Source of the DNA: Pedobacter steynii
Lineage (GTDB): Bacteria > Bacteroidota > Bacteroidia > Sphingobacteriales > Sphingobacteriaceae
NCBI RefSeq assembly: GCF_001721645.1
Contig: NZ_CP017141.1
Coordinates: 1,426,001 to 1,490,000 of the forward strand
Reading direction: 5' to 3'
Length of the DNA: 64,000 bases
In this document: piece after piece, positions 1-64,000 of the stretch
How the letters are laid out: every line of letters begins with the position of its first letter
Position numbering within the stretch: position 1 is the stretch's first letter
Program-made: the position numbers and the translations under genes
The notes under the pieces: model-generated
The model's input: only the letters and a program-made list of their open reading frames with translations
Database searches by the model: none
What the model was told of the DNA's origin: nothing

Positions 1-621
1 ATTGGCATCAATGGTGTAGGCCAGGATATTTCCTGCCTTATTGAATGAATATTCTGCTACATTTCCCAGGTTATAACTTTTTTTGCTGCTCAGGTGATAG
101 AGTAAAAGGTCTGTCCCTTTTGGGGCATCTTTGTCTTTTGAGGCATTTTCCGGGGCGGTAAATTGTATGGCCAGCCATTCTGATGATTCTCCGGAGAAAC
201 TAAATGTCTTCACTTTCTCAAAAGTAGTTTTCTGATTGCCAGGTAAAGAAAGGAGAACCAATTGGTCGTAAAGGGGCTTCATGGTTTTCTTTGCAGATTT
301 TACCTCTGCCTCTTTTGCCGACACTTTAAAAGCAGCATACCTGGAATCTTTTGAATAAATCACCGTGGAGGTGCTTGCTCCGATAGGATAATTGAAATTT
401 GTGGTGTCTGAAACTTTACGGATTACGGTTTGAAGGTCACCTTCAGTGGGACCTTTTGCCCAGGACAACCACTGTCCGTTAGGAGATAGTGCATAACTAT
501 TTCCTCTGATAAAATTCCATTTGGAAACATCTTTCCAGGTCAGACCTGGTTTTTGCTGCGCATGGAGGCTTGCTCCATAGGGTAAAAGTAACAGCAGAAG
601 TGAGTATTTGATTCTGTTCAT
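1..621 (-). CDS. S9 family peptidase, N-terminal part (runs off the left edge)
   Basis: Open reading frame from ATG at 621 to the window edge, 207 codons, no stop reached. It begins with a signal peptide (MNRIKYSLLLLLLPYGASLHA, cut after a small-residue/AQ site). The rest resembles the N-terminal beta-propeller of secreted prolyl-oligopeptidase / dipeptidyl-peptidase (S9) enzymes of Bacteroidota, with WNFIRGNSYALSPNGQWLSW and TSTVIYSKDSRYAAFKVSA as blade-like stretches. The catalytic Ser-Asp-His domain would lie outside the window, so the peptidase call rests on propeller resemblance only. Confidence 0.6.
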   Translation of the reverse strand, partial: MNRIKYSLLLLLLPYGASLHAQQKPGLTWKDVSKWNFIRGNSYALSPNGQWLSWAKGPTEGDLQTVIRKVSDTTNFNYPIGASTSTVIYSKDSRYAAFKVSAKEAEVKSAKKTMKPLYDQLVLLSLPGNQKTTFEKVKTFSFSGESSEWLAIQFTAPENASKDKDAPKGTDLLLYHLSSKKSYNLGNVAEYSFNKAGNILAYTIDAN

Positions 622-750
622 TATAGTTTGGGGGTTTTCTGCTAAAATATTGTTTTAGTTGAATATATTTTGAATATAACAACAATATTATGCAATGCTG
701 TTGCGTTTATTCGGCTTGCTGGTTTATCCTTCATTCTATCGTAATTATTG

Positions 751-758
751 TATTTTTG
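751..758 (+). promoter_or_regulatory. -7 promoter box of argH
   Basis: TATTTTTG matches the Bacteroidota -7 consensus TAnnTTTG and lies 45 bases before the argH start. No clear TTTG -33 box is seen at the usual 19-21 base spacing, so this is a moderate call. Confidence 0.45.
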
Positions 759-803
759 CAAAATACCGCTAAGCCCTAAGGGACCTAAATAATAGATTGA
801 TAA

Positions 804-2135
804 ATGAAGATTTGGCAAAAAAACGTAGACGTAAATAAGGATATAGAAACTTTTACCGTAGGCAAAGACAGGGAGCTGGATTTGCAAATGGCAGCTTTTG
901 ATGTTTTAGGCTCTCTGGCCCATGTTGAAATGCTGGAAAGTATCGGATTGCTGACCGCTGAAGAACTGGCAGATATTCAAAAAGAACTTAAAAATATCTA
1001 CGCAGATATCGAAGCGGGTAAATTCACAATTGAGGATACCGTAGAAGATGTGCACTCCCAGGTGGAATGGCTGCTGACACAACGTATTGGAGATGCCGGT
1101 AAAAAGATCCATAGCGGACGCTCCCGTAATGATCAGGTTCTGGTGGATTTGAAACTTTATTTCAGAAGTTGCATCGAAGAGATGGTTGGAAATACAACTG
1201 CGCTTTTCACACAGCTGATCGAATTGAGTAACATCCATAAGGACAAATTGCTTCCAGGATATACCCATCTTCAGATTGCTATGCCCTCTTCTTTTGGACT
1301 ATGGTTTGGTGCTTATGCGGAAAGTCTGGTCGACGATATGGAGCTAATGCTGGCTGCTTATAAAATCTGTAATAAAAATCCATTGGGATCTGCTGCGGGC
1401 TATGGTTCTTCATTCCCTTTAAACAGGACGATGACCACTCAGTTGCTGGGCTTTGAAAACCTGAACTATAATGTCGTTTATGCGCAGATGGGAAGGGGTA
1501 AAACGGAACGTATTCTTGGACAGGCGATGTCCTCAGTCGCCGCTTCTTTAGCAAAAATGGCTATGGATGTCTGCCTTTTTATCAATCAGAATTTCGGCTT
1601 TATCAGCTTTCCGGACGAACTGACTACAGGATCGAGCATTATGCCGCATAAAAAGAATCCGGATGTTTTTGAGCTGATCCGCTCCAGGTGCAATAAAATT
1701 CAGGCTTTACCGAATGAAATTGCCATGATGACGACCAATCTGCCTTCCGGATATCATCGCGACCTTCAACTGTTGAAAGAAAATCTTTTCCCGGCAATTA
1801 CCTCGCTGAATGAGTGTCTGGAGATGACTACCTATATGCTGCAACACATCAGAATCAAAGATGATATTCTGGCAGATAAAAAATATGCTTATCTATTTAG
1901 CGTTGAAGTGGTGAATGAACTTGCTTTAAAAGGGGTTCCTTTTAGAGAGGCCTATAAAATCGTTGGTGAAACGATAGAAAATGGCACCTTCTCCCCTTCT
2001 ACTAAAGTGAACCACACACATGAGGGAAGTATCGGGAATCTATGTAATCCGGAAATTGAAGAGATGATGGCAGAGATCCTGTCGCAGTTTAAATTTGAAA
2101 AAACTAACGCTGCAATTGAGAAATTGCTGGCTTAA
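804..2135 (+). CDS. argH: argininosuccinate lyase
   Basis: Cytosolic enzyme that splits argininosuccinate into arginine and fumarate, the last step of arginine synthesis. The 443-residue product carries the fumarase/aspartase superfamily signature GSSIMPHKKNP at residues 276-286 (flexible catalytic loop with the active serine), SGRSRNDQV near residue 108 and the TH motif in LPGYTHLQIA. Length is slightly below the usual 455-465, typical for Bacteroidota. ATG start at 804 follows a TAnnTTTG promoter box. A class I aminotransferase follows after 27 bases, probably co-transcribed. The other arginine genes are not in this window. Confidence 0.95.
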   Translation: MKIWQKNVDVNKDIETFTVGKDRELDLQMAAFDVLGSLAHVEMLESIGLLTAEELADIQKELKNIYADIEAGKFTIEDTVEDVHSQVEWLLTQRIGDAGKKIHSGRSRNDQVLVDLKLYFRSCIEEMVGNTTALFTQLIELSNIHKDKLLPGYTHLQIAMPSSFGLWFGAYAESLVDDMELMLAAYKICNKNPLGSAAGYGSSFPLNRTMTTQLLGFENLNYNVVYAQMGRGKTERILGQAMSSVAASLAKMAMDVCLFINQNFGFISFPDELTTGSSIMPHKKNPDVFELIRSRCNKIQALPNEIAMMTTNLPSGYHRDLQLLKENLFPAITSLNECLEMTTYMLQHIRIKDDILADKKYAYLFSVEVVNELALKGVPFREAYKIVGETIENGTFSPSTKVNHTHEGSIGNLCNPEIEEMMAEILSQFKFEKTNAAIEKLLA

Positions 2136-2162
2136 CCGAATAATAAATATAAATCAAAAAAA

Positions 2163-3416
2163 ATGAATGTATCAGTATTAGCAAACACACTTATCGGCTC
2201 GGAAATCATTAAAATTGGAAACGAAGTAAATGAACTGAAACGAAAGGGTGCCGAGATTGCGAATCTGACCATCGGTGATTTTGACCCTTCAATTTTTCCA
2301 ATTCCGGCAGAATTAAGAGATGAAATTATTGATGCTTATCATCATAATCATACCAACTATCCACCTGCAGATGGTATTTTAGCTTTACGTGAAACAGTGG
2401 TAGAGATCCTGAAAACCAGGTATGAACTGTCCTATACCACTCAGGATATCCTGGTAGCTGGCGGATCACGCCCTTTAATATATGCGACGTATCTGGCATT
2501 GGTAGATCCGGGAGATAAGGTGATTTATCCTGCGCCATCCTGGAATAACAATCACTATTGCCATCTTTCTTCGGCCAAAGGGATTGCAGTAGAAACGACT
2601 GTTGAGAATAATTTTATGCCCCCAGCGGAGCAGCTGAAGCCTCATCTGAAAGGAGCAACGTTACTGGCCCTCTGTTCTCCTTTGAATCCTACAGGAACGA
2701 TGTTTAGTAAAGAACAATTGGAAGAAATATGTGACCTGGTTATCGAAGAGAATGACAGTAGAGGGGTAGACGAAAAACCACTATACATCATGTATGATCA
2801 GATCTATTCATTGCTGACTTTTGGAAAGGAGCATCTCAACCCGGTAAGTCTGCGTCCGGAGCTTAAAGATTTTGTAATCTACATCGATGGGATTTCTAAG
2901 TGTTTATCTGCGACAGGAGTACGCGTAGGCTGGGCATTCGGACCTGAAAAGATTGTGAGTAAAATGAAGGCCCTGCTTGGTCATATCGGTGCCTGGGCAC
3001 CCAAAGCAGAACAGGTTGCGGTAGCTAAATACTTTAAAAATAATGGACTCGTGGATCAGTTCCTGACTTCGTTTAAAAAACAGGTTCAGGAAAGCCTGGA
3101 TGCACTTTATAATGGATTTCAAGAGTTAAAAGCAGAAGGCTTTGCCGTAGATGCAGTTGTTCCGATGGGGGCGATTTACCTGACACTTAAAATTGATTAT
3201 ATTGGTAAAACAACACCTTCAGACGATTTGCTGAAAAACAGCGCCGATGTAAACTTTTATCTGATTAAAGAAGCACAGACAGCATTGGTTCCGTTCTCGG
3301 CCTTCGGAACAGATGAATCTATAGCCTGGTTCCGTGCATCGGTTGGGGGTTGTTCCCTGAGTGATATTCAGAAAATGATTCCAAGAATTAAAGAAGCATT
3401 AAACAAATTGAAATAG
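2163..3416 (+). CDS. pyridoxal-phosphate-dependent class I/II aminotransferase
   Basis: 417-residue fold-type I aminotransferase. The pyridoxal-phosphate lysine is K246 in DGISKCLSATGVRVGW; upstream are the N-P-T loop (CSPLNPTGTMFS), the MYDQIYS motif with the conserved Asp/Tyr, and an R in FRASVGGC near the C-terminus that would bind the substrate carboxylate. Substrate cannot be told from sequence: aspartate or aromatic amino acids are possible. It lies 27 bases after argH and ends at a strong bidirectional terminator, so argH and this gene look like one operon. Confidence 0.85.
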   Translation: MNVSVLANTLIGSEIIKIGNEVNELKRKGAEIANLTIGDFDPSIFPIPAELRDEIIDAYHHNHTNYPPADGILALRETVVEILKTRYELSYTTQDILVAGGSRPLIYATYLALVDPGDKVIYPAPSWNNNHYCHLSSAKGIAVETTVENNFMPPAEQLKPHLKGATLLALCSPLNPTGTMFSKEQLEEICDLVIEENDSRGVDEKPLYIMYDQIYSLLTFGKEHLNPVSLRPELKDFVIYIDGISKCLSATGVRVGWAFGPEKIVSKMKALLGHIGAWAPKAEQVAVAKYFKNNGLVDQFLTSFKKQVQESLDALYNGFQELKAEGFAVDAVVPMGAIYLTLKIDYIGKTTPSDDLLKNSADVNFYLIKEAQTALVPFSAFGTDESIAWFRASVGGCSLSDIQKMIPRIKEALNKLK

Positions 3417-3430
3417 CAGGTTATAGCTAT

Positions 3431-3468
3431 AAAAAAGCGGCCAGGTGTAAAATTCTGGCCGCTTTTTT
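3431..3468. terminator. bidirectional terminator between the aminotransferase gene and prfC
   Basis: Perfect 14-bp stem AAAAAAGCGGCCAG / CTGGCCGCTTTTTT with a 10-base loop; A-tract on one side and T-tract on the other, so it can serve both converging genes. Confidence 0.9.
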
Positions 3469-3477
3469 ATTGGTAGT

Positions 3478-5058
3478 TTATTTAAACTCCGATGTTTTGT
3501 GGAATTCAATATCCGGATAGTCACGCATGGTCATATTGATCATGAAATCATTATCGGCAAGAAATACCGGATTACCATCTTTGTCTTCTCCGATATGTTG
3601 TTGTTTCCGTTTCAGGAATTCTTCCAGTTTCTTTTTATCGGTAGCAGTTACCCAGTTAGACCTGCCATAACTTAAGGTACGGAAATGTGCTTTTGCACCA
3701 TATTCATGCTCCAGACGGAAAGCAATCACCTCAAACTGAAGTTCACCTACTGCACCAATGATTTTACGGTTACCGGGCTGGGCAGTGAACAATTGAGCGA
3801 CACCTTCTTCTGTAAGCTGCTGTATGCCTTTCTCCAGCTGTTTTGTACGCAGTGGGTCTCTGTTCTCTACTTCCTTAAATATTTCAGGAGAGAAGCTCGG
3901 AATGCCTTTAAATTGTAATTGTTCACCTTCTGTAAGGGTGTCACCGATTTTAAAGTTTCCACTATCGTATAATCCGACCACATCTCCTGGCCAGGCTTCT
4001 TCAACAATGCTTTTCTCATTGGCCATGAAATCCATTGGATTGGAGAATTTCAGTTTTTTATTCTGACGGGTATGGAAGTAAAATTTGTTGCGTTCAAATT
4101 TACCGGAACAGATCCTTAGGAATGCAATACGGTCGCGGTGTTTCGGATCTAAGTTCGCATGTATTTTGAATACAAAACCGGTAAAGTTCTTCTCATTTAC
4201 CATCACTTCCCTTTGTTCTGCCTCTCTGCTTTTCGGGCTGGGCGCAATTTGAACAAAAGTATCTAACAGTTCTTTGATACCAAAGTTATTGATGGCACTG
4301 CCAAAAAATACCGGCGCAAGTAATCCTTCAATGTACATGCTTTTATCAATCTGTCCATATACGCCGTCTACTAATTCCAGATCAGATTTTAATCCATCCA
4401 GTTCTTTTGGCTTTAGGAAGTTGTTTAGATTAGGATCGTTCAGGTCGCTGACTTCAATAACAGGTGCACTGATTTTTGTTTTGTCTGCTTCAAAAAGATT
4501 CAGGTGTTTGTTGTAAATGCTGTATACCCCTTTAAAAGTATGTCCCTGACCAATAGGCCAGGAGAGTGGACAAAGACTAATGTTTAGTTTGCTTTCAATC
4601 TCGTCAAGAAGGTCAAAAGCATCTTTTCCTTCCCTGTCCATCTTATTGATAAAGATAATTACGGGGGTATTCCGCATTCTGCAGACTGCCATTAACTTTT
4701 CCGTCTGTTCCTCCACACCCTTTACACAGTCAACGACTAAAATTACACTATCTACCGCAGATAAAGTACGGTAAGTATCCTCGGCAAAATCTTTGTGACC
4801 AGGAGTATCTAATATGTTGATGCGTTTCCCGCTATATTCAAAGCCCATTACAGAAGTAGCGACAGAGATTCCACGCTGTTTCTCAATTTCCATGAAATCG
4901 GAGGTGTTGCTTTGGTTGGCCTTATTACGCTTTACCGCTCCGGCTGTGTTTATTGCTCCTCCAAAGAGTAAAAACTTTTCTGTAAGTGTAGTTTTTCCTG
5001 CATCGGGGTGACTGATAATAGCGAATGTTTTTCGTTTTTCTATTTCTGGGTGAATCAT
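3478..5058 (-). CDS. prfC: peptide chain release factor 3
   Basis: GTPase that recycles release factors RF1/RF2 from the ribosome after termination. 526 residues, the usual RF3 length. The G domain shows the P loop HPDAGKTT at residues 17-24, the switch-II motif DTPGHKDF near 84 and NKMD near 138; RF3-specific stretches include [26 protein letters not shown] and the C-terminal EF-G-like domain. Single gene, convergent with the aminotransferase. It ends next to the shared terminator. Confidence 0.96.
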
Positions 5059-5130
5059 AAAGAATTAAGCCTGTTGTGCTTGATGAGGCTGCAAAGATAA
5101 ATATAATATATAAAAGAGGGCTAAAAAGAA

Positions 5131-5155
5131 AAACCGGCCATCATATGGCCGGTTT
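5131..5155. terminator. terminator after the DUF6600 gene
   Basis: 10-bp perfect stem AAACCGGCCA / TGGCCGGTTT with a 5-base loop, A and T tracts on both sides. It follows the stop of the minus-strand DUF6600 gene. Confidence 0.8.
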
Positions 5156-5174
5156 TATATAACCTGGACAGGAA

Positions 5175-6548
5175 TTAACCCCTTCCCGATCTGGATGATC
5201 TTCCACCTTCAGACCCTCTGCTACCTTCAGAGCGGGCAGGTGGAGCGCTTTGTCTCTCCTGTCTTTCCATTCTCTGTGGCTGAGCCTGAGGCTGCTGACG
5301 TTCTTGCCTTTCCATTCTTTGTGGTTGTGAACGTTCTTGTCTTTCCATCCGTTGAGGTTGCTGGCGCTCTTCACGCTGCGGTTGCACGGGTATTTGTTGA
5401 GGAGCGGGCTGTACCTGTGGTATAGTTTGAGACCTATCCTGACGGCCTTCTCTGTTTGAGCTGCTTCTGTCTGGTCGTGTAGGCATCACCACTGGGTTTC
5501 TTTCAGACGTATTTTCCGATCTGTTATTTTCCCTGGAAGTTCTTCCTTCTCCTCTGTTTCCGGAATTATAATCTCTTGAAGGATTTACTGTTCCCTCAGT
5601 ACCGCGATTTATCCGGTTACTACGGCCGGCAGCAGAGTTTCTTTCCTCAATTGATCCACGATCCATTCTTCCTCCTGAACGGTCAATATTGGTATTTCTA
5701 TCCACACCATTATTGCCCCGGTCGGTTCTTGACATCCGGTTTCCTGCTTCAGAACCATTGGCTCTGGTTAAATTGGCATCCCCGCGAACTGAGCTCCTAG
5801 GTGCCTGAACGCTTCCGCGGTCTGCCCTTGAAGATCTTGGGTTATAGATGTTCAATTCATTTCCTCTGATTTCACTTCTGCCCGATCTGCTGGTTCTGTT
5901 GACATTGTAAACGGTAACATCCCTTCTGGTTGCACGTCTGATGTCATCAGCTCTCGGTCCGGTGTAATAAGTACGTCTGTTGCGTTCGTAAGTATTATTG
6001 ATAATAGTGGTATTGTGAATAATGGTCACGTTTCTGCGGGAGTAATATCTTGGGAAACTGTCGTAATAGATATTCCGTTGAGGGATAAAAACCCACCAAT
6101 TGTCCGGAATTCCAAAATTGATATTAATATTTATGCTTGGCCCCATCGGTGCCCAGCCATAATATCCGCCACCGCTTCTCCAACTTACCCATGCCGGTCC
6201 CCAAACGGTATCAGGAATCCAGATCCATTGTCTGTAACGGTTGTATACCCATCTTCCATAGTGGAAAGGAGCCCAGCCCCAGTCGTAATTGGATACCCAG
6301 GTATTGCCATATTCTGTCATTGCCCATCGTCCATTGCTATAATAAGGTCTGAAATCGTCCTGCTCTACATCTGGTCTCCATACATACCCGTATTGAGGGT
6401 CCTGGATCCAGGTGCCATAAGGAGAAAGCTCATCATAAAATGACTGGAGCGAAATGTCGTCGTCTTGTGCCATAACGCGCTGCGTGGTTCCGGTCATCAG
6501 GAGCATGAGCCCCAGCACAATTGCCGGTAATTTGATTAAGTTTTTCAT
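5175..6548 (-). CDS. secreted DUF6600 protein with Arg/Gln-rich C-terminal tail
   Basis: 457 residues with a signal peptide ending near VMAQ (residue 27). Residues 30-190 are rich in aromatic Y/W-G-W repeats (NYDWGWAPFHYGRWVY, GGGYYGWAPMGPS), the pattern of DUF6600 proteins found in Bacteroidota. Residues 190-457 are low-complexity, rich in R, N, S and Q, with three near-identical PQRMERQER units around 395-440. Probably periplasmic or surface-associated; function unknown. The tail is strongly basic, unlike its neighbours. Single-gene transcription unit. Confidence 0.75.
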   Translation of the reverse strand: MKNLIKLPAIVLGLMLLMTGTTQRVMAQDDDISLQSFYDELSPYGTWIQDPQYGYVWRPDVEQDDFRPYYSNGRWAMTEYGNTWVSNYDWGWAPFHYGRWVYNRYRQWIWIPDTVWGPAWVSWRSGGGYYGWAPMGPSINININFGIPDNWWVFIPQRNIYYDSFPRYYSRRNVTIIHNTTIINNTYERNRRTYYTGPRADDIRRATRRDVTVYNVNRTSRSGRSEIRGNELNIYNPRSSRADRGSVQAPRSSVRGDANLTRANGSEAGNRMSRTDRGNNGVDRNTNIDRSGGRMDRGSIEERNSAAGRSNRINRGTEGTVNPSRDYNSGNRGEGRTSRENNRSENTSERNPVVMPTRPDRSSSNREGRQDRSQTIPQVQPAPQQIPVQPQREERQQPQRMERQERSQPQRMERQERQQPQAQPQRMERQERQSAPPARSEGSRGSEGGRSSRSGRG

Positions 6549-6643
6549 TTGTGTGTGTTTAATTTACCTAACGCTTTTTATATAACAATTTGAGTTCCAA
6601 AGAATGATAAAAGTTTAAACTACTTTAGGAATATTACATTCCA

Positions 6644-6665
6644 ATTATGCGACTTAGCATAATTA
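6644..6665. promoter_or_regulatory. 8-bp inverted repeat, possible operator
   Basis: AATTATGC-6 bases-GCATAATT, a perfect inverted repeat between the divergent DUF6600 and methyltransferase genes, about 95 bases before the former. No T-tract follows, so a protein-binding site is more likely than a terminator. The rest of this ~300-base gap is AT-rich with a G-rich run at 6701-6718. Confidence 0.35.
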
Positions 6666-6795
6666 TATTGGTTTAAGAGCGGAATATGCCAATATTTAAT
6701 GGGGGGAGGGAGGAAGGTAATTTACAAAAAAATATTTAAATATCCGGGATTAGGTCTACATATCCCGCTTAAAATGGAATATTAAATGTGCGGAG

Positions 6796-6828
6796 TTGCT
6801 CTTTCCAGGAAATTATTTTCTTCTTTTG
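6796..6828 (+). promoter_or_regulatory. probable promoter of the methyltransferase gene
   Basis: TTG at 6796-6798, 22 bases, then TTCTTTTG at 6821-6828 (one mismatch to TAnnTTTG). It lies downstream of an in-frame ATG at 6786, which argues that translation starts at 6846 instead. Confidence 0.4.
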
Positions 6829-6845
6829 TAAACAAAACACAATTT

Positions 6846-7559
6846 ATGCAAAAAGGTACTTTATTCCTTATCCCTGTTCCTCTGGCAGAAAATGCTGCCC
6901 AGAAATCTTTTACTCCTTTTTTAGGCGAGACGATCAATGCTATAGATACCTATATCGTTGAAAATGAAAAAACAGCCAGAAAATTTTTAAAAGAAGCCGG
7001 GTTGAAGTTGCCACAGAGCGAACTGATCATCCATGACTATGGCAAGCATCAGCGAAACGCGTCATTAGCCCCCTTTTTTAAAGAGTTGAATGCGGGTAAA
7101 GATGTAGGTTTAATGAGTGAGGCCGGATGCCCCGGCGTAGCTGATCCTGGAGCAGAAGTGGTGGCAGAAGCGCATAGAAGAGGAATTAAAGTGGTTCCGC
7201 TGGTAGGACCAAGCTCCATCCTTCTGGCATTAATGGCGTCCGGATTTAATGGACAAAGTTTTACTTTCCATGGGTATTTGCCGATTGATAAAGTTCAGAG
7301 AGGGAAGCGCATTAAGGAACTCGAGCAACAGTCTTTGACTAATAAACAAACTCAGTTATTTATAGAAACACCTTTCAGAAATAACCATTTGCTGGAAGAT
7401 GTCCTGAAAAACTGTTCCGCACATGCAATGCTTTGTGTAGCCTGTAATATCAATGCGGAAGAAGAATACATCAAGACACAATCTGTTGCGCTTTGGAGAA
7501 AAGAACGCATTGATCTACACAAAAAGCCGGCTATTTTCCTGCTTTACAGACCTTCTTAA
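6846..7559 (+). CDS. SAM-dependent methyltransferase of the tetrapyrrole methylase family (RsmI-like)
   Basis: 237 residues from ATG at 6846. The tetrapyrrole-methylase fold is shown by MSEAGCPGVADPGAEVV (the RsmI-type SEAGxPxxxDPG motif), PLVGPSSILLALMASG and FHGYLPIDK. RsmI methylates the 2'-O of C1402 in 16S rRNA; this protein belongs to a shorter, more divergent Bacteroidota branch, so the exact substrate is not certain. An in-frame ATG at 6786 would add 20 residues without family likeness and precedes the promoter box, so 6846 is preferred. Its stop overlaps the stop of convergent nadD. Confidence 0.8.
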   Translation: MQKGTLFLIPVPLAENAAQKSFTPFLGETINAIDTYIVENEKTARKFLKEAGLKLPQSELIIHDYGKHQRNASLAPFFKELNAGKDVGLMSEAGCPGVADPGAEVVAEAHRRGIKVVPLVGPSSILLALMASGFNGQSFTFHGYLPIDKVQRGKRIKELEQQSLTNKQTQLFIETPFRNNHLLEDVLKNCSAHAMLCVACNINAEEEYIKTQSVALWRKERIDLHKKPAIFLLYRPS

Positions 7560-8128
7560 CGGTACATGTTTTTATTGTCCATAAAGGACAGTACTTTATC
7601 CGGAACAAAATATTGAACATTTCTTCCTTCCTTTAATGCTTTGCGAATAAAGGTGGAAGAAATGTCCATTTGAGGGGTTTCTGTAATCGTAATGGAAGGA
7701 TGGTTTTCCCATTCGCTCAGGTCTACACCAGGCCGCGGATAAACGTAGATCTGGTAATTCTTTAACAGGACCTCATAATTCTTCCATTTTTTGAGAGAAG
7801 AGAGGTTATCCGCCCCCATGATCAGAACAAATTCTTTTCCAGGATACTTTTCCTGTAGAAAGGCCAGCGTGTCTACGGTATAAGAGGGTTGAGCCAGACC
7901 AAATTCAATATCACTTACTTTAATATGATCGGAGCTCTCTGTAGCTAGTTTAGCCATTTCAAGCCGGTCGTACATATTGGTCAGGCCATTTTTATTCTTC
8001 AGGGGATTATGCGGTGACACCACCAGCCATACTTCTTTAAGCCCGGTAAAGCCAGCCATGTAGTTGGCAATGATCAGGTGGCCAATATGGATGGGATTGA
8101 ATGAACCAAAGAATAGCCCTGTTTTCAT
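7556..8128 (-). CDS. nadD: nicotinate-nucleotide adenylyltransferase
   Basis: Makes nicotinate adenine dinucleotide from nicotinate mononucleotide and ATP in NAD synthesis. 190 residues with the nucleotidyltransferase motif GSFNPIHIGH at residues 8-17 and the C-terminal ISSTFIRKAL motif (SSTxIR). Last gene of yicC-gmk-nadD; 9 bases separate it from gmk. The last four bases are shared with the convergent methyltransferase gene: TTAA encodes both stops. Confidence 0.95.
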   Translation of the reverse strand: MKTGLFFGSFNPIHIGHLIIANYMAGFTGLKEVWLVVSPHNPLKNKNGLTNMYDRLEMAKLATESSDHIKVSDIEFGLAQPSYTVDTLAFLQEKYPGKEFVLIMGADNLSSLKKWKNYEVLLKNYQIYVYPRPGVDLSEWENHPSITITETPQMDISSTFIRKALKEGRNVQYFVPDKVLSFMDNKNMYR

Positions 8129-8137
8129 TTTTATTGC

Positions 8138-8704
8138 TTATTTAATAAAGTCGCCTACCAGTTTTTCGGCTTCTTTACAAGCGGTTTCCAATTCAAAGTT
8201 TTTAAGGATCACATCAAACTTTTCTGCATAGTTCAACTCTTTTTCCGCCTTTATAAAACGTTCCTGAAGTTTTTCCGCACTATCAGTCCCCCTACCTGTT
8301 AAACGTTCTTTTAACACCTCTAAAGAGGGCGGCTGAACAAATATAGCTAATGCATCGTCTTCATATTTACGCTTAAGACGCAAACCGCCTTCTACATCAA
8401 TATCGAAAATGACATGCTTTCCGGTATTCCAGATTCTTTCTATTTCAGACCTTAAAGTACCGTAAAAAGTACCATTGTAAACCTCCTCAAATTCCACAAA
8501 CTCCTGATGAGCTACTTTGTGAAGAAAATCTTCTTTTGAAATAAAATAATAGTCTTTTTCGTGTTCTTCATCACCCCTTGATTCCCTTGTTGTTGCGGAA
8601 ATAGAGAAGCTTAGTGTCGGAAATTTCTTTAGCAGGTGTTTAACAATTGTAGTCTTGCCTGCTCCTGAAGGTGCCGAAAATATAATGAGTTTACCTTGTG
8701 TCAT
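8138..8704 (-). CDS. gmk: guanylate kinase
   Basis: Phosphorylates GMP to GDP. 188 residues; P loop SAPSGAGKTT at 10-19, GMP-binding SFSISATTRESRGDEEHEKDYYF with the conserved R and Y, and FIDIDVEGG-type motif (HVIFDIDVEGG). Middle gene of the yicC-gmk-nadD operon, with 6 bases to yicC. Normal length for the family. Confidence 0.96.
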   Translation of the reverse strand: MTQGKLIIFSAPSGAGKTTIVKHLLKKFPTLSFSISATTRESRGDEEHEKDYYFISKEDFLHKVAHQEFVEFEEVYNGTFYGTLRSEIERIWNTGKHVIFDIDVEGGLRLKRKYEDDALAIFVQPPSLEVLKERLTGRGTDSAEKLQERFIKAEKELNYAEKFDVILKNFELETACKEAEKLVGDFIK

Positions 8705-8710
8705 GCGTAC

Positions 8711-9586
8711 TTATAAAACGTTTAATAGTTGTTCCTTAATTTTTTCCAGCTCTTCTTTCATCCCTACTACCAATTGTTGTATCTGTGCATCATTTGCTTT
8801 AGCACCCATAGTATTGATTTCTCTGCCGATCTCCTGAGAGATAAAACCGAGTTTTTTGCCGTTGGCATCTTTGCTTTTCAAAGTCTCGGTGAAATAATCA
8901 CAATGACTTTTCAGGCGTGTTTTTTCTTCTGTAATGTCTAATTTATCAATGTAATAGATCAATTCCTGTTCTAAACGATTCTGATCTACATTTATTTTTC
9001 CTACATTTTCTTCCAGAAACTGGTTCAGGCGTGCCCTGATCTGAGGGATTCTCAGTGGCTCCAGAACTTCAATCTGAGCAAAAAATTGCAGTATATTTTT
9101 AATACGAAGCTCCAGATCTGTCTTTAAAACATTTCCCTCTGTATGTCTGAACTGATTAAAGTTTTCCAGTGCTTTATTGAAAGTGCTGTACAAAATATCC
9201 CAGTCATTTTCATTTACTTCTTCTTCCTGGTAGCTGATCACCTCCGGAAAGCTCAATACCGCCTGTAAAAGGTTGGTCGAATTGGCACCCAAATCAACAT
9301 TAATAGCCTCCAGCTGTTTGTAATATTTACTTAATAATGCAGCATTGATGGTTGCTCCCTTAAGGTTTTCTTCGCCGCGATCAATATTTATGGAAATACT
9401 TACTTTTCCGCGCTCGATTTCTTTGCTACAGATGTTCCGTAATAACAACTCCTTTTCGGAGAAAGCCCTTGGAAGTTTTAGATTGAGCTCTAAAAACTTG
9501 CTGTTTAAAGACTTAATCTCTACTGCAAACTTAATGTTTTCATGATCAGTAGAGGCCAGGCCAAAGCCTGTCATTGATTTTATCAT
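8711..9586 (-). CDS. YicC family endoribonuclease-like protein
   Basis: Starts MIKSMTGFG, the conserved YicC N-terminus, from ATG at 9586 (a TTG two codons upstream adds nothing recognised). About 291 residues. The C-terminal part shows ELIYYIDKLDITEEKTRLKSH and GKKLGFISQEIGREINTMGAKAND, the hallmark of the YicC/YloC family, members of which have been shown to cut RNA. Head of the yicC-gmk-nadD operon, an arrangement (yicC next to gmk) common in bacteria. Confidence 0.92.
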   Translation of the reverse strand: MIKSMTGFGLASTDHENIKFAVEIKSLNSKFLELNLKLPRAFSEKELLLRNICSKEIERGKVSISINIDRGEENLKGATINAALLSKYYKQLEAINVDLGANSTNLLQAVLSFPEVISYQEEEVNENDWDILYSTFNKALENFNQFRHTEGNVLKTDLELRIKNILQFFAQIEVLEPLRIPQIRARLNQFLEENVGKINVDQNRLEQELIYYIDKLDITEEKTRLKSHCDYFTETLKSKDANGKKLGFISQEIGREINTMGAKANDAQIQQLVVGMKEELEKIKEQLLNVL

Positions 9587-9758
9587 GTGCAAAGATATAA
9601 TTTATTGTTAAAATGATTAAACCTATGTTGCTTAATGATGTACGGAACACTGTCGATTTTGTTTTTTTATGCCAGATTTACAATAGGATTGAAAAAATAA
9701 GACAACTTTTTTAGCTTATTGTTGTTAGAATATTACAGTCAAAAAACGAATGGAGCCC

Positions 9759-9790
9759 TTGGCTTACGATTAAATGAGCCGGTACTTTTG
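9759..9790 (+). promoter_or_regulatory. promoter of the carboxypeptidase-like protein gene
   Basis: TTGG at 9759-9762, 20 bases, then TACTTTTG at 9783-9790, a perfect TAnnTTTG box. Predicted leader of about 65 bases before the ATG at 9863. Confidence 0.6.
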
Positions 9791-9862
9791 CAACATTTTT
9801 TAACTTTTTTTAACTCATTGGATTGCAAAACATTGGTTAAGTTTACAAAAAATCTATATATA

Positions 9863-10576
9863 ATGAAGCCTCATCATCTTATCACATTGGCATTCAGTGT
9901 GTTTTTCCTAGCTTTTACACCAGCTGCTTTTTCCCAAAAGGAATTTTTACTGAGGGGAGTGGTAAAAGAGCGGGGAACAAATAACCGGATACAATTTGCA
10001 CAGGTAACCAATAAAAGAAATGGATTTACTGTATCCACCAGTGATTTGGGATTGTTTCAGATCAGGGCATCAGTAGGCGATAGCCTTTTAATTGTTAAAA
10101 GTGAATTTTCCGATGAAGAAGTAGGCGTGTTTACAACTGCAGACGTATCTGTTTACTTATCCAGGGGAACAACATTGAGAGAGGTCAATATTCTTGGACA
10201 AACAAAAAAACAGGAGCTGAATGATATCAAAAGAGACTTTAAAAGAAATGGTTCCTTTTATCAAGGAAAACCTCCGGTATTGGCCTATTTCTTTCAGCCG
10301 TTGACTGCTTTTTATGAGTTATTTGGCCGGACACCGGGAAATGCAAGAAGATTCGGAAGGTATTATAACAACGAAATTAAGCAGTCGCAGGTAGATGGCT
10401 TTTTTAATGAGTACCTGATTCAGAATACCACCGACCTTAAAGGTAAGGACCTGGAAAAATTCATGCTGGATTACAGACCTGATTATGAGAAATCCAGAAA
10501 CTGGGCAGAATATGATGCGATAAAATACATCAAAGATTCCTATAAAAAATATACGGATACACTTAGAAAAAACTAA
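9863..10576 (+). CDS. secreted carboxypeptidase-regulatory-like (CarboxypepD) domain protein
   Basis: 237 residues from ATG at 9863; the signal peptide ends at AAFSQ. Residues 25-110 resemble the N-terminal beta-sandwich (CarboxypepD_reg-like) seen before TonB receptors (FLLRGVVKERGTNNRIQFAQVTNKRNG..), followed by a charged C-terminal half of no recognised fold. Without a barrel it is probably a small periplasmic protein. An upstream TTG reading would start before the promoter and is rejected. Convergent with rnc, 5 bases apart. Confidence 0.7.
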   Translation: MKPHHLITLAFSVFFLAFTPAAFSQKEFLLRGVVKERGTNNRIQFAQVTNKRNGFTVSTSDLGLFQIRASVGDSLLIVKSEFSDEEVGVFTTADVSVYLSRGTTLREVNILGQTKKQELNDIKRDFKRNGSFYQGKPPVLAYFFQPLTAFYELFGRTPGNARRFGRYYNNEIKQSQVDGFFNEYLIQNTTDLKGKDLEKFMLDYRPDYEKSRNWAEYDAIKYIKDSYKKYTDTLRKN

Positions 10577-10581
10577 AAAGA

Positions 10582-11310
10582 TTAAATGGATAATGCTTCA
10601 CAGGCTTTCTCTGCAGCCAGCTTTTCCGCATTCTTTTTATTGTAATCCCGGCCAAGGCCATAGCTTTCGCCCTCAACAACGGCACTGATGGTGAACAGCT
10701 TGGCGCTTTCTCCTTCGCTGTTTTGTACCATATCAAATGAAATATCTTTGCCATGGCGCTGACACCATTCGATGAGCTTACTCTTAAAATTGGTTTCTGT
10801 TAATTCCAGGGTGTGGATGTCAATATACGGCTTGATGATCCTTTTAAGCAGAAAATCTTTAGTGAAATTGTATCCCTTGTCCAGATAGACGGCCCCTACT
10901 AATGCTTCAAAAGCATCCCCAAGCATGGAATGATGTTTGGTTTGGATATTGACTGCTTTCTGGTCGAACACCATCAGCTGGTCAAAGCCCATTTTCCTGG
11001 CAAGTTGATTTAAATTCGCTCTGTTGACGATTTTAGAACGCATTTCCGTTAAAAAACCTTCTTCTTTATAAGGATAACTTTTAAATAGCAACTCTGCAAT
11101 TACAGAGCCTAGAATTGCGTCCCCAAGGAATTCAAGACGTTCATTGCTGCTTCTGCTTCCATTCTTCAGAATTTTTGCAACAGATCTGTGCCTGAATGCC
11201 ATTTTGTATAAAACAGTATTTCCAGGAACAAAGCCTAAAATGTTCTTTAGCTTTTTTATAAAGACCTTATCTGTTGAAAAATAAAGCTTATACAGGTCGA
11301 ATAATGGCAT
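10582..11310 (-). CDS. rnc: ribonuclease III
   Basis: Cuts double-stranded RNA in rRNA and mRNA processing. 242 residues; catalytic signature ERLEFLGDA at residues 57-65, second acidic cluster GDAFEALVGAVYLDKG, and a C-terminal double-stranded-RNA-binding domain from about 172 (FKSKLIEWCQRHGKDISFD ... AEKLAAEKACEAL). Third gene after acpP and fabF, an order conserved in bacteria. Confidence 0.96.
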   Translation of the reverse strand: MPLFDLYKLYFSTDKVFIKKLKNILGFVPGNTVLYKMAFRHRSVAKILKNGSRSSNERLEFLGDAILGSVIAELLFKSYPYKEEGFLTEMRSKIVNRANLNQLARKMGFDQLMVFDQKAVNIQTKHHSMLGDAFEALVGAVYLDKGYNFTKDFLLKRIIKPYIDIHTLELTETNFKSKLIEWCQRHGKDISFDMVQNSEGESAKLFTISAVVEGESYGLGRDYNKKNAEKLAAEKACEALSI

Positions 11311-11370
11311 TAATTGTTACAAAAATTATAGGAGACTAATTAAATAGTCTCCTTATACAGAAACTAATTC

Positions 11371-12624
11371 TTATTCTTCGTATTTTTTGAATATCACAGA
11401 TGCATTATGACCACCGAAACCAAAAGTGTTGCTTTGAGCAGCGCGAATGGTACGTTTTTGTGCCTTGTTGAATGTGAAGTTTAATTTAGGATCACACTCA
11501 GGATCATCAGTAAAGTGATTTATTGTTGGTGGAACTACATCATTTTTTACCGCAAGAATTGCAGCAATAGCTTCAATAGCACCAGCAGCACCAAGTAAAT
11601 GGCCTGTCATTGATTTTGTCGAACTGATGTTTAATTTGTAGGCGTCTTCACCAAACAAATCTACAATTGCCCTACTCTCAGAGATGTCCCCAAGAGGGGT
11701 AGAAGTACCATGGACATTGATGTAATCAATATCTCCGGTAGATAAACCTGCATCATTCAAAGCATTTGTCATTACCATTCTGGCACCAAGTCCTTGCGGA
11801 TGAGGTGCGGTAATATGGTTGGCATCGGCGCTCATTCCGCCACCGACTAACTCGGCATAGATTTTCGCACCACGCTTTTTCGCATGTTCCAGCTCTTCCA
11901 GGATAATCGTTCCTGCACCTTCACCGGCAACAAATCCATCTCTGTCTTTGTCAAACGGTCTGGAAGCAGTTTTCGGATCGTCATTCCTGGTTGAAAGGGC
12001 ATGCATTGCATTAAATCCTCCAATTCCCGCCTCGTTGATGATGGCCTCAGAACCTCCGCTGATGATCACGTCACACATATTCAGACGAATATAGTTGTAC
12101 GCATCAATCATGGCATTCGTGGAAGAAGCACAAGCAGAAACGGTAGCGAAATTTGGACCACGTAAACCATATTTTATGGAAATGTGACCTGGAACAATGT
12201 CAATAATTACTTTAGGAATAAAGAACGGATTTATGCGAGGTGTACCGTCGCCTAAAAAGAAGTTCTTCATTTCATCCTGAAATGTTTTAAAACCGCCAAT
12301 ACCAGAACCCCAGATAACGCCTATACGGTTGGTGTCAAGTTGAGAAAAATCAAAATTACCATCCTTTACAGCCTCATCTGTTGCTACTAAAGCGTATTGA
12401 ACAAATGGATCTAACTTGCGGGCTTCTTTTTTATCCAAAAAATCTTCAGGATTGAAGTTTTTAAGCTCACATGCAAACTTCGTCTTGAACTTTGATGTGT
12501 CAAAACCTGTAATAGGGCCAGCGCCGCTCACGCCATTCAGCAAACCATCCCAGAACTCCGGGATCGTATTGCCTATTGGAGTGAGCGCACCTAACCCTGT
12601 AACTACTACTCTTTTTAATTCCAT
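11371..12624 (-). CDS. fabF: beta-ketoacyl-ACP synthase II
   Basis: Condensing enzyme of fatty-acid elongation. 417 residues with the thiolase-fold Cys-His-His triad: C165 in TVSACASSTN, the His in NVHGTSTPLGD and the His in TKSMTGHLLGAAG. It lies 28 bases after acpP, its acyl carrier, and before rnc. Confidence 0.97.
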   Translation of the reverse strand: MELKRVVVTGLGALTPIGNTIPEFWDGLLNGVSGAGPITGFDTSKFKTKFACELKNFNPEDFLDKKEARKLDPFVQYALVATDEAVKDGNFDFSQLDTNRIGVIWGSGIGGFKTFQDEMKNFFLGDGTPRINPFFIPKVIIDIVPGHISIKYGLRGPNFATVSACASSTNAMIDAYNYIRLNMCDVIISGGSEAIINEAGIGGFNAMHALSTRNDDPKTASRPFDKDRDGFVAGEGAGTIILEELEHAKKRGAKIYAELVGGGMSADANHITAPHPQGLGARMVMTNALNDAGLSTGDIDYINVHGTSTPLGDISESRAIVDLFGEDAYKLNISSTKSMTGHLLGAAGAIEAIAAILAVKNDVVPPTINHFTDDPECDPKLNFTFNKAQKRTIRAAQSNTFGFGGHNASVIFKKYEE

Positions 12625-12652
12625 TTATACGGATTATACGGAGACCGTATTT

Positions 12653-12889
12653 TTACTTAACGTTTTTCTCTAAGTAAGCAATCGCTTGACCAACAGTACC
12701 AATAGTTTCAGCCTGATCATCAGGAATCGCTACATTGAATTCTTTTTCGAACTCCATAATAAGCTCTACTGTATCTAAAGAATCCGCACCCAAGTCGTTA
12801 GTGAAAGAAGCCTCTGGTGTAACTTCGTTTTCATCCACACCTAATTTTTCAACGATAATAGCCTTAACTCTTGAAGCAATATCAGACAT
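12653..12889 (-). CDS. acpP: acyl carrier protein
   Basis: 78-residue acidic helical carrier; phosphopantetheine attaches to S37 in GADSLDTVE. First gene of acpP-fabF-rnc, read from a clear promoter at 12924-12954. Confidence 0.97.
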
Positions 12890-12923
12890 AATGTTTATAA
12901 TTTAATGGTTAAATAATTCAGTG

Positions 12924-12954
12924 CAAAGAAAAATAAATATTTACACATTTCAAA
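12924..12954 (-). promoter_or_regulatory. promoter of acpP-fabF-rnc
   Basis: On the minus strand TTTG (12951-12954), 19 bases, then TTTCTTTG (12924-12931), one mismatch to TAnnTTTG. Placement about 35 bases before acpP fits. Confidence 0.6.
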
Positions 12955-13017
12955 TGTTTTTATTTCTCTTCCAATTTTAATGTTTTTATTTTGAACATCA
13001 ATGTAAAATTAGTTTTA

Positions 13018-13025
13018 TAATTTTG
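13018..13025 (+). promoter_or_regulatory. -7 box of the IPExxxVDY gene
   Basis: TAATTTTG, a perfect TAnnTTTG, 22 bases before the TTG start at 13048. A TTTG at 12990-12993 is 24 bases upstream, somewhat far for a -33 box. Confidence 0.5.
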
Positions 13026-13047
13026 TATTCCCCTAAAAAAGTGTGTT

Positions 13048-13467
13048 TTGAACAAAACTTATTTGAAACTATCGTTAGATCTGGACTTCGTTTTAATCGC
13101 TATTACGGCTTCTTTAAAGGATTATATGCTCTGCCACAAAATAAATGCAAGCCTGAATTTTGATTTCGAAAAGATTGATGATCATGAGGTTTACTTCAAT
13201 ATTGATGAGAATCCATTGGCCTTTTCCAAGTATTATTTTTTTGTGGAACAGGGTGAAATTGAATATTATATCATCAACAACAGAAATGCGGAAGGATTTT
13301 TAATTCCGGAAATGAATAGGGTCGATTTTTTTATGATTATTCATCAGTATATTGATAAAGAAGACCTTAATTTTATTATCTCCGGATTGAATAAACTGGC
13401 TGATATTCAGGTTGCTGCGCAGATAGATCCACGTAAGTTGAGGTCCCGTGAAAATTTGGTAATGTAA
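13048..13467 (+). CDS. IPExxxVDY family protein
   Basis: 139 residues of a small Bacteroidota-specific family named for its motif, here IPEMNRVDFF near residue 91. Function unknown. The start codon is TTG (13048-13050): no in-frame ATG or GTG lies near, and the promoter box leaves little room upstream. Divergent from acpP and followed by pyk, an order that suggests a house-keeping role in central metabolism or cell growth. Confidence 0.8.
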   Translation: MNKTYLKLSLDLDFVLIAITASLKDYMLCHKINASLNFDFEKIDDHEVYFNIDENPLAFSKYYFFVEQGEIEYYIINNRNAEGFLIPEMNRVDFFMIIHQYIDKEDLNFIISGLNKLADIQVAAQIDPRKLRSRENLVM

Positions 13468-13475
13468 ATTTTATA

Positions 13476-13504
13476 TTGAAGGTGTATTAAATACACTATA
13501 TTTG
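13476..13504 (+). promoter_or_regulatory. pyk promoter with an internal 15-bp palindrome
   Basis: TTG at 13476-13478, 18 bases, TATATTTG at 13497-13504 (perfect -7 box). The spacer holds GTGTATTAAATACAC (13482-13496), a perfect 6-bp inverted repeat around TAA, placed where a bound protein would block or steer RNA polymerase. The pyk ATG follows 102 bases later, leaving a long leader. Confidence 0.6.
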
Positions 13505-13606
13505 ATTTTGCAACATTCAGAAAAAAAATATTAATAACCAGGCCAACATTGGTTTTTTACATCAAAACCTTCATTTTGTTGGTCCATATAAATTTAAGTA
13601 ACCAAA

Positions 13607-15037
13607 ATGAAACCATTTCATTCTAGAACAAAAATCGTAGCGACGCTCGGTCCTGCTTCAGCCAAACCAGAAGTTTTATTTAGCATGTTTAATGCCGGAC
13701 TGGACGTATGCAGATTAAATTTTTCGCACGGTTCTCAGGCAGATCATCAGGAGGTATTGGATACCATCCGCAGTCTTAATAAAAAACACAATTATAATGT
13801 TGGTATCCTTGCTGATTTACAAGGACCTAAGATTAGAATTGGAATGGTGAAAGATGGTGGTATTCACTTAGTTAACGGAAACAGAACGGTCATCACCACT
13901 AAGGAATGTATCGGTAATGAAGAGCGTATTTACATTACTTATGACACCTTCCCGAAAGACGTAAAAGCGGGAGAAATTATCCTTCTGGATGATGGTAAAC
14001 TGCAGATGAGGGTGATCGAAACCAACCTTGTTGATGAGGTGCTTTGTGAGATCGTTCATGGTGGAATCCTGACTTCAAGAAAAGGTGTAAACTTACCAAA
14101 TACTAAAGTTTCTATCCCTTCTCTTACTGTGGAAGACCGTAAAAATTTAGAGTTTGTTCTCGAAAACGATGTAGAATGGATCGGACTCTCTTTTGTGCGT
14201 AATGCAGAAGATATTGTCGAACTGAAAGATATTATTCAGCAAAGAGGTAAAACTGCCCGTGTAATCGCTAAAATCGAGAAACCTGAGGCAATTGCAAATA
14301 TTGATGAGATCATTGCAGTATCTGACGGAATCATGGTTGCCCGTGGTGACCTGGGAGTGGAAATGCCGATGGAAGAAGTTCCATTGTTGCAAAAAATGAT
14401 CGTTCAGAAATGTAGAGCGGCCTCGAAACCAGTAATTATTGCAACTCAGATGCTGGAAAGTATGATCACTACACCAAGACCAACACGTGCTGAGGTGAAT
14501 GATGTGGCGAATTCTGTTCTTGATGGTGCGGATGCAGTAATGCTAAGCGGTGAGACTTCAGTAGGTGAATTCCCGCTTATTGTTATCGAAACAATGCAGA
14601 AGATCATTCAAAATATCGAGGTGAACAACTATCCGTTCCATCCGGAAAAGTTCCTTAAACCGAAATCTGAAAGCTTCCTGAGCGATGCAATTTGCGATAC
14701 TGCTTGCTTTTTATCAAAACAGACGAATGCAGTGGGTATCGTTTCTATGACCTTAAGTGGCTATACAGCTTTTGAAATCTCTAGTCACAGGCCTAAAGCA
14801 TTAACTTATATTTTTACCAGTAACCTGGCATTGTTAAATACAGTGAGCTTGTTATGGGGTGTTCAGGGCTTCTATTATGATAAATTTGAAAGCACTGATG
14901 AAACTATTCAGGATGTAAATAACCTGCTTAAAAAGCATAAAATGATCAAAAAAGGCGATGTGATCATTAACACGGCGGCCATTCCAATGGAAAGAAAAGG
15001 GAAGACCAATATGTTAAAAATTACGGTTATTGATTAA
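13607..15037 (+). CDS. pyk: pyruvate kinase
   Basis: Last step of glycolysis, phosphoenolpyruvate plus ADP to pyruvate plus ATP. 476 residues: barrel with R36/N38 in CRLNFSHGS, the family signature IAKIEKPEAIANIDEI and MVARGDLGVEMP, then the MLSGETSVG segment and the C-terminal regulatory domain ending GKTNMLKITVID. Monocistronic; promoter box at 13497. Confidence 0.97.
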   Translation: MKPFHSRTKIVATLGPASAKPEVLFSMFNAGLDVCRLNFSHGSQADHQEVLDTIRSLNKKHNYNVGILADLQGPKIRIGMVKDGGIHLVNGNRTVITTKECIGNEERIYITYDTFPKDVKAGEIILLDDGKLQMRVIETNLVDEVLCEIVHGGILTSRKGVNLPNTKVSIPSLTVEDRKNLEFVLENDVEWIGLSFVRNAEDIVELKDIIQQRGKTARVIAKIEKPEAIANIDEIIAVSDGIMVARGDLGVEMPMEEVPLLQKMIVQKCRAASKPVIIATQMLESMITTPRPTRAEVNDVANSVLDGADAVMLSGETSVGEFPLIVIETMQKIIQNIEVNNYPFHPEKFLKPKSESFLSDAICDTACFLSKQTNAVGIVSMTLSGYTAFEISSHRPKALTYIFTSNLALLNTVSLLWGVQGFYYDKFESTDETIQDVNNLLKKHKMIKKGDVIINTAAIPMERKGKTNMLKITVID

Positions 15038-15041
15038 AATA

Positions 15042-15071
15042 TTGTAGCATTCAATTTTTTTTCTACTTTTG
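15042..15071 (+). promoter_or_regulatory. promoter of tRNA-Ser
   Basis: TTG (15042-15044), 19 bases, TACTTTTG (15064-15071), a perfect Bacteroidota promoter ending 13 bases before the tRNA. Confidence 0.7.
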
Positions 15072-15084
15072 CAATCCGCAAAAA

Positions 15085-15172
15085 GGAGAGGTGTCCGAGT
15101 GGTTGAAGGAGCACGCCTGGAAAGTGTGTATACCTCAAAAGGGTATCGAGGGTTCGAATCCCTCTCTCTCCG
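15085..15172 (+). tRNA. tRNA-Ser(GGA)
   Basis: Type II tRNA of 88 bases. Acceptor GGAGAGG / TCTCTCC (one G-T pair), Ser-type D arm, anticodon GGA in CCTGGAAAG, long variable arm with the stem ATACC / GGTAT, T arm GAGGG-TTCGAAT-CCCTC, discriminator G. CCA is not encoded. Confidence 0.96.
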
Positions 15173-15191
15173 CAGATTAGTAAAATGTAGC

Positions 15192-15226
15192 AAAAGCGCT
15201 TTAGACTTAATGTCTAAAGCGCTTTT
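15192..15226. terminator. terminator after tRNA-Ser
   Basis: Perfect 15-bp stem AAAAGCGCTTTAGAC / GTCTAAAGCGCTTTT with a 5-base loop; works in both directions, also for the convergent SRPBCC gene. Confidence 0.9.
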
Positions 15227-15263
15227 ATTTTGGAAAGAGGTTTATTACAACTGGATATAATTT

Positions 15264-15695
15264 TTAATCCGATAATGACTCGGTATATTTTTTAAAATTA
15301 TCCAGGATGGCTTGCCAACCACCTTTCTGCATTTCGATTGGATTGGTGCTTTCCGCTTCGAAAGTCTCGCTGATGGCAGTACTGTTCCCATTTCCGTTAA
15401 AAGTAATTCTTACCTTTCTATTGTCCCCAAGTGTATAGGCTATGATTTCGTTAACTTTTATCTCATCATAAATACCTTCAAAATCAAATCCGAAACTTCC
15501 GTCTTTAGCTTCCATTCTTGACATGAACTTACCACCTGTACGGATATCGTTTTCTGCTTTAGGCGTATGCCAGTCTTCAGAAGCGCAGTTCCATTTTACA
15601 ATATGTTCCGGAGAAGTCCATGCATTCCAAACGGTTTCTACTGGTGCGTTTACGGTCGCTTCGACTGTAATGTTGACCTGATTTGTTGTATTCAT
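15264..15695 (-). CDS. SRPBCC family protein (AHSA1-like)
   Basis: 143-residue single START/Bet v1-fold domain: VNAPVETVWNAWTSPEHIVKWNCAS at the N-terminus, GGKFMSRMEAKDGS and FDFEGIYDEIKVNEIIAYTLGDNRKV in the middle, and a C-terminal helix GGWQAILDNFKKYTE. Such Aha1-domain proteins bind hydrophobic ligands or act in stress responses; ligand unknown. Alone on the minus strand. Confidence 0.85.
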   Translation of the reverse strand: MNTTNQVNITVEATVNAPVETVWNAWTSPEHIVKWNCASEDWHTPKAENDIRTGGKFMSRMEAKDGSFGFDFEGIYDEIKVNEIIAYTLGDNRKVRITFNGNGNSTAISETFEAESTNPIEMQKGGWQAILDNFKKYTESLSD

Positions 15696-15826
15696 CTTGT
15701 TCGATTTTAATTGAATGATTCTGGTTAATAATTGAATGATGTAAAATTAGCAGGACTTTCCCGGATGGGTGATAGGTGGAAACGACAAAATGAAGGGTAA
15801 TTTACGACAGGAAAGAATGACATTAA

Positions 15827-17095
15827 TCATGAACAAGGTTTCGTTGGATTGATCAATAGTTGCATGGCATTCGTTTTCAGGATCACTGCATCTTCTTTTT
15901 TTAAGAATTCTTCGTCTGATGTAAATATAAAGTCAATCTCTCCTCTGAACGAGGTGCTGAATAAGGTGCTTGGATTGCCAAAAGGAAACAAAGTAGAAGG
16001 GGAGTGTAAAGTTTCTACCTCAAGAGATCCATACTTTTCTTTGATATTTACCTTTCCCATATTGGAAAATGTAAAGTCATGAGCCCCTCTTTCTGCTCTG
16101 GCATATTTACTCATTCTCGGCAACTCCCGCAAAAGTCCGCTGCTGTACATAAATAATTTATTGACATCAATCTTGCTGATCTCCTGCTGAAGTTTTTCTT
16201 TAAACTGTCTTGCATGAGTCCATAAGTCATTGGCCTTGCTGTTTTTTAACTGAAGCGGAATCATTGCCGGAAAAGCGAAAAACATATCTTCTTTGACATC
16301 AGGGAGAAATTTTCTCATGTCTACCGCACAATAAAGTCTGGAATGTGATTTAAGTGTGCTGATCTGTTGATGGGCCTTTAGAAAAGCAACAGATAATGCG
16401 GCATGAATGGAAATCCCTGCAGTCTTGCAGGTCTCCAGAATCATAGCAGATTCATCTCTGTTTATTTTCCAGTGAAGAAGGTATGGACGATCTCTTTTGA
16501 TCTCTTTTTTCAGAGATAGTAACCTTAAACTCAGCTTAACTACTTTAGCAAAGAGACGGACTTTTATCTTATTAGCTCTATTGAGCCTGATGGCATCGGG
16601 AACCAGTTCTTCAACGGATAAAATGGATGGGTAAGTGCCGATGTCCAGATCTGGTTGTGCCAGCAACCGAAGGGTTTCGTCCATCATGGTTAAAACGGAT
16701 CTGCCATCACAAATGCAATGATGACAAACAAAAATCAAATCAGAGATTTGTTCCGACCTGATCCATACCAGCCTGGCCAAAGGTTGGCCCGATAAGGTAA
16801 AAGGAGTCAGGCATTCGGTTATTGATTCTTTTTCCCAATCTTCATTGCCGTACCTTCTGACTATGCGAACAGGAATTCCGGAGATGTCCTTTCGTTCGGT
16901 GAAATAGGGAATACCATCCTCTTCTTCTACAACATTTGCCATCAGTAAAGGATGTTTTTCCTGAACTTTTGAGAGCGCATCATATAAAGCTTTTTCAGAG
17001 AGGATTCCTTTAATTCTAATTCCGGATACAACATTAACGGCTGAGCTGCCGCCTGCGTACATCGTACCTTCAATTAAGGAGAGCTTTCTTTTCAT
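15827..17095 (-). CDS. condensation-domain-like acyltransferase
   Basis: 422 residues with the catalytic motif HHxxxDG at 125-131 (HHCICDG), the mark of the chloramphenicol-acetyltransferase / NRPS-condensation superfamily, including the PapA5 and alcohol O-acetyltransferase branch. A later YDFTFSNMG-like stretch (HDFTFSNMGKV) matches the region of the DFGWG motif. It stands alone, without carrier or adenylation domains, so it is probably a free-standing acyltransferase using CoA or carrier-bound acyl groups. Substrate unknown. Mono-cistronic on the minus strand. Confidence 0.75.
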   Translation of the reverse strand: MKRKLSLIEGTMYAGGSSAVNVVSGIRIKGILSEKALYDALSKVQEKHPLLMANVVEEEDGIPYFTERKDISGIPVRIVRRYGNEDWEKESITECLTPFTLSGQPLARLVWIRSEQISDLIFVCHHCICDGRSVLTMMDETLRLLAQPDLDIGTYPSILSVEELVPDAIRLNRANKIKVRLFAKVVKLSLRLLSLKKEIKRDRPYLLHWKINRDESAMILETCKTAGISIHAALSVAFLKAHQQISTLKSHSRLYCAVDMRKFLPDVKEDMFFAFPAMIPLQLKNSKANDLWTHARQFKEKLQQEISKIDVNKLFMYSSGLLRELPRMSKYARAERGAHDFTFSNMGKVNIKEKYGSLEVETLHSPSTLFPFGNPSTLFSTSFRGEIDFIFTSDEEFLKKEDAVILKTNAMQLLINPTKPCS

Positions 17096-17159
17096 AACCT
17101 GGAGCGAATTTCTATTAAAGTTATGCTAATTTACATGACTTTTAGCCATCCTGTAATGC

Positions 17160-17410
17160 TCATTCTGGGTTTATTGGTAAGTAAAATTTCACTAAGGTGT
17201 CATTTCCGGTTCCGGCAGATAAAAGAAGGTTTTCCTTATAAAGCCGCGTTAAATTGTCTTTCAGATGGGCTGCAAGATCTTTGTTTAAAAAATGTTCTGC
17301 GATGCCAACTTATTTTCTATAAAACTATCAATGAGTGTATTAAAGATTTGTTCCAATGGAATGATCATCACGATTTCCGGCATCATCGCCCTGATCTGGT
17401 GAAGGTAGTT
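17160..17410 (-). pseudogene. decayed C-terminal tail of a LytS-like sensor histidine kinase (tentative)
   Basis: Minus-strand reading from 17410 gives IIPLEQIFNTLIDSFIENKL, reminiscent of the 'IPPLLLQTLVENAIKH' N box; it stops in a run of six bases (A6 on the plus strand, 17287-17292). Adding one base there continues into LAAHLKDNLTRLYKENLLLS and ends KFYLPINPE with a stop at 17160-17162, like the C-terminus of LytS/YehU-type kinases (RLELLY ... LTLPL). About 40 residues of the ATP-binding domain are missing. No start or upstream domain is present. The 435-base gap is otherwise without a clear gene. Confidence 0.4.
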
Positions 17411-17467
17411 CTAATTAATGGGAAGAGTAATTTATTTAAAGTCTATGGAATTAGTAGTTTATTTATT

Positions 17468-17475
17468 TACCTTTG
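17468..17475 (+). promoter_or_regulatory. -7 box of the TlpA-like gene
   Basis: TACCTTTG, a perfect TAnnTTTG, 55 bases before the ATG at 17531. No clear -33 box. Confidence 0.45.
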
Positions 17476-17530
17476 TTTTCCTCTAAGTCTTGAGGAAACA
17501 AAAGATTTGAATTAAATCAATTGATATACG

Positions 17531-18538
17531 ATGAGAATATTAACAATAGCTGCGTTATCATTGCTTTTTAGCAATGCAGCGCTATATGCACAGGAGAAAG
17601 CTGGTGTAGAAATTACAGGGACAGTTAAGGGGCAAAGTTCTGGTAAGGTTTATCTTCAGAAATTTGATAACAAAATGTTTTTTACCCTGGATTCGGCAGA
17701 ACTTAAAGATGGAGTTTTTAAATTTAATAAAACACTTAAGCTGCCCGAGTTATATGGTTTAACGACAAATAAGGACGAAAGTCCGCTGTATGTTTTTTTA
17801 GAAAAAGGTAAGGTAAATGTAACACTGGACGAGACCGCTTACTACAAGAATTCTGTGGTTACCGGATCTGCTGCCAATGATTTATTCAGCAGTTATAAAA
17901 AACAAAAAGAGGTTAAAATAGAGGAATTTATTAAGCAGAACCCAGCTTCTCTTGTCGCTGCTTATGTACTTTACAGAGACTTTTCTTATAGATTGAGCCC
18001 GGAAGAAATTAAACAAAATCTGCAATTGCTGGACCCTTCTCTGGCCAACACACCATATGTTGCGGTATTGAATGATCTGGTAAAAGTGTTAACTGCGGTT
18101 GGGATCGGAAATAAAGCACCTGATTTTGAAGGCCTGACACCTGAAGGAAAATCAATTAAGTTATCCGGTCATTTTGGAAAGTACCTGCTGCTTGACTTCT
18201 GGGCATCCTGGTGTGGGCCTTGCCGAAGGGAAAATCCAAACCTGGTAAAAGCATATCAGAAATATCATGAAAAAGGATTTGACATCTTTGCCGTCTCTCT
18301 GGATAAAAATAAAGAGGCCTGGTTAAAAGGAATTAAAGACGATCAGTTGAGCTGGACACATGTTTCGGACCTTGCTTTCTGGAATAGTGCTGCTGCTAAG
18401 CTATACGGAGTCAGGGCAATTCCTGCCAATGTGCTGATTGACCCTAATGGGGTGATCATTGCCAGAAACCTGAGAGGAGAAGAACTGGATAAAAAACTGG
18501 AAGAGTTATTGGCCGCTCCTTTGGCAAAAACGCGTTAA
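17531..18538 (+). CDS. TlpA-like thiol-disulfide oxidoreductase with DUF4369 N-terminal domain
   Basis: 335 residues; signal peptide ending ALYAQ, a DUF4369 beta-domain at 25-130 (EITGTVKGQSSGKVYLQKFD), then a thioredoxin fold with active site W227-C228-G229-P230-C231 (WASWCGPCRRENP). Such periplasmic proteins of Bacteroidota reduce or rearrange disulfides in exported proteins. Single gene, divergent from no annotated partner and convergent with glpF. Confidence 0.88.
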   Translation: MRILTIAALSLLFSNAALYAQEKAGVEITGTVKGQSSGKVYLQKFDNKMFFTLDSAELKDGVFKFNKTLKLPELYGLTTNKDESPLYVFLEKGKVNVTLDETAYYKNSVVTGSAANDLFSSYKKQKEVKIEEFIKQNPASLVAAYVLYRDFSYRLSPEEIKQNLQLLDPSLANTPYVAVLNDLVKVLTAVGIGNKAPDFEGLTPEGKSIKLSGHFGKYLLLDFWASWCGPCRRENPNLVKAYQKYHEKGFDIFAVSLDKNKEAWLKGIKDDQLSWTHVSDLAFWNSAAAKLYGVRAIPANVLIDPNGVIIARNLRGEELDKKLEELLAAPLAKTR

Positions 18539-18568
18539 AAATGAAATAAGTGAGTGCTAAAAAGGTAT

Positions 18569-19300
18569 TTATATCTTTATCAAAAGATCCAGTGCAACAG
18601 CCAGGGAAGCACCAATCAATGGACCGATTACGGGAATCCAGGCATACCCCCAGTCGTTGTCTCCTTTCCCATGAACAGGTAAGATTGCATGCATAATTCT
18701 CGGCCCCAGATCCCTTGCAGGATTAATGGCATAACCTGTCGTTCCTCCAAGTGAAAGGCCGATAACCCAAACGAGGAACGCAACTGGCAAAGCCCCCAGA
18801 GAGCCTAAACCTATTGGGGTTTTACTGATGCCCATAGCGGCATCGCTGAAATGAAAGATAACAAAGATCAAAACAAATGTGCCAATGATTTCACTGATCA
18901 GGTTGGACCAGGTATTTCTGATAGCAGGGGCAGTACAGAATGTAGCACGCTTAGCTCCCTGGTCTTCGGTCAGCTTATAGTGATCTTTATAGGTCAGCCA
19001 TACCAGGAAAGCCCCTAAAAAGGCGCCTGTAAACTGGGCCAGGATGTAAACTGGTACTTTGGCCCAACTCAGCTTACCGATGAGGGCAAGGCTGATGGAG
19101 ACAGCCGGGTTAAGGTGAGCACCACTATATGGCCCCGCAATCACAACGCCTGCAAAAACAGCCAGCGCCCAGGCAGTGGTGATGACAATCCAACCTCCAT
19201 TATTTCCTTTTGTTCCCATTAAAACAACATTGGCAACTACACCGTTCCCTAAAAGTATCATGACCATAGTGCCGATTACTTCGGCTGAAAATTCCGACAT
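18569..19300 (-). CDS. glpF: aquaglyceroporin (MIP family)
   Basis: Six-helix channel for glycerol and water in the inner membrane. Both NPA boxes are present (SGAHLNPAVS and GYAINPARDLGPR); the Asp after the second box (NPARD) is typical of glycerol-conducting GlpF rather than water-only aquaporins. ATG at 19300 (MSEFSAEVIGT) gives 243 residues and fits family starts; a GTG nine codons upstream is possible. No glpK or glpD is adjacent, so substrate is inferred from the channel type. Confidence 0.85.
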   Translation of the reverse strand: MSEFSAEVIGTMVMILLGNGVVANVVLMGTKGNNGGWIVITTAWALAVFAGVVIAGPYSGAHLNPAVSISLALIGKLSWAKVPVYILAQFTGAFLGAFLVWLTYKDHYKLTEDQGAKRATFCTAPAIRNTWSNLISEIIGTFVLIFVIFHFSDAAMGISKTPIGLGSLGALPVAFLVWVIGLSLGGTTGYAINPARDLGPRIMHAILPVHGKGDNDWGYAWIPVIGPLIGASLAVALDLLIKI

Positions 19301-19447
19301 CTGAATAGATTTAATGATGGATAACACTAATCGTAATTATACGTAAGTATAAACAAACGTTATTGAAACTAAAAGAAGCTAAATCGAAAATGTCAATTAT
19401 AAATTTCCCGGGCTTTCTGATCGTATCTTCTGAGTGGAGTAGCTTTT

Positions 19448-19467
19448 TTGTATCAAATTTGATACAA
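19448..19467. promoter_or_regulatory. 20-bp perfect palindrome, probable operator
   Basis: TGTATCAAATTTGATACA plus one flanking T and A makes a 20-bp perfect palindrome. It lies in the ~330-base region between divergent glpF and an outer-membrane barrel gene, 147 bases from one and 162 from the other. No T-tract suits a terminator. Confidence 0.5.
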
Positions 19468-19587
19468 TTACAGTGAGAAACCAGCAACAGGGACAAGGAA
19501 TATGGGTAGAATGGGCTTTAAAGCTAATTTGCTCTAAATGAATCGTTAAGCAGCTTTTATTTCTCTTTTTAAGGGTGCTAGAAATTC

Positions 19588-19603
19588 TGGCACATTTCTT
19601 TCT
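19588..19603 (+). promoter_or_regulatory. sigma-54-like -24/-12 element (weak)
   Basis: TGGCACATTTCTTTCT matches TGGCACGNNNNTTGCW except for two positions, including the G of the -12 GC. It ends 26 bases before the ATG of the barrel gene. No TAnnTTTG box is seen here. Confidence 0.3.
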
Positions 19604-19629
19604 AAGACCCTCGGATAAAACAACACCAT

Positions 19630-20247
19630 ATGAAAAAGATCATTATTCTGGCCTTAGGCCTATTTGTTGCTGGTGCAGCTAATGCACAAAGCCCCATCAG
19701 GTTAGGGGTTAAAGCAGGTTTAAACCTTCCCAATATTATTAAGGGAGATGGAAACAACGATTTCAAAACAAAAGTAAATCCTGGTTTTAATGCCGGTATA
19801 ACCTTAGACATCAATCTGATTAAAGGACTTGCATTTACTCCGGAGCTGTTATATTCCACTAAAGGATATAAAGCAGAAACTGGTTTTGGAGAATTCACAC
19901 AAACCACTCATTTCATTGATATTCCTATTCTGGCAAGTATCAATGTAGGAGGTACAGGATTAAACCTGGTTGTAGGACCACAAGTTTCTTTCTTAACTTC
20001 AACAAAAAACAAGTTTGAAAATGGTTTTGGAACAGTGGTGATTCAGGATGAATACAATGAGGATGCTGATAAATTTAAAAAGAGCCTTGTTGGTGGGGTA
20101 ATTGGATTCAGGTATGATATCAATGATAAATTTGACTTACATGGCCGTTATTCCCTTGATTTCCAGAAAAACAATGAAGATGGAACCAAGCAAACTCCTG
20201 AATACAAAAACCAGGTATTCTCTGTAGGTGTAGGTGTGAAATTCTAA
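19630..20247 (+). CDS. small outer-membrane beta-barrel (porin family) protein
   Basis: 205 residues with a signal peptide ending ANAQ and alternating hydrophobic strands ending in the outer-membrane sorting signal (FSVGVGVKF, C-terminal Phe). Resembles the PF13568-type 8-strand barrels of Bacteroidota (RLGVKAGLNLPNI ... FTPELLYSTKGYK ... GGVIGFRYDI). Role unknown, often structural or adhesive. A paralogue lies downstream at 20622. Ends at a strong terminator. Confidence 0.85.
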   Translation: MKKIIILALGLFVAGAANAQSPIRLGVKAGLNLPNIIKGDGNNDFKTKVNPGFNAGITLDINLIKGLAFTPELLYSTKGYKAETGFGEFTQTTHFIDIPILASINVGGTGLNLVVGPQVSFLTSTKNKFENGFGTVVIQDEYNEDADKFKKSLVGGVIGFRYDINDKFDLHGRYSLDFQKNNEDGTKQTPEYKNQVFSVGVGVKF

Positions 20248-20270
20248 TCTCAGAAGTTATAATTAATCAG

Positions 20271-20304
20271 AAGAGGGTACCTGTTAAGGTACCCTCTTTT
20301 TTTT
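20271..20304 (+). terminator. terminator after the first barrel gene
   Basis: 11-bp perfect stem AAGAGGGTACC / GGTACCCTCTT, 6-base loop, followed by a T run. Confidence 0.9.
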
Positions 20305-20565
20305 GCATTCCTTTTTCTGAACTTTAGACAGGACATTATTTAAAGGGCTTAAAAACAATACCTGCTACAGGAAGAATCCCGATATGCCGGTCGGGCGCAT
20401 GGCCTGAGGAACTCCTGAGGTTTTTCCGGCTGTGCTGGATTTGGGACAATTGAAAGTTGTGCTTACTGAAGCCTTTTTGAATTTTGCATTTTGACTTTAA
20501 TTGTCTGTAAGTCAGTTGTTTTAACTCCTGTTGTTCTGACGGAAATCCTTTAAAATGCCCTTTTT

Positions 20566-20581
20566 TGGCATGGTTATTACA
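20566..20581 (+). promoter_or_regulatory. sigma-54-like -24/-12 element (weak) before the second barrel gene
   Basis: TGGCATGGTTATTACA has the TGGCA and TT-C-A parts of the sigma-54 consensus with the -13 G replaced. It sits 41 bases before the ATG, similar to the element at 19588. The rest of the ~320-base gap 20305-20621 shows no supported gene. Confidence 0.25.
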
Positions 20582-20621
20582 ATACCCTGTCCGAATTTTA
20601 ACAATATTAAAATCGACAGTT

Positions 20622-21269
20622 ATGAAAAAATTATTCATTATAGGATTGGGTCTGACCCTCAGTGGTCTGGCCTTCCAAACAAAGGCACAAACTTCACAGG
20701 CTGCGGCAAATGATCAAATGAGATTCGGTATTAAGGCCGGAGCTAATTTAATGAACATGGGAAAAATGACGGTTGGTGACCAAAGTTATTCTACCGATTC
20801 TAAAGTTGGATTCCAGGCGGGTGTATATGCTGATCTCCCAATGGGTGGTGGTTTTGCATTCTTACCGGAAGTAATCTATTCTCAAAAAGGAGGTAAAATA
20901 AAAGAAACCATAGGTGCCAATACGACAGAGTTTGATTCGAAACTGGGATACCTGGATGTACCGGTACTGATTGGTTACCGACCTACTCCTGAACTGACCA
21001 TTTTTGCTGGTCCTCAGGCTTCCTTCCTGCTTTCCCGTGATGCTTCATTCAAAGTGAACGGACAACAGGTAGGAGACACTTTTACGGATAAAAAAGATTA
21101 TAAAAAATCCATCGCTGGTGGTGTCGTTGGTTTAGGTTATAACATCACACCCAATATCAATGTGAATGGAAGATATACGATGGACTTCCAGAAAACATTT
21201 AATGACGACATCAATCAGGATAAACTGAAAAATAAAGGCTTTGCCTTGTCATTAGGTTATACTTTTTAA
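20622..21269 (+). CDS. small outer-membrane beta-barrel (porin family) protein
   Basis: 215 residues from ATG at 20622, signal peptide ending TKAQ, eight predicted strands and a C-terminal ALSLGYTF sorting signal. Shares the layout RFGIKAGANLMNMG ... FLPEVIYSQKGGKIKE ... YNITPNINVNGRYTMDFQK with the gene at 19630, so the two are tandem paralogues separated by a terminator and their own promoter regions. An upstream TTG in frame is unlikely, since it would put the signal peptide inside the protein. Confidence 0.85.
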   Translation: MKKLFIIGLGLTLSGLAFQTKAQTSQAAANDQMRFGIKAGANLMNMGKMTVGDQSYSTDSKVGFQAGVYADLPMGGGFAFLPEVIYSQKGGKIKETIGANTTEFDSKLGYLDVPVLIGYRPTPELTIFAGPQASFLLSRDASFKVNGQQVGDTFTDKKDYKKSIAGGVVGLGYNITPNINVNGRYTMDFQKTFNDDINQDKLKNKGFALSLGYTF

Positions 21270-21291
21270 TTCCATTTACCTATGGAAAGCA

Positions 21292-21331
21292 AATCCCGGT
21301 ACCTTTAAATAGGGCCGGGGTTCTTTTTTTT
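21292..21331 (+). terminator. terminator after the second barrel gene
   Basis: Stem AATCCCGG / CCGGGGTT (one T-G pair) followed by C and eight T. Confidence 0.6.
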
Positions 21332-21392
21332 AACCCAATTTCTCCCCCTTTTTTGTTACATCAGCCTTCCTTTTATCTGAATGCTTTTTGTT

Positions 21393-21400
21393 TAACTTTG
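21393..21400 (+). promoter_or_regulatory. -7 box of the GH3 gene
   Basis: TAACTTTG, a perfect TAnnTTTG, 22 bases before the ATG. Confidence 0.5.
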
Positions 21401-21422
21401 AGATTTAACCAAGCACAACTAA

Positions 21423-23129
21423 ATGAAATTGAAGTATCCTATAGCCGCTCTCGTAATTCTATTCGGTGGGCTGTCATCAGCTCAGGCACAGAAGAAAACC
21501 TACCTGGAAACTTTAGCGAGCCCGAACCAATGGGTGGATTCCGTATTTAATAAGCTAAATAAGCGTCAGAAGATTGCACAGATGTTCTTTGTCAGGGCGC
21601 ATACTGATATGGGTAAAGTCTATGAAGACTCTATAGGCAGGGTAATTAAAAAAGAAAAGATTGGTGGTCTGGTCTTCTTTCAGGGTGGTCCCGTCAGGCA
21701 GGCGGTATTAACCAATCAATATCAATCTCTGGCACGTGTTCCTTTACTCATCACCTCTGATGGAGAATGGGGGCTGGGGATGCGCTTGGATAGTACCATT
21801 TCTTATCCTTACCAGATGGCATTGGGTGCCATTCAGGATAAACAGCTGATTTATAAGATGGGATTGGAAGTAGCTAAAGATTATAAGCGGATCGGTATGC
21901 ACATGAACCTTGCCCCGGATGTGGATGTCAATAACAATGCTAAAAACCCGGTGATCAATTTCAGGTCATTTGGTGAAAATAAATACAATGTAACAGCTAA
22001 AGCCTCGGCTTATATGAAAGGAATGCAGGACGGCGGACTGCTGGTGAGCTTGAAACACTTTCCGGGACATGGAGATACCGATGTGGATTCACATTATGAT
22101 CTTCCAAAACTACCTTTTACCAAGGCGCGGCTGGATAGCCTGGAGATTTATCCTTTCAGAGAATTGATTAAAGAAGGTGCAGCAGGAGTGATGATTGCTC
22201 ATATGAATATTCCGGCACTGGACAATACACCTAATATGCCCTCCACTTTATCTAAACCAATTGTTACTGGTATCTTAAAAGAAGAGCTTGGATTTAAAGG
22301 CATCATTATTTCTGATGCAATGGGAATGAAAGGAGTGGTGAAATACTTTAAAGACGGGGAAGCAGATGTTATGGGGATCATTGCCGGGAACGACATTCTG
22401 GAGCTTTCAGAGAATAGTGCGCGTGCCATTAAACTGGTTCGTAAAGCGGTGAGAGAAGGCCGGATCAGTATGGACAGGATTGATGAAAGTGTAAAGAAAA
22501 TCCTGACGGCAAAATATTGGGCTGGCTTAAATGTAAAAGACACAGTGAATGAACAGCATGTTTTTTCAGAAGTAAACAGACTGGAGAGTCAGGCTTTGTT
22601 GCAACAGCTGGCGGATGCTTCCATGACCGTTTTAAGGGGAAAACAATTTCTTAAAACATTGTCAGCAGAAAAAAGAACAATCATTATCAGTATCGGTACG
22701 CCTAATGTAACTACTTTCCAGAAAGACCTGGCAACGTATTACAAAAATTCAGTTTTTTATACCCTGGATAAAAATGCCAACGCCAATGCCATTGCAAAGG
22801 TAACGAGAGAAATTTCTGGTTTTGATCAGGTAATCATAGGGATTCATGATGCGAGAAACCGTCCGGGAAATGGAATGGTGTTAACTGCCGATTTAAAGAT
22901 GTTTATCAAAGATATGGCAGATAAAAATGCGGTATTTGCACTGTTTGCCAACCCCTATAACATGAGTACCTTACCTGGCCTTGAAAATAGTAAGGGCTTG
23001 ATTGTGGCTTATCAGAAAGAAGATTTTATGCAACGTGCAGCAGCTTCAGTTCTTAAAAATCAATTTGTCCCATCAGGGAAATTGCCGGTAACGGTAAGTG
23101 CGGCATTTAAATACGGAGACGGAGAATAA
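21423..23129 (+). CDS. glycoside hydrolase family 3 (beta-N-acetylglucosaminidase-like)
   Basis: 568 residues, signal peptide ending SAQAQ. The GH3 barrel shows the NagZ-type loop KHFPGHGDTDVDSH starting at K211 and the nucleophile D298 in IISDAMGMKGV. A Rossmann-like GH3 C-terminal domain follows (residues ~400-568, ending GKLPVTVSAAF). Many Bacteroidota homologues carry a further beta-lactamase-type domain of about 400 residues; it is absent here. Likely trims muropeptide-derived GlcNAc-MurNAc or other beta-GlcNAc in the periplasm. Convergent with the thioredoxin gene. Confidence 0.88.
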   Translation: MKLKYPIAALVILFGGLSSAQAQKKTYLETLASPNQWVDSVFNKLNKRQKIAQMFFVRAHTDMGKVYEDSIGRVIKKEKIGGLVFFQGGPVRQAVLTNQYQSLARVPLLITSDGEWGLGMRLDSTISYPYQMALGAIQDKQLIYKMGLEVAKDYKRIGMHMNLAPDVDVNNNAKNPVINFRSFGENKYNVTAKASAYMKGMQDGGLLVSLKHFPGHGDTDVDSHYDLPKLPFTKARLDSLEIYPFRELIKEGAAGVMIAHMNIPALDNTPNMPSTLSKPIVTGILKEELGFKGIIISDAMGMKGVVKYFKDGEADVMGIIAGNDILELSENSARAIKLVRKAVREGRISMDRIDESVKKILTAKYWAGLNVKDTVNEQHVFSEVNRLESQALLQQLADASMTVLRGKQFLKTLSAEKRTIIISIGTPNVTTFQKDLATYYKNSVFYTLDKNANANAIAKVTREISGFDQVIIGIHDARNRPGNGMVLTADLKMFIKDMADKNAVFALFANPYNMSTLPGLENSKGLIVAYQKEDFMQRAAASVLKNQFVPSGKLPVTVSAAFKYGDGE

Positions 23130-23133
23130 GAAA

Positions 23134-23176
23134 ATCCTGCAGCGCTGATCGTTGAGATCAGTGCTGCAGGATCATT
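23134..23176. terminator. bidirectional terminator between GH3 and thioredoxin genes
   Basis: 17-bp stem ATCCTGCAGCGCTGATC / GATCAGTGCTGCAGGAT with one G-T pair and a 5-base loop, A run before and T run after. Confidence 0.85.
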
Positions 23177-23185
23177 TTAAAATAC

Positions 23186-23689
23186 TTATTTGTTATGCTC
23201 TGGTTTTAGTGCAGCAACATTCCAGTTTTTCAGAAACTCGGTTACTTTTTTAACACTATGTCCTTTGCCTTCTTCCAGATAGGCTGAATTCTGGGTATGT
23301 AGTAATTTTCCATCCCCATCAAGAATCAGAAATACCGGAAACCCAAAACGCCCCGGATAATTCAATTTCGCCAATACCGCCTCATTCTTGTTCTCCTTGC
23401 TATAATTTACAAGGACTGTTTCATAATTGTCATTAAGAACCGTTTTAAGTTCAGGGGTATCTGCTACCAGATTATGGAAGGCGATACACCAGGAGCACCA
23501 GTTACCACCAACTTGTATAAATACGTGTTTGCCTTCTTTTTTGGCTTTGGCTACAGCAGCGTCAATGTCGGCCTGCGCATTAGCTGAAGGATTGTAAATC
23601 TTTACGGCTTCTTTTGTTGCCTGAGCAAAACTGCTTGTTGAAATGGCTGCAAAAGTAAAAAGGATTAAAGCTATTCTTTTCATTGTCAT
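23186..23689 (-). CDS. secreted thioredoxin-family protein
   Basis: 167 residues (ATG at 23689; ATG two codons later at 23683 is equally possible). Signal peptide ending SSFAQ, then a thioredoxin fold with active site WCSWC near residue 65 and the cis-Pro in RFGFPVFLIL. Resembles DUF255/thioredoxin_7 proteins acting as periplasmic reductases. Single gene. Confidence 0.85.
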   Translation of the reverse strand: MTMKRIALILFTFAAISTSSFAQATKEAVKIYNPSANAQADIDAAVAKAKKEGKHVFIQVGGNWCSWCIAFHNLVADTPELKTVLNDNYETVLVNYSKENKNEAVLAKLNYPGRFGFPVFLILDGDGKLLHTQNSAYLEEGKGHSVKKVTEFLKNWNVAALKPEHNK

Positions 23690-23851
23690 GTGTTTTATCG
23701 TTTAATAAGCGTTCTTTTCAAACGCCCATAGATGCTAAATCAAAAGTAAGAAACTATTGAGATCTTTGTGTAATCATAATATAAAATTGTCTACTAATTA
23801 AGTCGTCTACTATTTTGCAAAAACCTCAGCAGAATATTTTAGCTTTACCTA

Positions 23852-26800
23852 ATGCCGCAACAGCCTCTAAAAATATTACAAGCTTCCGCAGGATCCGGTA
23901 AAACATTCAGTCTTACAGCACATTATTTAACCTTACTGCTGTCTGGAGAAACGAAATACCGTGAAATTCTGGCGGTCACCTTTACCAATAAGGCTACCGA
24001 AGAGATGAAAACCAGGATCATGGAAGTGCTTAGAGGCTTTGCATTGGGACAGGAAGAGGTAGAAGATTACAGAATCCTGGTTTTGCAGGCCCATCCTGAT
24101 TTAAACAGAACCCTCCTGCAGGAAAAATCAGAAAGGATCTATAAAAAAATATTACACGATTACAGCCGCTTTTCTGTCAGTACCATCGATGGTTTTGTAC
24201 AGAAGGTCATTAGGGGTTTTGCTTTTGAGCTGGGCTTAGATTCCGGATACGCCCTGGAAATGAACTTTGAAAAGGTAAAAAATGAGCTGGCCGATAAGCT
24301 GGATGAACAGATGGATAGTAATCCTAATCTGCTGCAATGGATTATCGATCTGGCCATGGACCGGATCAATAATAACATTAGCTGGAATTATAGAAATGAG
24401 CTGATAGATCTTGCCGGCGAAATATTCAAAGAACGTTACCAACCCTTCGACAATGCGATCCAGGAGCTTATCCAGCATAGTGATTTAAATGTGATGTTCG
24501 GAGAGTACAGTAAATCTACCCGGCAGCAGATCACTTTATTTGAAAGCGACCTCAAAGAAAGAGCGCTGCGTGCCAATGCCTTATTTGAATCGGCTAATAT
24601 CAGTACCGATCAGCTGAAAGGAAAATCGCGCTCTCCCTTGCTGTCCATTTCAAAGATTGCCGATGGTGATTTTCCCAAAATTGAAAGCATTGCAAAACTG
24701 ATCAATGAACCGGAAGAATGGTTTAAAGCAGGGACAAATGATGCTTTATATCCAAGCCTCAATCCAATGCTGGATCAATTGTATCAATGCTATATCTCTG
24801 GCTTGCCGGATTATATCCTGGCACAGGCTTTTAATAAAAATTTATATTACCTGCGCCTGATGCAGGAAATGGCCGTTCTCCTTAAAACTTACCGGCAGGA
24901 GAGTGGCAACCTCCTGATCAGTGATGCCCAAAATCTCCTGAAAGGAATTACCGGTAACGACGACGATAACCCGGCCTTTATCTGGGAAAAGACCGGAAGC
25001 CGGTACCGTCATTTTCTGTTTGATGAATTTCAGGATACCTCCGCCAATCAATGGGGAAACTTTAAACCCCTTTTGAAGAACGCCATGGCAGAAGCCAATG
25101 GCAGGCTGATTGACCATCTGATTGTGGGCGATGTAAAACAATCGATCTACCGCTGGCGTAACGGGGATTGGAATATCCTTCATCAGCAGGCCAAAAAGGA
25201 CATTGGGGAAAGTTATGTGACCGCCGCTAATCTGGAGGAAAACTACAGAAGTACGGAAAATATCATTCTGTTTAACAACATGCTTTTTAAAGCTTTACCA
25301 ATGTTGATGCAGGGACGATTGAATGAAACTATAGCCGCACAGGAGGCCAATCAGAAACTCACCGGCTGGTGGGAAGAAAGAGGCCTTGGTCATATCATTA
25401 CAGATGTTTATGCAGAGGTGGCTCAAAAACTTACTCCGAAAACCGCTTCCGGTGGAAGTATTGACTTCTCTGTTTTAAAAACGGATGCCGATGGGGCAAG
25501 TCTGGGAAGAACCGGATTTAAGGAGGAGGCTTTAAGAAGAATGGTCGCTACGCTAACCCGTCTTATTGTCGAAGAGCAGCGATATAAGGCCGGAGATGCC
25601 TGTGTCCTGGTGCGTTCCAATTCAGAGGCCATTGCAGTTGTAGATGCCTTAATGGAGAACAACATCAATGTGATTTCCGGAGAGGCTTTGCTTATCGAAA
25701 ATAATATAGCAATAAAGATCCTGATCAATACCCTGATGGTAATGGCAGGACTTCCAAATAACACGGCCTTATATAAGGCGAATTGCATCAGTTTATATGC
25801 ACAGCTAAAGGAGGAAAAAGTACAATCGGAACAGCTGTTTAACCTAAAAATTAAAGGCCTGGAAGACTTATCCGATATTTTGCCCGCCGGGCTTTGTGAA
25901 AACTGGAAAAGCTGGATGCAGCAACCGCTTCCTGAATTATTGGAAAAACTGATCCATGCTTACGGCTTAAGTCAGCCCAGCCATGCCGCTCAGCTGCCTT
26001 ACCTGTTTGCATTGAGGGATCTGGCGGGAAACTTTGCCCGACAGGGAGAAAAAGGAATCACTTCTTTTCTTACCTATTGGGAAGAAGAAGGACGTAGAAA
26101 AACATTGCCATCTTCAGAAAATACAGATGCAGTGCAGGTAATTACCATTCATAAATCTAAAGGACTTGCCTTTAAAATGGTAATGGTGCCATTCTGTAAC
26201 TGGGAAATCAATGGTAAGCCCAATAGCATCTTCTGGGTGCCTACAGAGCATACGCCTTATCATCAGCTGCAGAGTATCCCCTTGAAATATAGTAAGGAAC
26301 TGGGCCAGTCTGCAGTAGCCATTCCCTATTATGAAGAATTGTTGTACAATAATATGGATGCGCTCAATATGTTGTATGTAGCTACGACAAGAACAAAGGA
26401 ATACCTGTACATCACCTGTCTGGGGAAAAAAACGGATACCATCAGTACCATTGGAGACCTTCTGGCGATGACCCTGCAAGAGCAGCTAAATGAAGAAGGA
26501 AGCTTTATCGTGGATGAACCTGTAATCAAAAAGACCGGTTCATCAGCCCAGAAAGAAGCGCATCCGGAGATGATTAGCCTTCAGGAATATCCAACTTCGG
26601 GACGATTGAATGAAGTATTCAATAATAAGTTGAAAAGAAGGGAGCTGGAAATGCTCACCGGTACAAATGCAGGCAGGGAGGGGAGTATTTTACATGAAGT
26701 TCTTGCCCTTTCAGCGAATGCTGCGCAGGCAGATGAAGTGCTGAAGACCATGCTCAATGAAGGGGTCTTTAAATCAGAAGAGCTTCCTGCACTGAGAAGA

Positions 26801-27091
26801 CAGGCGGTAAATGTATTGGAACATAGCGAATTACAGGCCTTGCTCGGAACGGGTAAAGAAACAATTAATGAAAAAAGTATTATAGATATCCGCGGAAAAA
26901 CATACCGTCCGGATAAAGTGTTGATCTCAGGAAACGAAGTGGTGGTGATCGACTATAAATTCACCCTTAAGGAAAGTGATGCCCATATCAAACAGGTTTA
27001 TGGATATCGGGACCTGCTGCTGGCTATGGGCTATCAGAAAGTACAGACCTATTTGTTTTATGCACATAGTGCTGAATTAAAATTAGTATAA
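23852..27091 (+). CDS. UvrD/RecB-like helicase-nuclease (AddA-like)
   Basis: 1079 residues: Walker A ASAGSGKT at 11-18, motif II LFDEFQDTS near 388, motif V/VI VITIHKSKGLAFKMV and YVATTRTKEYL, and a C-terminal PD-(D/E)XK nuclease (GREGSILHEVLAL near 945, VVVIDYKFT near 1033). This is the helicase-nuclease subunit of an AddAB-type double-strand-break repair enzyme. It is followed two bases later by the AddB-like partner. No TAnnTTTG box was certain upstream. Confidence 0.9.
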   Translation: MPQQPLKILQASAGSGKTFSLTAHYLTLLLSGETKYREILAVTFTNKATEEMKTRIMEVLRGFALGQEEVEDYRILVLQAHPDLNRTLLQEKSERIYKKILHDYSRFSVSTIDGFVQKVIRGFAFELGLDSGYALEMNFEKVKNELADKLDEQMDSNPNLLQWIIDLAMDRINNNISWNYRNELIDLAGEIFKERYQPFDNAIQELIQHSDLNVMFGEYSKSTRQQITLFESDLKERALRANALFESANISTDQLKGKSRSPLLSISKIADGDFPKIESIAKLINEPEEWFKAGTNDALYPSLNPMLDQLYQCYISGLPDYILAQAFNKNLYYLRLMQEMAVLLKTYRQESGNLLISDAQNLLKGITGNDDDNPAFIWEKTGSRYRHFLFDEFQDTSANQWGNFKPLLKNAMAEANGRLIDHLIVGDVKQSIYRWRNGDWNILHQQAKKDIGESYVTAANLEENYRSTENIILFNNMLFKALPMLMQGRLNETIAAQEANQKLTGWWEERGLGHIITDVYAEVAQKLTPKTASGGSIDFSVLKTDADGASLGRTGFKEEALRRMVATLTRLIVEEQRYKAGDACVLVRSNSEAIAVVDALMENNINVISGEALLIENNIAIKILINTLMVMAGLPNNTALYKANCISLYAQLKEEKVQSEQLFNLKIKGLEDLSDILPAGLCENWKSWMQQPLPELLEKLIHAYGLSQPSHAAQLPYLFALRDLAGNFARQGEKGITSFLTYWEEEGRRKTLPSSENTDAVQVITIHKSKGLAFKMVMVPFCNWEINGKPNSIFWVPTEHTPYHQLQSIPLKYSKELGQSAVAIPYYEELLYNNMDALNMLYVATTRTKEYLYITCLGKKTDTISTIGDLLAMTLQEQLNEEGSFIVDEPVIKKTGSSAQKEAHPEMISLQEYPTSGRLNEVFNNKLKRRELEMLTGTNAGREGSILHEVLALSANAAQADEVLKTMLNEGVFKSEELPALRRQAVNVLEHSELQALLGTGKETINEKSIIDIRGKTYRPDKVLISGNEVVVIDYKFTLKESDAHIKQVYGYRDLLLAMGYQKVQTYLFYAHSAELKLV

Positions 27092-27093
27092 AA

Positions 27094-30006
27094 ATGACTG
27101 CGTTTTTAAAAGAAGTAGCGGAAGATCTGGTAGCACGATTGGGCAGAGACCTGCACCATGCTGCGGTTGTTTTTAACAACAAACGCCCGGTGCCTTATTT
27201 GCAGAACCACCTTGCAGATACGATAGGAAAACCTTTCTGGAGTCCCTCATTTTTTACCATTCAGGAGTTTTTTGCGCGCGCTACAGATTTACAGGTTGCC
27301 GATGGCTTTACCCAGTTCTTTACCTTGCTGCAGCAGTACAATAAATTACTGGCCGAAGAAGGTGGAAAAGCACTCAATCCTGATGTATTTTATCCCATTG
27401 CCAGAATCATTTTGAGTGACTTCTCGCAATTGGATAACGACCTGGTAAATGCGGATCAGCTGTTCCGGGAGCTGGAAGATATTGCGGTGATTGAAAAGGA
27501 ATTTCAGCACCTGACGTCAGAGCAACAACAGTTTTTAGAACAATTCTGGTCTTCTTTCTCTTCAGGCAGGCAGCAGAACCATCAGGAACAGTTCATCCGT
27601 ATGTGGAGGCGCATGCCTAAGCTATATCGGGGATTCCATGAGGCTTTGAAAGAGAGGGGATATACTACGATGGCCAATATCTACCGTCAGCTCGCGGAAG
27701 GGAAGGCAGACCGGTTATCTTTTATAGATGACTTCAGCGAAGGTAAACTCGTTTTTGCCGGTTTTAATGCACTCAGCAATGCAGAAGCAGTCATCTTTAA
27801 ACGCTGGAATAAAGAAGAAAAAGCTTTGTTCTATTTCGATACGGATAACTATTACCTGCAGGATGAAACGCAGGAGGCGGGTTTGTTCCTGAGAAAAAAT
27901 ATACAGAAACTAGGCCTTCCGAATGCACTTGGGCCCAGTAAAGACCTGATCCGAAGCCATCAAAAAGAAATTAATGTATACAAAACGCAGGGACAAACTG
28001 CACAGGCAAAGATCCTGCAGCAGGAATTATTACAGGATTATCCGCTGCTTGAGGCAGCAGACAATGCCGGCAAAATAGCCCTGATTCTCGCTGATGAGAG
28101 CCTGCTCCTGCCGGTATTACAGACGATCCCTACCACATATCAGCATGCTGATGGAATTTCTAATATAGACCTCAACGTCACAATGGGATACCCGCTGCTG
28201 GCCACTTCTATTTTCGGTCTGGCAGACCTTTGGCTGAGCATTCAGGCGCAACTGATCGAAGGTAAAAAGGATACCGTTTATTACCGGGAGGTAGAGGCTT
28301 TTTTATCACATCCGCTTACCGGTGTGTCTGCTGAACAAAGAGATCTGGTACAACAGGAAATTTTAAAAGAACAATTAATAGAGGTTCCTGTGCTGACCTT
28401 ACATGCAGATGAGTTATCCAGCCTGTTTTTTACCAAAGTACACAAGGGGTTGGCAGCGATAAATAACCTCCAGAAAATATTCAGGCTCATTCTGGAACGT
28501 CAACTGGAAGATAAAACGTTAAAACAAACGGAAGCAGATTTGTTTGGGGCGACCTTAAAAGAGTTAAACCGCCTGCACGACACCCTGGAAGATTATGCGG
28601 CTCAATTGCCACTTTCTTTCGTGCTTTCTCTTGTGCAAAAAGCAGTGCAGGGAATTGCGGTCCCCTTAAGTGGGGAGCCCTTGCAGGGAGTGCAGGTAAT
28701 GGGGTTGCTGGAAAGCAGGAGCCTTGATTTTGAACATGTATATGTCCTGGGGGTGAACGAAGGAATCCTCCCACAGGTAAATGTTTCGCCAAGCTTTATT
28801 CCCGATAGCATCCGAAGGGCATATGGTTTGCCGGTAATCGAAAATCAGGATGCCATTTCTGCCTATATGTTTTACCGTTTATTGCAACGCTCAAAGAAAG
28901 TAAGCCTGGTTTATAACGGACAGGGGGATGATAACAATACCGGAGAGCCTAGCCGCTTCCTTCGTCAGCTGGAGTTTGAAAGTGGTTATACCTTTAAATA
29001 TTTTGACCAGTCGCAATCTGTTGCTATCGGGTCAGCGCTGAATGTCGAGATAAAAAAAGAAGGAGAAACCCTCCGCAGGTTAAACTTATATCTGGATGGA
29101 CAGGAGGGACCCTCTGCGAAATTGTCGGCGACGAGACTGACGACTTATCTCAACTGTCCGGTACAGTTTTTCTATAAATATATTGCCAAAATTGAAGAGC
29201 CGGAAGAGCTGGCAGAAAACCTGGAAGCAAATAGTATCGGCTCTACTTTACACCTTGTATTGGAGCGCTTTTATCAGAAACTTCAGGCCGAAAGCCCCTA
29301 TATCACCAGGGAAAGGATTATTGATAACAGGAAAAACCTGGATGAACTCTGTAAACGTGCCTTTGCCTTTGTGATGTTTAAAGAGGAAGAGAAAATATTG
29401 GAGCACAATGGAATGCAGCAGGTTATGCTGGCCATTGTAGCCGAATATGCAAATGTGATCCTTGATCATGATGAAAATCAAGCTCCTTTTACCCTGGTAG
29501 AACTGGAAAATGATGAAGATTATGTCATCCCTTTTCCTATAAAGGTGAAAGGAGAGGAGCGGCAGCTGACCCTGTTTGGAATCATCGACCGTGTAGATCA
29601 GCGCAATGGGGTCACGAGAATCGTGGATTATAAAACAGGAAGAGACGAAATCGGCTTCTCTTCCATTGAAGAGCTTTTTGATACAGAAAGTAATAAACAA
29701 AACAAGGCACTCGTGCAAACTTTGTTCTATACCTACGTTTACGAACAGGCTAAAGGGATCACGGGGGTAGAACCCAACCTTTACATCATTCGTAAAATGC
29801 GGGAAGAAGGAACCTTGTTCTATCTGAGGGAAAACCGGAAAAAAGTGTTGCTACAGGCGGAACAACTCGACGATATGAAAGGAAATTTTACCAACCTGCT
29901 CCGGCAAAAACTGGAAGAATTGTTCAATCCTGATGTCCCTTTTGTACACACAACAGTAGCCGATAATTGCATGTATTGCCCTTACCTTACCCTTTGTGGA
30001 AAATAA
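27094..30006 (+). CDS. PD-(D/E)XK nuclease protein (AddB-like)
   Basis: 970 residues. The N-terminal two thirds correspond to the inactivated-helicase body; the C-terminus carries a RecB-type nuclease (GIIDRVDQRNGVTRIVDYKTGR, with D and the D-Y-K triad). Four cysteines, one in YLNCPVQFFYKYI before the nuclease and three in CMYCPYLTLC at the end, match the iron-sulfur staple of AddB. Overall family identity is inferred from gene order and this pattern; pairs with the gene at 23852. Confidence 0.88.
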   Translation: MTAFLKEVAEDLVARLGRDLHHAAVVFNNKRPVPYLQNHLADTIGKPFWSPSFFTIQEFFARATDLQVADGFTQFFTLLQQYNKLLAEEGGKALNPDVFYPIARIILSDFSQLDNDLVNADQLFRELEDIAVIEKEFQHLTSEQQQFLEQFWSSFSSGRQQNHQEQFIRMWRRMPKLYRGFHEALKERGYTTMANIYRQLAEGKADRLSFIDDFSEGKLVFAGFNALSNAEAVIFKRWNKEEKALFYFDTDNYYLQDETQEAGLFLRKNIQKLGLPNALGPSKDLIRSHQKEINVYKTQGQTAQAKILQQELLQDYPLLEAADNAGKIALILADESLLLPVLQTIPTTYQHADGISNIDLNVTMGYPLLATSIFGLADLWLSIQAQLIEGKKDTVYYREVEAFLSHPLTGVSAEQRDLVQQEILKEQLIEVPVLTLHADELSSLFFTKVHKGLAAINNLQKIFRLILERQLEDKTLKQTEADLFGATLKELNRLHDTLEDYAAQLPLSFVLSLVQKAVQGIAVPLSGEPLQGVQVMGLLESRSLDFEHVYVLGVNEGILPQVNVSPSFIPDSIRRAYGLPVIENQDAISAYMFYRLLQRSKKVSLVYNGQGDDNNTGEPSRFLRQLEFESGYTFKYFDQSQSVAIGSALNVEIKKEGETLRRLNLYLDGQEGPSAKLSATRLTTYLNCPVQFFYKYIAKIEEPEELAENLEANSIGSTLHLVLERFYQKLQAESPYITRERIIDNRKNLDELCKRAFAFVMFKEEEKILEHNGMQQVMLAIVAEYANVILDHDENQAPFTLVELENDEDYVIPFPIKVKGEERQLTLFGIIDRVDQRNGVTRIVDYKTGRDEIGFSSIEELFDTESNKQNKALVQTLFYTYVYEQAKGITGVEPNLYIIRKMREEGTLFYLRENRKKVLLQAEQLDDMKGNFTNLLRQKLEELFNPDVPFVHTTVADNCMYCPYLTLCGK

Positions 30007-30012
30007 AAAACT

Positions 30013-30375
30013 ATGCCTATGCTTGTCTCTGCAGTACCCATTCTGGCTTCGGTAAATACAGCTGAAACCATCGCTTTTTACACCGGAAAATTAGACTTTA
30101 CCTTTCATTCCGAATGGGATGGATACCTGATTTTTAGTAAAGATGACATCTCTTTACACTTCTGGCCAACCACCGATCCGGAGATTCCAAAGCATACCGG
30201 TTGTTATATCAATGTAAATAAAGTTGAGCAATTGTATCAACAATATGAGCCTCTGGGAGTGGTTCACCCAAATGGTAAGCTGGCAGAAATGGCCTGGGGA
30301 ATGCACCAGTTCTCGATTTTAGACAACAATGGAAACATCATTCATTTTGGTGAACCGATGGAAAACAAAGTGTAA
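30013..30375 (+). CDS. VOC (glyoxalase/bleomycin-resistance) family protein
   Basis: 120 residues with the VOC beta-alpha-beta-beta-beta layout (VPILASVNTAETIAFYTGKLDF ... GYLIFSKDDISLHFWP ... MHQFSILDNNGNIIHFGEP). Bleomycin-resistance-like; could bind or sequester a small molecule. Six bases after the nuclease gene, probably the third gene of that transcript. Confidence 0.85.
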   Translation: MPMLVSAVPILASVNTAETIAFYTGKLDFTFHSEWDGYLIFSKDDISLHFWPTTDPEIPKHTGCYINVNKVEQLYQQYEPLGVVHPNGKLAEMAWGMHQFSILDNNGNIIHFGEPMENKV

Positions 30376-30409
30376 TTAAAACACTACTTCATAATTAATT
30401 TACAATAGT

Positions 30410-30417
30410 TATATTTG
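30410..30417 (+). promoter_or_regulatory. -7 box of pdhB
   Basis: TATATTTG, a perfect TAnnTTTG, 25 bases before the ATG. -33 box not clear. Confidence 0.5.
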
Positions 30418-30442
30418 CCAACAGTTAATATTTGAATATACA

Positions 30443-31429
30443 ATGAGAGAAATTCAATTTAGAGAAGCGTTACGCGAAGCCCTAAGTGAAGAAATGCGTA
30501 AAAATGAGAACGTTTTCTTGATGGGTGAAGAGGTAGCGCAATACAATGGTGCTTATAAGGTAAGTCAGGGTATGTTAGACGAGTTTGGCGACAAACGCGT
30601 AATTGATACTCCTATTGCTGAATTAGGCTTTGCCGGTATTGGTATTGGCGCAGCAATGAATGGATTGATTCCGGTCATAGAATTTATGACTTTCAATTTC
30701 TCGTTGGTTGCTATTGATCAGATTATTAACGGTGCAGCCAAAATGTTGTCGATGAGCGGTGGACAGTTTCCTGTTCCGATCGTATTTCGTGGGCCAACCG
30801 GAAATGCAGGTCAGCTGGGTGCTCAGCACTCTCAGAACTTTGAAAACTGGTATGCAAACTGCCCGGGCTTAAAAGTTGTGGTTCCATCTACTCCTTACGA
30901 AGCTAAAGGTCTGTTAAAACAAGCTATCCTTGATCCGGATCCGGTAATTTTCATGGAGTCTGAAGTGATGTACGGCGATAAAGGAGAAGTTCCTGAAGAG
31001 GAATATTACCTGCCAATCGGTAAAGCAAACGTGGTTAAAGAAGGAAGCGATGTAACCATCGTTACTTTCGGTAAAATGTTAACCCGTGTGGTAAACCCGG
31101 CTGTAGAAGAGCTGACTAAAGATGGAATCAATGTAGAAGTAATCGATTTACGTACAGTACGTCCTATCGATTATGCAACTATCATCGAGTCTGTAAAGAA
31201 AACAAACCGTTTGGTAATTGTTGAAGAGGCATGGCCATTGGCTTCTATCTCTTCCGAGATTGCATTTAATATCCAAAAGAATGCTTTCGATTACCTAGAT
31301 GCTCCGGTATTGCGTATCACTTGTGCGGATGTTCCACTTCCATATGCACCTACACTGATCGCAGCTAGCTTACCTAATGCTGAAAAAGTGATTAAAGCAG
31401 TTAAAGAAGTAATGTACGTAGCAAAATAA
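30443..31429 (+). CDS. pdhB: pyruvate dehydrogenase E1 component, beta subunit
   Basis: 328 residues of a transketolase-like beta subunit (alpha2beta2 E1 type) that decarboxylates pyruvate with thiamine diphosphate. MGEEVAQYNGAYKVSQGM holds the conserved Glu of ThDP activation; FRGPTGNAGQLGAQHSQNFE and the C-terminal DVPLPYAP are family marks. The alpha subunit, E2 and E3 are not in the window. Its terminator follows at 31455. Confidence 0.92.
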   Translation: MREIQFREALREALSEEMRKNENVFLMGEEVAQYNGAYKVSQGMLDEFGDKRVIDTPIAELGFAGIGIGAAMNGLIPVIEFMTFNFSLVAIDQIINGAAKMLSMSGGQFPVPIVFRGPTGNAGQLGAQHSQNFENWYANCPGLKVVVPSTPYEAKGLLKQAILDPDPVIFMESEVMYGDKGEVPEEEYYLPIGKANVVKEGSDVTIVTFGKMLTRVVNPAVEELTKDGINVEVIDLRTVRPIDYATIIESVKKTNRLVIVEEAWPLASISSEIAFNIQKNAFDYLDAPVLRITCADVPLPYAPTLIAASLPNAEKVIKAVKEVMYVAK

Positions 31430-31454
31430 GCTATTTCATATACACTATGATATT

Positions 31455-31490
31455 ATCCCGTTGGTCAAAACCCAGCGGGATTTTTTTTTA
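31455..31490 (+). terminator. terminator after pdhB
   Basis: ATCCCGTTGG / CCAGCGGGAT stem (one T-G pair), 7-base loop, followed by nine T. Confidence 0.9.
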
Positions 31491-31533
31491 TCCAACCTAA
31501 CCGGGGCGCAACAATTCATTAACATTTTATTTA

Positions 31534-31565
31534 TTTGAGGATGTCGATTGTTAGAATTAATTTTG
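31534..31565 (+). promoter_or_regulatory. promoter of tex
   Basis: TTTG at 31534-31537, 20 bases, TAATTTTG at 31558-31565: both boxes perfect. ATG at 31603. Confidence 0.7.
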
Positions 31566-31602
31566 GCCCCAATTGTACGTTAGAATACCAAAAGATCTTT
31601 AA

Positions 31603-33903
31603 ATGAGTCACCATTCTAAAATAATTGCTGCTGAACTTTCGGTAGCTGAAAAGCAGGTTATTGCGACTATTGAATTGTTAGATGAAGGAGCAACTGTTCC
31701 TTTTATTTCGCGTTACCGTAAAGAAATGACGGGTAGCCTGGATGAAGTACAGGTGGCGGCTATCCGCGACAGGTTTCAGCAGCTTCGTGAGCTGGATAAG
31801 CGCAGAGAAGCAATCCTTAAAGCGCTGGCTGCCCTGGATAAGCTGAGCCCTGAACTGGAAGCTCAGATCAACGCGGCGACAAATATCGCAACAATTGAAG
31901 ATATTTATCTTCCTTATAAGCCTAAGCGTAAAACAAGAGCCTCAGAAGCAAGAAAAAAAGGACTGGAACCTTTAGCACTGATGATTCTGGAACAAGGGAA
32001 AATTAATCCTGACTCAGAGGCCGAAGCCTTCTTAAATGCGGAACTGGGCGTAAACTCTACAGACGAAGCACTATCCGGAGCAAGGGACATCATTGCAGAG
32101 ATCATCAATGAGCATGTTGACGTGAGAACTTCAATGCGCAGATATTTTCAGCAAAAAGCTTCCTTCAAATCCTCTGTCCTGAAGGGTAAAGAAGAAGAGG
32201 GAATTAAGTATAAAGATTACTTCGAATGGGAGGAACCCTTGAAAGCGGCACCATCACACCGTGTTCTTGCCATGAGAAGAGGAGAAAACGAATCTATCTT
32301 AAAATTGGAGACCATGCCGGAGGAAGAAGGCGCAATCTCTATTTTAGAAGAACAGTTTGTAAAAGGAAATACAGCGGGTAGTAAACAGGTAAAACTGGCT
32401 ATTCAGGACTGCTATAAAAGATTGTTAGGCCCGGCAATGGAAACAGAAATCCGCTCTTTTTCTAAAGATAAAGCTGATGAGGAAGCCATCAGGGTATTTG
32501 CCGAAAATGCCAGACAACTCTTGTTGGCAGCACCAATGGGACAGAAAAATGTATTGGCCATCGACCCTGGATTCCGTACCGGATGTAAAGTGGTTTGCCT
32601 GGACAGACAAGGAAAGTTATTGGAAAATACAGCAATCTATCCACATACCGGACAAGGGAATGTGAAGAATGCAGCAGATAAAATTACGGAGCTTTGTAAA
32701 AAATATGAAATAGAAGCCATTGCTATCGGTAATGGTACTGCAGGAAGAGAAACAGAAGTGTTTATCCGTGGATTGCAATTGCCGGAAATCACAGTGGTGA
32801 TGGTCAATGAAAACGGGGCTTCTATCTATTCGGCTTCAGATGTGGCAAGGGAAGAATTTCCAACCCAGGACATCACGGTTCGTGGTGCAGTTTCTATCGG
32901 CAGAAGATTAATGGACCCATTGGCAGAACTGGTAAAGATCGATCCTAAATCGATTGGTGTCGGACAGTATCAGCATGATGTGGATCAAAATAAATTGCAA
33001 CAGTCTTTGGATGATACGGTAATGAGCTGCGTAAACGCGGTAGGAGTAGAGTTGAATACCGCTTCGAAACAGGTATTGGCTTATGTTTCCGGTCTTGGGC
33101 CGCAGCTGGCACAAAATATTGTAACCTATAGAAATGAGAATGGCGCGTTTAAAAACAGAGAGAGCCTGAAAAAGGTTCCCCGTTTAGGTGATAAAGCATT
33201 TGAGCAGGCTGCAGGATTCTTAAGGATCAGAAATGCAGAACATGTGCTGGATGCAAGTGGTGTGCATCCGGAGCGTTATGCTTTGGTGAATAAAATGGCC
33301 AGAGATCTGAACTGTACCGTTGCCCAACTGGTGAAAGATGCCGCGTTGAGAAAGCAAATCAAATTGCAGCAATATGTAAGTGAAGAGATCGGATTGCCAA
33401 CATTAAATGACATCATGAATGAATTGGCTAAGCCGGGAAGAGATCCCCGGGAGCAATTTGAAGCATTCAGCTTCACCGATGGGGTAAACGAGATCTCAGA
33501 CCTGAAAATCGGAATGAAGCTTCCTGGAATCGTCACAAATATTACCAATTTCGGCGCTTTTGTTGACATAGGTGTGCATCAGGATGGTTTGGTACATACC
33601 AGCCAGATGTCTGACCGCTTTATCGCAAACCCAAATGATGTGGTAAAAGTACACCAAAAGGTAGAGGTGACGGTTATGGAAGTGGATGTAGCACGTAAAC
33701 GCATTTCCTTATCGATGAAAACAGGAGAGGCAAGGGCACCTAAGTCTAAAAATTCTGGAAAACCAGCAGATAAAGCGAAATCCTTTAACAAACCGTCAAA
33801 TGCTAAGCCAAAACCTGCTCATAAACCTGAGCAAAAAGGAAAAGCACAACCGGAAGGTGACTTACAATTGAAACTGGAAGCGTTGAAAAATATGTTCAAA
33901 TAA
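31603..33903 (+). CDS. tex: Tex family RNA-binding transcription accessory protein
   Basis: 766 residues. N-terminal helical part, YqgF/RNase-H-like domain (VLAIDPGFRTGCKV near 320), two helix-hairpin-helix segments (GVELNTASKQVLAYVSGLG...) and a C-terminal S1 RNA-binding domain (GMKLPGIVTNITNFGAFVDIGVHQDGLVH). The last 50 residues are a Lys/Pro-rich disordered tail. Binds nucleic acid and is needed for transcription fitness in several bacteria. Ends at a strong terminator shared with rtcB-1. Confidence 0.95.
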   Translation: MSHHSKIIAAELSVAEKQVIATIELLDEGATVPFISRYRKEMTGSLDEVQVAAIRDRFQQLRELDKRREAILKALAALDKLSPELEAQINAATNIATIEDIYLPYKPKRKTRASEARKKGLEPLALMILEQGKINPDSEAEAFLNAELGVNSTDEALSGARDIIAEIINEHVDVRTSMRRYFQQKASFKSSVLKGKEEEGIKYKDYFEWEEPLKAAPSHRVLAMRRGENESILKLETMPEEEGAISILEEQFVKGNTAGSKQVKLAIQDCYKRLLGPAMETEIRSFSKDKADEEAIRVFAENARQLLLAAPMGQKNVLAIDPGFRTGCKVVCLDRQGKLLENTAIYPHTGQGNVKNAADKITELCKKYEIEAIAIGNGTAGRETEVFIRGLQLPEITVVMVNENGASIYSASDVAREEFPTQDITVRGAVSIGRRLMDPLAELVKIDPKSIGVGQYQHDVDQNKLQQSLDDTVMSCVNAVGVELNTASKQVLAYVSGLGPQLAQNIVTYRNENGAFKNRESLKKVPRLGDKAFEQAAGFLRIRNAEHVLDASGVHPERYALVNKMARDLNCTVAQLVKDAALRKQIKLQQYVSEEIGLPTLNDIMNELAKPGRDPREQFEAFSFTDGVNEISDLKIGMKLPGIVTNITNFGAFVDIGVHQDGLVHTSQMSDRFIANPNDVVKVHQKVEVTVMEVDVARKRISLSMKTGEARAPKSKNSGKPADKAKSFNKPSNAKPKPAHKPEQKGKAQPEGDLQLKLEALKNMFK

Positions 33904-33915
33904 CAATTCTTAAAT

Positions 33916-33959
33916 AAATAGAAAAGGTTCGGAATATCATTTCCGAACCTTTTCTATTT
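33916..33959. terminator. bidirectional terminator between tex and rtcB-1
   Basis: Perfect 19-bp stem (AAATAGAAAAGG... / ...CCTTTTCTATTT) with a 6-base loop; the T run on each side serves tex and the converging rtcB. It touches the rtcB stop codon at 33958-33960. Confidence 0.9.
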
Positions 33960-35382
33960 AATCCTCCCGGCTCCCGTCATCGGCCATACGGACGATTTTC
34001 GGACTAAACCTGGCCACAACGTCTACGAGCTCTTTTTGAGCATCCATCACCAGGTTGATGTCTTTATAAGCCATAGGGGCTTCATCTAATCCGGCGCCAA
34101 TTAAGGTAACTTTATGTTCCTTCAAGATAGCCCTCATCTGATCTCTGGAGATGTTCTGAATGGCTTTTGTTCGGCTCATCAATCTTCCGGCACCATGAGA
34201 AGCAGAGTTGATCGCTGCGGTCTCTCCTTTTCCGCGGACCAGGAAACCCGGAGCGGTCATAGAGCCTGGAATAATCCCCATCACTCCTTTACCGGCAGGG
34301 GTAGCCCCTTTACGGTGAACAATCACTTCTTCTCCGTTCCAGACCTCTTTCCAGGCAAAATTATGGTGGTTTTCTACCCTGGCCAACACCTCTGCTCCAA
34401 TGGCTTTTGTTAGTTTCTTATGGATCACCTCATGACAGGCAGAAGCGTAATCACCCGCAAGGTTCATCGCCAGCCAGTATTCTTGTCCGGCTTCAGAATT
34501 CATATCCAGATAAGCCAGGTTTACGGCTTCCTGTGGAAGCTTACATAATTCTTTAGCCAGCCTGGTATAATGCCCGGCTACTGTTGCCCCAAATCCACGT
34601 GAGCCGGAATGCGTCAGTAAGGCAAGGTATTTTCCCTTCGGAATGTTTAAAGCACCATCGTCTTTCTCAAATTCAATAATCCCCCATTCCACAAAGTGAT
34701 TTCCACCACCAGAGCTTCCCAGCTGTGAATAAGCCTTATCATGCAGGTTTTTGATCATCGGCGTCAGGTTAAACTCTGCACGCTCCAATACTTCATGATC
34801 TGCTTTATACTGGCCATGAAAACCATGCCCGGCGCCAAATTTAGTATGTGCAATCAATTCTCTTTTGAACTGAGCCTCATTTTCATGGAAATGGCTTTCT
34901 GAAATATCGAATACAGATAAGGCCATCCGACAACCGATGTCGACACCCACACCATATGGTATAATTGCATTACGGGTAGCTAAAACACCTCCTATCGGCA
35001 AACCGTAACCCTGATGTGCATCGGGCATTAATGCGCCTGCAACACTTACAGGTAACCTCATCGCAATGTTCATCTGTTTTCTCGCACCTTCTTCTATCTG
35101 GTCTCCCCCGTATACGGTATAAGCGGTTGCCTGTGCCGATAACGCAATCGTTTCATCTACTGGTGCCGCAGCTTCTTCAATGATGGCCGTGGCCAGTTTT
35201 TCCAGGATCTCATGATCGATGAACTGCTCTGGTTTTGCTTTTACTTCCAGCAATAAGGTGATGAGTTCTTCTTTGTTAAATTCCTCAAATCCTTTTTCAA
35301 TCAGACTTAATGCAAGTCCGAGTGTTTTTCCGGGAGCATAACCTCTTTCAATGAGTTCGTTCCCATTTAATATATGTTTCAT
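33958..35382 (-). CDS. rtcB: RtcB-family RNA ligase, copy 1
   Basis: 474 residues. RtcB seals RNA ends with a 2',3'-cyclic phosphate or 3'-phosphate to a 5'-OH, using GTP and Mn2+. Conserved motifs: GVDIGCRMAL (metal-binding D and C), SSGGGNHFVEWG, HSGSRGFGA, NHHNFAW, and HRKGATPA with the guanylylated histidine. Last gene of the minus-strand unit tRNA-like RNA-small ORFs-slipin-rtcB; a 67-base gap with a small CTCAT-TTCT-ATGAG hairpin separates it from slipin. A second copy lies at 38530. No archease (rtcA-type partner) is seen. Confidence 0.93.
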   Translation of the reverse strand: MKHILNGNELIERGYAPGKTLGLALSLIEKGFEEFNKEELITLLLEVKAKPEQFIDHEILEKLATAIIEEAAAPVDETIALSAQATAYTVYGGDQIEEGARKQMNIAMRLPVSVAGALMPDAHQGYGLPIGGVLATRNAIIPYGVGVDIGCRMALSVFDISESHFHENEAQFKRELIAHTKFGAGHGFHGQYKADHEVLERAEFNLTPMIKNLHDKAYSQLGSSGGGNHFVEWGIIEFEKDDGALNIPKGKYLALLTHSGSRGFGATVAGHYTRLAKELCKLPQEAVNLAYLDMNSEAGQEYWLAMNLAGDYASACHEVIHKKLTKAIGAEVLARVENHHNFAWKEVWNGEEVIVHRKGATPAGKGVMGIIPGSMTAPGFLVRGKGETAAINSASHGAGRLMSRTKAIQNISRDQMRAILKEHKVTLIGAGLDEAPMAYKDINLVMDAQKELVDVVARFSPKIVRMADDGSRED

Positions 35383-35449
35383 TATTTTATTCTTAATGAT
35401 ATAATGCTGTTCTCATTTCTATGAGCACATATTTTTAATATTACCCTAA

Positions 35450-36544
35450 TTATTTAACAAAGATCTGCTTCAACTGATCGATCATTTGTCCGCTTCCGGA
35501 TAAGCTGATCGTGTTGATCTTTTCTGCAATCTTCTCTACATATTCCATTTCTTTCAATTTATACAACATGGCATTATCTTCCATCAGTTTTGCCGTATTT
35601 AACAAACTTCTGGTAGAGGCGGTTTCCTCTCTTCTCGTAATCAGGTTGGCTTGTGCTCTTTTTTCAGCAATCAAAACCTGATTCATGATTTCTTTGATGT
35701 CACCTGGTAGTATAATGTCTTTCAATCCGCAGTTGAGTAATTCAACACCCAAAAGCGCGGCATTCGCTGCGGAGCTGGTCAAGACATGATTTGCAATCTT
35801 TTCCTTGCTTTCCATCAACTCATCAAAAGTTAGCCTTCCAATGAATTCTCTTAAAGATAACTGAATCAATACGTACAGTTGTTTCTCAAATTCCTTGTTT
35901 TCCAACAGGGCTTTGATGGCATCTGATACTTTGTACTGAACACTAAAGTTGATTCTCAACTGCGCTTTATCCTTGGTTAAAATTTCCTGGCCTGCGATTT
36001 CCATGTTCAGTTGTCTCAAGTCAGTTTTCAACACCTGGATCAGCGTGCTGTTGTTCCACCAGATGTAATTTCCTACTTCCAGTACACGTTCAAACTTTCC
36101 ATCAACCATCATCAAAGCGGCTTCATAGCTCTCAATTCTGAAAGATTTGACATAAGGCTGCATCAAAGACTTTAACAAAGTGCTTTTATCTATGTTTTCA
36201 GTGATCTCATACTTATTCAGGTCCACATTCAGAAAGGAGTATTTGTTTAATCCGATCCAGAAAGCATATCTTCCGGCAGTCAAGACCTGCTTGAAGTTCT
36301 CATTTTGATAAACCAATACCAAAGTATTGTCTCTGACTTCCACCAGGTGTATCAGGTTTTCGAAATCTTTATTTTGTAAGAGTACATCCAGCTCCGTAGA
36401 AGCGATGAAGGTTTTAGACTGATCATAAACTTCCACAGTTTCTCCAAATCCCAACCAGTAGTTTCCGGCTGTTATTACTCTTTTGAATTCTCTGTTTTTG
36501 TAAACCAACCCCACAGAGTTGGTATTAATGGTTACTCTTTTCAT
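35450..36544 (-). CDS. slipin family (SPFH/band 7) protein without transmembrane anchor
   Basis: 364 residues. The SPFH domain covers about 130-300 (VKTDLRQLNMEIAGQEILTKDKAQLRINFSVQYKV, ending in a coiled tail RAQANLITRREETAST). The N-terminus holds three copies of a short unit, F-x-(R/Q)-V-(I/L)-x2-G-x-Y at F20-Y29, F84-Y93 and F151-Y160, in place of the usual hydrophobic hairpin; no membrane helix is visible, so it may be cytosolic. SPFH proteins form rings; the gene lies upstream of rtcB and is often found beside RtcB. Its start overlaps a small upstream ORF. Confidence 0.85.
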   Translation of the reverse strand: MKRVTINTNSVGLVYKNREFKRVITAGNYWLGFGETVEVYDQSKTFIASTELDVLLQNKDFENLIHLVEVRDNTLVLVYQNENFKQVLTAGRYAFWIGLNKYSFLNVDLNKYEITENIDKSTLLKSLMQPYVKSFRIESYEAALMMVDGKFERVLEVGNYIWWNNSTLIQVLKTDLRQLNMEIAGQEILTKDKAQLRINFSVQYKVSDAIKALLENKEFEKQLYVLIQLSLREFIGRLTFDELMESKEKIANHVLTSSAANAALLGVELLNCGLKDIILPGDIKEIMNQVLIAEKRAQANLITRREETASTRSLLNTAKLMEDNAMLYKLKEMEYVEKIAEKINTISLSGSGQMIDQLKQIFVK

Positions 36545-36653
36545 ATATTTTAATTTTGGTTGGTTTAATATTTGTTACTCCTGACATCAGGAAGAATGCT
36601 GCACTCTTTGAGCATTCTTCCGGCAGCTTTTCTATTTCATTTTTAACAAGCAT
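36525..36653 (-). CDS. small ORF of 42 residues overlapping the slipin start (uncertain)
   Basis: Begins MLVKNEIEKLPEECSKSAAF and ends YEKSNH; it overlaps the first 20 bases of slipin in another frame. No known family. It could be translated with coupling into slipin, or be chance. Its coding sequence also carries the 11-bp hairpin at 36590-36621, so structure rather than coding may be conserved. Confidence 0.3.
   Translation of the reverse strand: MLVKNEIEKLPEECSKSAAFFLMSGVTNIKPTKIKIYEKSNH
36590..36621 (-). other. 11-bp hairpin in the slipin leader
   Basis: GGAAGAATGCT / AGCATTCTTCC with a 10-base loop. No T-tract follows, so an intrinsic terminator is unlikely; it may be an attenuator, processing site or protein-binding element for the slipin-rtcB message. 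Confidence 0.6.
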
Positions 36654-36666
36654 TTTTGAAAAACAT

Positions 36667-36777
36667 TCATCCAAAGGATACGGAAGTCCCGTCTGGTAGG
36701 AATATTCTGATCTTTAAAGATGCTTTACCTGCTTTCAATCCACCCTTTTCAGGATCGGTTCTTAAGGGGTATGGCAT
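36667..36777 (-). CDS. small ORF of 36 residues in the RNA-repair leader (uncertain)
   Basis: Minus-strand ATG at 36777, beginning MPYPLRTDPEKGGLKAGKAS and ending PDGTSVSFG. The composition looks coding and the frame is closed upstream by a stop, but no family is recognised and no ribosome site is visible. It lies between the tRNA-like modules and slipin. Confidence 0.35.
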   Translation of the reverse strand: MPYPLRTDPEKGGLKAGKASLKIRIFLPDGTSVSFG

Positions 36778-36843
36778 ATTTGACAGATCAACATTCTTCT
36801 TTCCCGTTCCGGACTTTCAAAGTTTCTTTTGGATTGCTTTATT

Positions 36844-36864
36844 CCCGATCTCCTGATGATCGGG
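36844..36864. other. 7-bp hairpin
   Basis: CCCGATC / GATCGGG with a 7-base loop, followed on the plus strand by TTTT and on the minus strand by AAT. Part of the structured leader of slipin; a weak plus-strand terminator is also possible. Confidence 0.45.
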
Positions 36865-36929
36865 TTTTAAGCCGAATGTTTTTCTCCAATGCTTAACAGC
36901 GAGGGTTTGTGAAGTTCCTCTTCTTCTAA

Positions 36930-37004
36930 GTGGATCTTAAATCCATTGCATTACCAGTTTTGCTATTCCAATTTTGGTTGGAAGCAGGATTCGAACCTGC
37001 AATT
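36930..37004 (-). ncRNA. circularly permuted tRNA-like module B (type II, Leu(UAA)-like)
   Basis: In RNA order: AATT (variable-arm end), T arm GCAGG-TTCGAAT-CCTGC (36984-37000), 3' acceptor strand TTCCAA, loop CCAAAA, 5' acceptor strand TTGGAA (36966-36971), TA at the 8-9 position, a type II D arm GCAAAACTGGTAATGC (36948-36963), then an anticodon arm ATGGA-TTTAAGA-TCCAC with anticodon TAA and a purine at 37. The D loop keeps G18-G19 and A14; A15 and T48 could form the Levitt pair. Order is T arm before D arm, the reverse of a normal tRNA. A Leu-like anticodon is visible, but no aminoacylation end or CCA is present. Confidence 0.7.
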
Positions 37005-37077
37005 TGTATTGCTCTACCTCTGAGCTATCCCGGAAAACCGGGAATGGGATTTGAACCCATGACCCATACATGTTATT
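37005..37077 (-). ncRNA. circularly permuted tRNA-like module A, ends in the anticodon loop
   Basis: RNA order: AATAACA, anticodon-stem strand TGTAT (37066-37070), variable loop GGGTC, T arm ATGGG-TTCAAAT-CCCAT (37044-37060), 3' acceptor strand TCCCGG, loop TTTT, 5' acceptor strand CCGGGA (37028-37033), TA, D arm GCTC-AGAGGTA-GAGC (37011-37025), A26, anticodon-stem strand ATACA (37005-37009). The two outer strands pair (ATACA/TGTAT), so the module is a full tRNA body with the acceptor closed by TTTT and its ends in the anticodon loop. T8, A14, G15-C48, G18-G19, A21, T54-T55-C56, A58 and G53-C61 are all present. Confidence 0.8.
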
Positions 37078-37182
37078 GACAACCTATTACCTTAATTCGC
37101 CAGGATATGAAAGCATAATTGCTCCATACTTTGGGGCCATACAGAAACCCGCAACTGCGGACGCTAATGATGTAGTATTGCC

Positions 37183-37198
37183 ATTCCCTTTCGGGAAT
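37183..37198 (-). other. GNRA-loop hairpin near the 5' end of the leader
   Basis: Minus strand ATTCCC-GAAA-GGGAAT, a 6-bp stem with a GAAA tetraloop, about 55 bases from the predicted transcription start. A second short stem CCGC/GCGG lies at 37149-37160. Part of the structured RNA, role unknown. Confidence 0.5.
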
Positions 37199-37257
37199 AT
37201 TTTTAAGTACTTATGTACTGATATGATTCAAAGAACTTGTCGTTGTGATTGACATTA

Positions 37258-37293
37258 CAAAGATGCATGGGTCATAACGCAGTACAATTGCGC
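37258..37293 (-). promoter_or_regulatory. promoter and WYL operator of the tRNA-like/slipin/rtcB unit
   Basis: Minus-strand TTG (37285-37287), 19 bases, CATCTTTG (37258-37265, one mismatch to TAnnTTTG). The -33 box lies inside a palindrome ACGCA-N7-TGCGC at 37277-37293, of which an inverted near-copy lies at 37389-37405. Confidence 0.6.
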
Positions 37294-37388
37294 AGTTGTT
37301 TTTTATTTGGAGCTATTCTTTTATCTTTCTTATTATCAGGGTGATATTTTTAAATTTTCTCCAAATTAATGGCCTGCCGGTTTTAAAT

Positions 37389-37429
37389 GCGCAGTTGTAT
37401 TGCGTAGTCAAATGCTTTTATTACTTTTA
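37389..37429 (+). promoter_or_regulatory. promoter and WYL operator of the regulator gene
   Basis: GCGCA-N7-TGCGT at 37389-37405 overlaps the TTG -33 box (37400-37402); 19 bases later TACTTTTA (37422-37429) matches 7 of 8 bases of the -7 consensus. The regulator ATG follows at 37447. Autoregulation is likely. Confidence 0.6.
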
Positions 37430-37446
37430 TAAAAAGGAAATTTCAG

Positions 37447-38481
37447 ATGTCTATTAATAAATTAGCCCTCATCCGTTACAAAACCATTGATGAATGTTTA
37501 AAAAACCGGTTCCGGAAATGGAGTCTCGACGACCTGATTGAGAAGGTTGCTGCGGTACTATTCGAGTACGAAGGAATCAGCTCAGGGGTAAGTAAACGAA
37601 CAGTTCAGTCGGATATCCAGATTATGAGGAGCGATAAGCTGGGCTATAATGCGCCTATTGTCGTTACCGACCGTAAATACTATGCTTATAGTGACCCTAA
37701 TTACAGCATCACAAAAGCGCCGATCAATAACAACGATATTGAGAAGATGAAGGAGATTGTCGGGGTTTTAAAACAGTTTAATGGCTTTAGCTACTTTGAT
37801 GAGATGAGTGATATGATTGCTAAGCTGGAAAACAACCTGTACAAATCTACCAATCAAAGCAAAAACTGCATTCAGTTCGAAAGCAATAAACAGCTCCGGG
37901 GCTTGAAATTTATTACTCCTCTGTACAGCGCAATACTGAATAAGGTGCCGCTGCTCATCGAGTATAAGTCTTTTAAGGCACTAAAGGCACAGCAAAGTAT
38001 TTACTTCCCTTATCTCTTAAAGGAATATAGGAACCGCTGGTTCCTGATTGCAAAACCAAGAAAGGGCATGACGTTGATTACTTTGGCGCTTGACCGCATT
38101 CTGGAATTTCAGGAATTAACCAAAGAGCCATTCGTAGAATATAAAGGAGTTGATTTTGACCGCTATTTTGAAGATTTACTTGGAGTCACGAAATCTGAAA
38201 GAGATCGCCCTCATAAGGTGATCTTAAAAGTAAATAAAAAGAATGCCCCTTATGTACTGACCAAGCCTCTGCATCATAGTCAGGTCTTATTACAGGAAGA
38301 TCACGATGGCATTATCATTAGGATCGATGTGGTATTGAACTTTGAACTGGAGCGGGAGATATTGGGTTTTGGAGAATGTATGAAAGTCCTGGGGCCAAGA
38401 AATCTGGCTTCCAGAATCAGGAAAAGACTGGAAGAGTCGGCAGCGCAATATAAAAATGAAGAATTCTTTCGCCAAAAATAA
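37447..38481 (+). CDS. WYL-domain transcriptional regulator
   Basis: 344 residues: N-terminal helix-turn-helix (KWSLDDLIEKVAAVLFEYEGISSGVSKRTVQSDIQIMRSD), a WYL domain around 145-230 (IYFPYLLKEYRNRWFLIA, W-F-L in place of W-Y-L) and a C-terminal WCX-like part (VILKVNKKNAPYVL...). WYL proteins sense nucleic-acid or nucleotide ligands and often control defence or DNA/RNA-damage genes. Here it lies divergent from the tRNA-like/slipin/rtcB unit, with twin operators on both promoters, and convergent with rtcB-2. Confidence 0.88.
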   Translation: MSINKLALIRYKTIDECLKNRFRKWSLDDLIEKVAAVLFEYEGISSGVSKRTVQSDIQIMRSDKLGYNAPIVVTDRKYYAYSDPNYSITKAPINNNDIEKMKEIVGVLKQFNGFSYFDEMSDMIAKLENNLYKSTNQSKNCIQFESNKQLRGLKFITPLYSAILNKVPLLIEYKSFKALKAQQSIYFPYLLKEYRNRWFLIAKPRKGMTLITLALDRILEFQELTKEPFVEYKGVDFDRYFEDLLGVTKSERDRPHKVILKVNKKNAPYVLTKPLHHSQVLLQEDHDGIIIRIDVVLNFELEREILGFGECMKVLGPRNLASRIRKRLEESAAQYKNEEFFRQK

Positions 38482-38512
38482 AGCCATCTTCAAAAAGAAG
38501 ACGGCTTTATTT
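38480..38512. terminator. terminator between WYL gene and rtcB-2
   Basis: 12-base arms AAAGCCATCTTC / GAAGACGGCTTT with one mismatch, 5-base loop, then ATTTTT. Confidence 0.75.
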
Positions 38513-38529
38513 TTAATGATGCCCGGTCT

Positions 38530-39930
38530 TTAATCTCTGTTCATCCGGACAATCTTAGGAAAGAACTTTCCATGTACCTCAATCAGGTCTCTCTGGGCAT
38601 GCATTACCCTTTCGATGTCTTTATAGGCCAATGGATTTTCCTCTACACTTCCACCAATTAAGGTTACGCCGGCGGTGGCCAGCATTTTTTTCAAAGCAGA
38701 GGCTGTGGTGTTGTTCTTTGCTTTTTGTCTGCTCATTGCCCTTCCGGCACCATGTGCAGCAGAGTGTAATGAATTTTCAATCCCTTTACCCATTACCAGA
38801 TAAGCTGCGGTAGCCATACTTCCCGGAATAATGCCCAGTTCTCCCTGATGTGCAGGCGTGGCACCTTTACGGTGAATAATGACCTCTTTTCCATTAGCTA
38901 ACTGATCTTTCCAGGCGAAATTATGGTGGTTTTCCACTTTCGCAAGCGCTTGTAAACCCAGGGATTTCAGCAGACTGGCATGGATCACATCATGACAGGC
39001 CCTGGCATAATCACCTGCAAGGTTCATACTTAACCAGTATTCCTGACCAGCTTCGGTATTCATATCCAGCCAGGCCAGGCTCTTTGCCTCTTTTGGTAAC
39101 CTGCAGACATCCATGGCTATTTTGGTGTAATACATCGCTACATTAGCCCCTAAGCCGCGGCTTCCTGAATGCGAAAGTAAGGCCATATACTTCTTTGCCG
39201 GTAAACCCAGCGTATTGTTTTCATAGAGTTCTATTTCGCCAAATTCTACAAAGTGATTGCCGCTCCCGGAAGTACCCAGTTGTCTGAATGCTTTGCCATG
39301 AAGTTTCTTCAGCAGTTCTGTTTCTTTAAAAACCGGGCTGTCAAGAATGTCATGCTCCGGCTGTATGTCTAATGAGCCCTCCATTCCAAAATGGGTGAGT
39401 TCTCTTAAAGCCACTTTCATCTGGTGACTATAACGCTTAAAAAAACCATCACCTTCATCTATAATGCTCAGGGCCATTCTACAACCGATATCTACACCAA
39501 CAGCATAAGGAATAACCGCATTATCTGTTGCCAGGACACCTCCAATGGGTAAGCCATAGCCGCTATGGGCATCTGGCATTAAAGCGCCCTGAGTAACAAC
39601 AGGAAGTGACATGGCGAGTTCCATTTGTTTCTTTGCACCATGCTCTATCTCTTTGCTGCCATACGTCTTCAGCATTCCACTTTGCTGTAACAGATGGTAA
39701 GATTGGAAATTCACTTCCTTTACCTTATCCATAAATGTTTCGGCAATCTTGCCGAGGTGTTCGTCTTCTACATAATTCTCTGGTGTGTTTTTAATATTGA
39801 TTAATAATTCTATGATCTGATTTTTAGTATGATGCTTGAAATTTTTAGCCATCGTATTGATCACCAGACTTCTTGCTTTATCATTGATATAACCTATTTT
39901 ACTAAGTTCTTTTGTTTTTAAAATGCTCAT
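38530..39930 (-). CDS. rtcB: RtcB-family RNA ligase, copy 2
   Basis: 466 residues, clearly related to copy 1 (same motifs GVDIGCRMAL, SGSGNHFVEFG, HSGSRGLGANVAMYY, NHHNFAW, HRKGATPA with the catalytic histidine). It follows the basic protein at 39936 by 5 bases, so the two form one operon. Both copies keep all visible catalytic residues, so this is not a decayed duplicate; they may differ in substrate or induction. Confidence 0.92.
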   Translation of the reverse strand: MSILKTKELSKIGYINDKARSLVINTMAKNFKHHTKNQIIELLINIKNTPENYVEDEHLGKIAETFMDKVKEVNFQSYHLLQQSGMLKTYGSKEIEHGAKKQMELAMSLPVVTQGALMPDAHSGYGLPIGGVLATDNAVIPYAVGVDIGCRMALSIIDEGDGFFKRYSHQMKVALRELTHFGMEGSLDIQPEHDILDSPVFKETELLKKLHGKAFRQLGTSGSGNHFVEFGEIELYENNTLGLPAKKYMALLSHSGSRGLGANVAMYYTKIAMDVCRLPKEAKSLAWLDMNTEAGQEYWLSMNLAGDYARACHDVIHASLLKSLGLQALAKVENHHNFAWKDQLANGKEVIIHRKGATPAHQGELGIIPGSMATAAYLVMGKGIENSLHSAAHGAGRAMSRQKAKNNTTASALKKMLATAGVTLIGGSVEENPLAYKDIERVMHAQRDLIEVHGKFFPKIVRMNRD

Positions 39931-39935
39931 CGCGT

Positions 39936-40703
39936 TTAATATTGTTGTTGTTCATCATTGGCACATTCCTCCAAAAGGTCGGATAATGTGCGGTTTCGTT
40001 TTGGAATCCGATAGCGGGGTTTTACTTCTTGTCCCCAGCCATATACGCTGTATCCTCTTCCGGTTATCTTGTTCATTCTGCGCCGCAAATAGTGGTTTGT
40101 GATATAATTATCCAGCAGTTGAATTTCCTGTTCCAGGAGGCCGTCCACCATTTTCACTTCAGTGATCATGTGTGGTTTTATTTGCAATACATAGCGCCAG
40201 GGCTCATTAAACCGGTAAACAAAACATTTCGTTTTTCCATCTTTACTCATCTTCTCGTATAAATGAAAATGTGCTTTCTCCGGTTCCGTCAGCTTTAAGC
40301 TATGGTGGTTCCAGTGCCATTCCGAAAACTCCTGCAGAAACTGTTTGATTACCTCAGGTCCTTTGTTTCTCCTGCGGGAACCTCTTCTTCTTTTCTTTAC
40401 TTGGAAAGATTTATCCGGATGGTATTGCACCGTATTGATCTTTTCTAAAAGCGTGCTGAAAAATCCTGTAGAAGGAGACCTTTTGATGTCCTCCCGAACC
40501 ACAAAATGACGTTTCCATCCTTTTTGGTAAGGGTTTGCAAGCGGAATCATGGGTAAATCATGTCTCTTTTGCCAAAGCAGGCCTTCCTTTTTAACGATTT
40601 GAATTAATTGCTTGTCGAAATCCTTTTTTTGTAATCGTTTCTTCCTTCTTGCAGATTTTAATCTATACTGCAAGACATCGAACGATTGTTCATAATTGTC
40701 CAT
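39936..40703 (-). CDS. basic hypothetical protein, operon partner of rtcB-2
   Basis: 255 residues, no family recognised. Strongly basic clusters at the N-terminus (ARRKKRLQKKDF) and near 105-117 (KKRRRGSRRRNKG), with a C-terminal region rich in aromatic and charged residues (NHYLRRRMNKITGRGYSVYGW). Positive charge suggests RNA or DNA binding. It is five bases upstream of rtcB-2, so it likely works with it, for example delivering or protecting RNA. No signal peptide or membrane helix. Confidence 0.7.
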   Translation of the reverse strand: MDNYEQSFDVLQYRLKSARRKKRLQKKDFDKQLIQIVKKEGLLWQKRHDLPMIPLANPYQKGWKRHFVVREDIKRSPSTGFFSTLLEKINTVQYHPDKSFQVKKRRRGSRRRNKGPEVIKQFLQEFSEWHWNHHSLKLTEPEKAHFHLYEKMSKDGKTKCFVYRFNEPWRYVLQIKPHMITEVKMVDGLLEQEIQLLDNYITNHYLRRRMNKITGRGYSVYGWGQEVKPRYRIPKRNRTLSDLLEECANDEQQQY

Positions 40704-41031
40704 TGGACTGTACTCAAAAAATATAATAGTAGTTGAATTGGATCAATTCATCCTCCGATTGGGGATATACCCTTATTGAGTTCGCCGCCGGACCTTGAAA
40801 ATGTGGCAGACGATAGCGCAATATTGACCTATAAAGCCATATAGCTAATTACACAATACTAATAAAAGTGATGTGATGCGTCCGCCTGGATCAGGCAGCT
40901 TGCGAAAGGGGCGATATGTTGAAACGTTCAGTCATGATTCCTTTGTTTTAAACGATGAATAATAAGGAATTACTGCAAAGGTATCATTAAATTTAAACAG
41001 GAAGCAAATTTTTATAGAAAGACAGATTGAA
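40704..41031. other. 328-base gap upstream of the basic protein gene
   Basis: Holds the control region for the minus-strand basic protein/rtcB-2 unit. Visible: a hairpin GCCTG-GAT-CAGGC at 40884-40896, half-sites GCGCA (40816-40820) and TGCGT (40877-40881) that recall the WYL operator but are 56 bases apart, and a minus-strand TAGTATTG (40854-40861), one mismatch to the -7 box. No gene or full operator is supported. Confidence 0.35.
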
Positions 41032-41505
41032 CTACAGTTCAATCTGTCTTCTGATACTTTCTTCCAGTGAGATCAAGGTCTCTGTACGTTGTATGCCCTC
41101 AACGGCCTGGATTTCTTCATTCAGGACATGTCTCAGGTGGTTGGTGTCCCTACAGATGATTTTGGCAAACATGCTGTAAGCACCGGTGGTATAGTGTAGT
41201 TCTACTACTTCTTTGATCTTACTCAGCTGAGCAACCGCATCTTTATATTGAATTCCTTTTTCCAGGTAAATCCCTAAAAAGGCACAGATGTCGTAACCCG
41301 CCTTTTGTGCATCAATGATCAGATGAGAACCTTTAATAATACCCATTTCCTGAAGTTTCTTCATCCTTACGTGGATGGTTCCGCCCGAAACGATCAGATC
41401 TTTAGCGATTTCTGTATAGGGTTTCGTAGCATCCTGCATCAACTGTTTTAATATGTCAATATCCAGGTTATCAATTTCTAAATTTTGGCTTTCTTTTTTA
41501 AGCAT
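41032..41505 (-). CDS. Lrp/AsnC family transcriptional regulator
   Basis: 157 residues: winged helix-turn-helix at 15-65 (LDIDILKQLMQDATKPYTEIAKDLIVSGGTIHVRMKKLQEMG) and a RAM (amino-acid-binding) domain (SMFAKIICRDTNHLRHVLNEEIQAVEGIQRTETLISLEES). Usually an amino-acid-responsive regulator; target not visible. Divergent from the tRNA-like genes. Confidence 0.92.
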   Translation of the reverse strand: MLKKESQNLEIDNLDIDILKQLMQDATKPYTEIAKDLIVSGGTIHVRMKKLQEMGIIKGSHLIIDAQKAGYDICAFLGIYLEKGIQYKDAVAQLSKIKEVVELHYTTGAYSMFAKIICRDTNHLRHVLNEEIQAVEGIQRTETLISLEESIRRQIEL

Positions 41506-41578
41506 GATTTTGATATTTGTTAACGATATTCAAATATAATTATAAATATGGTAAAAATAAAATAATATGATTAAAATA

Positions 41579-41610
41579 TTTGCAACGTATTAGGGTTGTT
41601 GTTACATTTG
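41579..41610 (+). promoter_or_regulatory. promoter of the two tRNA-like genes
   Basis: TTTG (41579-41582), 20 bases, TACATTTG (41603-41610): both perfect. First tRNA-like gene starts 48 bases later. Confidence 0.7.
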
Positions 41611-41657
41611 TATCAAGCAAGTAACAAAAAATAGTTCTTTAAGATTTGCTTTTACTC

Positions 41658-41765
41658 TGTAGGGTGGTGGAATTGGCAGACGCACCTCCTTGTCTCGGTG
41701 GTGGAGAATATGGAAAACCCGTAAGGGCTAACTACTCCTTGAAGGTTCGACTCCTTCCCCTACAG
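41658..41765 (+). tRNA. type II tRNA-like gene, predicted anticodon GTC
   Basis: 108 bases. Acceptor TGTAGGG / CCCTACA, D arm as in Leu tRNAs (GTGGAATTGGCAGACGC), anticodon arm CCTCC-TTGTCTC-GGTGG (one T-T mismatch) with GTC at 41692-41694, variable arm of 39 bases with GGAG/CTCC and CCC-GTAA-GGG, T arm GAAGG-TTCGACT-CCTTC, discriminator G, no encoded CCA. A Leu-like body with an Asp anticodon and a pyrimidine at position 37 is not normal; isotype is uncertain. Confidence 0.7.
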
Positions 41766-41866
41766 CAATGAGTTTTTGAGTGATAAGTTTTTTCAACTCT
41801 AAGTTAAGGTGCATTTAGAAATAAACAACTTAAAGCTTAAAACTCAGATGTAGTACTTTAACATAA

Positions 41867-42009
41867 TGTTGGGTGGTGAAATTGGCAGACACGCCTCCTT
41901 GTCTCGGTGGTGGGGATAAATGGATAAACGTAGTTTATGGGTTGACCACAAATTGATTTTTTGAACTATAGCTAACTACCCCTTGAAGGTTCGACTCCTT
42001 CCCCAACAG
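41867..42009 (+). tRNA. second type II tRNA-like gene, predicted anticodon GTC, 74-base variable arm
   Basis: 143 bases. Acceptor TGTTGGG / CCCAACA, the same D arm, anticodon arm CCTCC-TTGTCTC-GGTGG with GTC at 41901-41903, and T arm GAAGG-TTCGACT-CCTTC as the first copy; discriminator G followed by CCA (42010-42012). The variable arm is 74 bases, very long, sharing GCTAACTAC with the first copy. Probably a tandem duplicate. Confidence 0.65.
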
Positions 42010-42043
42010 CCAGTTTTTTTATGAATAATAAGTTAGTTAAAAA

Positions 42044-42074
42044 AGAGTGACCTTGGATGAGGTCACTCTCTTTT
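42044..42074 (+). terminator. terminator after the tRNA-like pair
   Basis: AGAGTGACC / GGTCACTCT stem, 8-base loop, then CTTTTT. Confidence 0.8.
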
Positions 42075-42120
42075 TAACGCCTCTTGCATTTAAAAATCCA
42101 AAACTTTAATCATTAGATAT

Positions 42121-42160
42121 ACAAAGAAAAAGCAGCTATTTATAGCTGCTTTTTCTTTGT
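42121..42160. terminator. bidirectional terminator before the TonB receptor stop
   Basis: Perfect 18-bp stem ACAAAGAAAAAGCAGCTA / TAGCTGCTTTTTCTTTGT with a TTTA loop. Confidence 0.85.
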
Positions 42161-42196
42161 AATTTTAACAGTAAACCGGATTTGGCTTATATGGGA

Positions 42197-45100
42197 TTAG
42201 AATGCGTAACGAATTCCTAATTGTCCCTGATAAGGGTTTCCGGAAGGAATGATCGTTCCGGCTTTCAGGTTTGGAAGATACAGATACTGGTTTTTAGCTA
42301 CATCAAATTTTGTTGATCCGGCTGCATATAAACTCTGGCCACCCAAAGATTCGTTTACGCCCCATTTCTTATTCAGAAGGTTTGCTACGTTGAAAAGGTC
42401 ACCCGACAATTCAAGACTGTGGTTTTTGTATAACTTGAATTTTTTAGTAATCCTAAGATCAAAAATACCGTAGAACTTGTTAATTCCACCGTTTCTTTCC
42501 ACTACTTTTCCATTGTATTTAAGGATGTAATCTTTTGTACTTTGGCTGATAGCTGGATTATCAAGGATCGCCTGAAGACCTGTTCTGATATTTTCCGGAA
42601 CTTCAGGGTTGTTCCTGTCAAAGATAAATGCAAGATCATTTGTACCAACGAAATCGCCGTTTGTGTTGATTCCTGATAGCAAACTATAACGCGTACCGCC
42701 AATTCCTGAATAACGAAGACCAACGCTTATTCCATAAAATGTAGGAAGGGAGCCATAGAATACAATCTTATGGCGGAATTGGTTATCTGAATAACTCATT
42801 CTGCTCAAATCTCTTGGATCATCCACAACAGGTAGAGATAAAGTTGCACTATTCGCTACGTTTCCATTAAATGAGGTGTTATCCTTAGTATCATTAAGCG
42901 TATAGCTGAAAGATACCTCACCGTCTTTGAAGTATCTGTAAGATGCGTCAATGACCATGGCAAACTGGTTTACCTTTCCTTTACTGTTCAGCTCCAGAAC
43001 CCGGCCCAGCTTGTTGGTTATTCTTCCGTTCAGCCAGTTTGGTGTTTTATCAGCTCCCATGGTGTTTGCAGGAACATATACACCACGGTTTCCTTCATTA
43101 GCCAGTCGGAAATATGGATCCGCAACCATATTGCGGTCAACATACATATAATTGTGGCGACCCAGGGTTGCATATCCCGAAATACCCACTTTTAAGCGTT
43201 CTGTAATAAAATGACTATATGATATATTAGCCTTATAAACTACAGGAACTCTTGCATCAGCAGCATTGGTATTGATGGTTAATAACTTGTTTGCTGTTTT
43301 GTTCAGTAAATCCATACCGGGAGCACTTGATGGATTTGACCGGTACTGAGGGAAATTTGGGGTAGGGACATCAGCTCCTGTGACATCAATAGAGGCCAGG
43401 TGATTACCATCAAACACTGCATTGTTAATGGTCATGTAGTTGTTGATATCTGACCCAAAAATACCCGCACCTAAACGAATAAAATCTTTATGTTCTTCAT
43501 TGATATCCCAATTGAATTGTATTCTGGGCTGGATTTGAAAAGTGGATAGGGAATGATCGGTACGAATACCCAGCTCATCAAATACCAATTGATTGAATAC
43601 GCCTTTCGGGTAGGAAGTGTAGTCTCCGCGGATACCTCCGATAACATCCATGCCGGGAGCGAGTTTTGTCTGCATCTGCGCGTAAAGAGCCGCACTGAAA
43701 ATGCCCTGGGTAACACTTGGATCATCAACAAGAGGAACTTCTCTGGTATAACGGTAAGGTTTTAAATTTTCGAAATTTTCCAGCGAGGAAATGTCTTTCC
43801 CGGTGATTGGATCCTTACTGTTATTAAACCAGAAGCGACCGTTTAATTCACTTCCATAAATGGAATGAGCACGGGTGTACATCAGATCTGCTCCGAAAGT
43901 GTATTTTATCTTATCGGTGTTATAATAAACATTATCTACTAATTGGAAAACATTGTTGGTGAATCCTTCCTGAGCGAAACGGTGACCACCAAGCTGAACT
44001 CCTGTACGAAGAGGTCCCGAAGTTACGTTTTCTACAACAGCTCTTGGGATGTTTACTGATGGAAGCTGATCGCCCGGACTGCTCAATTGATAGGTATACA
44101 AATGTTGCGCCTTTAGTTCATTGGTTAGTCGTGGACTAATCGCTGTACGTAGGGTCGCTAAGAGACTGTTGTCTACGTTTTTGTCGTTACCATAAGACTC
44201 ATATAGCTGCAAACCGGTGTTGTCGATAAGCCCTAATGGATTTCTGTCGTTTGTATAGTTGTCTCTGATGGTCAGTAAATTTTTTTCATTGATCTGCCAA
44301 TCTAAACGGGCAAATCCGGCATCAGATCCTCTTTTCTTTGTGAAAGGACCAAATTGAGGGCTGTTCGAAACGCCGTATTTGCTACGGGCAATATCGACAA
44401 ACTTATCCAGAGTGGCCTGGGTAATTCCCCATCTGGTTTCATCAGCTGCTGATTGGATATTGGCTATTGCTAATGGTCTTGCGTCTTTCTGATGGTCCCA
44501 GGTTACAAAAAAATGTAACTTGTCTTTGATGATTGGACCACCTAATGAGAACCCATACTGGTAAGTGGAGAAATCAGAAGTACGTTTCTTTCCGTCAATC
44601 TCCCTCGGGCTACTTAACCAATCTGCACGTCCGTAAGTAAAAGCACTTCCGGTAAGGGTATTGGTTCCGGATTTGGTTACCGCGCTGATGGTACCACCTC
44701 CACTGCGTCCCTGGGTAACATCGTATTGATTGGTAACGACCTTAAACTCACGTACCGCCTCTATAGAAATCGAATATGGTGCACCGCTTCTGCTGGTCGT
44801 TGCTCCCGCTGAGGTGGGATTTTTAGCACTCATACCGTCAATGGTATAATTGGTAGAAGAACTCAGTTGTCCTGAAATGTTCCCGCCTCTGCTTAATGGA
44901 GAAAGGTCTGTCAGGGAAGTAAAGTTACGTCCGTTAACTGGTAGCCTGGCAATATCTCTCGCTGAAATGGTGGTTGCAGCACCAAGAGTTTCAGTCTTGT
45001 TTTTTAATCCTGACCCAACAATCTCTACTACAGAAAGGTTCTCTGCTGCATCAGTCATGGAGATATTCAGTTTAATGGCATCTCCCTGGTTTAATGAATA

Positions 45101-45388
45101 ACCTGTTCTTTGTTGCTGTCCAAAACCAACAAATGAAGCGGTAATGGTATAAGGCGATCCTAAAGGAAGCTCTTTAAAGGTATAACTTCCCTGGGTATTT
45201 GTAGTTGTGCTGGTGGTAAAACCAGTAGATTCATTTTTTACTTTAACGGATACTCCGGGAATAGGTTTGTTTTGGTTATCCGTAATGACTCCAGAGATGG
45301 AGGCTAGTGTTGTTTGAGCTGCTAATTCGTTTTTGAATAAAGAACAGCAGAAAAACAACAGGACTGTGCACAGTAGATGTCTCATCAT
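42197..45388 (-). CDS. Oar-like TonB-dependent outer-membrane receptor with carboxypeptidase-like domain
   Basis: 1063 residues; signal peptide ending LAAQ, a CarboxypepD_reg domain at 25-110 (ISGVITDNQNKPIPGVSVKVKN), a plug (LGAATTISARDIARLPVNGRNFTSL) and a large barrel ending in the beta-signal GIRYAF. Oar-type receptors import or respond to peptides or large ligands with ExbBD-TonB energy. No SusD-like lipoprotein is adjacent. Start: two adjacent ATG codons (45388, 45385). Confidence 0.9.
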   Translation of the reverse strand: MMRHLLCTVLLFFCCSLFKNELAAQTTLASISGVITDNQNKPIPGVSVKVKNESTGFTTSTTTNTQGSYTFKELPLGSPYTITASFVGFGQQQRTGYSLNQGDAIKLNISMTDAAENLSVVEIVGSGLKNKTETLGAATTISARDIARLPVNGRNFTSLTDLSPLSRGGNISGQLSSSTNYTIDGMSAKNPTSAGATTSRSGAPYSISIEAVREFKVVTNQYDVTQGRSGGGTISAVTKSGTNTLTGSAFTYGRADWLSSPREIDGKKRTSDFSTYQYGFSLGGPIIKDKLHFFVTWDHQKDARPLAIANIQSAADETRWGITQATLDKFVDIARSKYGVSNSPQFGPFTKKRGSDAGFARLDWQINEKNLLTIRDNYTNDRNPLGLIDNTGLQLYESYGNDKNVDNSLLATLRTAISPRLTNELKAQHLYTYQLSSPGDQLPSVNIPRAVVENVTSGPLRTGVQLGGHRFAQEGFTNNVFQLVDNVYYNTDKIKYTFGADLMYTRAHSIYGSELNGRFWFNNSKDPITGKDISSLENFENLKPYRYTREVPLVDDPSVTQGIFSAALYAQMQTKLAPGMDVIGGIRGDYTSYPKGVFNQLVFDELGIRTDHSLSTFQIQPRIQFNWDINEEHKDFIRLGAGIFGSDINNYMTINNAVFDGNHLASIDVTGADVPTPNFPQYRSNPSSAPGMDLLNKTANKLLTINTNAADARVPVVYKANISYSHFITERLKVGISGYATLGRHNYMYVDRNMVADPYFRLANEGNRGVYVPANTMGADKTPNWLNGRITNKLGRVLELNSKGKVNQFAMVIDASYRYFKDGEVSFSYTLNDTKDNTSFNGNVANSATLSLPVVDDPRDLSRMSYSDNQFRHKIVFYGSLPTFYGISVGLRYSGIGGTRYSLLSGINTNGDFVGTNDLAFIFDRNNPEVPENIRTGLQAILDNPAISQSTKDYILKYNGKVVERNGGINKFYGIFDLRITKKFKLYKNHSLELSGDLFNVANLLNKKWGVNESLGGQSLYAAGSTKFDVAKNQYLYLPNLKAGTIIPSGNPYQGQLGIRYAF

Positions 45389-45496
45389 TAAATAAGTTTT
45401 TTAGATTAATTTTCCGCGGCTAAAGTAAAACAGGGATGTTAGCAGAAAAGGTTCTTTATATTAAGAAATGATACTCCATCTGTTGGGTTATGGATC

Positions 45497-45538
45497 AAAA
45501 CAAGCAGGCCGCCTTAGATAAGGTGGCCTGCTTGTTTT
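45497..45538. terminator. terminator between the amidohydrolase operon and the TonB receptor
   Basis: 19-bp stem AAAACAAGCAGGCC... / ...GGCCTGCTTGTTTT with one G-T pair and an AGAT loop. Confidence 0.85.
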
Positions 45539-45559
45539 ATCGGTTAAAGGCCTAAAAAA

Positions 45560-46876
45560 CTATGGCTTTTGTGCCTTGTATTTATCGCTGAACTTCTTGT
45601 CCAGTTGTTTATGCAGGTTATCCAGATTGAGGTCTCTTCCCTGAATAAATGCTTTTTCCACATGATTCGTTCTCATGTCTAATGCATCTCCGGAGGAGAT
45701 AAAGAAAGTGGCGTCCTTGCCAATTTCAAGACTTCCTGCAGTCTTGTCAATCCCCAGCACTTTAGCGGTATTGAGTGTGATCGTCTGCAATGCTTTTTCG
45801 GGATCCAGTCCCCATGCAGCAACAGTTCCTGCCATAAAAGGAAGGTTTCTTTGTTGCCAGTAGCCGTCGATACTCAGAATTACATTCAGTCCTGCATTTA
45901 CCAGTACGGCTGCATTTTTATAAGGCATATTTACATCATCATCCGTAGCATTAGGAAGGGCATGAGGTTGCTTTACGACAACCGAAATGTTGTTTTGCTT
46001 TAGAAAATCAATCACCAGGTAAGCGTCATCCCCACCAACAATTACCGGGGTAATCTGGTATTTCTTGGCAAAATTCACGGCAGCAAGAATGTCTTTTTGG
46101 GCATCAACATGAATAAATAAGCGCTGGCTACCATTAAATAGATTTTTCATTGCCGCAAGACGGGCATTGGTCACTGCCGGTTTGGCTATCTCGGTATAGG
46201 CTTTGGCTTCAGAAAACAATTGATCCAGTTCATTGATGGAATTTTGTGTTCTTTCCTTTAACAATTCCGGAGAAAGGGCAGGGGGGCGGTTTCCGAAACC
46301 GGGTCTGATCTTAGGGGTCACAGGCCAGTTGATGTGCATTGCATCGTCTTTTTTGATGGCCGCATCTTCCCAGTTCCAGGCATCCATCTGCACTACCGAC
46401 GAGCTGCCTGAGACCGTTCCTCCCTGTGGGGTAACCTGTGCCATCAGTACACCATTGCTTCTCAGGGTGGCTGGCACTTTAGAATCTGTATTATAAGCAA
46501 TGATGGAACGGATATGAGGATTCAGATTGCCGATTTCAGAGAAATCCAGCGAAGCTTTTACGGATTCAAATTCTGCAAGCCCGAGATTGGTTACCGGAGC
46601 GATAAATCCAGGATAAACGTGTTTACCATTGGCCTGAACTACTTCTCCTTTGCTGAAATCCATTCGTACAACAGTAGCATCTCCAATACCGGTAATTTTT
46701 CCCTTATCAAAAATGAGGTAGCCATTGTCAATGACAGTACCATTGCCAAGGTGTAGTTTCGCGCCGAGGATATAAGTCAGCTTACTTTGTGCCGGAGCGG
46801 GGGAGATATTGGCCTGCGCAAAACCAGAAAGGGCTGTTGCTGTGGCAAGGAACAAGGTTAAAAAATATTTATTCAT
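45560..46876 (-). CDS. secreted amidohydrolase-fold protein lacking the HxH metal motif
   Basis: 438 residues, signal peptide ending SGFAQA. The composite urease-like fold is recognised (NGTVIDNGYLIFDKGKITGIG, GKHVYPGFIAPVTNLGL, ALQTITLNTAKVLGIDKTAGSLEIGKDATFFI). Where active enzymes have P-G-L-I-D-x-H-x-H, this reads PGFIAPVTNLG, so the first metal pair is lost. One His remains in RLFIHVDAQ. It overlaps the downstream partner by 8 bases and probably forms a complex with it. Confidence 0.82.
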   Translation of the reverse strand: MNKYFLTLFLATATALSGFAQANISPAPAQSKLTYILGAKLHLGNGTVIDNGYLIFDKGKITGIGDATVVRMDFSKGEVVQANGKHVYPGFIAPVTNLGLAEFESVKASLDFSEIGNLNPHIRSIIAYNTDSKVPATLRSNGVLMAQVTPQGGTVSGSSSVVQMDAWNWEDAAIKKDDAMHINWPVTPKIRPGFGNRPPALSPELLKERTQNSINELDQLFSEAKAYTEIAKPAVTNARLAAMKNLFNGSQRLFIHVDAQKDILAAVNFAKKYQITPVIVGGDDAYLVIDFLKQNNISVVVKQPHALPNATDDDVNMPYKNAAVLVNAGLNVILSIDGYWQQRNLPFMAGTVAAWGLDPEKALQTITLNTAKVLGIDKTAGSLEIGKDATFFISSGDALDMRTNHVEKAFIQGRDLNLDNLHKQLDKKFSDKYKAQKP

Positions 46877-49595
46877 GAGTATGTGTCCTTTCTGATTCGT
46901 TTAGTTCCATGGAATAATCTTCTACCGTCTCGCAATGATACATGCGTGGGCTTTCTGCTACAGGGCGTTGTGTTTTACCTCCTTTATTTTTGCTTTCCTG
47001 CATTTTTTTGATGAGCCTTGCGCGCTCTGCATGCTGATCTTTTCTTACTTGTTCGTCACGGCTGAGGTCCCAGTAAGAAATGCCATCTACAAATGTTTTT
47101 TCTGCCTTGGCATATATAGACAGGGGATGTGCAGACCAGATCACCACATCGGCATCTTTACCCGCCTTGATGCTACCTACCTTATGGTCGATATGCAGCA
47201 TTTTTGCCGGGTTTAAGGTCACAAATTTCAACGCATCTTCTTCAGGTACGCCGCCGTATAAAACTGCTTTTCCTGCCTCCTGATTTAACCTGCGCGCCAT
47301 TTCTGCATCATCTGAATTGAATGCAGTAGTGATGCCTACATTGTGCATGATCTTTCCATTGTAAGGAATGGCCTCGGCAACCTCCATTTTATAAGCCCAC
47401 CAATCCGAAAAAGTGGAAGCATGAATGCCACGGGCTTTCATCTTATCCGCTACCTTATAACCTTCCAGGATATGGGTAAAAGTATTGATCTTAAAGCCAA
47501 GGCTATCTGCCACATTCATCAACATATTGATCTCAGACTGAACGTAAGAGTGACAGGTGATGAAACGTTTATTATCCAGGATCTCTACAATCGCATCCAA
47601 CTCGAGGTCACGACGTGCAGTACTCCCTTTTACAGCCATTGCTGCTTTGTATTCTTTTGCGCGGGTAAACTGATCTACGAAAGATTGTTCTACCCCCATT
47701 CTGGTTACAGGAAAACGGGCCCCTGTACCAAAATTACTTTGCTTTACATTTTCACCAAGCGCGAACTTGATAAAACCATCGGAACCGGCAAATTTTAACT
47801 CTTCAGGAAGCTTTCCCCAACGAAGTTTAATCAGTTGTGCCTGCCCGCCTACCGGATTGGCCGAACCATGTAAGATCTGTGAAGTGGTTACTCCACCTGC
47901 CAGCTGACGATAGATGTTTACATCTTCAGAATTGATCACATCTGCAATCCGCACTTCTGCAGAAGAAGATTGTGCACCTTCATTGATCCCGCCTGTGCCT
48001 GCAATATGAGAATGTTCATCAATCAATCCCGGAGTGATGTGCTTTCCGGTTGCATCGATCACCTTTGCATTTCCTGCACTCAGGTTTTTGCCTACTGATT
48101 TAATCTTTCCATTTTCCAGTAATACATCTGCATTCTGCAAAATTCCCTCTTTTTCATTGGTCCATACGGTCGCATTTTTCAATAAAACGCTTTCCTGTTT
48201 TAGCGGACTGGCATTGCCAAAAGCAGTAAATGGATAAATCAGACTGCCGATGGTCAGATTTTGTTTGGGTTCTTCCTTTTTAGCCGCAGTCTTTGAAGCG
48301 GTATCTTTTTCGTCTTTTTTATAGGTGATAAAGCGTTTTCCCTGTACCCAGTTTTCCAGAATAAGATTGCTTTTCTTGAATAGGCTGTCGGAAGTAATGA
48401 TAAAACTGGCAAGTTTTCCTTTTTCAATGGTGCCTATCTTGTCAGAAATTCCAATCATGGCAGCAGGAACCTCTGTAACAGCCATTAATGCTTGTTTCTG
48501 ACTTAAACCATGATCTATTGCGGTGCGGATATTGGTCCAGAAATCAGCTGGTTTCTCCAGGCCATGAGTGGTTAGAGAGAACCTGATTCCTGCCTTTTCC
48601 AACACACCAGGGTTGGTTGGTGCCATTTCCCAGCCCTTCATCTGAGCGAGGGTAACCTCTTTTGCATCTGCCGGATCTTCTACATCATAGGCTTTAACAA
48701 AGTTGATGGGAATAATCAGACTGGCTCCAGTGCCCTTTACCGCGTCAATTCTCTGGTATTCATCTCCGTTGGATTTAATGATATACTGTTTGCCGAACTC
48801 TTTGGCAATTTTATCCGCACGAAGGATATTTTGCCAGCCATCGGCCTCGAAAATCTGAGGTAAATTCTGTTGTTTGTTAAACTCTTCCAGAGAGATGTTG
48901 TATTCTTCTTTTTGCTTGCCATACCACTGCGCATCATAATAGGTCTGACGCAGGAGTGCAATGGAACCCATTAACGAAGTAGGATAATCATTCTGAGAAG
49001 TCCCTTTATTAAAGGAATAATTAGCTGAAGCTTCGGGCTTTAAGATCAAATTGTTTTCACGTTCATCACTTAAGGCCACAGCAGAGGATGTTCCTCGAGA
49101 AATGCCATCCCTGTTGATCACGTTTACGCTGCCAAAGCCTGCTTTACGCAAATCATCTGCTTTTTTAGTGTCCAGGGTAAAGATGGTGTTGACATGTGTT
49201 TCCGGACGAATGGCTTCATTCCATCCATAAGCGCCTTTTTTGGTGGAAATAAAAATAGATTGGCGTTGGCCACCAGCGCCCTGCCGACTTGCTTCAGCGA
49301 GGCCATATGAGGTAAAAACGTCCACCAATGAAGGATAAATGTATTTCCCTTTCAGGTCAATAACGACATAGCCCTTGGGGATGGCAGTTCCGGTCCCTAC
49401 AGATTGGATGGTTTGCCCTTTAATCAGTAATGTTCCGTTGGAGATGGTCTGGTTGGCATTCACTACAATATTCGCATTGGTAAAAGCGTACATTCCCTGC
49501 CTGACGTCGTAAGAACCATTCACGGGATAGGTTTGTTGTGCAAATAAAAAAGTACCAGAAAAGACCAACGCAAGCGAGAGTAGAATTTTCTTCAT
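46869..49595 (-). CDS. secreted double-domain amidohydrolase
   Basis: 908 residues, signal peptide ending LFAQ. Two amidohydrolase-like halves: an N-terminal one with the degenerate motif PSLVDVFTSYG (no HxH) and a C-terminal one with PGLIDEHSHIAGTG, His in TCHSY and FTHILEG, and the metal-site Asp in FNSDDAEM. The C-terminal half looks active. Imidazolonepropionase/dipeptidase-like; substrate unknown. First gene of the pair with 45560. Confidence 0.85.
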   Translation of the reverse strand: MKKILLSLALVFSGTFLFAQQTYPVNGSYDVRQGMYAFTNANIVVNANQTISNGTLLIKGQTIQSVGTGTAIPKGYVVIDLKGKYIYPSLVDVFTSYGLAEASRQGAGGQRQSIFISTKKGAYGWNEAIRPETHVNTIFTLDTKKADDLRKAGFGSVNVINRDGISRGTSSAVALSDERENNLILKPEASANYSFNKGTSQNDYPTSLMGSIALLRQTYYDAQWYGKQKEEYNISLEEFNKQQNLPQIFEADGWQNILRADKIAKEFGKQYIIKSNGDEYQRIDAVKGTGASLIIPINFVKAYDVEDPADAKEVTLAQMKGWEMAPTNPGVLEKAGIRFSLTTHGLEKPADFWTNIRTAIDHGLSQKQALMAVTEVPAAMIGISDKIGTIEKGKLASFIITSDSLFKKSNLILENWVQGKRFITYKKDEKDTASKTAAKKEEPKQNLTIGSLIYPFTAFGNASPLKQESVLLKNATVWTNEKEGILQNADVLLENGKIKSVGKNLSAGNAKVIDATGKHITPGLIDEHSHIAGTGGINEGAQSSSAEVRIADVINSEDVNIYRQLAGGVTTSQILHGSANPVGGQAQLIKLRWGKLPEELKFAGSDGFIKFALGENVKQSNFGTGARFPVTRMGVEQSFVDQFTRAKEYKAAMAVKGSTARRDLELDAIVEILDNKRFITCHSYVQSEINMLMNVADSLGFKINTFTHILEGYKVADKMKARGIHASTFSDWWAYKMEVAEAIPYNGKIMHNVGITTAFNSDDAEMARRLNQEAGKAVLYGGVPEEDALKFVTLNPAKMLHIDHKVGSIKAGKDADVVIWSAHPLSIYAKAEKTFVDGISYWDLSRDEQVRKDQHAERARLIKKMQESKNKGGKTQRPVAESPRMYHCETVEDYSMELNESERTHTHE

Positions 49596-49750
49596 AAAAA
49601 TTTAGATTAGTTCCCTAAATCTATCATAAAAAAACGATTGGAGGCCTTTATCACATGTTTTTTACTGAAAACAAGGCGTTTGTGTCATTTAGAATGGTTT
49701 TAAATAAGAATTACTATTTTCGCTTTTTTATAATCAAGTAATTTATTAGT

Positions 49751-49758
49751 TAAGTTTG
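49751..49758 (+). promoter_or_regulatory. -7 box of the small membrane protein gene
   Basis: TAAGTTTG, a perfect TAnnTTTG, 16 bases before the ATG. No clear -33 box. Confidence 0.45.
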
Positions 49759-49774
49759 AAAGAAAAACACAGTT

Positions 49775-50209
49775 ATGAATTTCTATCAGATTTTGAGAAG
49801 TGCGCATTCAGGATGGCGTTACTTGGTTTTAATTTTATTGGTATTGGCCATCATTCAGGCATTGACAGGATGGTTAGGTAAAAAACCATACACCGAAGGA
49901 AATAGGAAATTAAATGTTTTTACATTGATCTTTACTCATGTCCAAATTTTATTTGGCTTGATACTTTATTTCATGAGCCCATTAGTGGAAGCAGGAATAA
50001 GATATTGGAAAATGGAGCATATCGGAATGATGATTTTTGCAGCCGTTTTAATTACAGTTGGAAATGCAAGATCGAAGCGAATTGTTGAGCCAGCGGGCAA
50101 ACATCGTACAATTGCCCTTTATTTCGGTCTGGGGTTAATCATGATTGTTGCCGCAATTATTGCAATGATCAAAGCAGATCCTGCAAGGACCTTTTGGGGA
50201 GTGTCATAA
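49775..50209 (+). CDS. small four-helix membrane protein (cytochrome b-like)
   Basis: 144 residues with four hydrophobic helices and several histidines placed in them (RSAHSGWRYL, FTHVQILFG, WKMEHIGMM, KHRTIALYF), as in Bacteroidota proteins often named 'cytochrome B'. Heme binding is plausible but not shown. Single gene. Confidence 0.7.
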   Translation: MNFYQILRSAHSGWRYLVLILLVLAIIQALTGWLGKKPYTEGNRKLNVFTLIFTHVQILFGLILYFMSPLVEAGIRYWKMEHIGMMIFAAVLITVGNARSKRIVEPAGKHRTIALYFGLGLIMIVAAIIAMIKADPARTFWGVS

Positions 50210-50224
50210 AATTTCACAATTTAA

Positions 50225-50255
50225 TTTGGTGTTGTAAGATTTATTTATATTTTTG
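50225..50255 (+). promoter_or_regulatory. promoter of the trp operon
   Basis: TTTG (50225-50228), 19 bases, TATTTTTG (50248-50255), both perfect. Predicted start near 50261, right at the leader-peptide ATG. Confidence 0.75.
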
Positions 50256-50261
50256 TTGCTC

Positions 50262-50339
50262 ATGATTAACAATATACATACCTGGCAATGGCGTAGTAAT
50301 TCTGAAAAGAGTTTCGTCGTAGTCTCGTGTACCTTATAG
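50262..50339 (+). CDS. trpL: trp operon leader peptide
   Basis: 25-codon ORF starting MINNIHTWQWR, with Trp codons at 8 and 10 (TGG CAA TGG), stop TAG at 50337. It begins 6 bases after the -7 box, so it may be translated leaderless. Ribosome stalling at the Trp codons would decide between the antiterminator and terminator at 50311-50397 upstream of trpE. Confidence 0.75.
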   Translation: MINNIHTWQWRSNSEKSFVVVSCTL

Positions 50340-50397
50340 TTTATCAACCTAAACCAAACCACACTTTAACCCGACGTAACCACACGTCGGGTTTTTT
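50311..50397 (+). terminator. trp attenuator: antiterminator and terminator
   Basis: Terminator: AACCCGACGT (50368-50377) / ACGTCGGGTT (50384-50393), 6-base loop, then T run. Antiterminator: GTTTCGTCG (50311-50319) can pair with CGACGTAAC (50372-50380), 8 pairs and one T-T mismatch, which destroys the terminator. The first strand lies inside the leader ORF after the Trp codons, as attenuation requires. 50398-50573 contains no supported gene. Confidence 0.75.
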
Positions 50398-50573
50398 GTT
50401 GTATAATTTTTTTAAACAGTAAATGGAAAATAAAAAAAGAAGCACATTACAGACCTGGCCTGGCGCCTGAAAAGAAAGGAAAACTTCCTGAAAAGGAAGC
50501 GATTGAAGAAATGAATATATAAGGATTGCCCCCTCAAAAGAGAACGCAATTCAAATGAAAACGAAGAATTAAA

Positions 50574-51977
50574 ATGAAGAACTATATCATCAATACCACT
50601 TATAAAAAGCGCCTTGCCGATACCACCACCCCAGTGAGTATTTACCTCAGGTTAAGAGATGTGTTTCCCAATACCATTTTACTGGAAAGTTCCGATTACC
50701 ATAGCCGGGAAAACTCAGTAAGTTATGTTTGTGCAGAGCCCGTTGCAGGAATCATCCTGAACAATGGCATCTTATCTACTTATTTTCCTGATGGAAAGAA
50801 AAGTGAAAAAGATAGTTTTGTGCTCACAGAAGAAATTGATGCCTTTAAGCAACAGTTTCAGCCAGGGCTTGTAGAGGATACCCGGTATATCTCTAATGGT
50901 TTATTCGGATATTTTACCTGGAATGCGATTCCGAACTTTGAAGACATCACTTTCAAAGCAGAATGTGCAAAGGAAGAAGAAATTCCGGTGATGCAATACC
51001 ATATTTACAGGTATATCATTGCCATCGACCACTTTAAGAATGAGGTAACACTCTTCAAAAATACCTTTAACGGAGATGAAGACGAGGACCTGGGGAAAAT
51101 GGAATACCTGGTACAGAATAAAAACTTCCCTGAATATAGCTTCAAAACGACAGGCGAGGAGCATTCTAACCTGACCGATCAGGGCTTTATGGATATTGTG
51201 GACAAGATGAAGACGCATATCCTTAGAGGAGATGTTTTTCAGATCGTTCCATCCAGGGCATTCAAACAAGGTTTCCTCGGAGACGAGTTTAATGTATACC
51301 GTTGCCTGCGCTCTATTAATCCCTCCCCATATTTGTTCTATTTCGACTATGGAAGTTTCAAACTATTCGGATCATCACCGGAAGCTCAGATCACCATAAA
51401 AAATAATGTAGCCAATATTTTTCCTATTGCAGGTACCTTCAAACGTACCGGAAACGATGAGGAGGACGCTGAACTGGCCAGAAAACTGGAACAGGATCCG
51501 AAGGAAAGTGCAGAACATGTGATGCTGGTAGACCTGGCGAGAAATGACCTGAGCAGGCATTGCAGCGGAGTCGAGGTAAAGTCCTTCAAAGAAGTGCAAT
51601 ACTATTCGCACCTGATCCATCTGGTTTCAAAGGTAAGTGGAAATCTTCAGGCCAATACTTCTGCCTTTAAAGTGGTTGCGGATACTTATCCTGCCGGAAC
51701 ATTAAGTGGTGCACCTAAATACCGGGCGATGCAGCTGATTGATGAATACGAAGGCCTGGCACGTAATTTTTATGCGGGAGCTATTGGCTATATGGGCTTT
51801 GATGATAAATTTAACCATGCCATCATGATCCGGACCTTTATGAGTAAAAACAATGAGTTACATTACAGGGCAGGGGCGGGCATCGTGGCCGATTCCATTC
51901 CTGAAAATGAAATGAACGAGGTAAATAATAAAATTGCAGCCCTCCGCCGGGCAATAGAAATGGCTACAGGAATTTAA
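50574..51977 (+). CDS. trpE: anthranilate synthase component I
   Basis: 467 residues; makes anthranilate from chorismate with TrpG. The Trp-feedback motif LLESSD is at about residue 27, and chorismate-binding motifs LSGAPKYRAMQLIDEYEG and GAGIVADSIPENE near the end are intact. First structural gene after the attenuator; trpG follows one base later. Confidence 0.96.
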   Translation: MKNYIINTTYKKRLADTTTPVSIYLRLRDVFPNTILLESSDYHSRENSVSYVCAEPVAGIILNNGILSTYFPDGKKSEKDSFVLTEEIDAFKQQFQPGLVEDTRYISNGLFGYFTWNAIPNFEDITFKAECAKEEEIPVMQYHIYRYIIAIDHFKNEVTLFKNTFNGDEDEDLGKMEYLVQNKNFPEYSFKTTGEEHSNLTDQGFMDIVDKMKTHILRGDVFQIVPSRAFKQGFLGDEFNVYRCLRSINPSPYLFYFDYGSFKLFGSSPEAQITIKNNVANIFPIAGTFKRTGNDEEDAELARKLEQDPKESAEHVMLVDLARNDLSRHCSGVEVKSFKEVQYYSHLIHLVSKVSGNLQANTSAFKVVADTYPAGTLSGAPKYRAMQLIDEYEGLARNFYAGAIGYMGFDDKFNHAIMIRTFMSKNNELHYRAGAGIVADSIPENEMNEVNNKIAALRRAIEMATGI

Positions 51978-51978
51978 G

Positions 51979-52569
51979 ATGACAAATCATATAAACATGC
52001 AGAAGAAAGTACTGGTAATCGATAATTACGATTCATTCACTTATAATTTAGTACATCTGATTAATGAACTTGGAAGAGAAGTCGAAGTGTGGCGTAATGA
52101 TAAATTCGACCTGGCAGATGTAGATCAATATGACCAGATTATCCTTTCTCCGGGCCCCGGAATACCGGAAGAAGCAGGCTTGCTATTGGAAGTCATCAAA
52201 AAATATGCACCAACTAAAAGCATCTTCGGCGTTTGTCTTGGACAACAGGCAATTGCGGAAGCATTTGGCGGAACTTTATTAAATTTAGGCCGTCCGATGC
52301 ATGGAATTGCAACACCGATTACTGTTCTTGATCCGGAAGAAGTGACGTTTAAAGACTGTCCGGAAAGCATCAATGTAGGTCGCTATCATTCCTGGGTCGT
52401 AAATAATGAAGGCCTGCCGGATTGCCTTATCGTAACGGCAACAGATAAAGACGAGGAGATCATGGCCTTAAGACATAAGGATTTAAATGTCAGAGGAGTT
52501 CAGTTTCACCCGGAAAGTGTCCTTACAGAATATGGTAAACAAATGATGAAAAACTGGTTAGAACATTAA
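51979..52569 (+). CDS. trpG: anthranilate synthase component II (glutamine amidotransferase)
   Basis: 196 residues of a class I glutamine amidotransferase: nucleophile C86 in FGVCLGQQ, His-Glu in VQFHPESVLTE, and DNYDSFTYNL near the start. Supplies ammonia to TrpE. ATG at 51979; an internal ATG at 51997 is also possible. Confidence 0.94.
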   Translation: MTNHINMQKKVLVIDNYDSFTYNLVHLINELGREVEVWRNDKFDLADVDQYDQIILSPGPGIPEEAGLLLEVIKKYAPTKSIFGVCLGQQAIAEAFGGTLLNLGRPMHGIATPITVLDPEEVTFKDCPESINVGRYHSWVVNNEGLPDCLIVTATDKDEEIMALRHKDLNVRGVQFHPESVLTEYGKQMMKNWLEH

Positions 52570-52571
52570 TT

Positions 52572-53363
52572 ATGAATATTTTAGATAAAATCGTACTGCG
52601 CAAAAGAGAAGAAGTGGAATTTGCCAAAGCAAATGTTTCTATTAAAGAACTGGAAGCCGCGTTACATTTCAACCGGGTCCCTTATTCATTTGAAGACTTT
52701 TTGCTGGATGATCAGCGTAGTGGAATCATTGCTGAGTTTAAACGCCGCTCTCCTTCAAAAGGGGTGATTAATGACAAAGTGACTGTTGAAGAGGTAACTA
52801 CGGCATACGCTGCTGCAGGTGCTTCTGCTTTGTCGGTGCTGACTGATGTGGACTTTTTCGGTGGTCATACCAATGATTTGCTGGCAGCAAGAGCAGCCAA
52901 TCAGATTCCCATCTTAAGAAAGGATTTCATGATTGATGAGTATCAGATCCTGGAGGCGAAAGCTTTAGGAGCAGATATCATTTTACTGATTGCAGCAATA
53001 CTGACACCTGACGAAATTGAAGACCTTGCTGTATTTGCTAAAAGCCTTGGTTTAAATGTGTTACTGGAGGTACATAACCTCGAGGAACTCCAGAGAAGTG
53101 TGATCCCCGAACTGGATGCGATCGGAGTAAACAACCGTAATCTTGCCGATTTCTCTGTGAACATTCAAACCTCGTTTGACCTGGTAGATGAAATTCCGGA
53201 CGACTTCCTGAAGATTTCTGAAAGTGCAATTAGCAATCCCCTGACCATTAATGAGCTGCGGACAGCGGGATTTGATGGTTTCCTGATCGGGGAGAACTTT
53301 ATGAAAACCGAAAACCCAGGTGCGGCAATGACCGACTTTGTCAGTCAGCTGATCTCGGTATAA
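52572..53363 (+). CDS. trpC: indole-3-glycerol-phosphate synthase
   Basis: 263 residues, (beta/alpha)8 barrel. Catalytic motifs IIAEFKRRSPSKG, ILRKDFMIDEYQI and GVNNRNL, SESAISNP are all present. It follows trpG by 2 bases. trpD, trpF, trpB and trpA are not in this cluster. Confidence 0.95.
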   Translation: MNILDKIVLRKREEVEFAKANVSIKELEAALHFNRVPYSFEDFLLDDQRSGIIAEFKRRSPSKGVINDKVTVEEVTTAYAAAGASALSVLTDVDFFGGHTNDLLAARAANQIPILRKDFMIDEYQILEAKALGADIILLIAAILTPDEIEDLAVFAKSLGLNVLLEVHNLEELQRSVIPELDAIGVNNRNLADFSVNIQTSFDLVDEIPDDFLKISESAISNPLTINELRTAGFDGFLIGENFMKTENPGAAMTDFVSQLISV

Positions 53364-53369
53364 CTTTTG

Positions 53370-53377
53370 TATCTTTG
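53370..53377 (+). promoter_or_regulatory. -7 box of hflX
   Basis: TATCTTTG, a perfect TAnnTTTG, only 8 bases before the hflX ATG, which predicts an almost leaderless mRNA. No -33 box at the right spacing. Confidence 0.4.
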
Positions 53378-53385
53378 TACTTTAC

Positions 53386-54576
53386 ATGGGAAAACAGAAA
53401 TATTATGATACCGCGCTTAAACCCGAACGTGCTGTTCTGGTTGGCGTAATTAGACCAGGAGAAACCCAGGAAGAAACCAAAGAATTTTTGGACGAACTGG
53501 CATTTCTGGTAGATACTGCCGGTGGTGTGGTAGACCGTTCGTTTACGCAGAAAATGCTTAAACCAGACCGTGCCACCTTTGTAGGTACAGGAAAATTAGA
53601 AGAAATAAGGGCGTATGTAAAGTCCGAAGAGATAGATATGGTTGTTTTTGATGATGAGCTTTCACCATCACAACTCCGGAATATTGAACGTGAACTGCAG
53701 GTGAAAATCTTAGACAGGAGTAACCTGATCCTTGATATTTTCGCCGGAAGGGCGCAAACTGCACAGGCGAAAACACAGGTGGAACTGGCTCAGCTGCAAT
53801 ACCTGTTGCCACGACTGACCCGTTTATGGACTCACCTGGAACGCCAGAAAGGTGGTATCGGGATGAGAGGCCCCGGGGAAACTCAGATTGAAAGTGACAG
53901 AAGGATGATTCTCGAAAAAATCTCCTTGCTGAAAAGCCGCCTGAAACTGATCGATAAGCAGAACGAAACACAGCGTAAAAATCGTGGAGAACTGATTAGG
54001 GTAGCCCTGGTAGGGTATACCAATGTTGGTAAATCGACGATCATGAACATGTTGTCAAAATCTGAAGTGTTTGCAGAAAATAAGCTTTTTGCTACGCTGG
54101 ATACGACTGTTCGTAAAGTTGTGATCGAAAACCTGCCTTTTCTGTTATCAGATACGGTAGGTTTTATCCGGAAATTGCCTCATCACCTGGTCGAATGTTT
54201 CAAATCTACATTGGATGAAGTTCGTGAAGCAGATATCCTGATCCATGTAGTTGATGTCTCACACGCCAACTTTGAAGATCAGATCATGGTGGTAAACGAG
54301 ACGTTGAAAGATCTTGGAGCCAGAGATAAGCCAACCATTATGGTTTTCAATAAGATCGACGCTTATGTAAGCCCGGAAGTGGATACAGAAAACGAAGAGA
54401 AAGCTACGCTTACTTTAGAAGAGTTTGAGCGCAGCTGGATGGCAACCAATAATTCTCCTGCCATGTTTATCTCTGCATTGCATAAAGAGAATTTAGAAGA
54501 ATTTAAGCAATTATTGTACGATAAAGTTGTCGCTTTACATACCGAGCGCTATCCTTATGATAAGCTGTTATATTAA
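53386..54576 (+). CDS. hflX: GTPase HflX
   Basis: 396 residues. N-terminal HflX domain (ATFVGTGKLEEIRAYVK), GMRGPGETQIESDRR, then the G domain with P loop GYTNVGKST and the signature LSDTVGFIRKLPHHLVECFKSTLDEV. Ribosome-associated GTPase involved in rescue of stalled or heat-damaged ribosomes. Followed 20 bases later by rbfA. Confidence 0.95.
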   Translation: MGKQKYYDTALKPERAVLVGVIRPGETQEETKEFLDELAFLVDTAGGVVDRSFTQKMLKPDRATFVGTGKLEEIRAYVKSEEIDMVVFDDELSPSQLRNIERELQVKILDRSNLILDIFAGRAQTAQAKTQVELAQLQYLLPRLTRLWTHLERQKGGIGMRGPGETQIESDRRMILEKISLLKSRLKLIDKQNETQRKNRGELIRVALVGYTNVGKSTIMNMLSKSEVFAENKLFATLDTTVRKVVIENLPFLLSDTVGFIRKLPHHLVECFKSTLDEVREADILIHVVDVSHANFEDQIMVVNETLKDLGARDKPTIMVFNKIDAYVSPEVDTENEEKATLTLEEFERSWMATNNSPAMFISALHKENLEEFKQLLYDKVVALHTERYPYDKLLY

Positions 54577-54596
54577 TATTTAAGATTGGAATAATT

Positions 54597-54974
54597 ATGG
54601 AAAGTAAACGTCAGCAGAAATTTGCCGGAGTCCTGCAAGAGGAATTAGCAGCTATATTTCAACGTGAAGGAGCAGCATATTTACCAAATACCCTTGTTAC
54701 CATTACCAAGGTCCGTGTTTCTCCGGATCTGGCAGTAGCAAAGGTTTATTTAAGCTTTTTAAACACCAACAATACCACCTTATCTGTGGCTGAAGTGAAT
54801 GCACACTCCAGTGAGATCAGGTATAAACTGGGGGCAAGGATCCGTCACCAGGCAAGAGTAGTACCAACCCTGACTTTCTTTGTGGATGATACGAACGAAT
54901 ATGTGGAACATATGGATAAGCTGTTCGACAAAATTTCAAAGGAGCGAAAAGAGACAGACGAAGAAGCCGAATAA
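54597..54974 (+). CDS. rbfA: 30S ribosome-binding factor A
   Basis: 125 residues, KH-fold assembly factor: ESKRQQKFAGVLQEELAAIF, VTITKVRVSPDLAVAKVYLSFLN and LGARIRHQARVVPTLTFFVDDT are typical. Needed for 16S rRNA 5'-end maturation. Co-directional with hflX. Confidence 0.94.
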   Translation: MESKRQQKFAGVLQEELAAIFQREGAAYLPNTLVTITKVRVSPDLAVAKVYLSFLNTNNTTLSVAEVNAHSSEIRYKLGARIRHQARVVPTLTFFVDDTNEYVEHMDKLFDKISKERKETDEEAE

Positions 54975-54985
54975 TCTTTTATACG

Positions 54986-55693
54986 ATGCAGGTAACAGGA
55001 CAAGCGGAAACTCAGTTAAATCTGGAAGGTATAGTTATTGGAAAAGTGGTAGACTTTGATCCGGAATCGGACCAGCTCTACACATTTGACCTTACAGCGA
55101 ATAACAAAACCATCACGCTTGAAATCCTGGAAAATACCAGTACCTTTAGTACCTGGGTAGAAGATGAGCTTAGTGCTCATCATGCCCGTTATGGAATTGG
55201 TGGCTACGACGAACACCGGACCATTTATGCCCGGAGCCAGCATTTTGATACTGCAGAAGAACCCCGTCGTTTACACCTTGGAATCGATATCTGGGGGCCT
55301 GCAGGGACCCCGGTGTATAACTTCCATGATGCAGTGGTCCATAGCTTTAAGTTTAATGATCAGTATGGGGATTATGGGGCAACCATCATCCTGAAATACC
55401 ATATCAATGGCCAAGTTTTTCATGCTTTATACGGGCATCTCAGCCTGGATTCTTTACAGGGACTGGAAGAAGGACAGCACATTCCTGGGGGAAAAGCTTT
55501 CGCCAGCTTCGGAATCCCGGAAGAAAATGGTTTCTGGCCGCCACACCTGCACTTTCAGCTGATTTTTAATATGTATGCCTTTAAAGGTGACTATCCGGGG
55601 GTATGCCAATACGCCAAAAAAGCGGCCTTTCTAAACAATTCTCCTGACCCCTCGCCAATATTAAAACACACATTTAAATCTGCTTTGATTTAA
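54986..55693 (+). CDS. M23 family (LytM-type) metallopeptidase without signal peptide
   Basis: 235 residues. Zn ligands fit HLGIDIW (H-x-x-x-D) and the HxH in PPHLHFQL, with a further HALYGHLS. Fold is that of LytM/M23 glycyl-glycine peptidases. No signal peptide or membrane helix is seen, unusual for a murein enzyme; it might act in the cytosol or be misstarted. It follows rbfA by 11 bases. Confidence 0.75.
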   Translation: MQVTGQAETQLNLEGIVIGKVVDFDPESDQLYTFDLTANNKTITLEILENTSTFSTWVEDELSAHHARYGIGGYDEHRTIYARSQHFDTAEEPRRLHLGIDIWGPAGTPVYNFHDAVVHSFKFNDQYGDYGATIILKYHINGQVFHALYGHLSLDSLQGLEEGQHIPGGKAFASFGIPEENGFWPPHLHFQLIFNMYAFKGDYPGVCQYAKKAAFLNNSPDPSPILKHTFKSALI

Positions 55694-55711
55694 AAATGCG
55701 TAAATTGGGGT

Positions 55712-56362
55712 ATGGGCAGAATTCTTTTCACTTTACTTCTTCTCGCCGGATTTACCGTTCAGGCACAACCCAGATTAAAAGGAGGGCTGGAGGCATTTGT
55801 AATGGCCAACAAGGTTTATCCTCAGTACTCCCTGCAAAATTGCATTGAAGGGGCTGTAAATGTGGGTTTCAAGCTCAACAAAAAGGGAGAGGTATACTAT
55901 TCTGTAATCCGTAAAGGAATCGGAACGGATCTGGATGATGAAGCATTAAGGCTGATCCGCCTCAGCAGTGGTAAGTGGGAGGTTCCTCAGGAACACGATT
56001 CTACACTGGTCCTGATTGCACCTATGGTATTTAACTTATCGGGATATGGTTGCGACCTTAAAAGTAAAGAAGACATTCAGCGGGCCATTGCCAATTATAA
56101 ATCCAGCGAAGGCATGACCAATGCTGTCCTCAATTTTTATAAAAACAAGGATTCTGTTAAATATAAACCGGAAGAAGAGGCAAGAATACTCCGCTTAAAG
56201 GCTGATCTGGGTTACGATGAAGCCTACCTGAAAGAAAGGATCAATGATGGCAAACGCAAGCTGAAACAAAAAGACAGGCAAGGGGCCTGTGAAGACTTTT
56301 TGTTTGTAAAGAATATGGGCTCAAAACTGGCCGATGAGCTCCTTGCGCAATACTGTCACTAA
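55712..56362 (+). CDS. secreted TonB C-terminal-domain protein
   Basis: 216 residues, signal peptide ending TVQAQ. Residues 30-110 look like a TonB_C domain (GAVNVGFKLNKKGEVYYSVIRKGIGTDLDDEALRLI), followed by a charged helical tail with repeated cysteine-like ends (ACEDFLFV). A free periplasmic TonB_C protein without the transmembrane helix; function unknown. Its end overlaps the lipid kinase gene by 4 bases. Confidence 0.7.
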   Translation: MGRILFTLLLLAGFTVQAQPRLKGGLEAFVMANKVYPQYSLQNCIEGAVNVGFKLNKKGEVYYSVIRKGIGTDLDDEALRLIRLSSGKWEVPQEHDSTLVLIAPMVFNLSGYGCDLKSKEDIQRAIANYKSSEGMTNAVLNFYKNKDSVKYKPEEEARILRLKADLGYDEAYLKERINDGKRKLKQKDRQGACEDFLFVKNMGSKLADELLAQYCH

Positions 56363-57234
56363 ATAATCACACAGATTGCTGCGGGAATGATAACCGCCTC
56401 CACACGATTCACTTTTCCCATATATTCGCCGTCTACCTGAAAGTGGACTTTACGTCTGGTTTTGATCTTTAAATCCCTGGTCTGAAAAAGTGTGATCTTT
56501 TCTGGATTAAAAGGCAGATCGGTAAACCTGATTTTCAGGATCTCCATCACTGAATATTCCTTGACCAGAATGACTTCAAAAAGATCATCCGTCAGGTCTC
56601 CTTCGGGATTGATTTTTACCCCGGTACCATACATGGTGGCATTAGCGACGACGACCATTGCAGCCTGGGAACGGATGGTTTTATCTTTGATTTTTAGCTC
56701 TACTTCCATCTTACTGTGGTTCCATAAGGCTTTCCAGGCTGCCTTGGTATATCCCCACATGCCACGTTGGGGCAGGTCGTCAAATTTCTTAACGATATAA
56801 GCATTAAAGCCGATGTCGGCAAGATGAATGCACAATTCTCCATTCACCTTTACCGCGTGGATCTTTTTTGGATGGCCATTCACCACGACTTCCAGTGCAG
56901 CATCAAGCTCCTGAGGAATGCCAAGCTCTTTAGCCATCCCGTTGGCGGATCCTGCCGGAATGATGCCAATAGGAATGTCGGTATCCAGAAGGCATTCTGC
57001 CACCAGCTTTAAGGTTCCGTCTCCTCCAACAGCAACTACCCGGCTGGCCTTTGACTGGCTGATCACAGACTTTATCTTTTCCAGGCTGCAGTGCCTGGAA
57101 AGCTCATAAATTTCGAAATCAATATTTTTTGAGGTAAAGTAAGTACGGATGGCTGCTGCAAAATCTATTTCGTTATTTCCAGAGCCCGGATTTACAATAA
57201 ACAGTAATTTCAGGCTTGAATTCATTTTTCCCAT
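56359..57234 (-). CDS. diacylglycerol kinase family lipid kinase (YegS/BmrU-like)
   Basis: 291 residues: NPGSGNNEIDFAAAI at the N-terminus, glycine-rich nucleotide loop AVGGDGTLKLVAE, and GIIPAGSANGMAKELGI. Phosphorylates a lipid such as diacylglycerol or sphingosine; exact lipid unknown. Four-base stop overlap with the gene at 55712. Confidence 0.9.
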   Translation of the reverse strand: MGKMNSSLKLLFIVNPGSGNNEIDFAAAIRTYFTSKNIDFEIYELSRHCSLEKIKSVISQSKASRVVAVGGDGTLKLVAECLLDTDIPIGIIPAGSANGMAKELGIPQELDAALEVVVNGHPKKIHAVKVNGELCIHLADIGFNAYIVKKFDDLPQRGMWGYTKAAWKALWNHSKMEVELKIKDKTIRSQAAMVVVANATMYGTGVKINPEGDLTDDLFEVILVKEYSVMEILKIRFTDLPFNPEKITLFQTRDLKIKTRRKVHFQVDGEYMGKVNRVEAVIIPAAICVII

Positions 57235-57287
57235 TGATAATCTTTAATACCACAAACAACTTTCCGCTTACTCTGTTTTAATTAACA

Positions 57288-58268
57288 ATGAATAAATCCA
57301 CCAGCATTAAGGTATATCATGGCTACGGACATACGCACAATCTGGTGCTTTACGGACATGTGTTTGATTTTAAGGCGAAGACCACACAGGTGTATAGCAA
57401 TAATTTCTTTGTAAACATCGTGCATCTGCTAAAGTTATTCCGTGTGAAGCCTGCACCTTATGTTAAAGTCCGACTGGATTTTAAAGGGCAGATCGTCCAC
57501 CAGAAAACAGCCTACGATGGTTTCTTTAAATTTGAATGGGAAGCACTTGAAAATGTGGCCGCAGGATGGCATGAAGTGAAAGTTGAAGCCCTGGGGGAAC
57601 AGGAAGAGGTACTGGCAGGGACGGAAGGAAAGGTATACGTGCCTCACATTACCCAGTATGCTTTTATTTCGGATATCGATGATACCGTGATGATTTCTCA
57701 TTCGGCAAAAATCGGACGGAGGCTCCGCGAGCTCTTCATTAAGAACCCCAGGACCAGGAAAACGTTTGTGGATACCAGGAAACATTATGGCCTGCTGGCT
57801 TTGTCACATACTGATGCGGAGCAACCCAATCCTTTTTTTTATGTTTCCAGTAGTGAATGGAACCTGTACGACTATCTGGTAGAAACTTTCAGGTTTAACG
57901 GGCTTCCCGAGGGCGCATTCCTGCTCAATCAGATTAAAGGCTGGACCGATTTACTAAAAACAGGCAAAACAGGTCATGAGGGAAAGCTGTTGCGGGTAAG
58001 GCGCATCCTGGATGCCTTCCCAAATCAGAAATTTGTCTTTTTTGGCGATAATTCTCAGAAAGACCCCTTCATCTATGCAACGATTGCAGAAAAGTATCCT
58101 CAGAATATCGAAGCGGTTTACATCAGAAATATCCGTAAATCCAGAGCGGCCGCAACCTCAGAAATTCTGGCTAAAATCGAAGCCAAAGGGATTAAAACGT
58201 GTTTGTTTAAGCACAGTAAAGAAGCAATCGCACATTCAAAAAAGATTGGCCTGATCGGCTTTAGCTGA
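57288..58268 (+). CDS. App1 family phosphatidate phosphatase-like protein
   Basis: 326 residues. DUF2183/App1 core with the catalytic D-x-D-x-(T/V) motif FISDIDDTVMISHSAK near residue 130, and KGWTDLLKTG plus FFGDNSQKDPFIYATIAEKYP later. Dephosphorylates phosphatidate in related eukaryotic enzymes. Next to a lipid kinase, which suggests linked lipid turnover. Overlaps the next gene by 8 bases. Confidence 0.85.
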   Translation: MNKSTSIKVYHGYGHTHNLVLYGHVFDFKAKTTQVYSNNFFVNIVHLLKLFRVKPAPYVKVRLDFKGQIVHQKTAYDGFFKFEWEALENVAAGWHEVKVEALGEQEEVLAGTEGKVYVPHITQYAFISDIDDTVMISHSAKIGRRLRELFIKNPRTRKTFVDTRKHYGLLALSHTDAEQPNPFFYVSSSEWNLYDYLVETFRFNGLPEGAFLLNQIKGWTDLLKTGKTGHEGKLLRVRRILDAFPNQKFVFFGDNSQKDPFIYATIAEKYPQNIEAVYIRNIRKSRAAATSEILAKIEAKGIKTCLFKHSKEAIAHSKKIGLIGFS

Positions 58269-58629
58269 TTGATTTCCCGAATGGGGTAAAGGCCAGGTTC
58301 ATCAGTTTAAAATGTTGCCTGCCAAAAGGGATACCGATAATGGTAATGCAGAAAAGAAGCCCGAATAATAAATGGGTTAAGGCAATCCAGAATCCGCCGA
58401 AAACAATCCAGATGATATTCATGATGGTAGAAAGACATCCGGTATTGGAAGAAGTATCCGTAATTTTTACGCCGAAAGGAGCTAATCCAACAATGGCAAA
58501 TTTGAAACATTGCAGGCCAAAAGGAATCCCAATAATTGTTAAGCAAAGTACCAGGCCTCCGATAATATATTCGAAAAAGATAAATATACCCCCAAAAATG
58601 ATCCAGATAATGTTGCCTATAAAATTCAT
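58261..58629 (-). CDS. YccF domain membrane protein
   Basis: 122 residues made of two repeats of about 50 residues, each with a hydrophobic helix pair (NIIWIIFGGIFIFFEYIIGGLVLCLTIIGIPFGLQCFK and NIIWIVFGGFWIALTHLLFGLLFCITIIGIPFGRQHFK), the YccF pattern. Inner-membrane protein of unknown function. Confidence 0.88.
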   Translation of the reverse strand: MNFIGNIIWIIFGGIFIFFEYIIGGLVLCLTIIGIPFGLQCFKFAIVGLAPFGVKITDTSSNTGCLSTIMNIIWIVFGGFWIALTHLLFGLLFCITIIGIPFGRQHFKLMNLAFTPFGKSIS

Positions 58630-58698
58630 AATGTGTTTTTAATTGAGATGAAATAAACAAGGATTAGTTACATTAAAGGTATTGTTTTATTATTGCAT

Positions 58699-59331
58699 AT
58701 GGTTTTTAGACTAGACGAAAAGGAGATCGGTTTTCCTGATCCGACATTGGCGGAGGAGGATGGATTGCTGGCAGTTGGAGGGGATCTGAGTATAAACAGA
58801 CTGCTTCTGGCTTATCATCATGGTATTTTTCCCTGGTTTAGTGAAGAGGATCCCATCTGCTGGTACGCTCCCCATGAACGTTGTGTCATCTACCCTGATC
58901 AGGTGAAGGTGAGTAAGAGCATGGCAAAGGTCCTGAAAGATCGGGTATTCGAAGTAACCTGGAATCAGGCTTTTCCGGATGTGATCAGAAACTGTGCAAT
59001 GGTGGGGAGGAAAGATCAGCCCGGAACCTGGATTACTGCAGAAATGCAGGAAGCTTATATCGCTTTGCATGAGCACGGTTATGCAAAAAGCGTAGAGGTA
59101 TGGAAGGACGGAGTACTTTGCGGCGGTCTCTATGGCGTTCAGATCGGCGAAGTCTTTTGTGGAGAAAGTATGTTCAGCCTGGTCAGTAATGCGTCTAAAA
59201 CCGCATTGATCTGGCTTTGCCAGACCAATGCATTTAAACTGATCGACTGTCAGCTGCCAAATGATCATTTGATGAGCCTGGGGGCTGTAATGATCAGCGC
59301 AGAGGAATATTATACCTTGCTAACTACCTAG
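58699..59331 (+). CDS. aat: leucyl/phenylalanyl-tRNA-protein transferase
   Basis: 210 residues; transfers Leu or Phe from tRNA to N-terminal Arg/Lys for the N-degron pathway. LLAVGGDLSINRLLLAYHHGIFPWF, WYAPHERCVI and the GLYGVQIGEVFCGESMFS segment are characteristic. ATG at 58699 is used; a TTG two codons before is unlikely. Its stop overlaps the SNF2 gene by 4 bases. Confidence 0.94.
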   Translation: MVFRLDEKEIGFPDPTLAEEDGLLAVGGDLSINRLLLAYHHGIFPWFSEEDPICWYAPHERCVIYPDQVKVSKSMAKVLKDRVFEVTWNQAFPDVIRNCAMVGRKDQPGTWITAEMQEAYIALHEHGYAKSVEVWKDGVLCGGLYGVQIGEVFCGESMFSLVSNASKTALIWLCQTNAFKLIDCQLPNDHLMSLGAVMISAEEYYTLLTT

Positions 59332-62222
59332 TTCAGGATTTCGCGGATATCCTCTTTACTCAACGATTTAAAGAAGCTTTCTTCTGTCGTAATCAGAGAG
59401 CTGGCCAATCTTTTCTTCCGGTTCTGTAAAGCAAGGATTTTCTCTTCTACGGTATCTTTTGCAATAAACTTATAGATGAAAACTTTCTTTTCCTGTCCGA
59501 TTCTATGGGTACGGTCAATGGCCTGTTGCTCTACAGCAGGGTTCCACCATGGATCCAGAATGAATACATAATCAGCCTGAGTCAGGTTTAAACCAACGCC
59601 GCCGGCTTTAATGGAAATCAGGAATACTTTCAGTTCTGTATTCTCCTGAAATTCTGCTACGATTTCTCCACGGTTTTTTGTGGCTCCGTCCAGGTAAGAA
59701 AATGGAATGGATTCCTGATCAAAATACTGTTTGAAGATATTCAGGTGTTTCACAAATTGTGAGAATATCAGCACCTTATGGCCACCTTTCAAAACGTTGT
59801 CAAGGGTGTGGATTACGTTTTCAAACTTTCCTGAGTCAGAAGTATACTGCTCATCGATCATGACCGGATGATTGGCGAGTTGTCTCAATGCTGTTAACCC
59901 CTGTAAAAGCTGAACCTGCTTTTTCGCATAAGTTCCATCGTCCATACTGCTCAGCAGGTCATTTCTGTAAGCAGATTTTGTTTTTTCGTAATAAGCAGCC
60001 TGATCTTCGCTCATATCGCAGTAGAAAATCTGCTCTGTTTTTGCGGGAAGTTCAGAAGCCACCTGCTCCTTGGTCCGCCGCAATACAAAAGGTTTAATTA
60101 TGGCCTGCAGCTTACGCGCTTTATCCTCATCTTTCCTTTTCTCTATGGCCTGCACATATTCTTCATTGAAGAAGGCCTGTGTCCCTAGTAAACCCGGATT
60201 TAAAAAGGTCAGCTGTGTCCAGAGGTCACTCACCGAGTTTTCCACCGGCGTACCGCTCAATACGAGTTTATGTCTGGATTTAAGCGCCCTTACTGCTTTA
60301 AATGATTTGGAAGAAGGATTCTTGATGTTCTGACTCTCGTCCAGAATGATATAATTGAAATAGTATTCTTTGAGCAGGTCAATATCTACCCTGGTAATGC
60401 CATAAGTGGTAATGATGATGTCGTATTTCGCAAACTGGCTGATGTCTTTATTTCTGGAACTCCCGGTATGTGCATGGATCTTCAGTTTTGGCGTGAATTT
60501 TTTGGCTTCGTTTAACCAATTGTAAATCAGGGAAGTCGGCATAACAATCAGGGAAGTGCTTTTTGTTGAATTCTGTTCATCTTCTTCCTTGATTTTCTGA
60601 AGCATAGCCAGGGTCTGAATGGTTTTACCCAAACCCATATCATCGGCCAGACACCCGCCAAAATTATATTCCCTAAGGAAACTGAACCAATTGTATCCTG
60701 CTTTCTGATAGCTACGGAGGTCCCCTTTAAAATGTACCGGCATCTGCGTATCGGCAATGTTCTCAAAATCATTGAGCCTTTCCAGCTTGCGACTTAAAGT
60801 TACGTTCGCAATACCATCTTCGGCGAGCTCATTGATCAGTCCGATATGATGTTTCTTTAACTTTAATGCTTTCCCGCCATCTGAGAGGCTGAAGAGGCTG
60901 CCATATTGGGTAAACCATTTTTCCGGAATGATCGCAATAGAACCATCAGGTAAGGTAAATTCTCTTCTTTTATGAAGGATATGCTGTTTTAAGGAGATAA
61001 AAGGAATGGGATGCGAGCCAAAATAAACGATGGCATTGATGTCAAACCAATCGTTATCTTCCTTGATCTCGAAATCTATTTTGTTTGTGGCGAAAAGGAA
61101 TTTCTTCGTTCCCTGATGCTGTTCAATTTCAAAACCTTCCGCTTTTAATTGTTCAATATGCTCATTCACCCAGTTGATAATGGCATAGGACTGATCCTCA
61201 TCCTTCAGTGGAGGGACTTCCAGATTATGGTAAAGCGGACTTGTTTTTTTTAAGCCAAGACCGGTTAATACATTAAACTTTTGTTTTTCCCATGCGGCAT
61301 CTCTTTTGATTCTGGTGAAGATATAGTTATCTGCATCTTTTTCCAGGTGGACAGTTACCTTTTTTTCATTTCCCATTGCAAAGGCATGGGTATCGTATTT
61401 GAAATACAATTGTAACTGTGAAACTCCTGAATCTACGTAAATTACCTTTATTACCGGTTTCGGATCATGTTTTTCCGTTTTGATTTCAAAACCCTCTGCA
61501 TAAACATGATATTTTTCAATTAGCGGGGCTACAAACTTCTCAAAATAAGCACCTTCAGTTGCTTTGGGTATGGTAATGTAGCGCTTGTTCAGGAAAGGCA
61601 TTAATTTTTTACCTTCAATGTCCTGTTCAAAGAAATAGAGCATATCATTCAGCAGGAGCCAGGCCGGTTGGTTGCTCACCACCTGGGCCTCTTTGAACAT
61701 GAAGTCTATACGCATTCCCTGGTACTTTATTGTTGGAAAATAACGGGTCTCCATGGCATTGCGCCTGAAATGAAACAATACGGTTGCCGGCTCAGACGCA
61801 ATTTCGATTTTGCGCTCAGCAGGCCAGCCATCACTATCCATCAGATAGAGCTCACCATCAACTTTAATCAGCTCCAGGACTTCGGACAATTTCTTTTCAA
61901 TCTTTGGCCGTACGCTTTCGTAAAATTTTTCATTAAAAAATTTACTGAAGAACTCAACAGGGCGGATCGGCTTCTTATGGTATTTCTTAATGATGAAATC
62001 CTGTTCTGTTTCATCAAGAATCTTTATCAGCTTCAGGTCTTTCTCGGTCAGGTGCCTGGCGAATTCATTTGCTGTATGTGAAAATATTCGCTGGTAGGTT
62101 AATGAAAAATCACCCTGTGGGTTCAATTGAACGATATGGGGTTCTATCAAATAGCCGAAAAACTCATGCTTACATAAAGAGTATACAATTTTGCAGGGTT
62201 TAGAACTATCGACTCGTAACAT
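59328..62222 (-). CDS. SNF2 family DEAD/DEAH-box helicase
   Basis: 964 residues. Long N-terminal beta-rich domain (1-480) of bacterial SNF2 proteins, then the two-lobe ATPase: LADDMGLGKTIQTLAML (Walker A), DESQNIKN (DExx), LVLSGTPVENS (motif III), and QAIDRTHRIGQEKKVF (motif VI). Likely remodels DNA or RNA-polymerase complexes. Single gene. Confidence 0.93.
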   Translation of the reverse strand: MLRVDSSKPCKIVYSLCKHEFFGYLIEPHIVQLNPQGDFSLTYQRIFSHTANEFARHLTEKDLKLIKILDETEQDFIIKKYHKKPIRPVEFFSKFFNEKFYESVRPKIEKKLSEVLELIKVDGELYLMDSDGWPAERKIEIASEPATVLFHFRRNAMETRYFPTIKYQGMRIDFMFKEAQVVSNQPAWLLLNDMLYFFEQDIEGKKLMPFLNKRYITIPKATEGAYFEKFVAPLIEKYHVYAEGFEIKTEKHDPKPVIKVIYVDSGVSQLQLYFKYDTHAFAMGNEKKVTVHLEKDADNYIFTRIKRDAAWEKQKFNVLTGLGLKKTSPLYHNLEVPPLKDEDQSYAIINWVNEHIEQLKAEGFEIEQHQGTKKFLFATNKIDFEIKEDNDWFDINAIVYFGSHPIPFISLKQHILHKRREFTLPDGSIAIIPEKWFTQYGSLFSLSDGGKALKLKKHHIGLINELAEDGIANVTLSRKLERLNDFENIADTQMPVHFKGDLRSYQKAGYNWFSFLREYNFGGCLADDMGLGKTIQTLAMLQKIKEEDEQNSTKSTSLIVMPTSLIYNWLNEAKKFTPKLKIHAHTGSSRNKDISQFAKYDIIITTYGITRVDIDLLKEYYFNYIILDESQNIKNPSSKSFKAVRALKSRHKLVLSGTPVENSVSDLWTQLTFLNPGLLGTQAFFNEEYVQAIEKRKDEDKARKLQAIIKPFVLRRTKEQVASELPAKTEQIFYCDMSEDQAAYYEKTKSAYRNDLLSSMDDGTYAKKQVQLLQGLTALRQLANHPVMIDEQYTSDSGKFENVIHTLDNVLKGGHKVLIFSQFVKHLNIFKQYFDQESIPFSYLDGATKNRGEIVAEFQENTELKVFLISIKAGGVGLNLTQADYVFILDPWWNPAVEQQAIDRTHRIGQEKKVFIYKFIAKDTVEEKILALQNRKKRLASSLITTEESFFKSLSKEDIREILN

Positions 62223-62468
62223 TAGCTAAAGATTAAAACAAAGGGAGGGTAGCATTTAAAAATCTTTAAACATACAGCTAATTGAGCTTCTTTCAAATAA
62301 AATCGCAGAATTAACCAATTTTTTTTCTGCCCGTTCGTCGAAAAAAAACACCGGTTGGTCGGGTATTCAAACATCATGGTCTAAAACGCTGAAAATCAGT
62401 GAAACGTTTCTGAAACAGAGGCGTCTTATCTACAAAACCTTAAGAAATCTTTTTAAAAACAAAATATT
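62223..62468. other. 246-base gap between SNF2 and the GIN-like gene
   Basis: AT-rich region with a GTCGAAAAAAAACACC-type tract and no perfect TAnnTTTG box in either direction; no gene seen. Confidence 0.3.
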
Positions 62469-63080
62469 ATGAAAACCTCCTTCAAATCATTACTCGCCTT
62501 AACATTAACAGCTCTTGTTTTATCTAGCTCTGCATTGAGCAGCTTCGCTATTGCAGCAGATAAAACCCCAATGGGAATTTTAGCACCTGCATCACCATTT
62601 AACAAAATTGTGGTCAGTGGAAATGTGAAGCTTACGCTTGTTCAGAGATCAAAACAGGATGTCGCTGTAAACCATGAATTTGATCAGAGTAAAACCTCAT
62701 TTAAACAAAAAGGATATACCCTGTATATCAATAATACAGGTTCAGAAACGGTGTATGTAACTGTTTCTCTAAGCGACCTGCAAAGAATCGACGCTTCTAA
62801 AGGCGCCAGAGTAACCACCGCAGGAAACTTTAAACTGGACGTATTGCAAGTGTTTTTGGAGGATGAGGCTACGGCAAGTGTAAAAGGAAAAATCAATAGC
62901 TTGTATACGGTAACTAAGGACCATTCAGATCTGAAATTAGCGGGTACAGCAAATGAACATATTATTGTTAAAAACAGAAACTCAATATTGGATACAGAGA
63001 AGTTTGCTGCGTTGAAAACAGAAATGATCTCTCCGGAAGCAGGAATTGCTGCAAACACGAAAACGGCTTTGGTGAAATAG
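62469..63080 (+). CDS. secreted GIN-domain-like (DUF2807) protein
   Basis: 203 residues, signal peptide ending SFAIA. FNKIVVSGNVKLTLVQ and VYVTVSLSDLQRIDASKGARVTTAGNF resemble the start of the putative auto-transporter adhesin head GIN domain, common in Bacteroidota. Single domain; probably periplasmic or surface-exposed. Ends at a strong terminator shared with the TlpA gene. Confidence 0.75.
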   Translation: MKTSFKSLLALTLTALVLSSSALSSFAIAADKTPMGILAPASPFNKIVVSGNVKLTLVQRSKQDVAVNHEFDQSKTSFKQKGYTLYINNTGSETVYVTVSLSDLQRIDASKGARVTTAGNFKLDVLQVFLEDEATASVKGKINSLYTVTKDHSDLKLAGTANEHIIVKNRNSILDTEKFAALKTEMISPEAGIAANTKTALVK

Positions 63081-63104
63081 GAAAGAAGATTTGCAGTACA
63101 GTAA

Positions 63105-63140
63105 AAAGCGGCGGGTGATTTAACCCGTCGCTTTTTTTGT
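63105..63140. terminator. bidirectional terminator between the GIN and TlpA genes
   Basis: AAAGCGGCGGGT / ACCCGTCGCTTT with one G-T pair, 6-base loop, then a T run. Confidence 0.85.
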
Positions 63141-63146
63141 TTTATG

Positions 63147-64000
63147 CTATTCTAAAAGTTTGGTAATCGTCTTTTCGAATTCTTCTTTATATGCAGTATG
63201 GTATTTCCCTGTTCCGGGACCATAGAATGAAGTGTTGATTTTGCTAACCCGCCCTTTCTTATCTAAGAAAACGGTAGTAGGGAACACTTTAATCTGAGTC
63301 AGCTGAGGTAATGTCTTTTCGGTACGTTGCGGGTCACCAACTGTGACTCCGGTAATCAACATCGGGTATTCCACCTTAAACTGGTTTTGGAACTTCTTCA
63401 GGCTTTTTCTGGACCGGGCTTCATCTGTACTCAGCTCATAAGCCAGGGCGATCACTTCGATTCCCCTGTTTTTGTTTTTGCGGTAGTACTCACTCAGAAA
63501 TGCCATTTCATCCATACAGTTCGGGCACCATGATCCCATTAGTTGTAAAACAACGACTTTATCCCTGAACCTTTTGTCTTTTAAAGAGACCTTATTGCCT
63601 TCCAGGTCTTTAAAGCTGAAATCTATAAAACCATCGGCGCCTTCTTTCAAAGTAGTAACCGGAGGATCCAGGCTGGCATTTTCATCTTTTACTGCTACCC
63701 AGGGCTCCGGTATAGATGCACTGCTGTAATAATTGCCTTTAAGTTCTCCTGAAGTAATTTTTGCAGCGAAGAAAAGGGCATGGACGCCATCAAATGTGGA
63801 AAGAAACATTGAATCTGCAGCCATAATTCCGGCAAGATAACGGTAATCTCCGGCAGGGGTCAATACCGAACCCCTGATGTTTTGTCCCTCCTGGCTGAAT
63901 TCCCCGATAGCTGGTCTTTTTGTCTGATCAGCTCTGGTGAATTCTATTTTCCATTTTCCTGCAACCTGTTGCGGTTCTTCTGAAGCCTTTTGAGGAAAAC
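63147..64000 (-). CDS. TlpA-family thiol-disulfide oxidoreductase, 3' part (runs off the right edge)
   Basis: Open from the window edge to the stop at 63147, at least 284 codons. The C-terminal thioredoxin fold has W-C-P-N-C in MGSWCPNCMDEMAFL and cis-Pro in VFPTTVFLD. The N-terminal part (GKWKIEFTRADQTKRPAIGEF) looks like a beta-domain ahead of the redox domain. The start and signal peptide lie beyond 64000. Confidence 0.8.
   Translation of the reverse strand, partial: FPQKASEEPQQVAGKWKIEFTRADQTKRPAIGEFSQEGQNIRGSVLTPAGDYRYLAGIMAADSMFLSTFDGVHALFFAAKITSGELKGNYYSSASIPEPWVAVKDENASLDPPVTTLKEGADGFIDFSFKDLEGNKVSLKDKRFRDKVVVLQLMGSWCPNCMDEMAFLSEYYRKNKNRGIEVIALAYELSTDEARSRKSLKKFQNQFKVEYPMLITGVTVGDPQRTEKTLPQLTQIKVFPTTVFLDKKGRVSKINTSFYGPGTGKYHTAYKEEFEKTITKLLE

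Follow-up and report, generated by a model that had tools for sequence, protein, structure and literature searches.

Two genes for RtcB-family ligases flank a slipin gene and a divergent gene for a WYL-domain regulator in Pedobacter steynii, and the minus strand between the latter two reads as tRNA parts in an unusual order. This raises the question of what kind of RNA is encoded there and what it does in such company. The locus was analysed in a window of 64,000 nucleotides, meaning the whole stretch of DNA given above, to which all coordinates refer. Positions 36901-37162 of the minus strand are predicted to form a structured RNA, the leader of the slipin-rtcB operon. Its parts and surroundings are as follows.

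33958-35382, minus strand: RtcB-family ligase 1, 67 nt 3' of slipin (Pfam RtcB, 273.9 bits)
35450-36544, minus strand: slipin, an SPFH Band-7 protein of 364 aa (Pfam Band_7, 96.6 bits)
36901-36926, minus strand: likely H-type pseudoknot, GAAG AAGAGGAA CTTC, with the loop GAGG pairing with CCTC
36930-37000, minus strand: module B, predicted permuted tRNA body with a complete anticodon arm, in the order T arm, acceptor hairpin, D arm, position 26, anticodon arm ATGGA-TTTAAGA-TCCAC (covariation; own model R2, 79.6 bits, the window being part of its alignment)
37005-37070, minus strand: module A, predicted permuted tRNA body, in the order open anticodon stem, 5-nt variable part, T arm, acceptor hairpin with TTTT loop, TA, D arm, A26, anticodon stem (sequence; RNAfold; covariation; own model R1, 78.0 bits, the alignment behind it including the window; Rfam YrlA, 39.6 bits)
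37099-37162, minus strand: 5' domain of nested hairpins with a conserved TTTCTGNATAG loop and AGTAT..ATAT.CTG (alignment; coordinates counted by hand)
37258-37265, minus strand: promoter-like CATCTTTG
37278-37296: operator-like near-palindrome, copy 1, a candidate site for the WYL regulator
37390-37408: operator-like near-palindrome, copy 2, before the WYL gene
37447-38481, plus strand: WYL-domain transcription regulator, divergent (Pfam WYL and WCX)
38530-39930, minus strand: RtcB-family ligase 2 (Pfam RtcB, 257.4 bits)

Just upstream of the second rtcB lies a gene for a 255-aa protein (39936-40703, minus strand) for which neither Pfam (E 0.001) nor NCBIfam (0.01) gave a match and PADLOC gave a weak one, to PDC-M03B (E 9.3e-4). 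Relatives of it occur in six of the 80 slipin loci that were compared, the best 80 of 577 relatives.

The elements of module A follow one another on the minus strand as the first-pass annotation had read them, TGTAT-GGGTC-T arm-TCCCGG-TTTT-CCGGGA-TA-D arm-A-ATACA, and the permuted fold and the tRNA core residues that it had listed were borne out. Of the span 37005-37077 that it had assigned to the tRNA body, positions 37005-37070 are paired, and 37071-37077 are a linker. RNAfold predicts the same four helices at -23.3 kcal/mol. Because the z-score is only -1.99 and eight of 200 shuffles fold as well, the energy is weak evidence alone, and conservation decides. In 28 aligned rows, which apart from the window were picked for having the closing stem, 98.4% of the cells are paired and 17 of 20 pairs have changed on both sides, whereas slid versions of the alignment pair in 40-51% and none of 500 shuffles reaches as high. 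The pairings ATACA/TGTAT and TCCCGG/CCGGGA, whose conservation in relatives had been proposed as a check, belong to this covarying body. A chance fold was set aside on this covariation. Module B behaves similarly: in its 32 rows 96.4% of the cells are paired, and both partners have changed in 18 of 20 pairs; its count of further pair types is by itself unexceptional (reached by 83 of 500 shuffles).

Since most rows of both alignments were picked for the stems in question, counts for the unselected arms and flanks are the fairer test. Among non-terminal modules, with no selection on the stem, at least four of the five anticodon-stem pairs form at tRNA spacing in 41 of 50, and all five in 28 of 50. 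When only distinct flank pairs are considered, 24 of 32 have at least four of five pairs, against 18.9% for flanks swapped between loci. Judged from these alignments, module A is a circularly permuted tRNA body conserved by compensatory changes across Bacteroidota. The ends that had been placed in its anticodon loop, on the other hand, were not found: module A is without free ends, and its open stem lies within a longer run of structure that continues into module B, where the chain breaks in the variable loop.

A less unusual explanation would be a decayed tandem array of ordinary tRNA genes that is read across gene borders. With its own cut-offs Rfam reports only a 52-nt tRNA match (36980-37031), and this match spans the border between modules A and B; R1 and R2 pick up tandem real tRNA genes as well, and relatives have real arrays nearby. 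Against this, the acceptor hairpins covary in the permuted unit in the 28 and 32 rows, and their loops are too short to hold two tRNA ends. The acceptor loop has 3-7 nt in 126 of 131 modules and 8-10 nt in the other five (80 loci, the best 80 of 577), with a finder range of 3-12 nt beyond which longer loops would escape. Hairpin covariation and loop length contradict both the decayed array, to which we give almost no weight, and the earlier worry that a normal-order tRNA had been misread.

The commonest acceptor loops are GCAA and TTCG, and CCA occurs in 10 of the 131 modules (again from the best 80 of 577). The acceptor stems are capped by short loops and charging therefore looks impossible; with CCA mostly missing as well, the modules are probably unchargeable as tRNA. 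The loop of module B in the window reads CCAAAA, which places it with some Pedobacter relatives among the few that have CCA, so that the argument from the CCA end rests, for the window itself, on the relatives and on loop length. ARAGORN called neither module as a tRNA and found no tmRNA, and a tmRNA identity was rejected, the only match being one of 18 nt and 13.6 bits near the T arm. Permuted tRNA genes are known in red algae and archaea, and the modules share with them that the 3' half is encoded before the 5' half. Processing to working tRNAs, as in red algae, would also agree with the full anticodon arm of the terminal module. The short acceptor loops and the scarcity of CCA differ from those genes and predict no such processing, module A is without an anticodon, and with the silence of ARAGORN this makes working tRNAs a very improbable outcome.

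Slipin served as the anchor for finding loci, and the 80 named Bacteroidota loci are the best 80 of 577 relatives. The slipin of Pedobacter caeni DSM 16990 is 97% identical. In a family sample, 19 of 151 genomes have slipin, and a permuted module lies upstream of it in all 19, weakly so in L018. Among the 80 loci and the best 150 of 188 R1 matches, 75 loci have a match no longer than 80 nt that is on the strand of slipin and no more than 1000 nt upstream of it. The number of copies per locus is one to four (best 150 of 188 matches; in L066, L071, L074 and L088 tandem real tRNAs may be included), and the module nearest to slipin has a median distance of about 390-400 nt. Among the same matches no R1 module was seen in L040, L041, L050, L070 and L083; L083 offers only 62 nt of upstream sequence and L070 has a weaker R2 match of 36.6 bits. 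At L041:6887, close upstream of a slipin gene for which no module was found, a tRNA-Tyr is predicted. R1 run over whole genomes matches 276 of 296, a tally that was not used because tandem real tRNA genes match R1 too.

The link to RtcB that had been drawn from the setting holds in that this is an RNA-repair locus; the steadier gene partner, however, is slipin and not RtcB. In the best 80 of 577 loci, rtcB is present in 61, in 59 of them on the same strand within 5 kb, a WYL gene is present in 41, and in 11 loci of at least 12 kb that have modules no rtcB was found. In the reverse direction, from the RNA model, 20 regions were read, these being short R1 matches (63-74 nt) chosen by eye among the matches listed, with other short ones left. 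Ten contain slipin, nine contain TROVE and one is a pair of tRNA-Thr genes; in two of the 20 (L171 and L178) the models alone match and the module finder is silent. In these slipin regions of 7-10 kb, rtcB is present in three of ten. It is a frequent and not a constant neighbour of the modules. In S. paucimobilis (Sphingobacterium; L078:8152-9576) rtcB is interrupted, and the slipin matches of G110 and G142 have one in-frame stop each. One distant relative with 31% identity, a candidate phage version, occurs in viral contigs.

Real tRNA genes are further neighbours. In the 6 kb upstream of slipin, ARAGORN predicts them on the slipin strand in 30 of the 80 loci (132 tRNAs, up to 13 per locus) and on the opposite strand in one of 80 (best 80 of 577), a count that leaves out calls overlapping model matches. 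The arrays upstream of slipin in L079, L084, L085, L087, L093 and L099 consist of mostly different tRNA genes, on the strand of slipin. In L076, 20 tRNA genes lie on that strand, eight before the slipin start and 12 after it.

The remainder of the leader is structured as well. For 14 of the 22 predicted pairs in the 5' domain, at least one of 22 rows shows both partners changed, and a strict pattern for the domain is present in 26 of 80 loci (best 80 of 577). An H-type pseudoknot is likely after the anticodon arm: 29 of 44 tails score at least 12, as against 10% of base shuffles, although some of these 29 best solutions are pairings other than the GAAG/CTTC hairpin, and in eight of 44 there is none. 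The window itself scores 10.9, under the cut of 12. Among relatives the loop-tail pairs differ yet match (CACC/GGTG, GAGG/CCTC, TCACCC/GGGTGA). Further upstream, CTTTGTAATGTC is nearly invariant in 17 Pedobacter rows near 37258-37265, and the conserved CTTTGTAATG in the same number of Pedobacter rows suggests a promoter there. The window's CATCTTTG resembles what we take to be the Bacteroidota -7 element, and a sigma-70 scan gave nothing at this putative promoter. Transcription would start at about 37250, and the WYL regulator may control the leader through the near-palindromes.

A leader of this kind could act in cis, the mimic being cleaved or occupied by tRNA-binding enzymes with a resulting change in the expression of slipin and rtcB downstream. 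The position of the module on the slipin strand, in 75 of 80 loci within 1000 nt upstream (best 80 of 577; best 150 of 188 matches), would suit such a sensor, as would a 5' domain and a likely pseudoknot that follow a promoter-like site. The Salmonella rtc operon is controlled by tRNA fragments via RtcR, according to the available part of PMC7790460. In the window, slipin starts about 0.4 kb downstream of the modules and some 350 nt after the pseudoknot, which counts against a sensor. The terminator scan of the window gave a single terminator-like site on the minus strand, inside the 5' domain, no ribosome-site switch was found in the leader, and the WYL regulator could do the sensing instead. 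Such a cis-acting role is improbable on balance.

The first-pass annotation knew of no permuted tRNA in bacteria. Contrary to this, the Y RNA YrlA of Salmonella has the layout of a circularly permuted tRNA (PDB 6CU1; PMC11472068, PMC8394870, in the passages available), and in the former source Y RNA 6CU1 superposes on tRNA through that permutation. Rfam at permissive limits gives YrlA (Y RNA-like) as top match, covering module A (36982-37086, 39.6 bits, E 5.4e-7), and seven YrlA matches were obtained in six relatives, three Ro-type and three slipin-type (31.9-42.2 bits); all are below the gathering threshold of 69. In the window alignment the outer helices have many mismatches and take the T arm of module B as a partner, and the long basal stem by which YrlA binds Ro60, formed by its 5' and 3' ends, was not found in the window. 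No TROVE (Ro60/Rsr) protein was found in the P. steynii genome. Among 38 genomes, TROVE is lacking in 28 of 29 slipin-type genomes and present in nine of nine Ro-type genomes. In the exception (G206:C1:807448-840589) TROVE lies 32 kb from the slipin RNA and has another model match (838974-839050) some 0.8 kb away; this genome probably holds two separate permuted RNAs, one per system. In the family sample TROVE occurs in nine of 151 genomes and slipin in 19 of 151; their overlap is zero with about one expected, which is not significant by itself. Seven of the ten slipin regions score 60.7-67.6 bits with R2, the model that includes the anticodon arm, and no TROVE region exceeds 52.4; tandem real tRNAs reach 57.6 (L164), so that R2 is unspecific by itself.

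By these matches the permuted module is common to the Y RNA (TROVE) and slipin systems. The slipin-linked RNA has in common with YrlA (RF02553; PDB 6CU1) the permuted tRNA module, the capped acceptor stem, the D and T arms, the open anticodon-side stem and the rtcB repair loci. It differs in the missing Ro60 (28 of 29 genomes), the tandem modules, the terminal anticodon arm, the likely pseudoknot and the slipin partner. On this comparison it is best described as a Ro-independent relative of the Y RNA effector module, in tandem and with a predicted tRNA mimic at its end.

Burroughs and Aravind are said to have described, in 2016, SPFH/Band-7 repair systems with "a novel tRNA-like molecule", and reportedly regarded SPFH and TROVE modules as potential scaffolds with cognate RNAs. 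Those systems reportedly share with the present loci the SPFH partner, the RNA-ligase or repair setting and the tRNA-like RNA, and a tRNA-like RNA adjoining an SPFH gene in an RNA-ligase locus was indeed found in the slipin loci. Since such an RNA is reportedly named there, first discovery of the association is not claimed; in the open-licence literature, as far as its listings and passages go, no description of the slipin-linked RNA was found. In the accessible parts of the respective papers, the Anabaena TrcR regulon comprises rtcB, a slipin-family gene and the trn tRNA operon (PMC10272220), and a Pseudomonas rtc locus holds an SPFH gene (PMC13086221). The former has tRNAs, the slipin family and RtcB under one control, as here; the trn operon differs in consisting of ordinary tRNAs, a permuted RNA being unmentioned in those passages of PMC10272220.

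One alternative is a scaffold, in which a Ro-free Y RNA relative would bind slipin (and RtcB or a nuclease) through its elbows and tether a repair particle to the membrane, the anticodon arm contributing shape only. The modules accompany slipin even where no rtcB was found, and among the 20 regions the module adjoins TROVE in nine and slipin in ten, which gives it two protein partners. The scaffold proposal attributed to Burroughs and Aravind for SPFH and TROVE modules points the same way. YrlA occurs with Rsr and PNPase and is modified by DusA and TruB, and Y RNA tethers Rsr to PNPase (PMC8394870, in the part available). A scaffold of this kind is less likely than not, and it leaves unexplained why the terminal loop mostly keeps U33, Y32 and R37 while its triplet changes.

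In terminal modules the outer anticodon stem is mostly missing (14 of 75 reach four of five pairs). Instead, 44 of 76 have an anticodon arm, picked by its stem alone, which follows the D arm at the tRNA spacing of 1 nt. U33 is present in 41 of these 44 arms, Y32 in 41 and R37 in 38, whereas randomly picked arms have U33 in 533 of 1644; two of the three U33 misses (L043 and L044) resemble mis-assigned stems. The triplet takes 20 values in the 44 arms and 19 in the 41 with U33, with types for Leu, Lys, Asn, Asp, His, Gln, Ile, Arg, Tyr, Thr and Pro, in rows that are related and in which it may drift instead of being driven. The window arm carries the anticodon UAA and four of five stem pairs; its loop is TTTAAGA, where the tRNA-Leu(UAA) of P. 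steynii itself has CTTAAAA. At positions 32, 37 and 38 the terminal loops resemble those of real tRNAs with the same anticodon more closely than permutation would produce (a fit as good arose in 10 of 5000 permutations). The signal is weaker when only distinct loops are counted (160 of 5000), and exact loop matches number 11 with 8.5 expected (500 of 5000); 14 tRNA calls near slipin, some possibly real tRNAs, were left out of this comparison. No 7-nt-loop arm was seen at the expected place in 32 of 76 terminal modules, several of which have 8-nt loops or two successive arms. In L037:6551-6680 and L077:4407-4537 the terminal module is followed by two successive anticodon-like arms. The terminal arm appears to be special to the slipin-type RNA as against the TROVE type.

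The first-pass annotation had suggested an RtcB substrate, a decoy or a sensor of anticodon-loop damage, each of which may still apply. We favour a decoy, because U33, Y32 and R37 are mostly kept while the terminal triplet varies. The RNA of 36901-37162 (minus strand) would work as an unchargeable tRNA decoy for anticodon nucleases that RtcB can reseal, a reading to which we assign a probability of roughly 0.4. The slipin-rtcB leader would be transcribed as one RNA, under the WYL regulator, and may be bound to slipin at the membrane. Its tRNA-like modules would capture anticodon nucleases, which bind or cut the decoy, and RtcB would reseal the cut loop so that the bait is usable again. The basis in sequence comparison is the set of permuted bodies, the compensatory changes, the capped acceptors, the varying terminal triplet and the place upstream of slipin, with the putative anticodon arm of module B, which is absent from the first-pass annotation, as the best support. 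The repair setting counts for a decoy, with rtcB in 61, WYL in 41 and upstream tRNA genes in 30 of 80 loci (best 80 of 577). So does, by analogy, the competitive-inhibitor role suggested for YrlA of the Salmonella rsr-yrlBA-rtcBA operon (PMC7790460, in the passages available).

Several observations weigh against a decoy. Module A shows no anticodon loop and is left unexplained by a pure decoy, 32 of 76 terminal modules are without a 7-nt-loop arm at the expected place, and the terminal triplet may simply drift in related rows. The RtcB link is loose, with 11 loci of at least 12 kb in which no rtcB was found and rtcB in three of ten slipin regions reached from the RNA model. The 5' domain and the pseudoknot would be superfluous for a simple decoy, and in Salmonella, as far as the same passages of PMC7790460 go, YrlA is uncut by a RecA-dependent nuclease. 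That there is a whole Ro-independent class of RNA in which inside-out tRNA bodies and a fast-changing anticodon loop serve, together with slipin, as nuclease bait resealed by RtcB is a tentative proposal that we consider rather unlikely.

The permuted tRNA module of Y RNA would be a shared building block with two protein partners, Ro60 and slipin, in RNA repair. The slipin version offers a testable feature: the anticodon loop that it displays retains U33, and its triplet changes between species. If the bait is real, RNA-repair loci could guard tRNAs before they are cut, and the company of real tRNA arrays, a ligase and tRNA mimics would be explained. The RNA would then be a shield in an arms race over tRNA.
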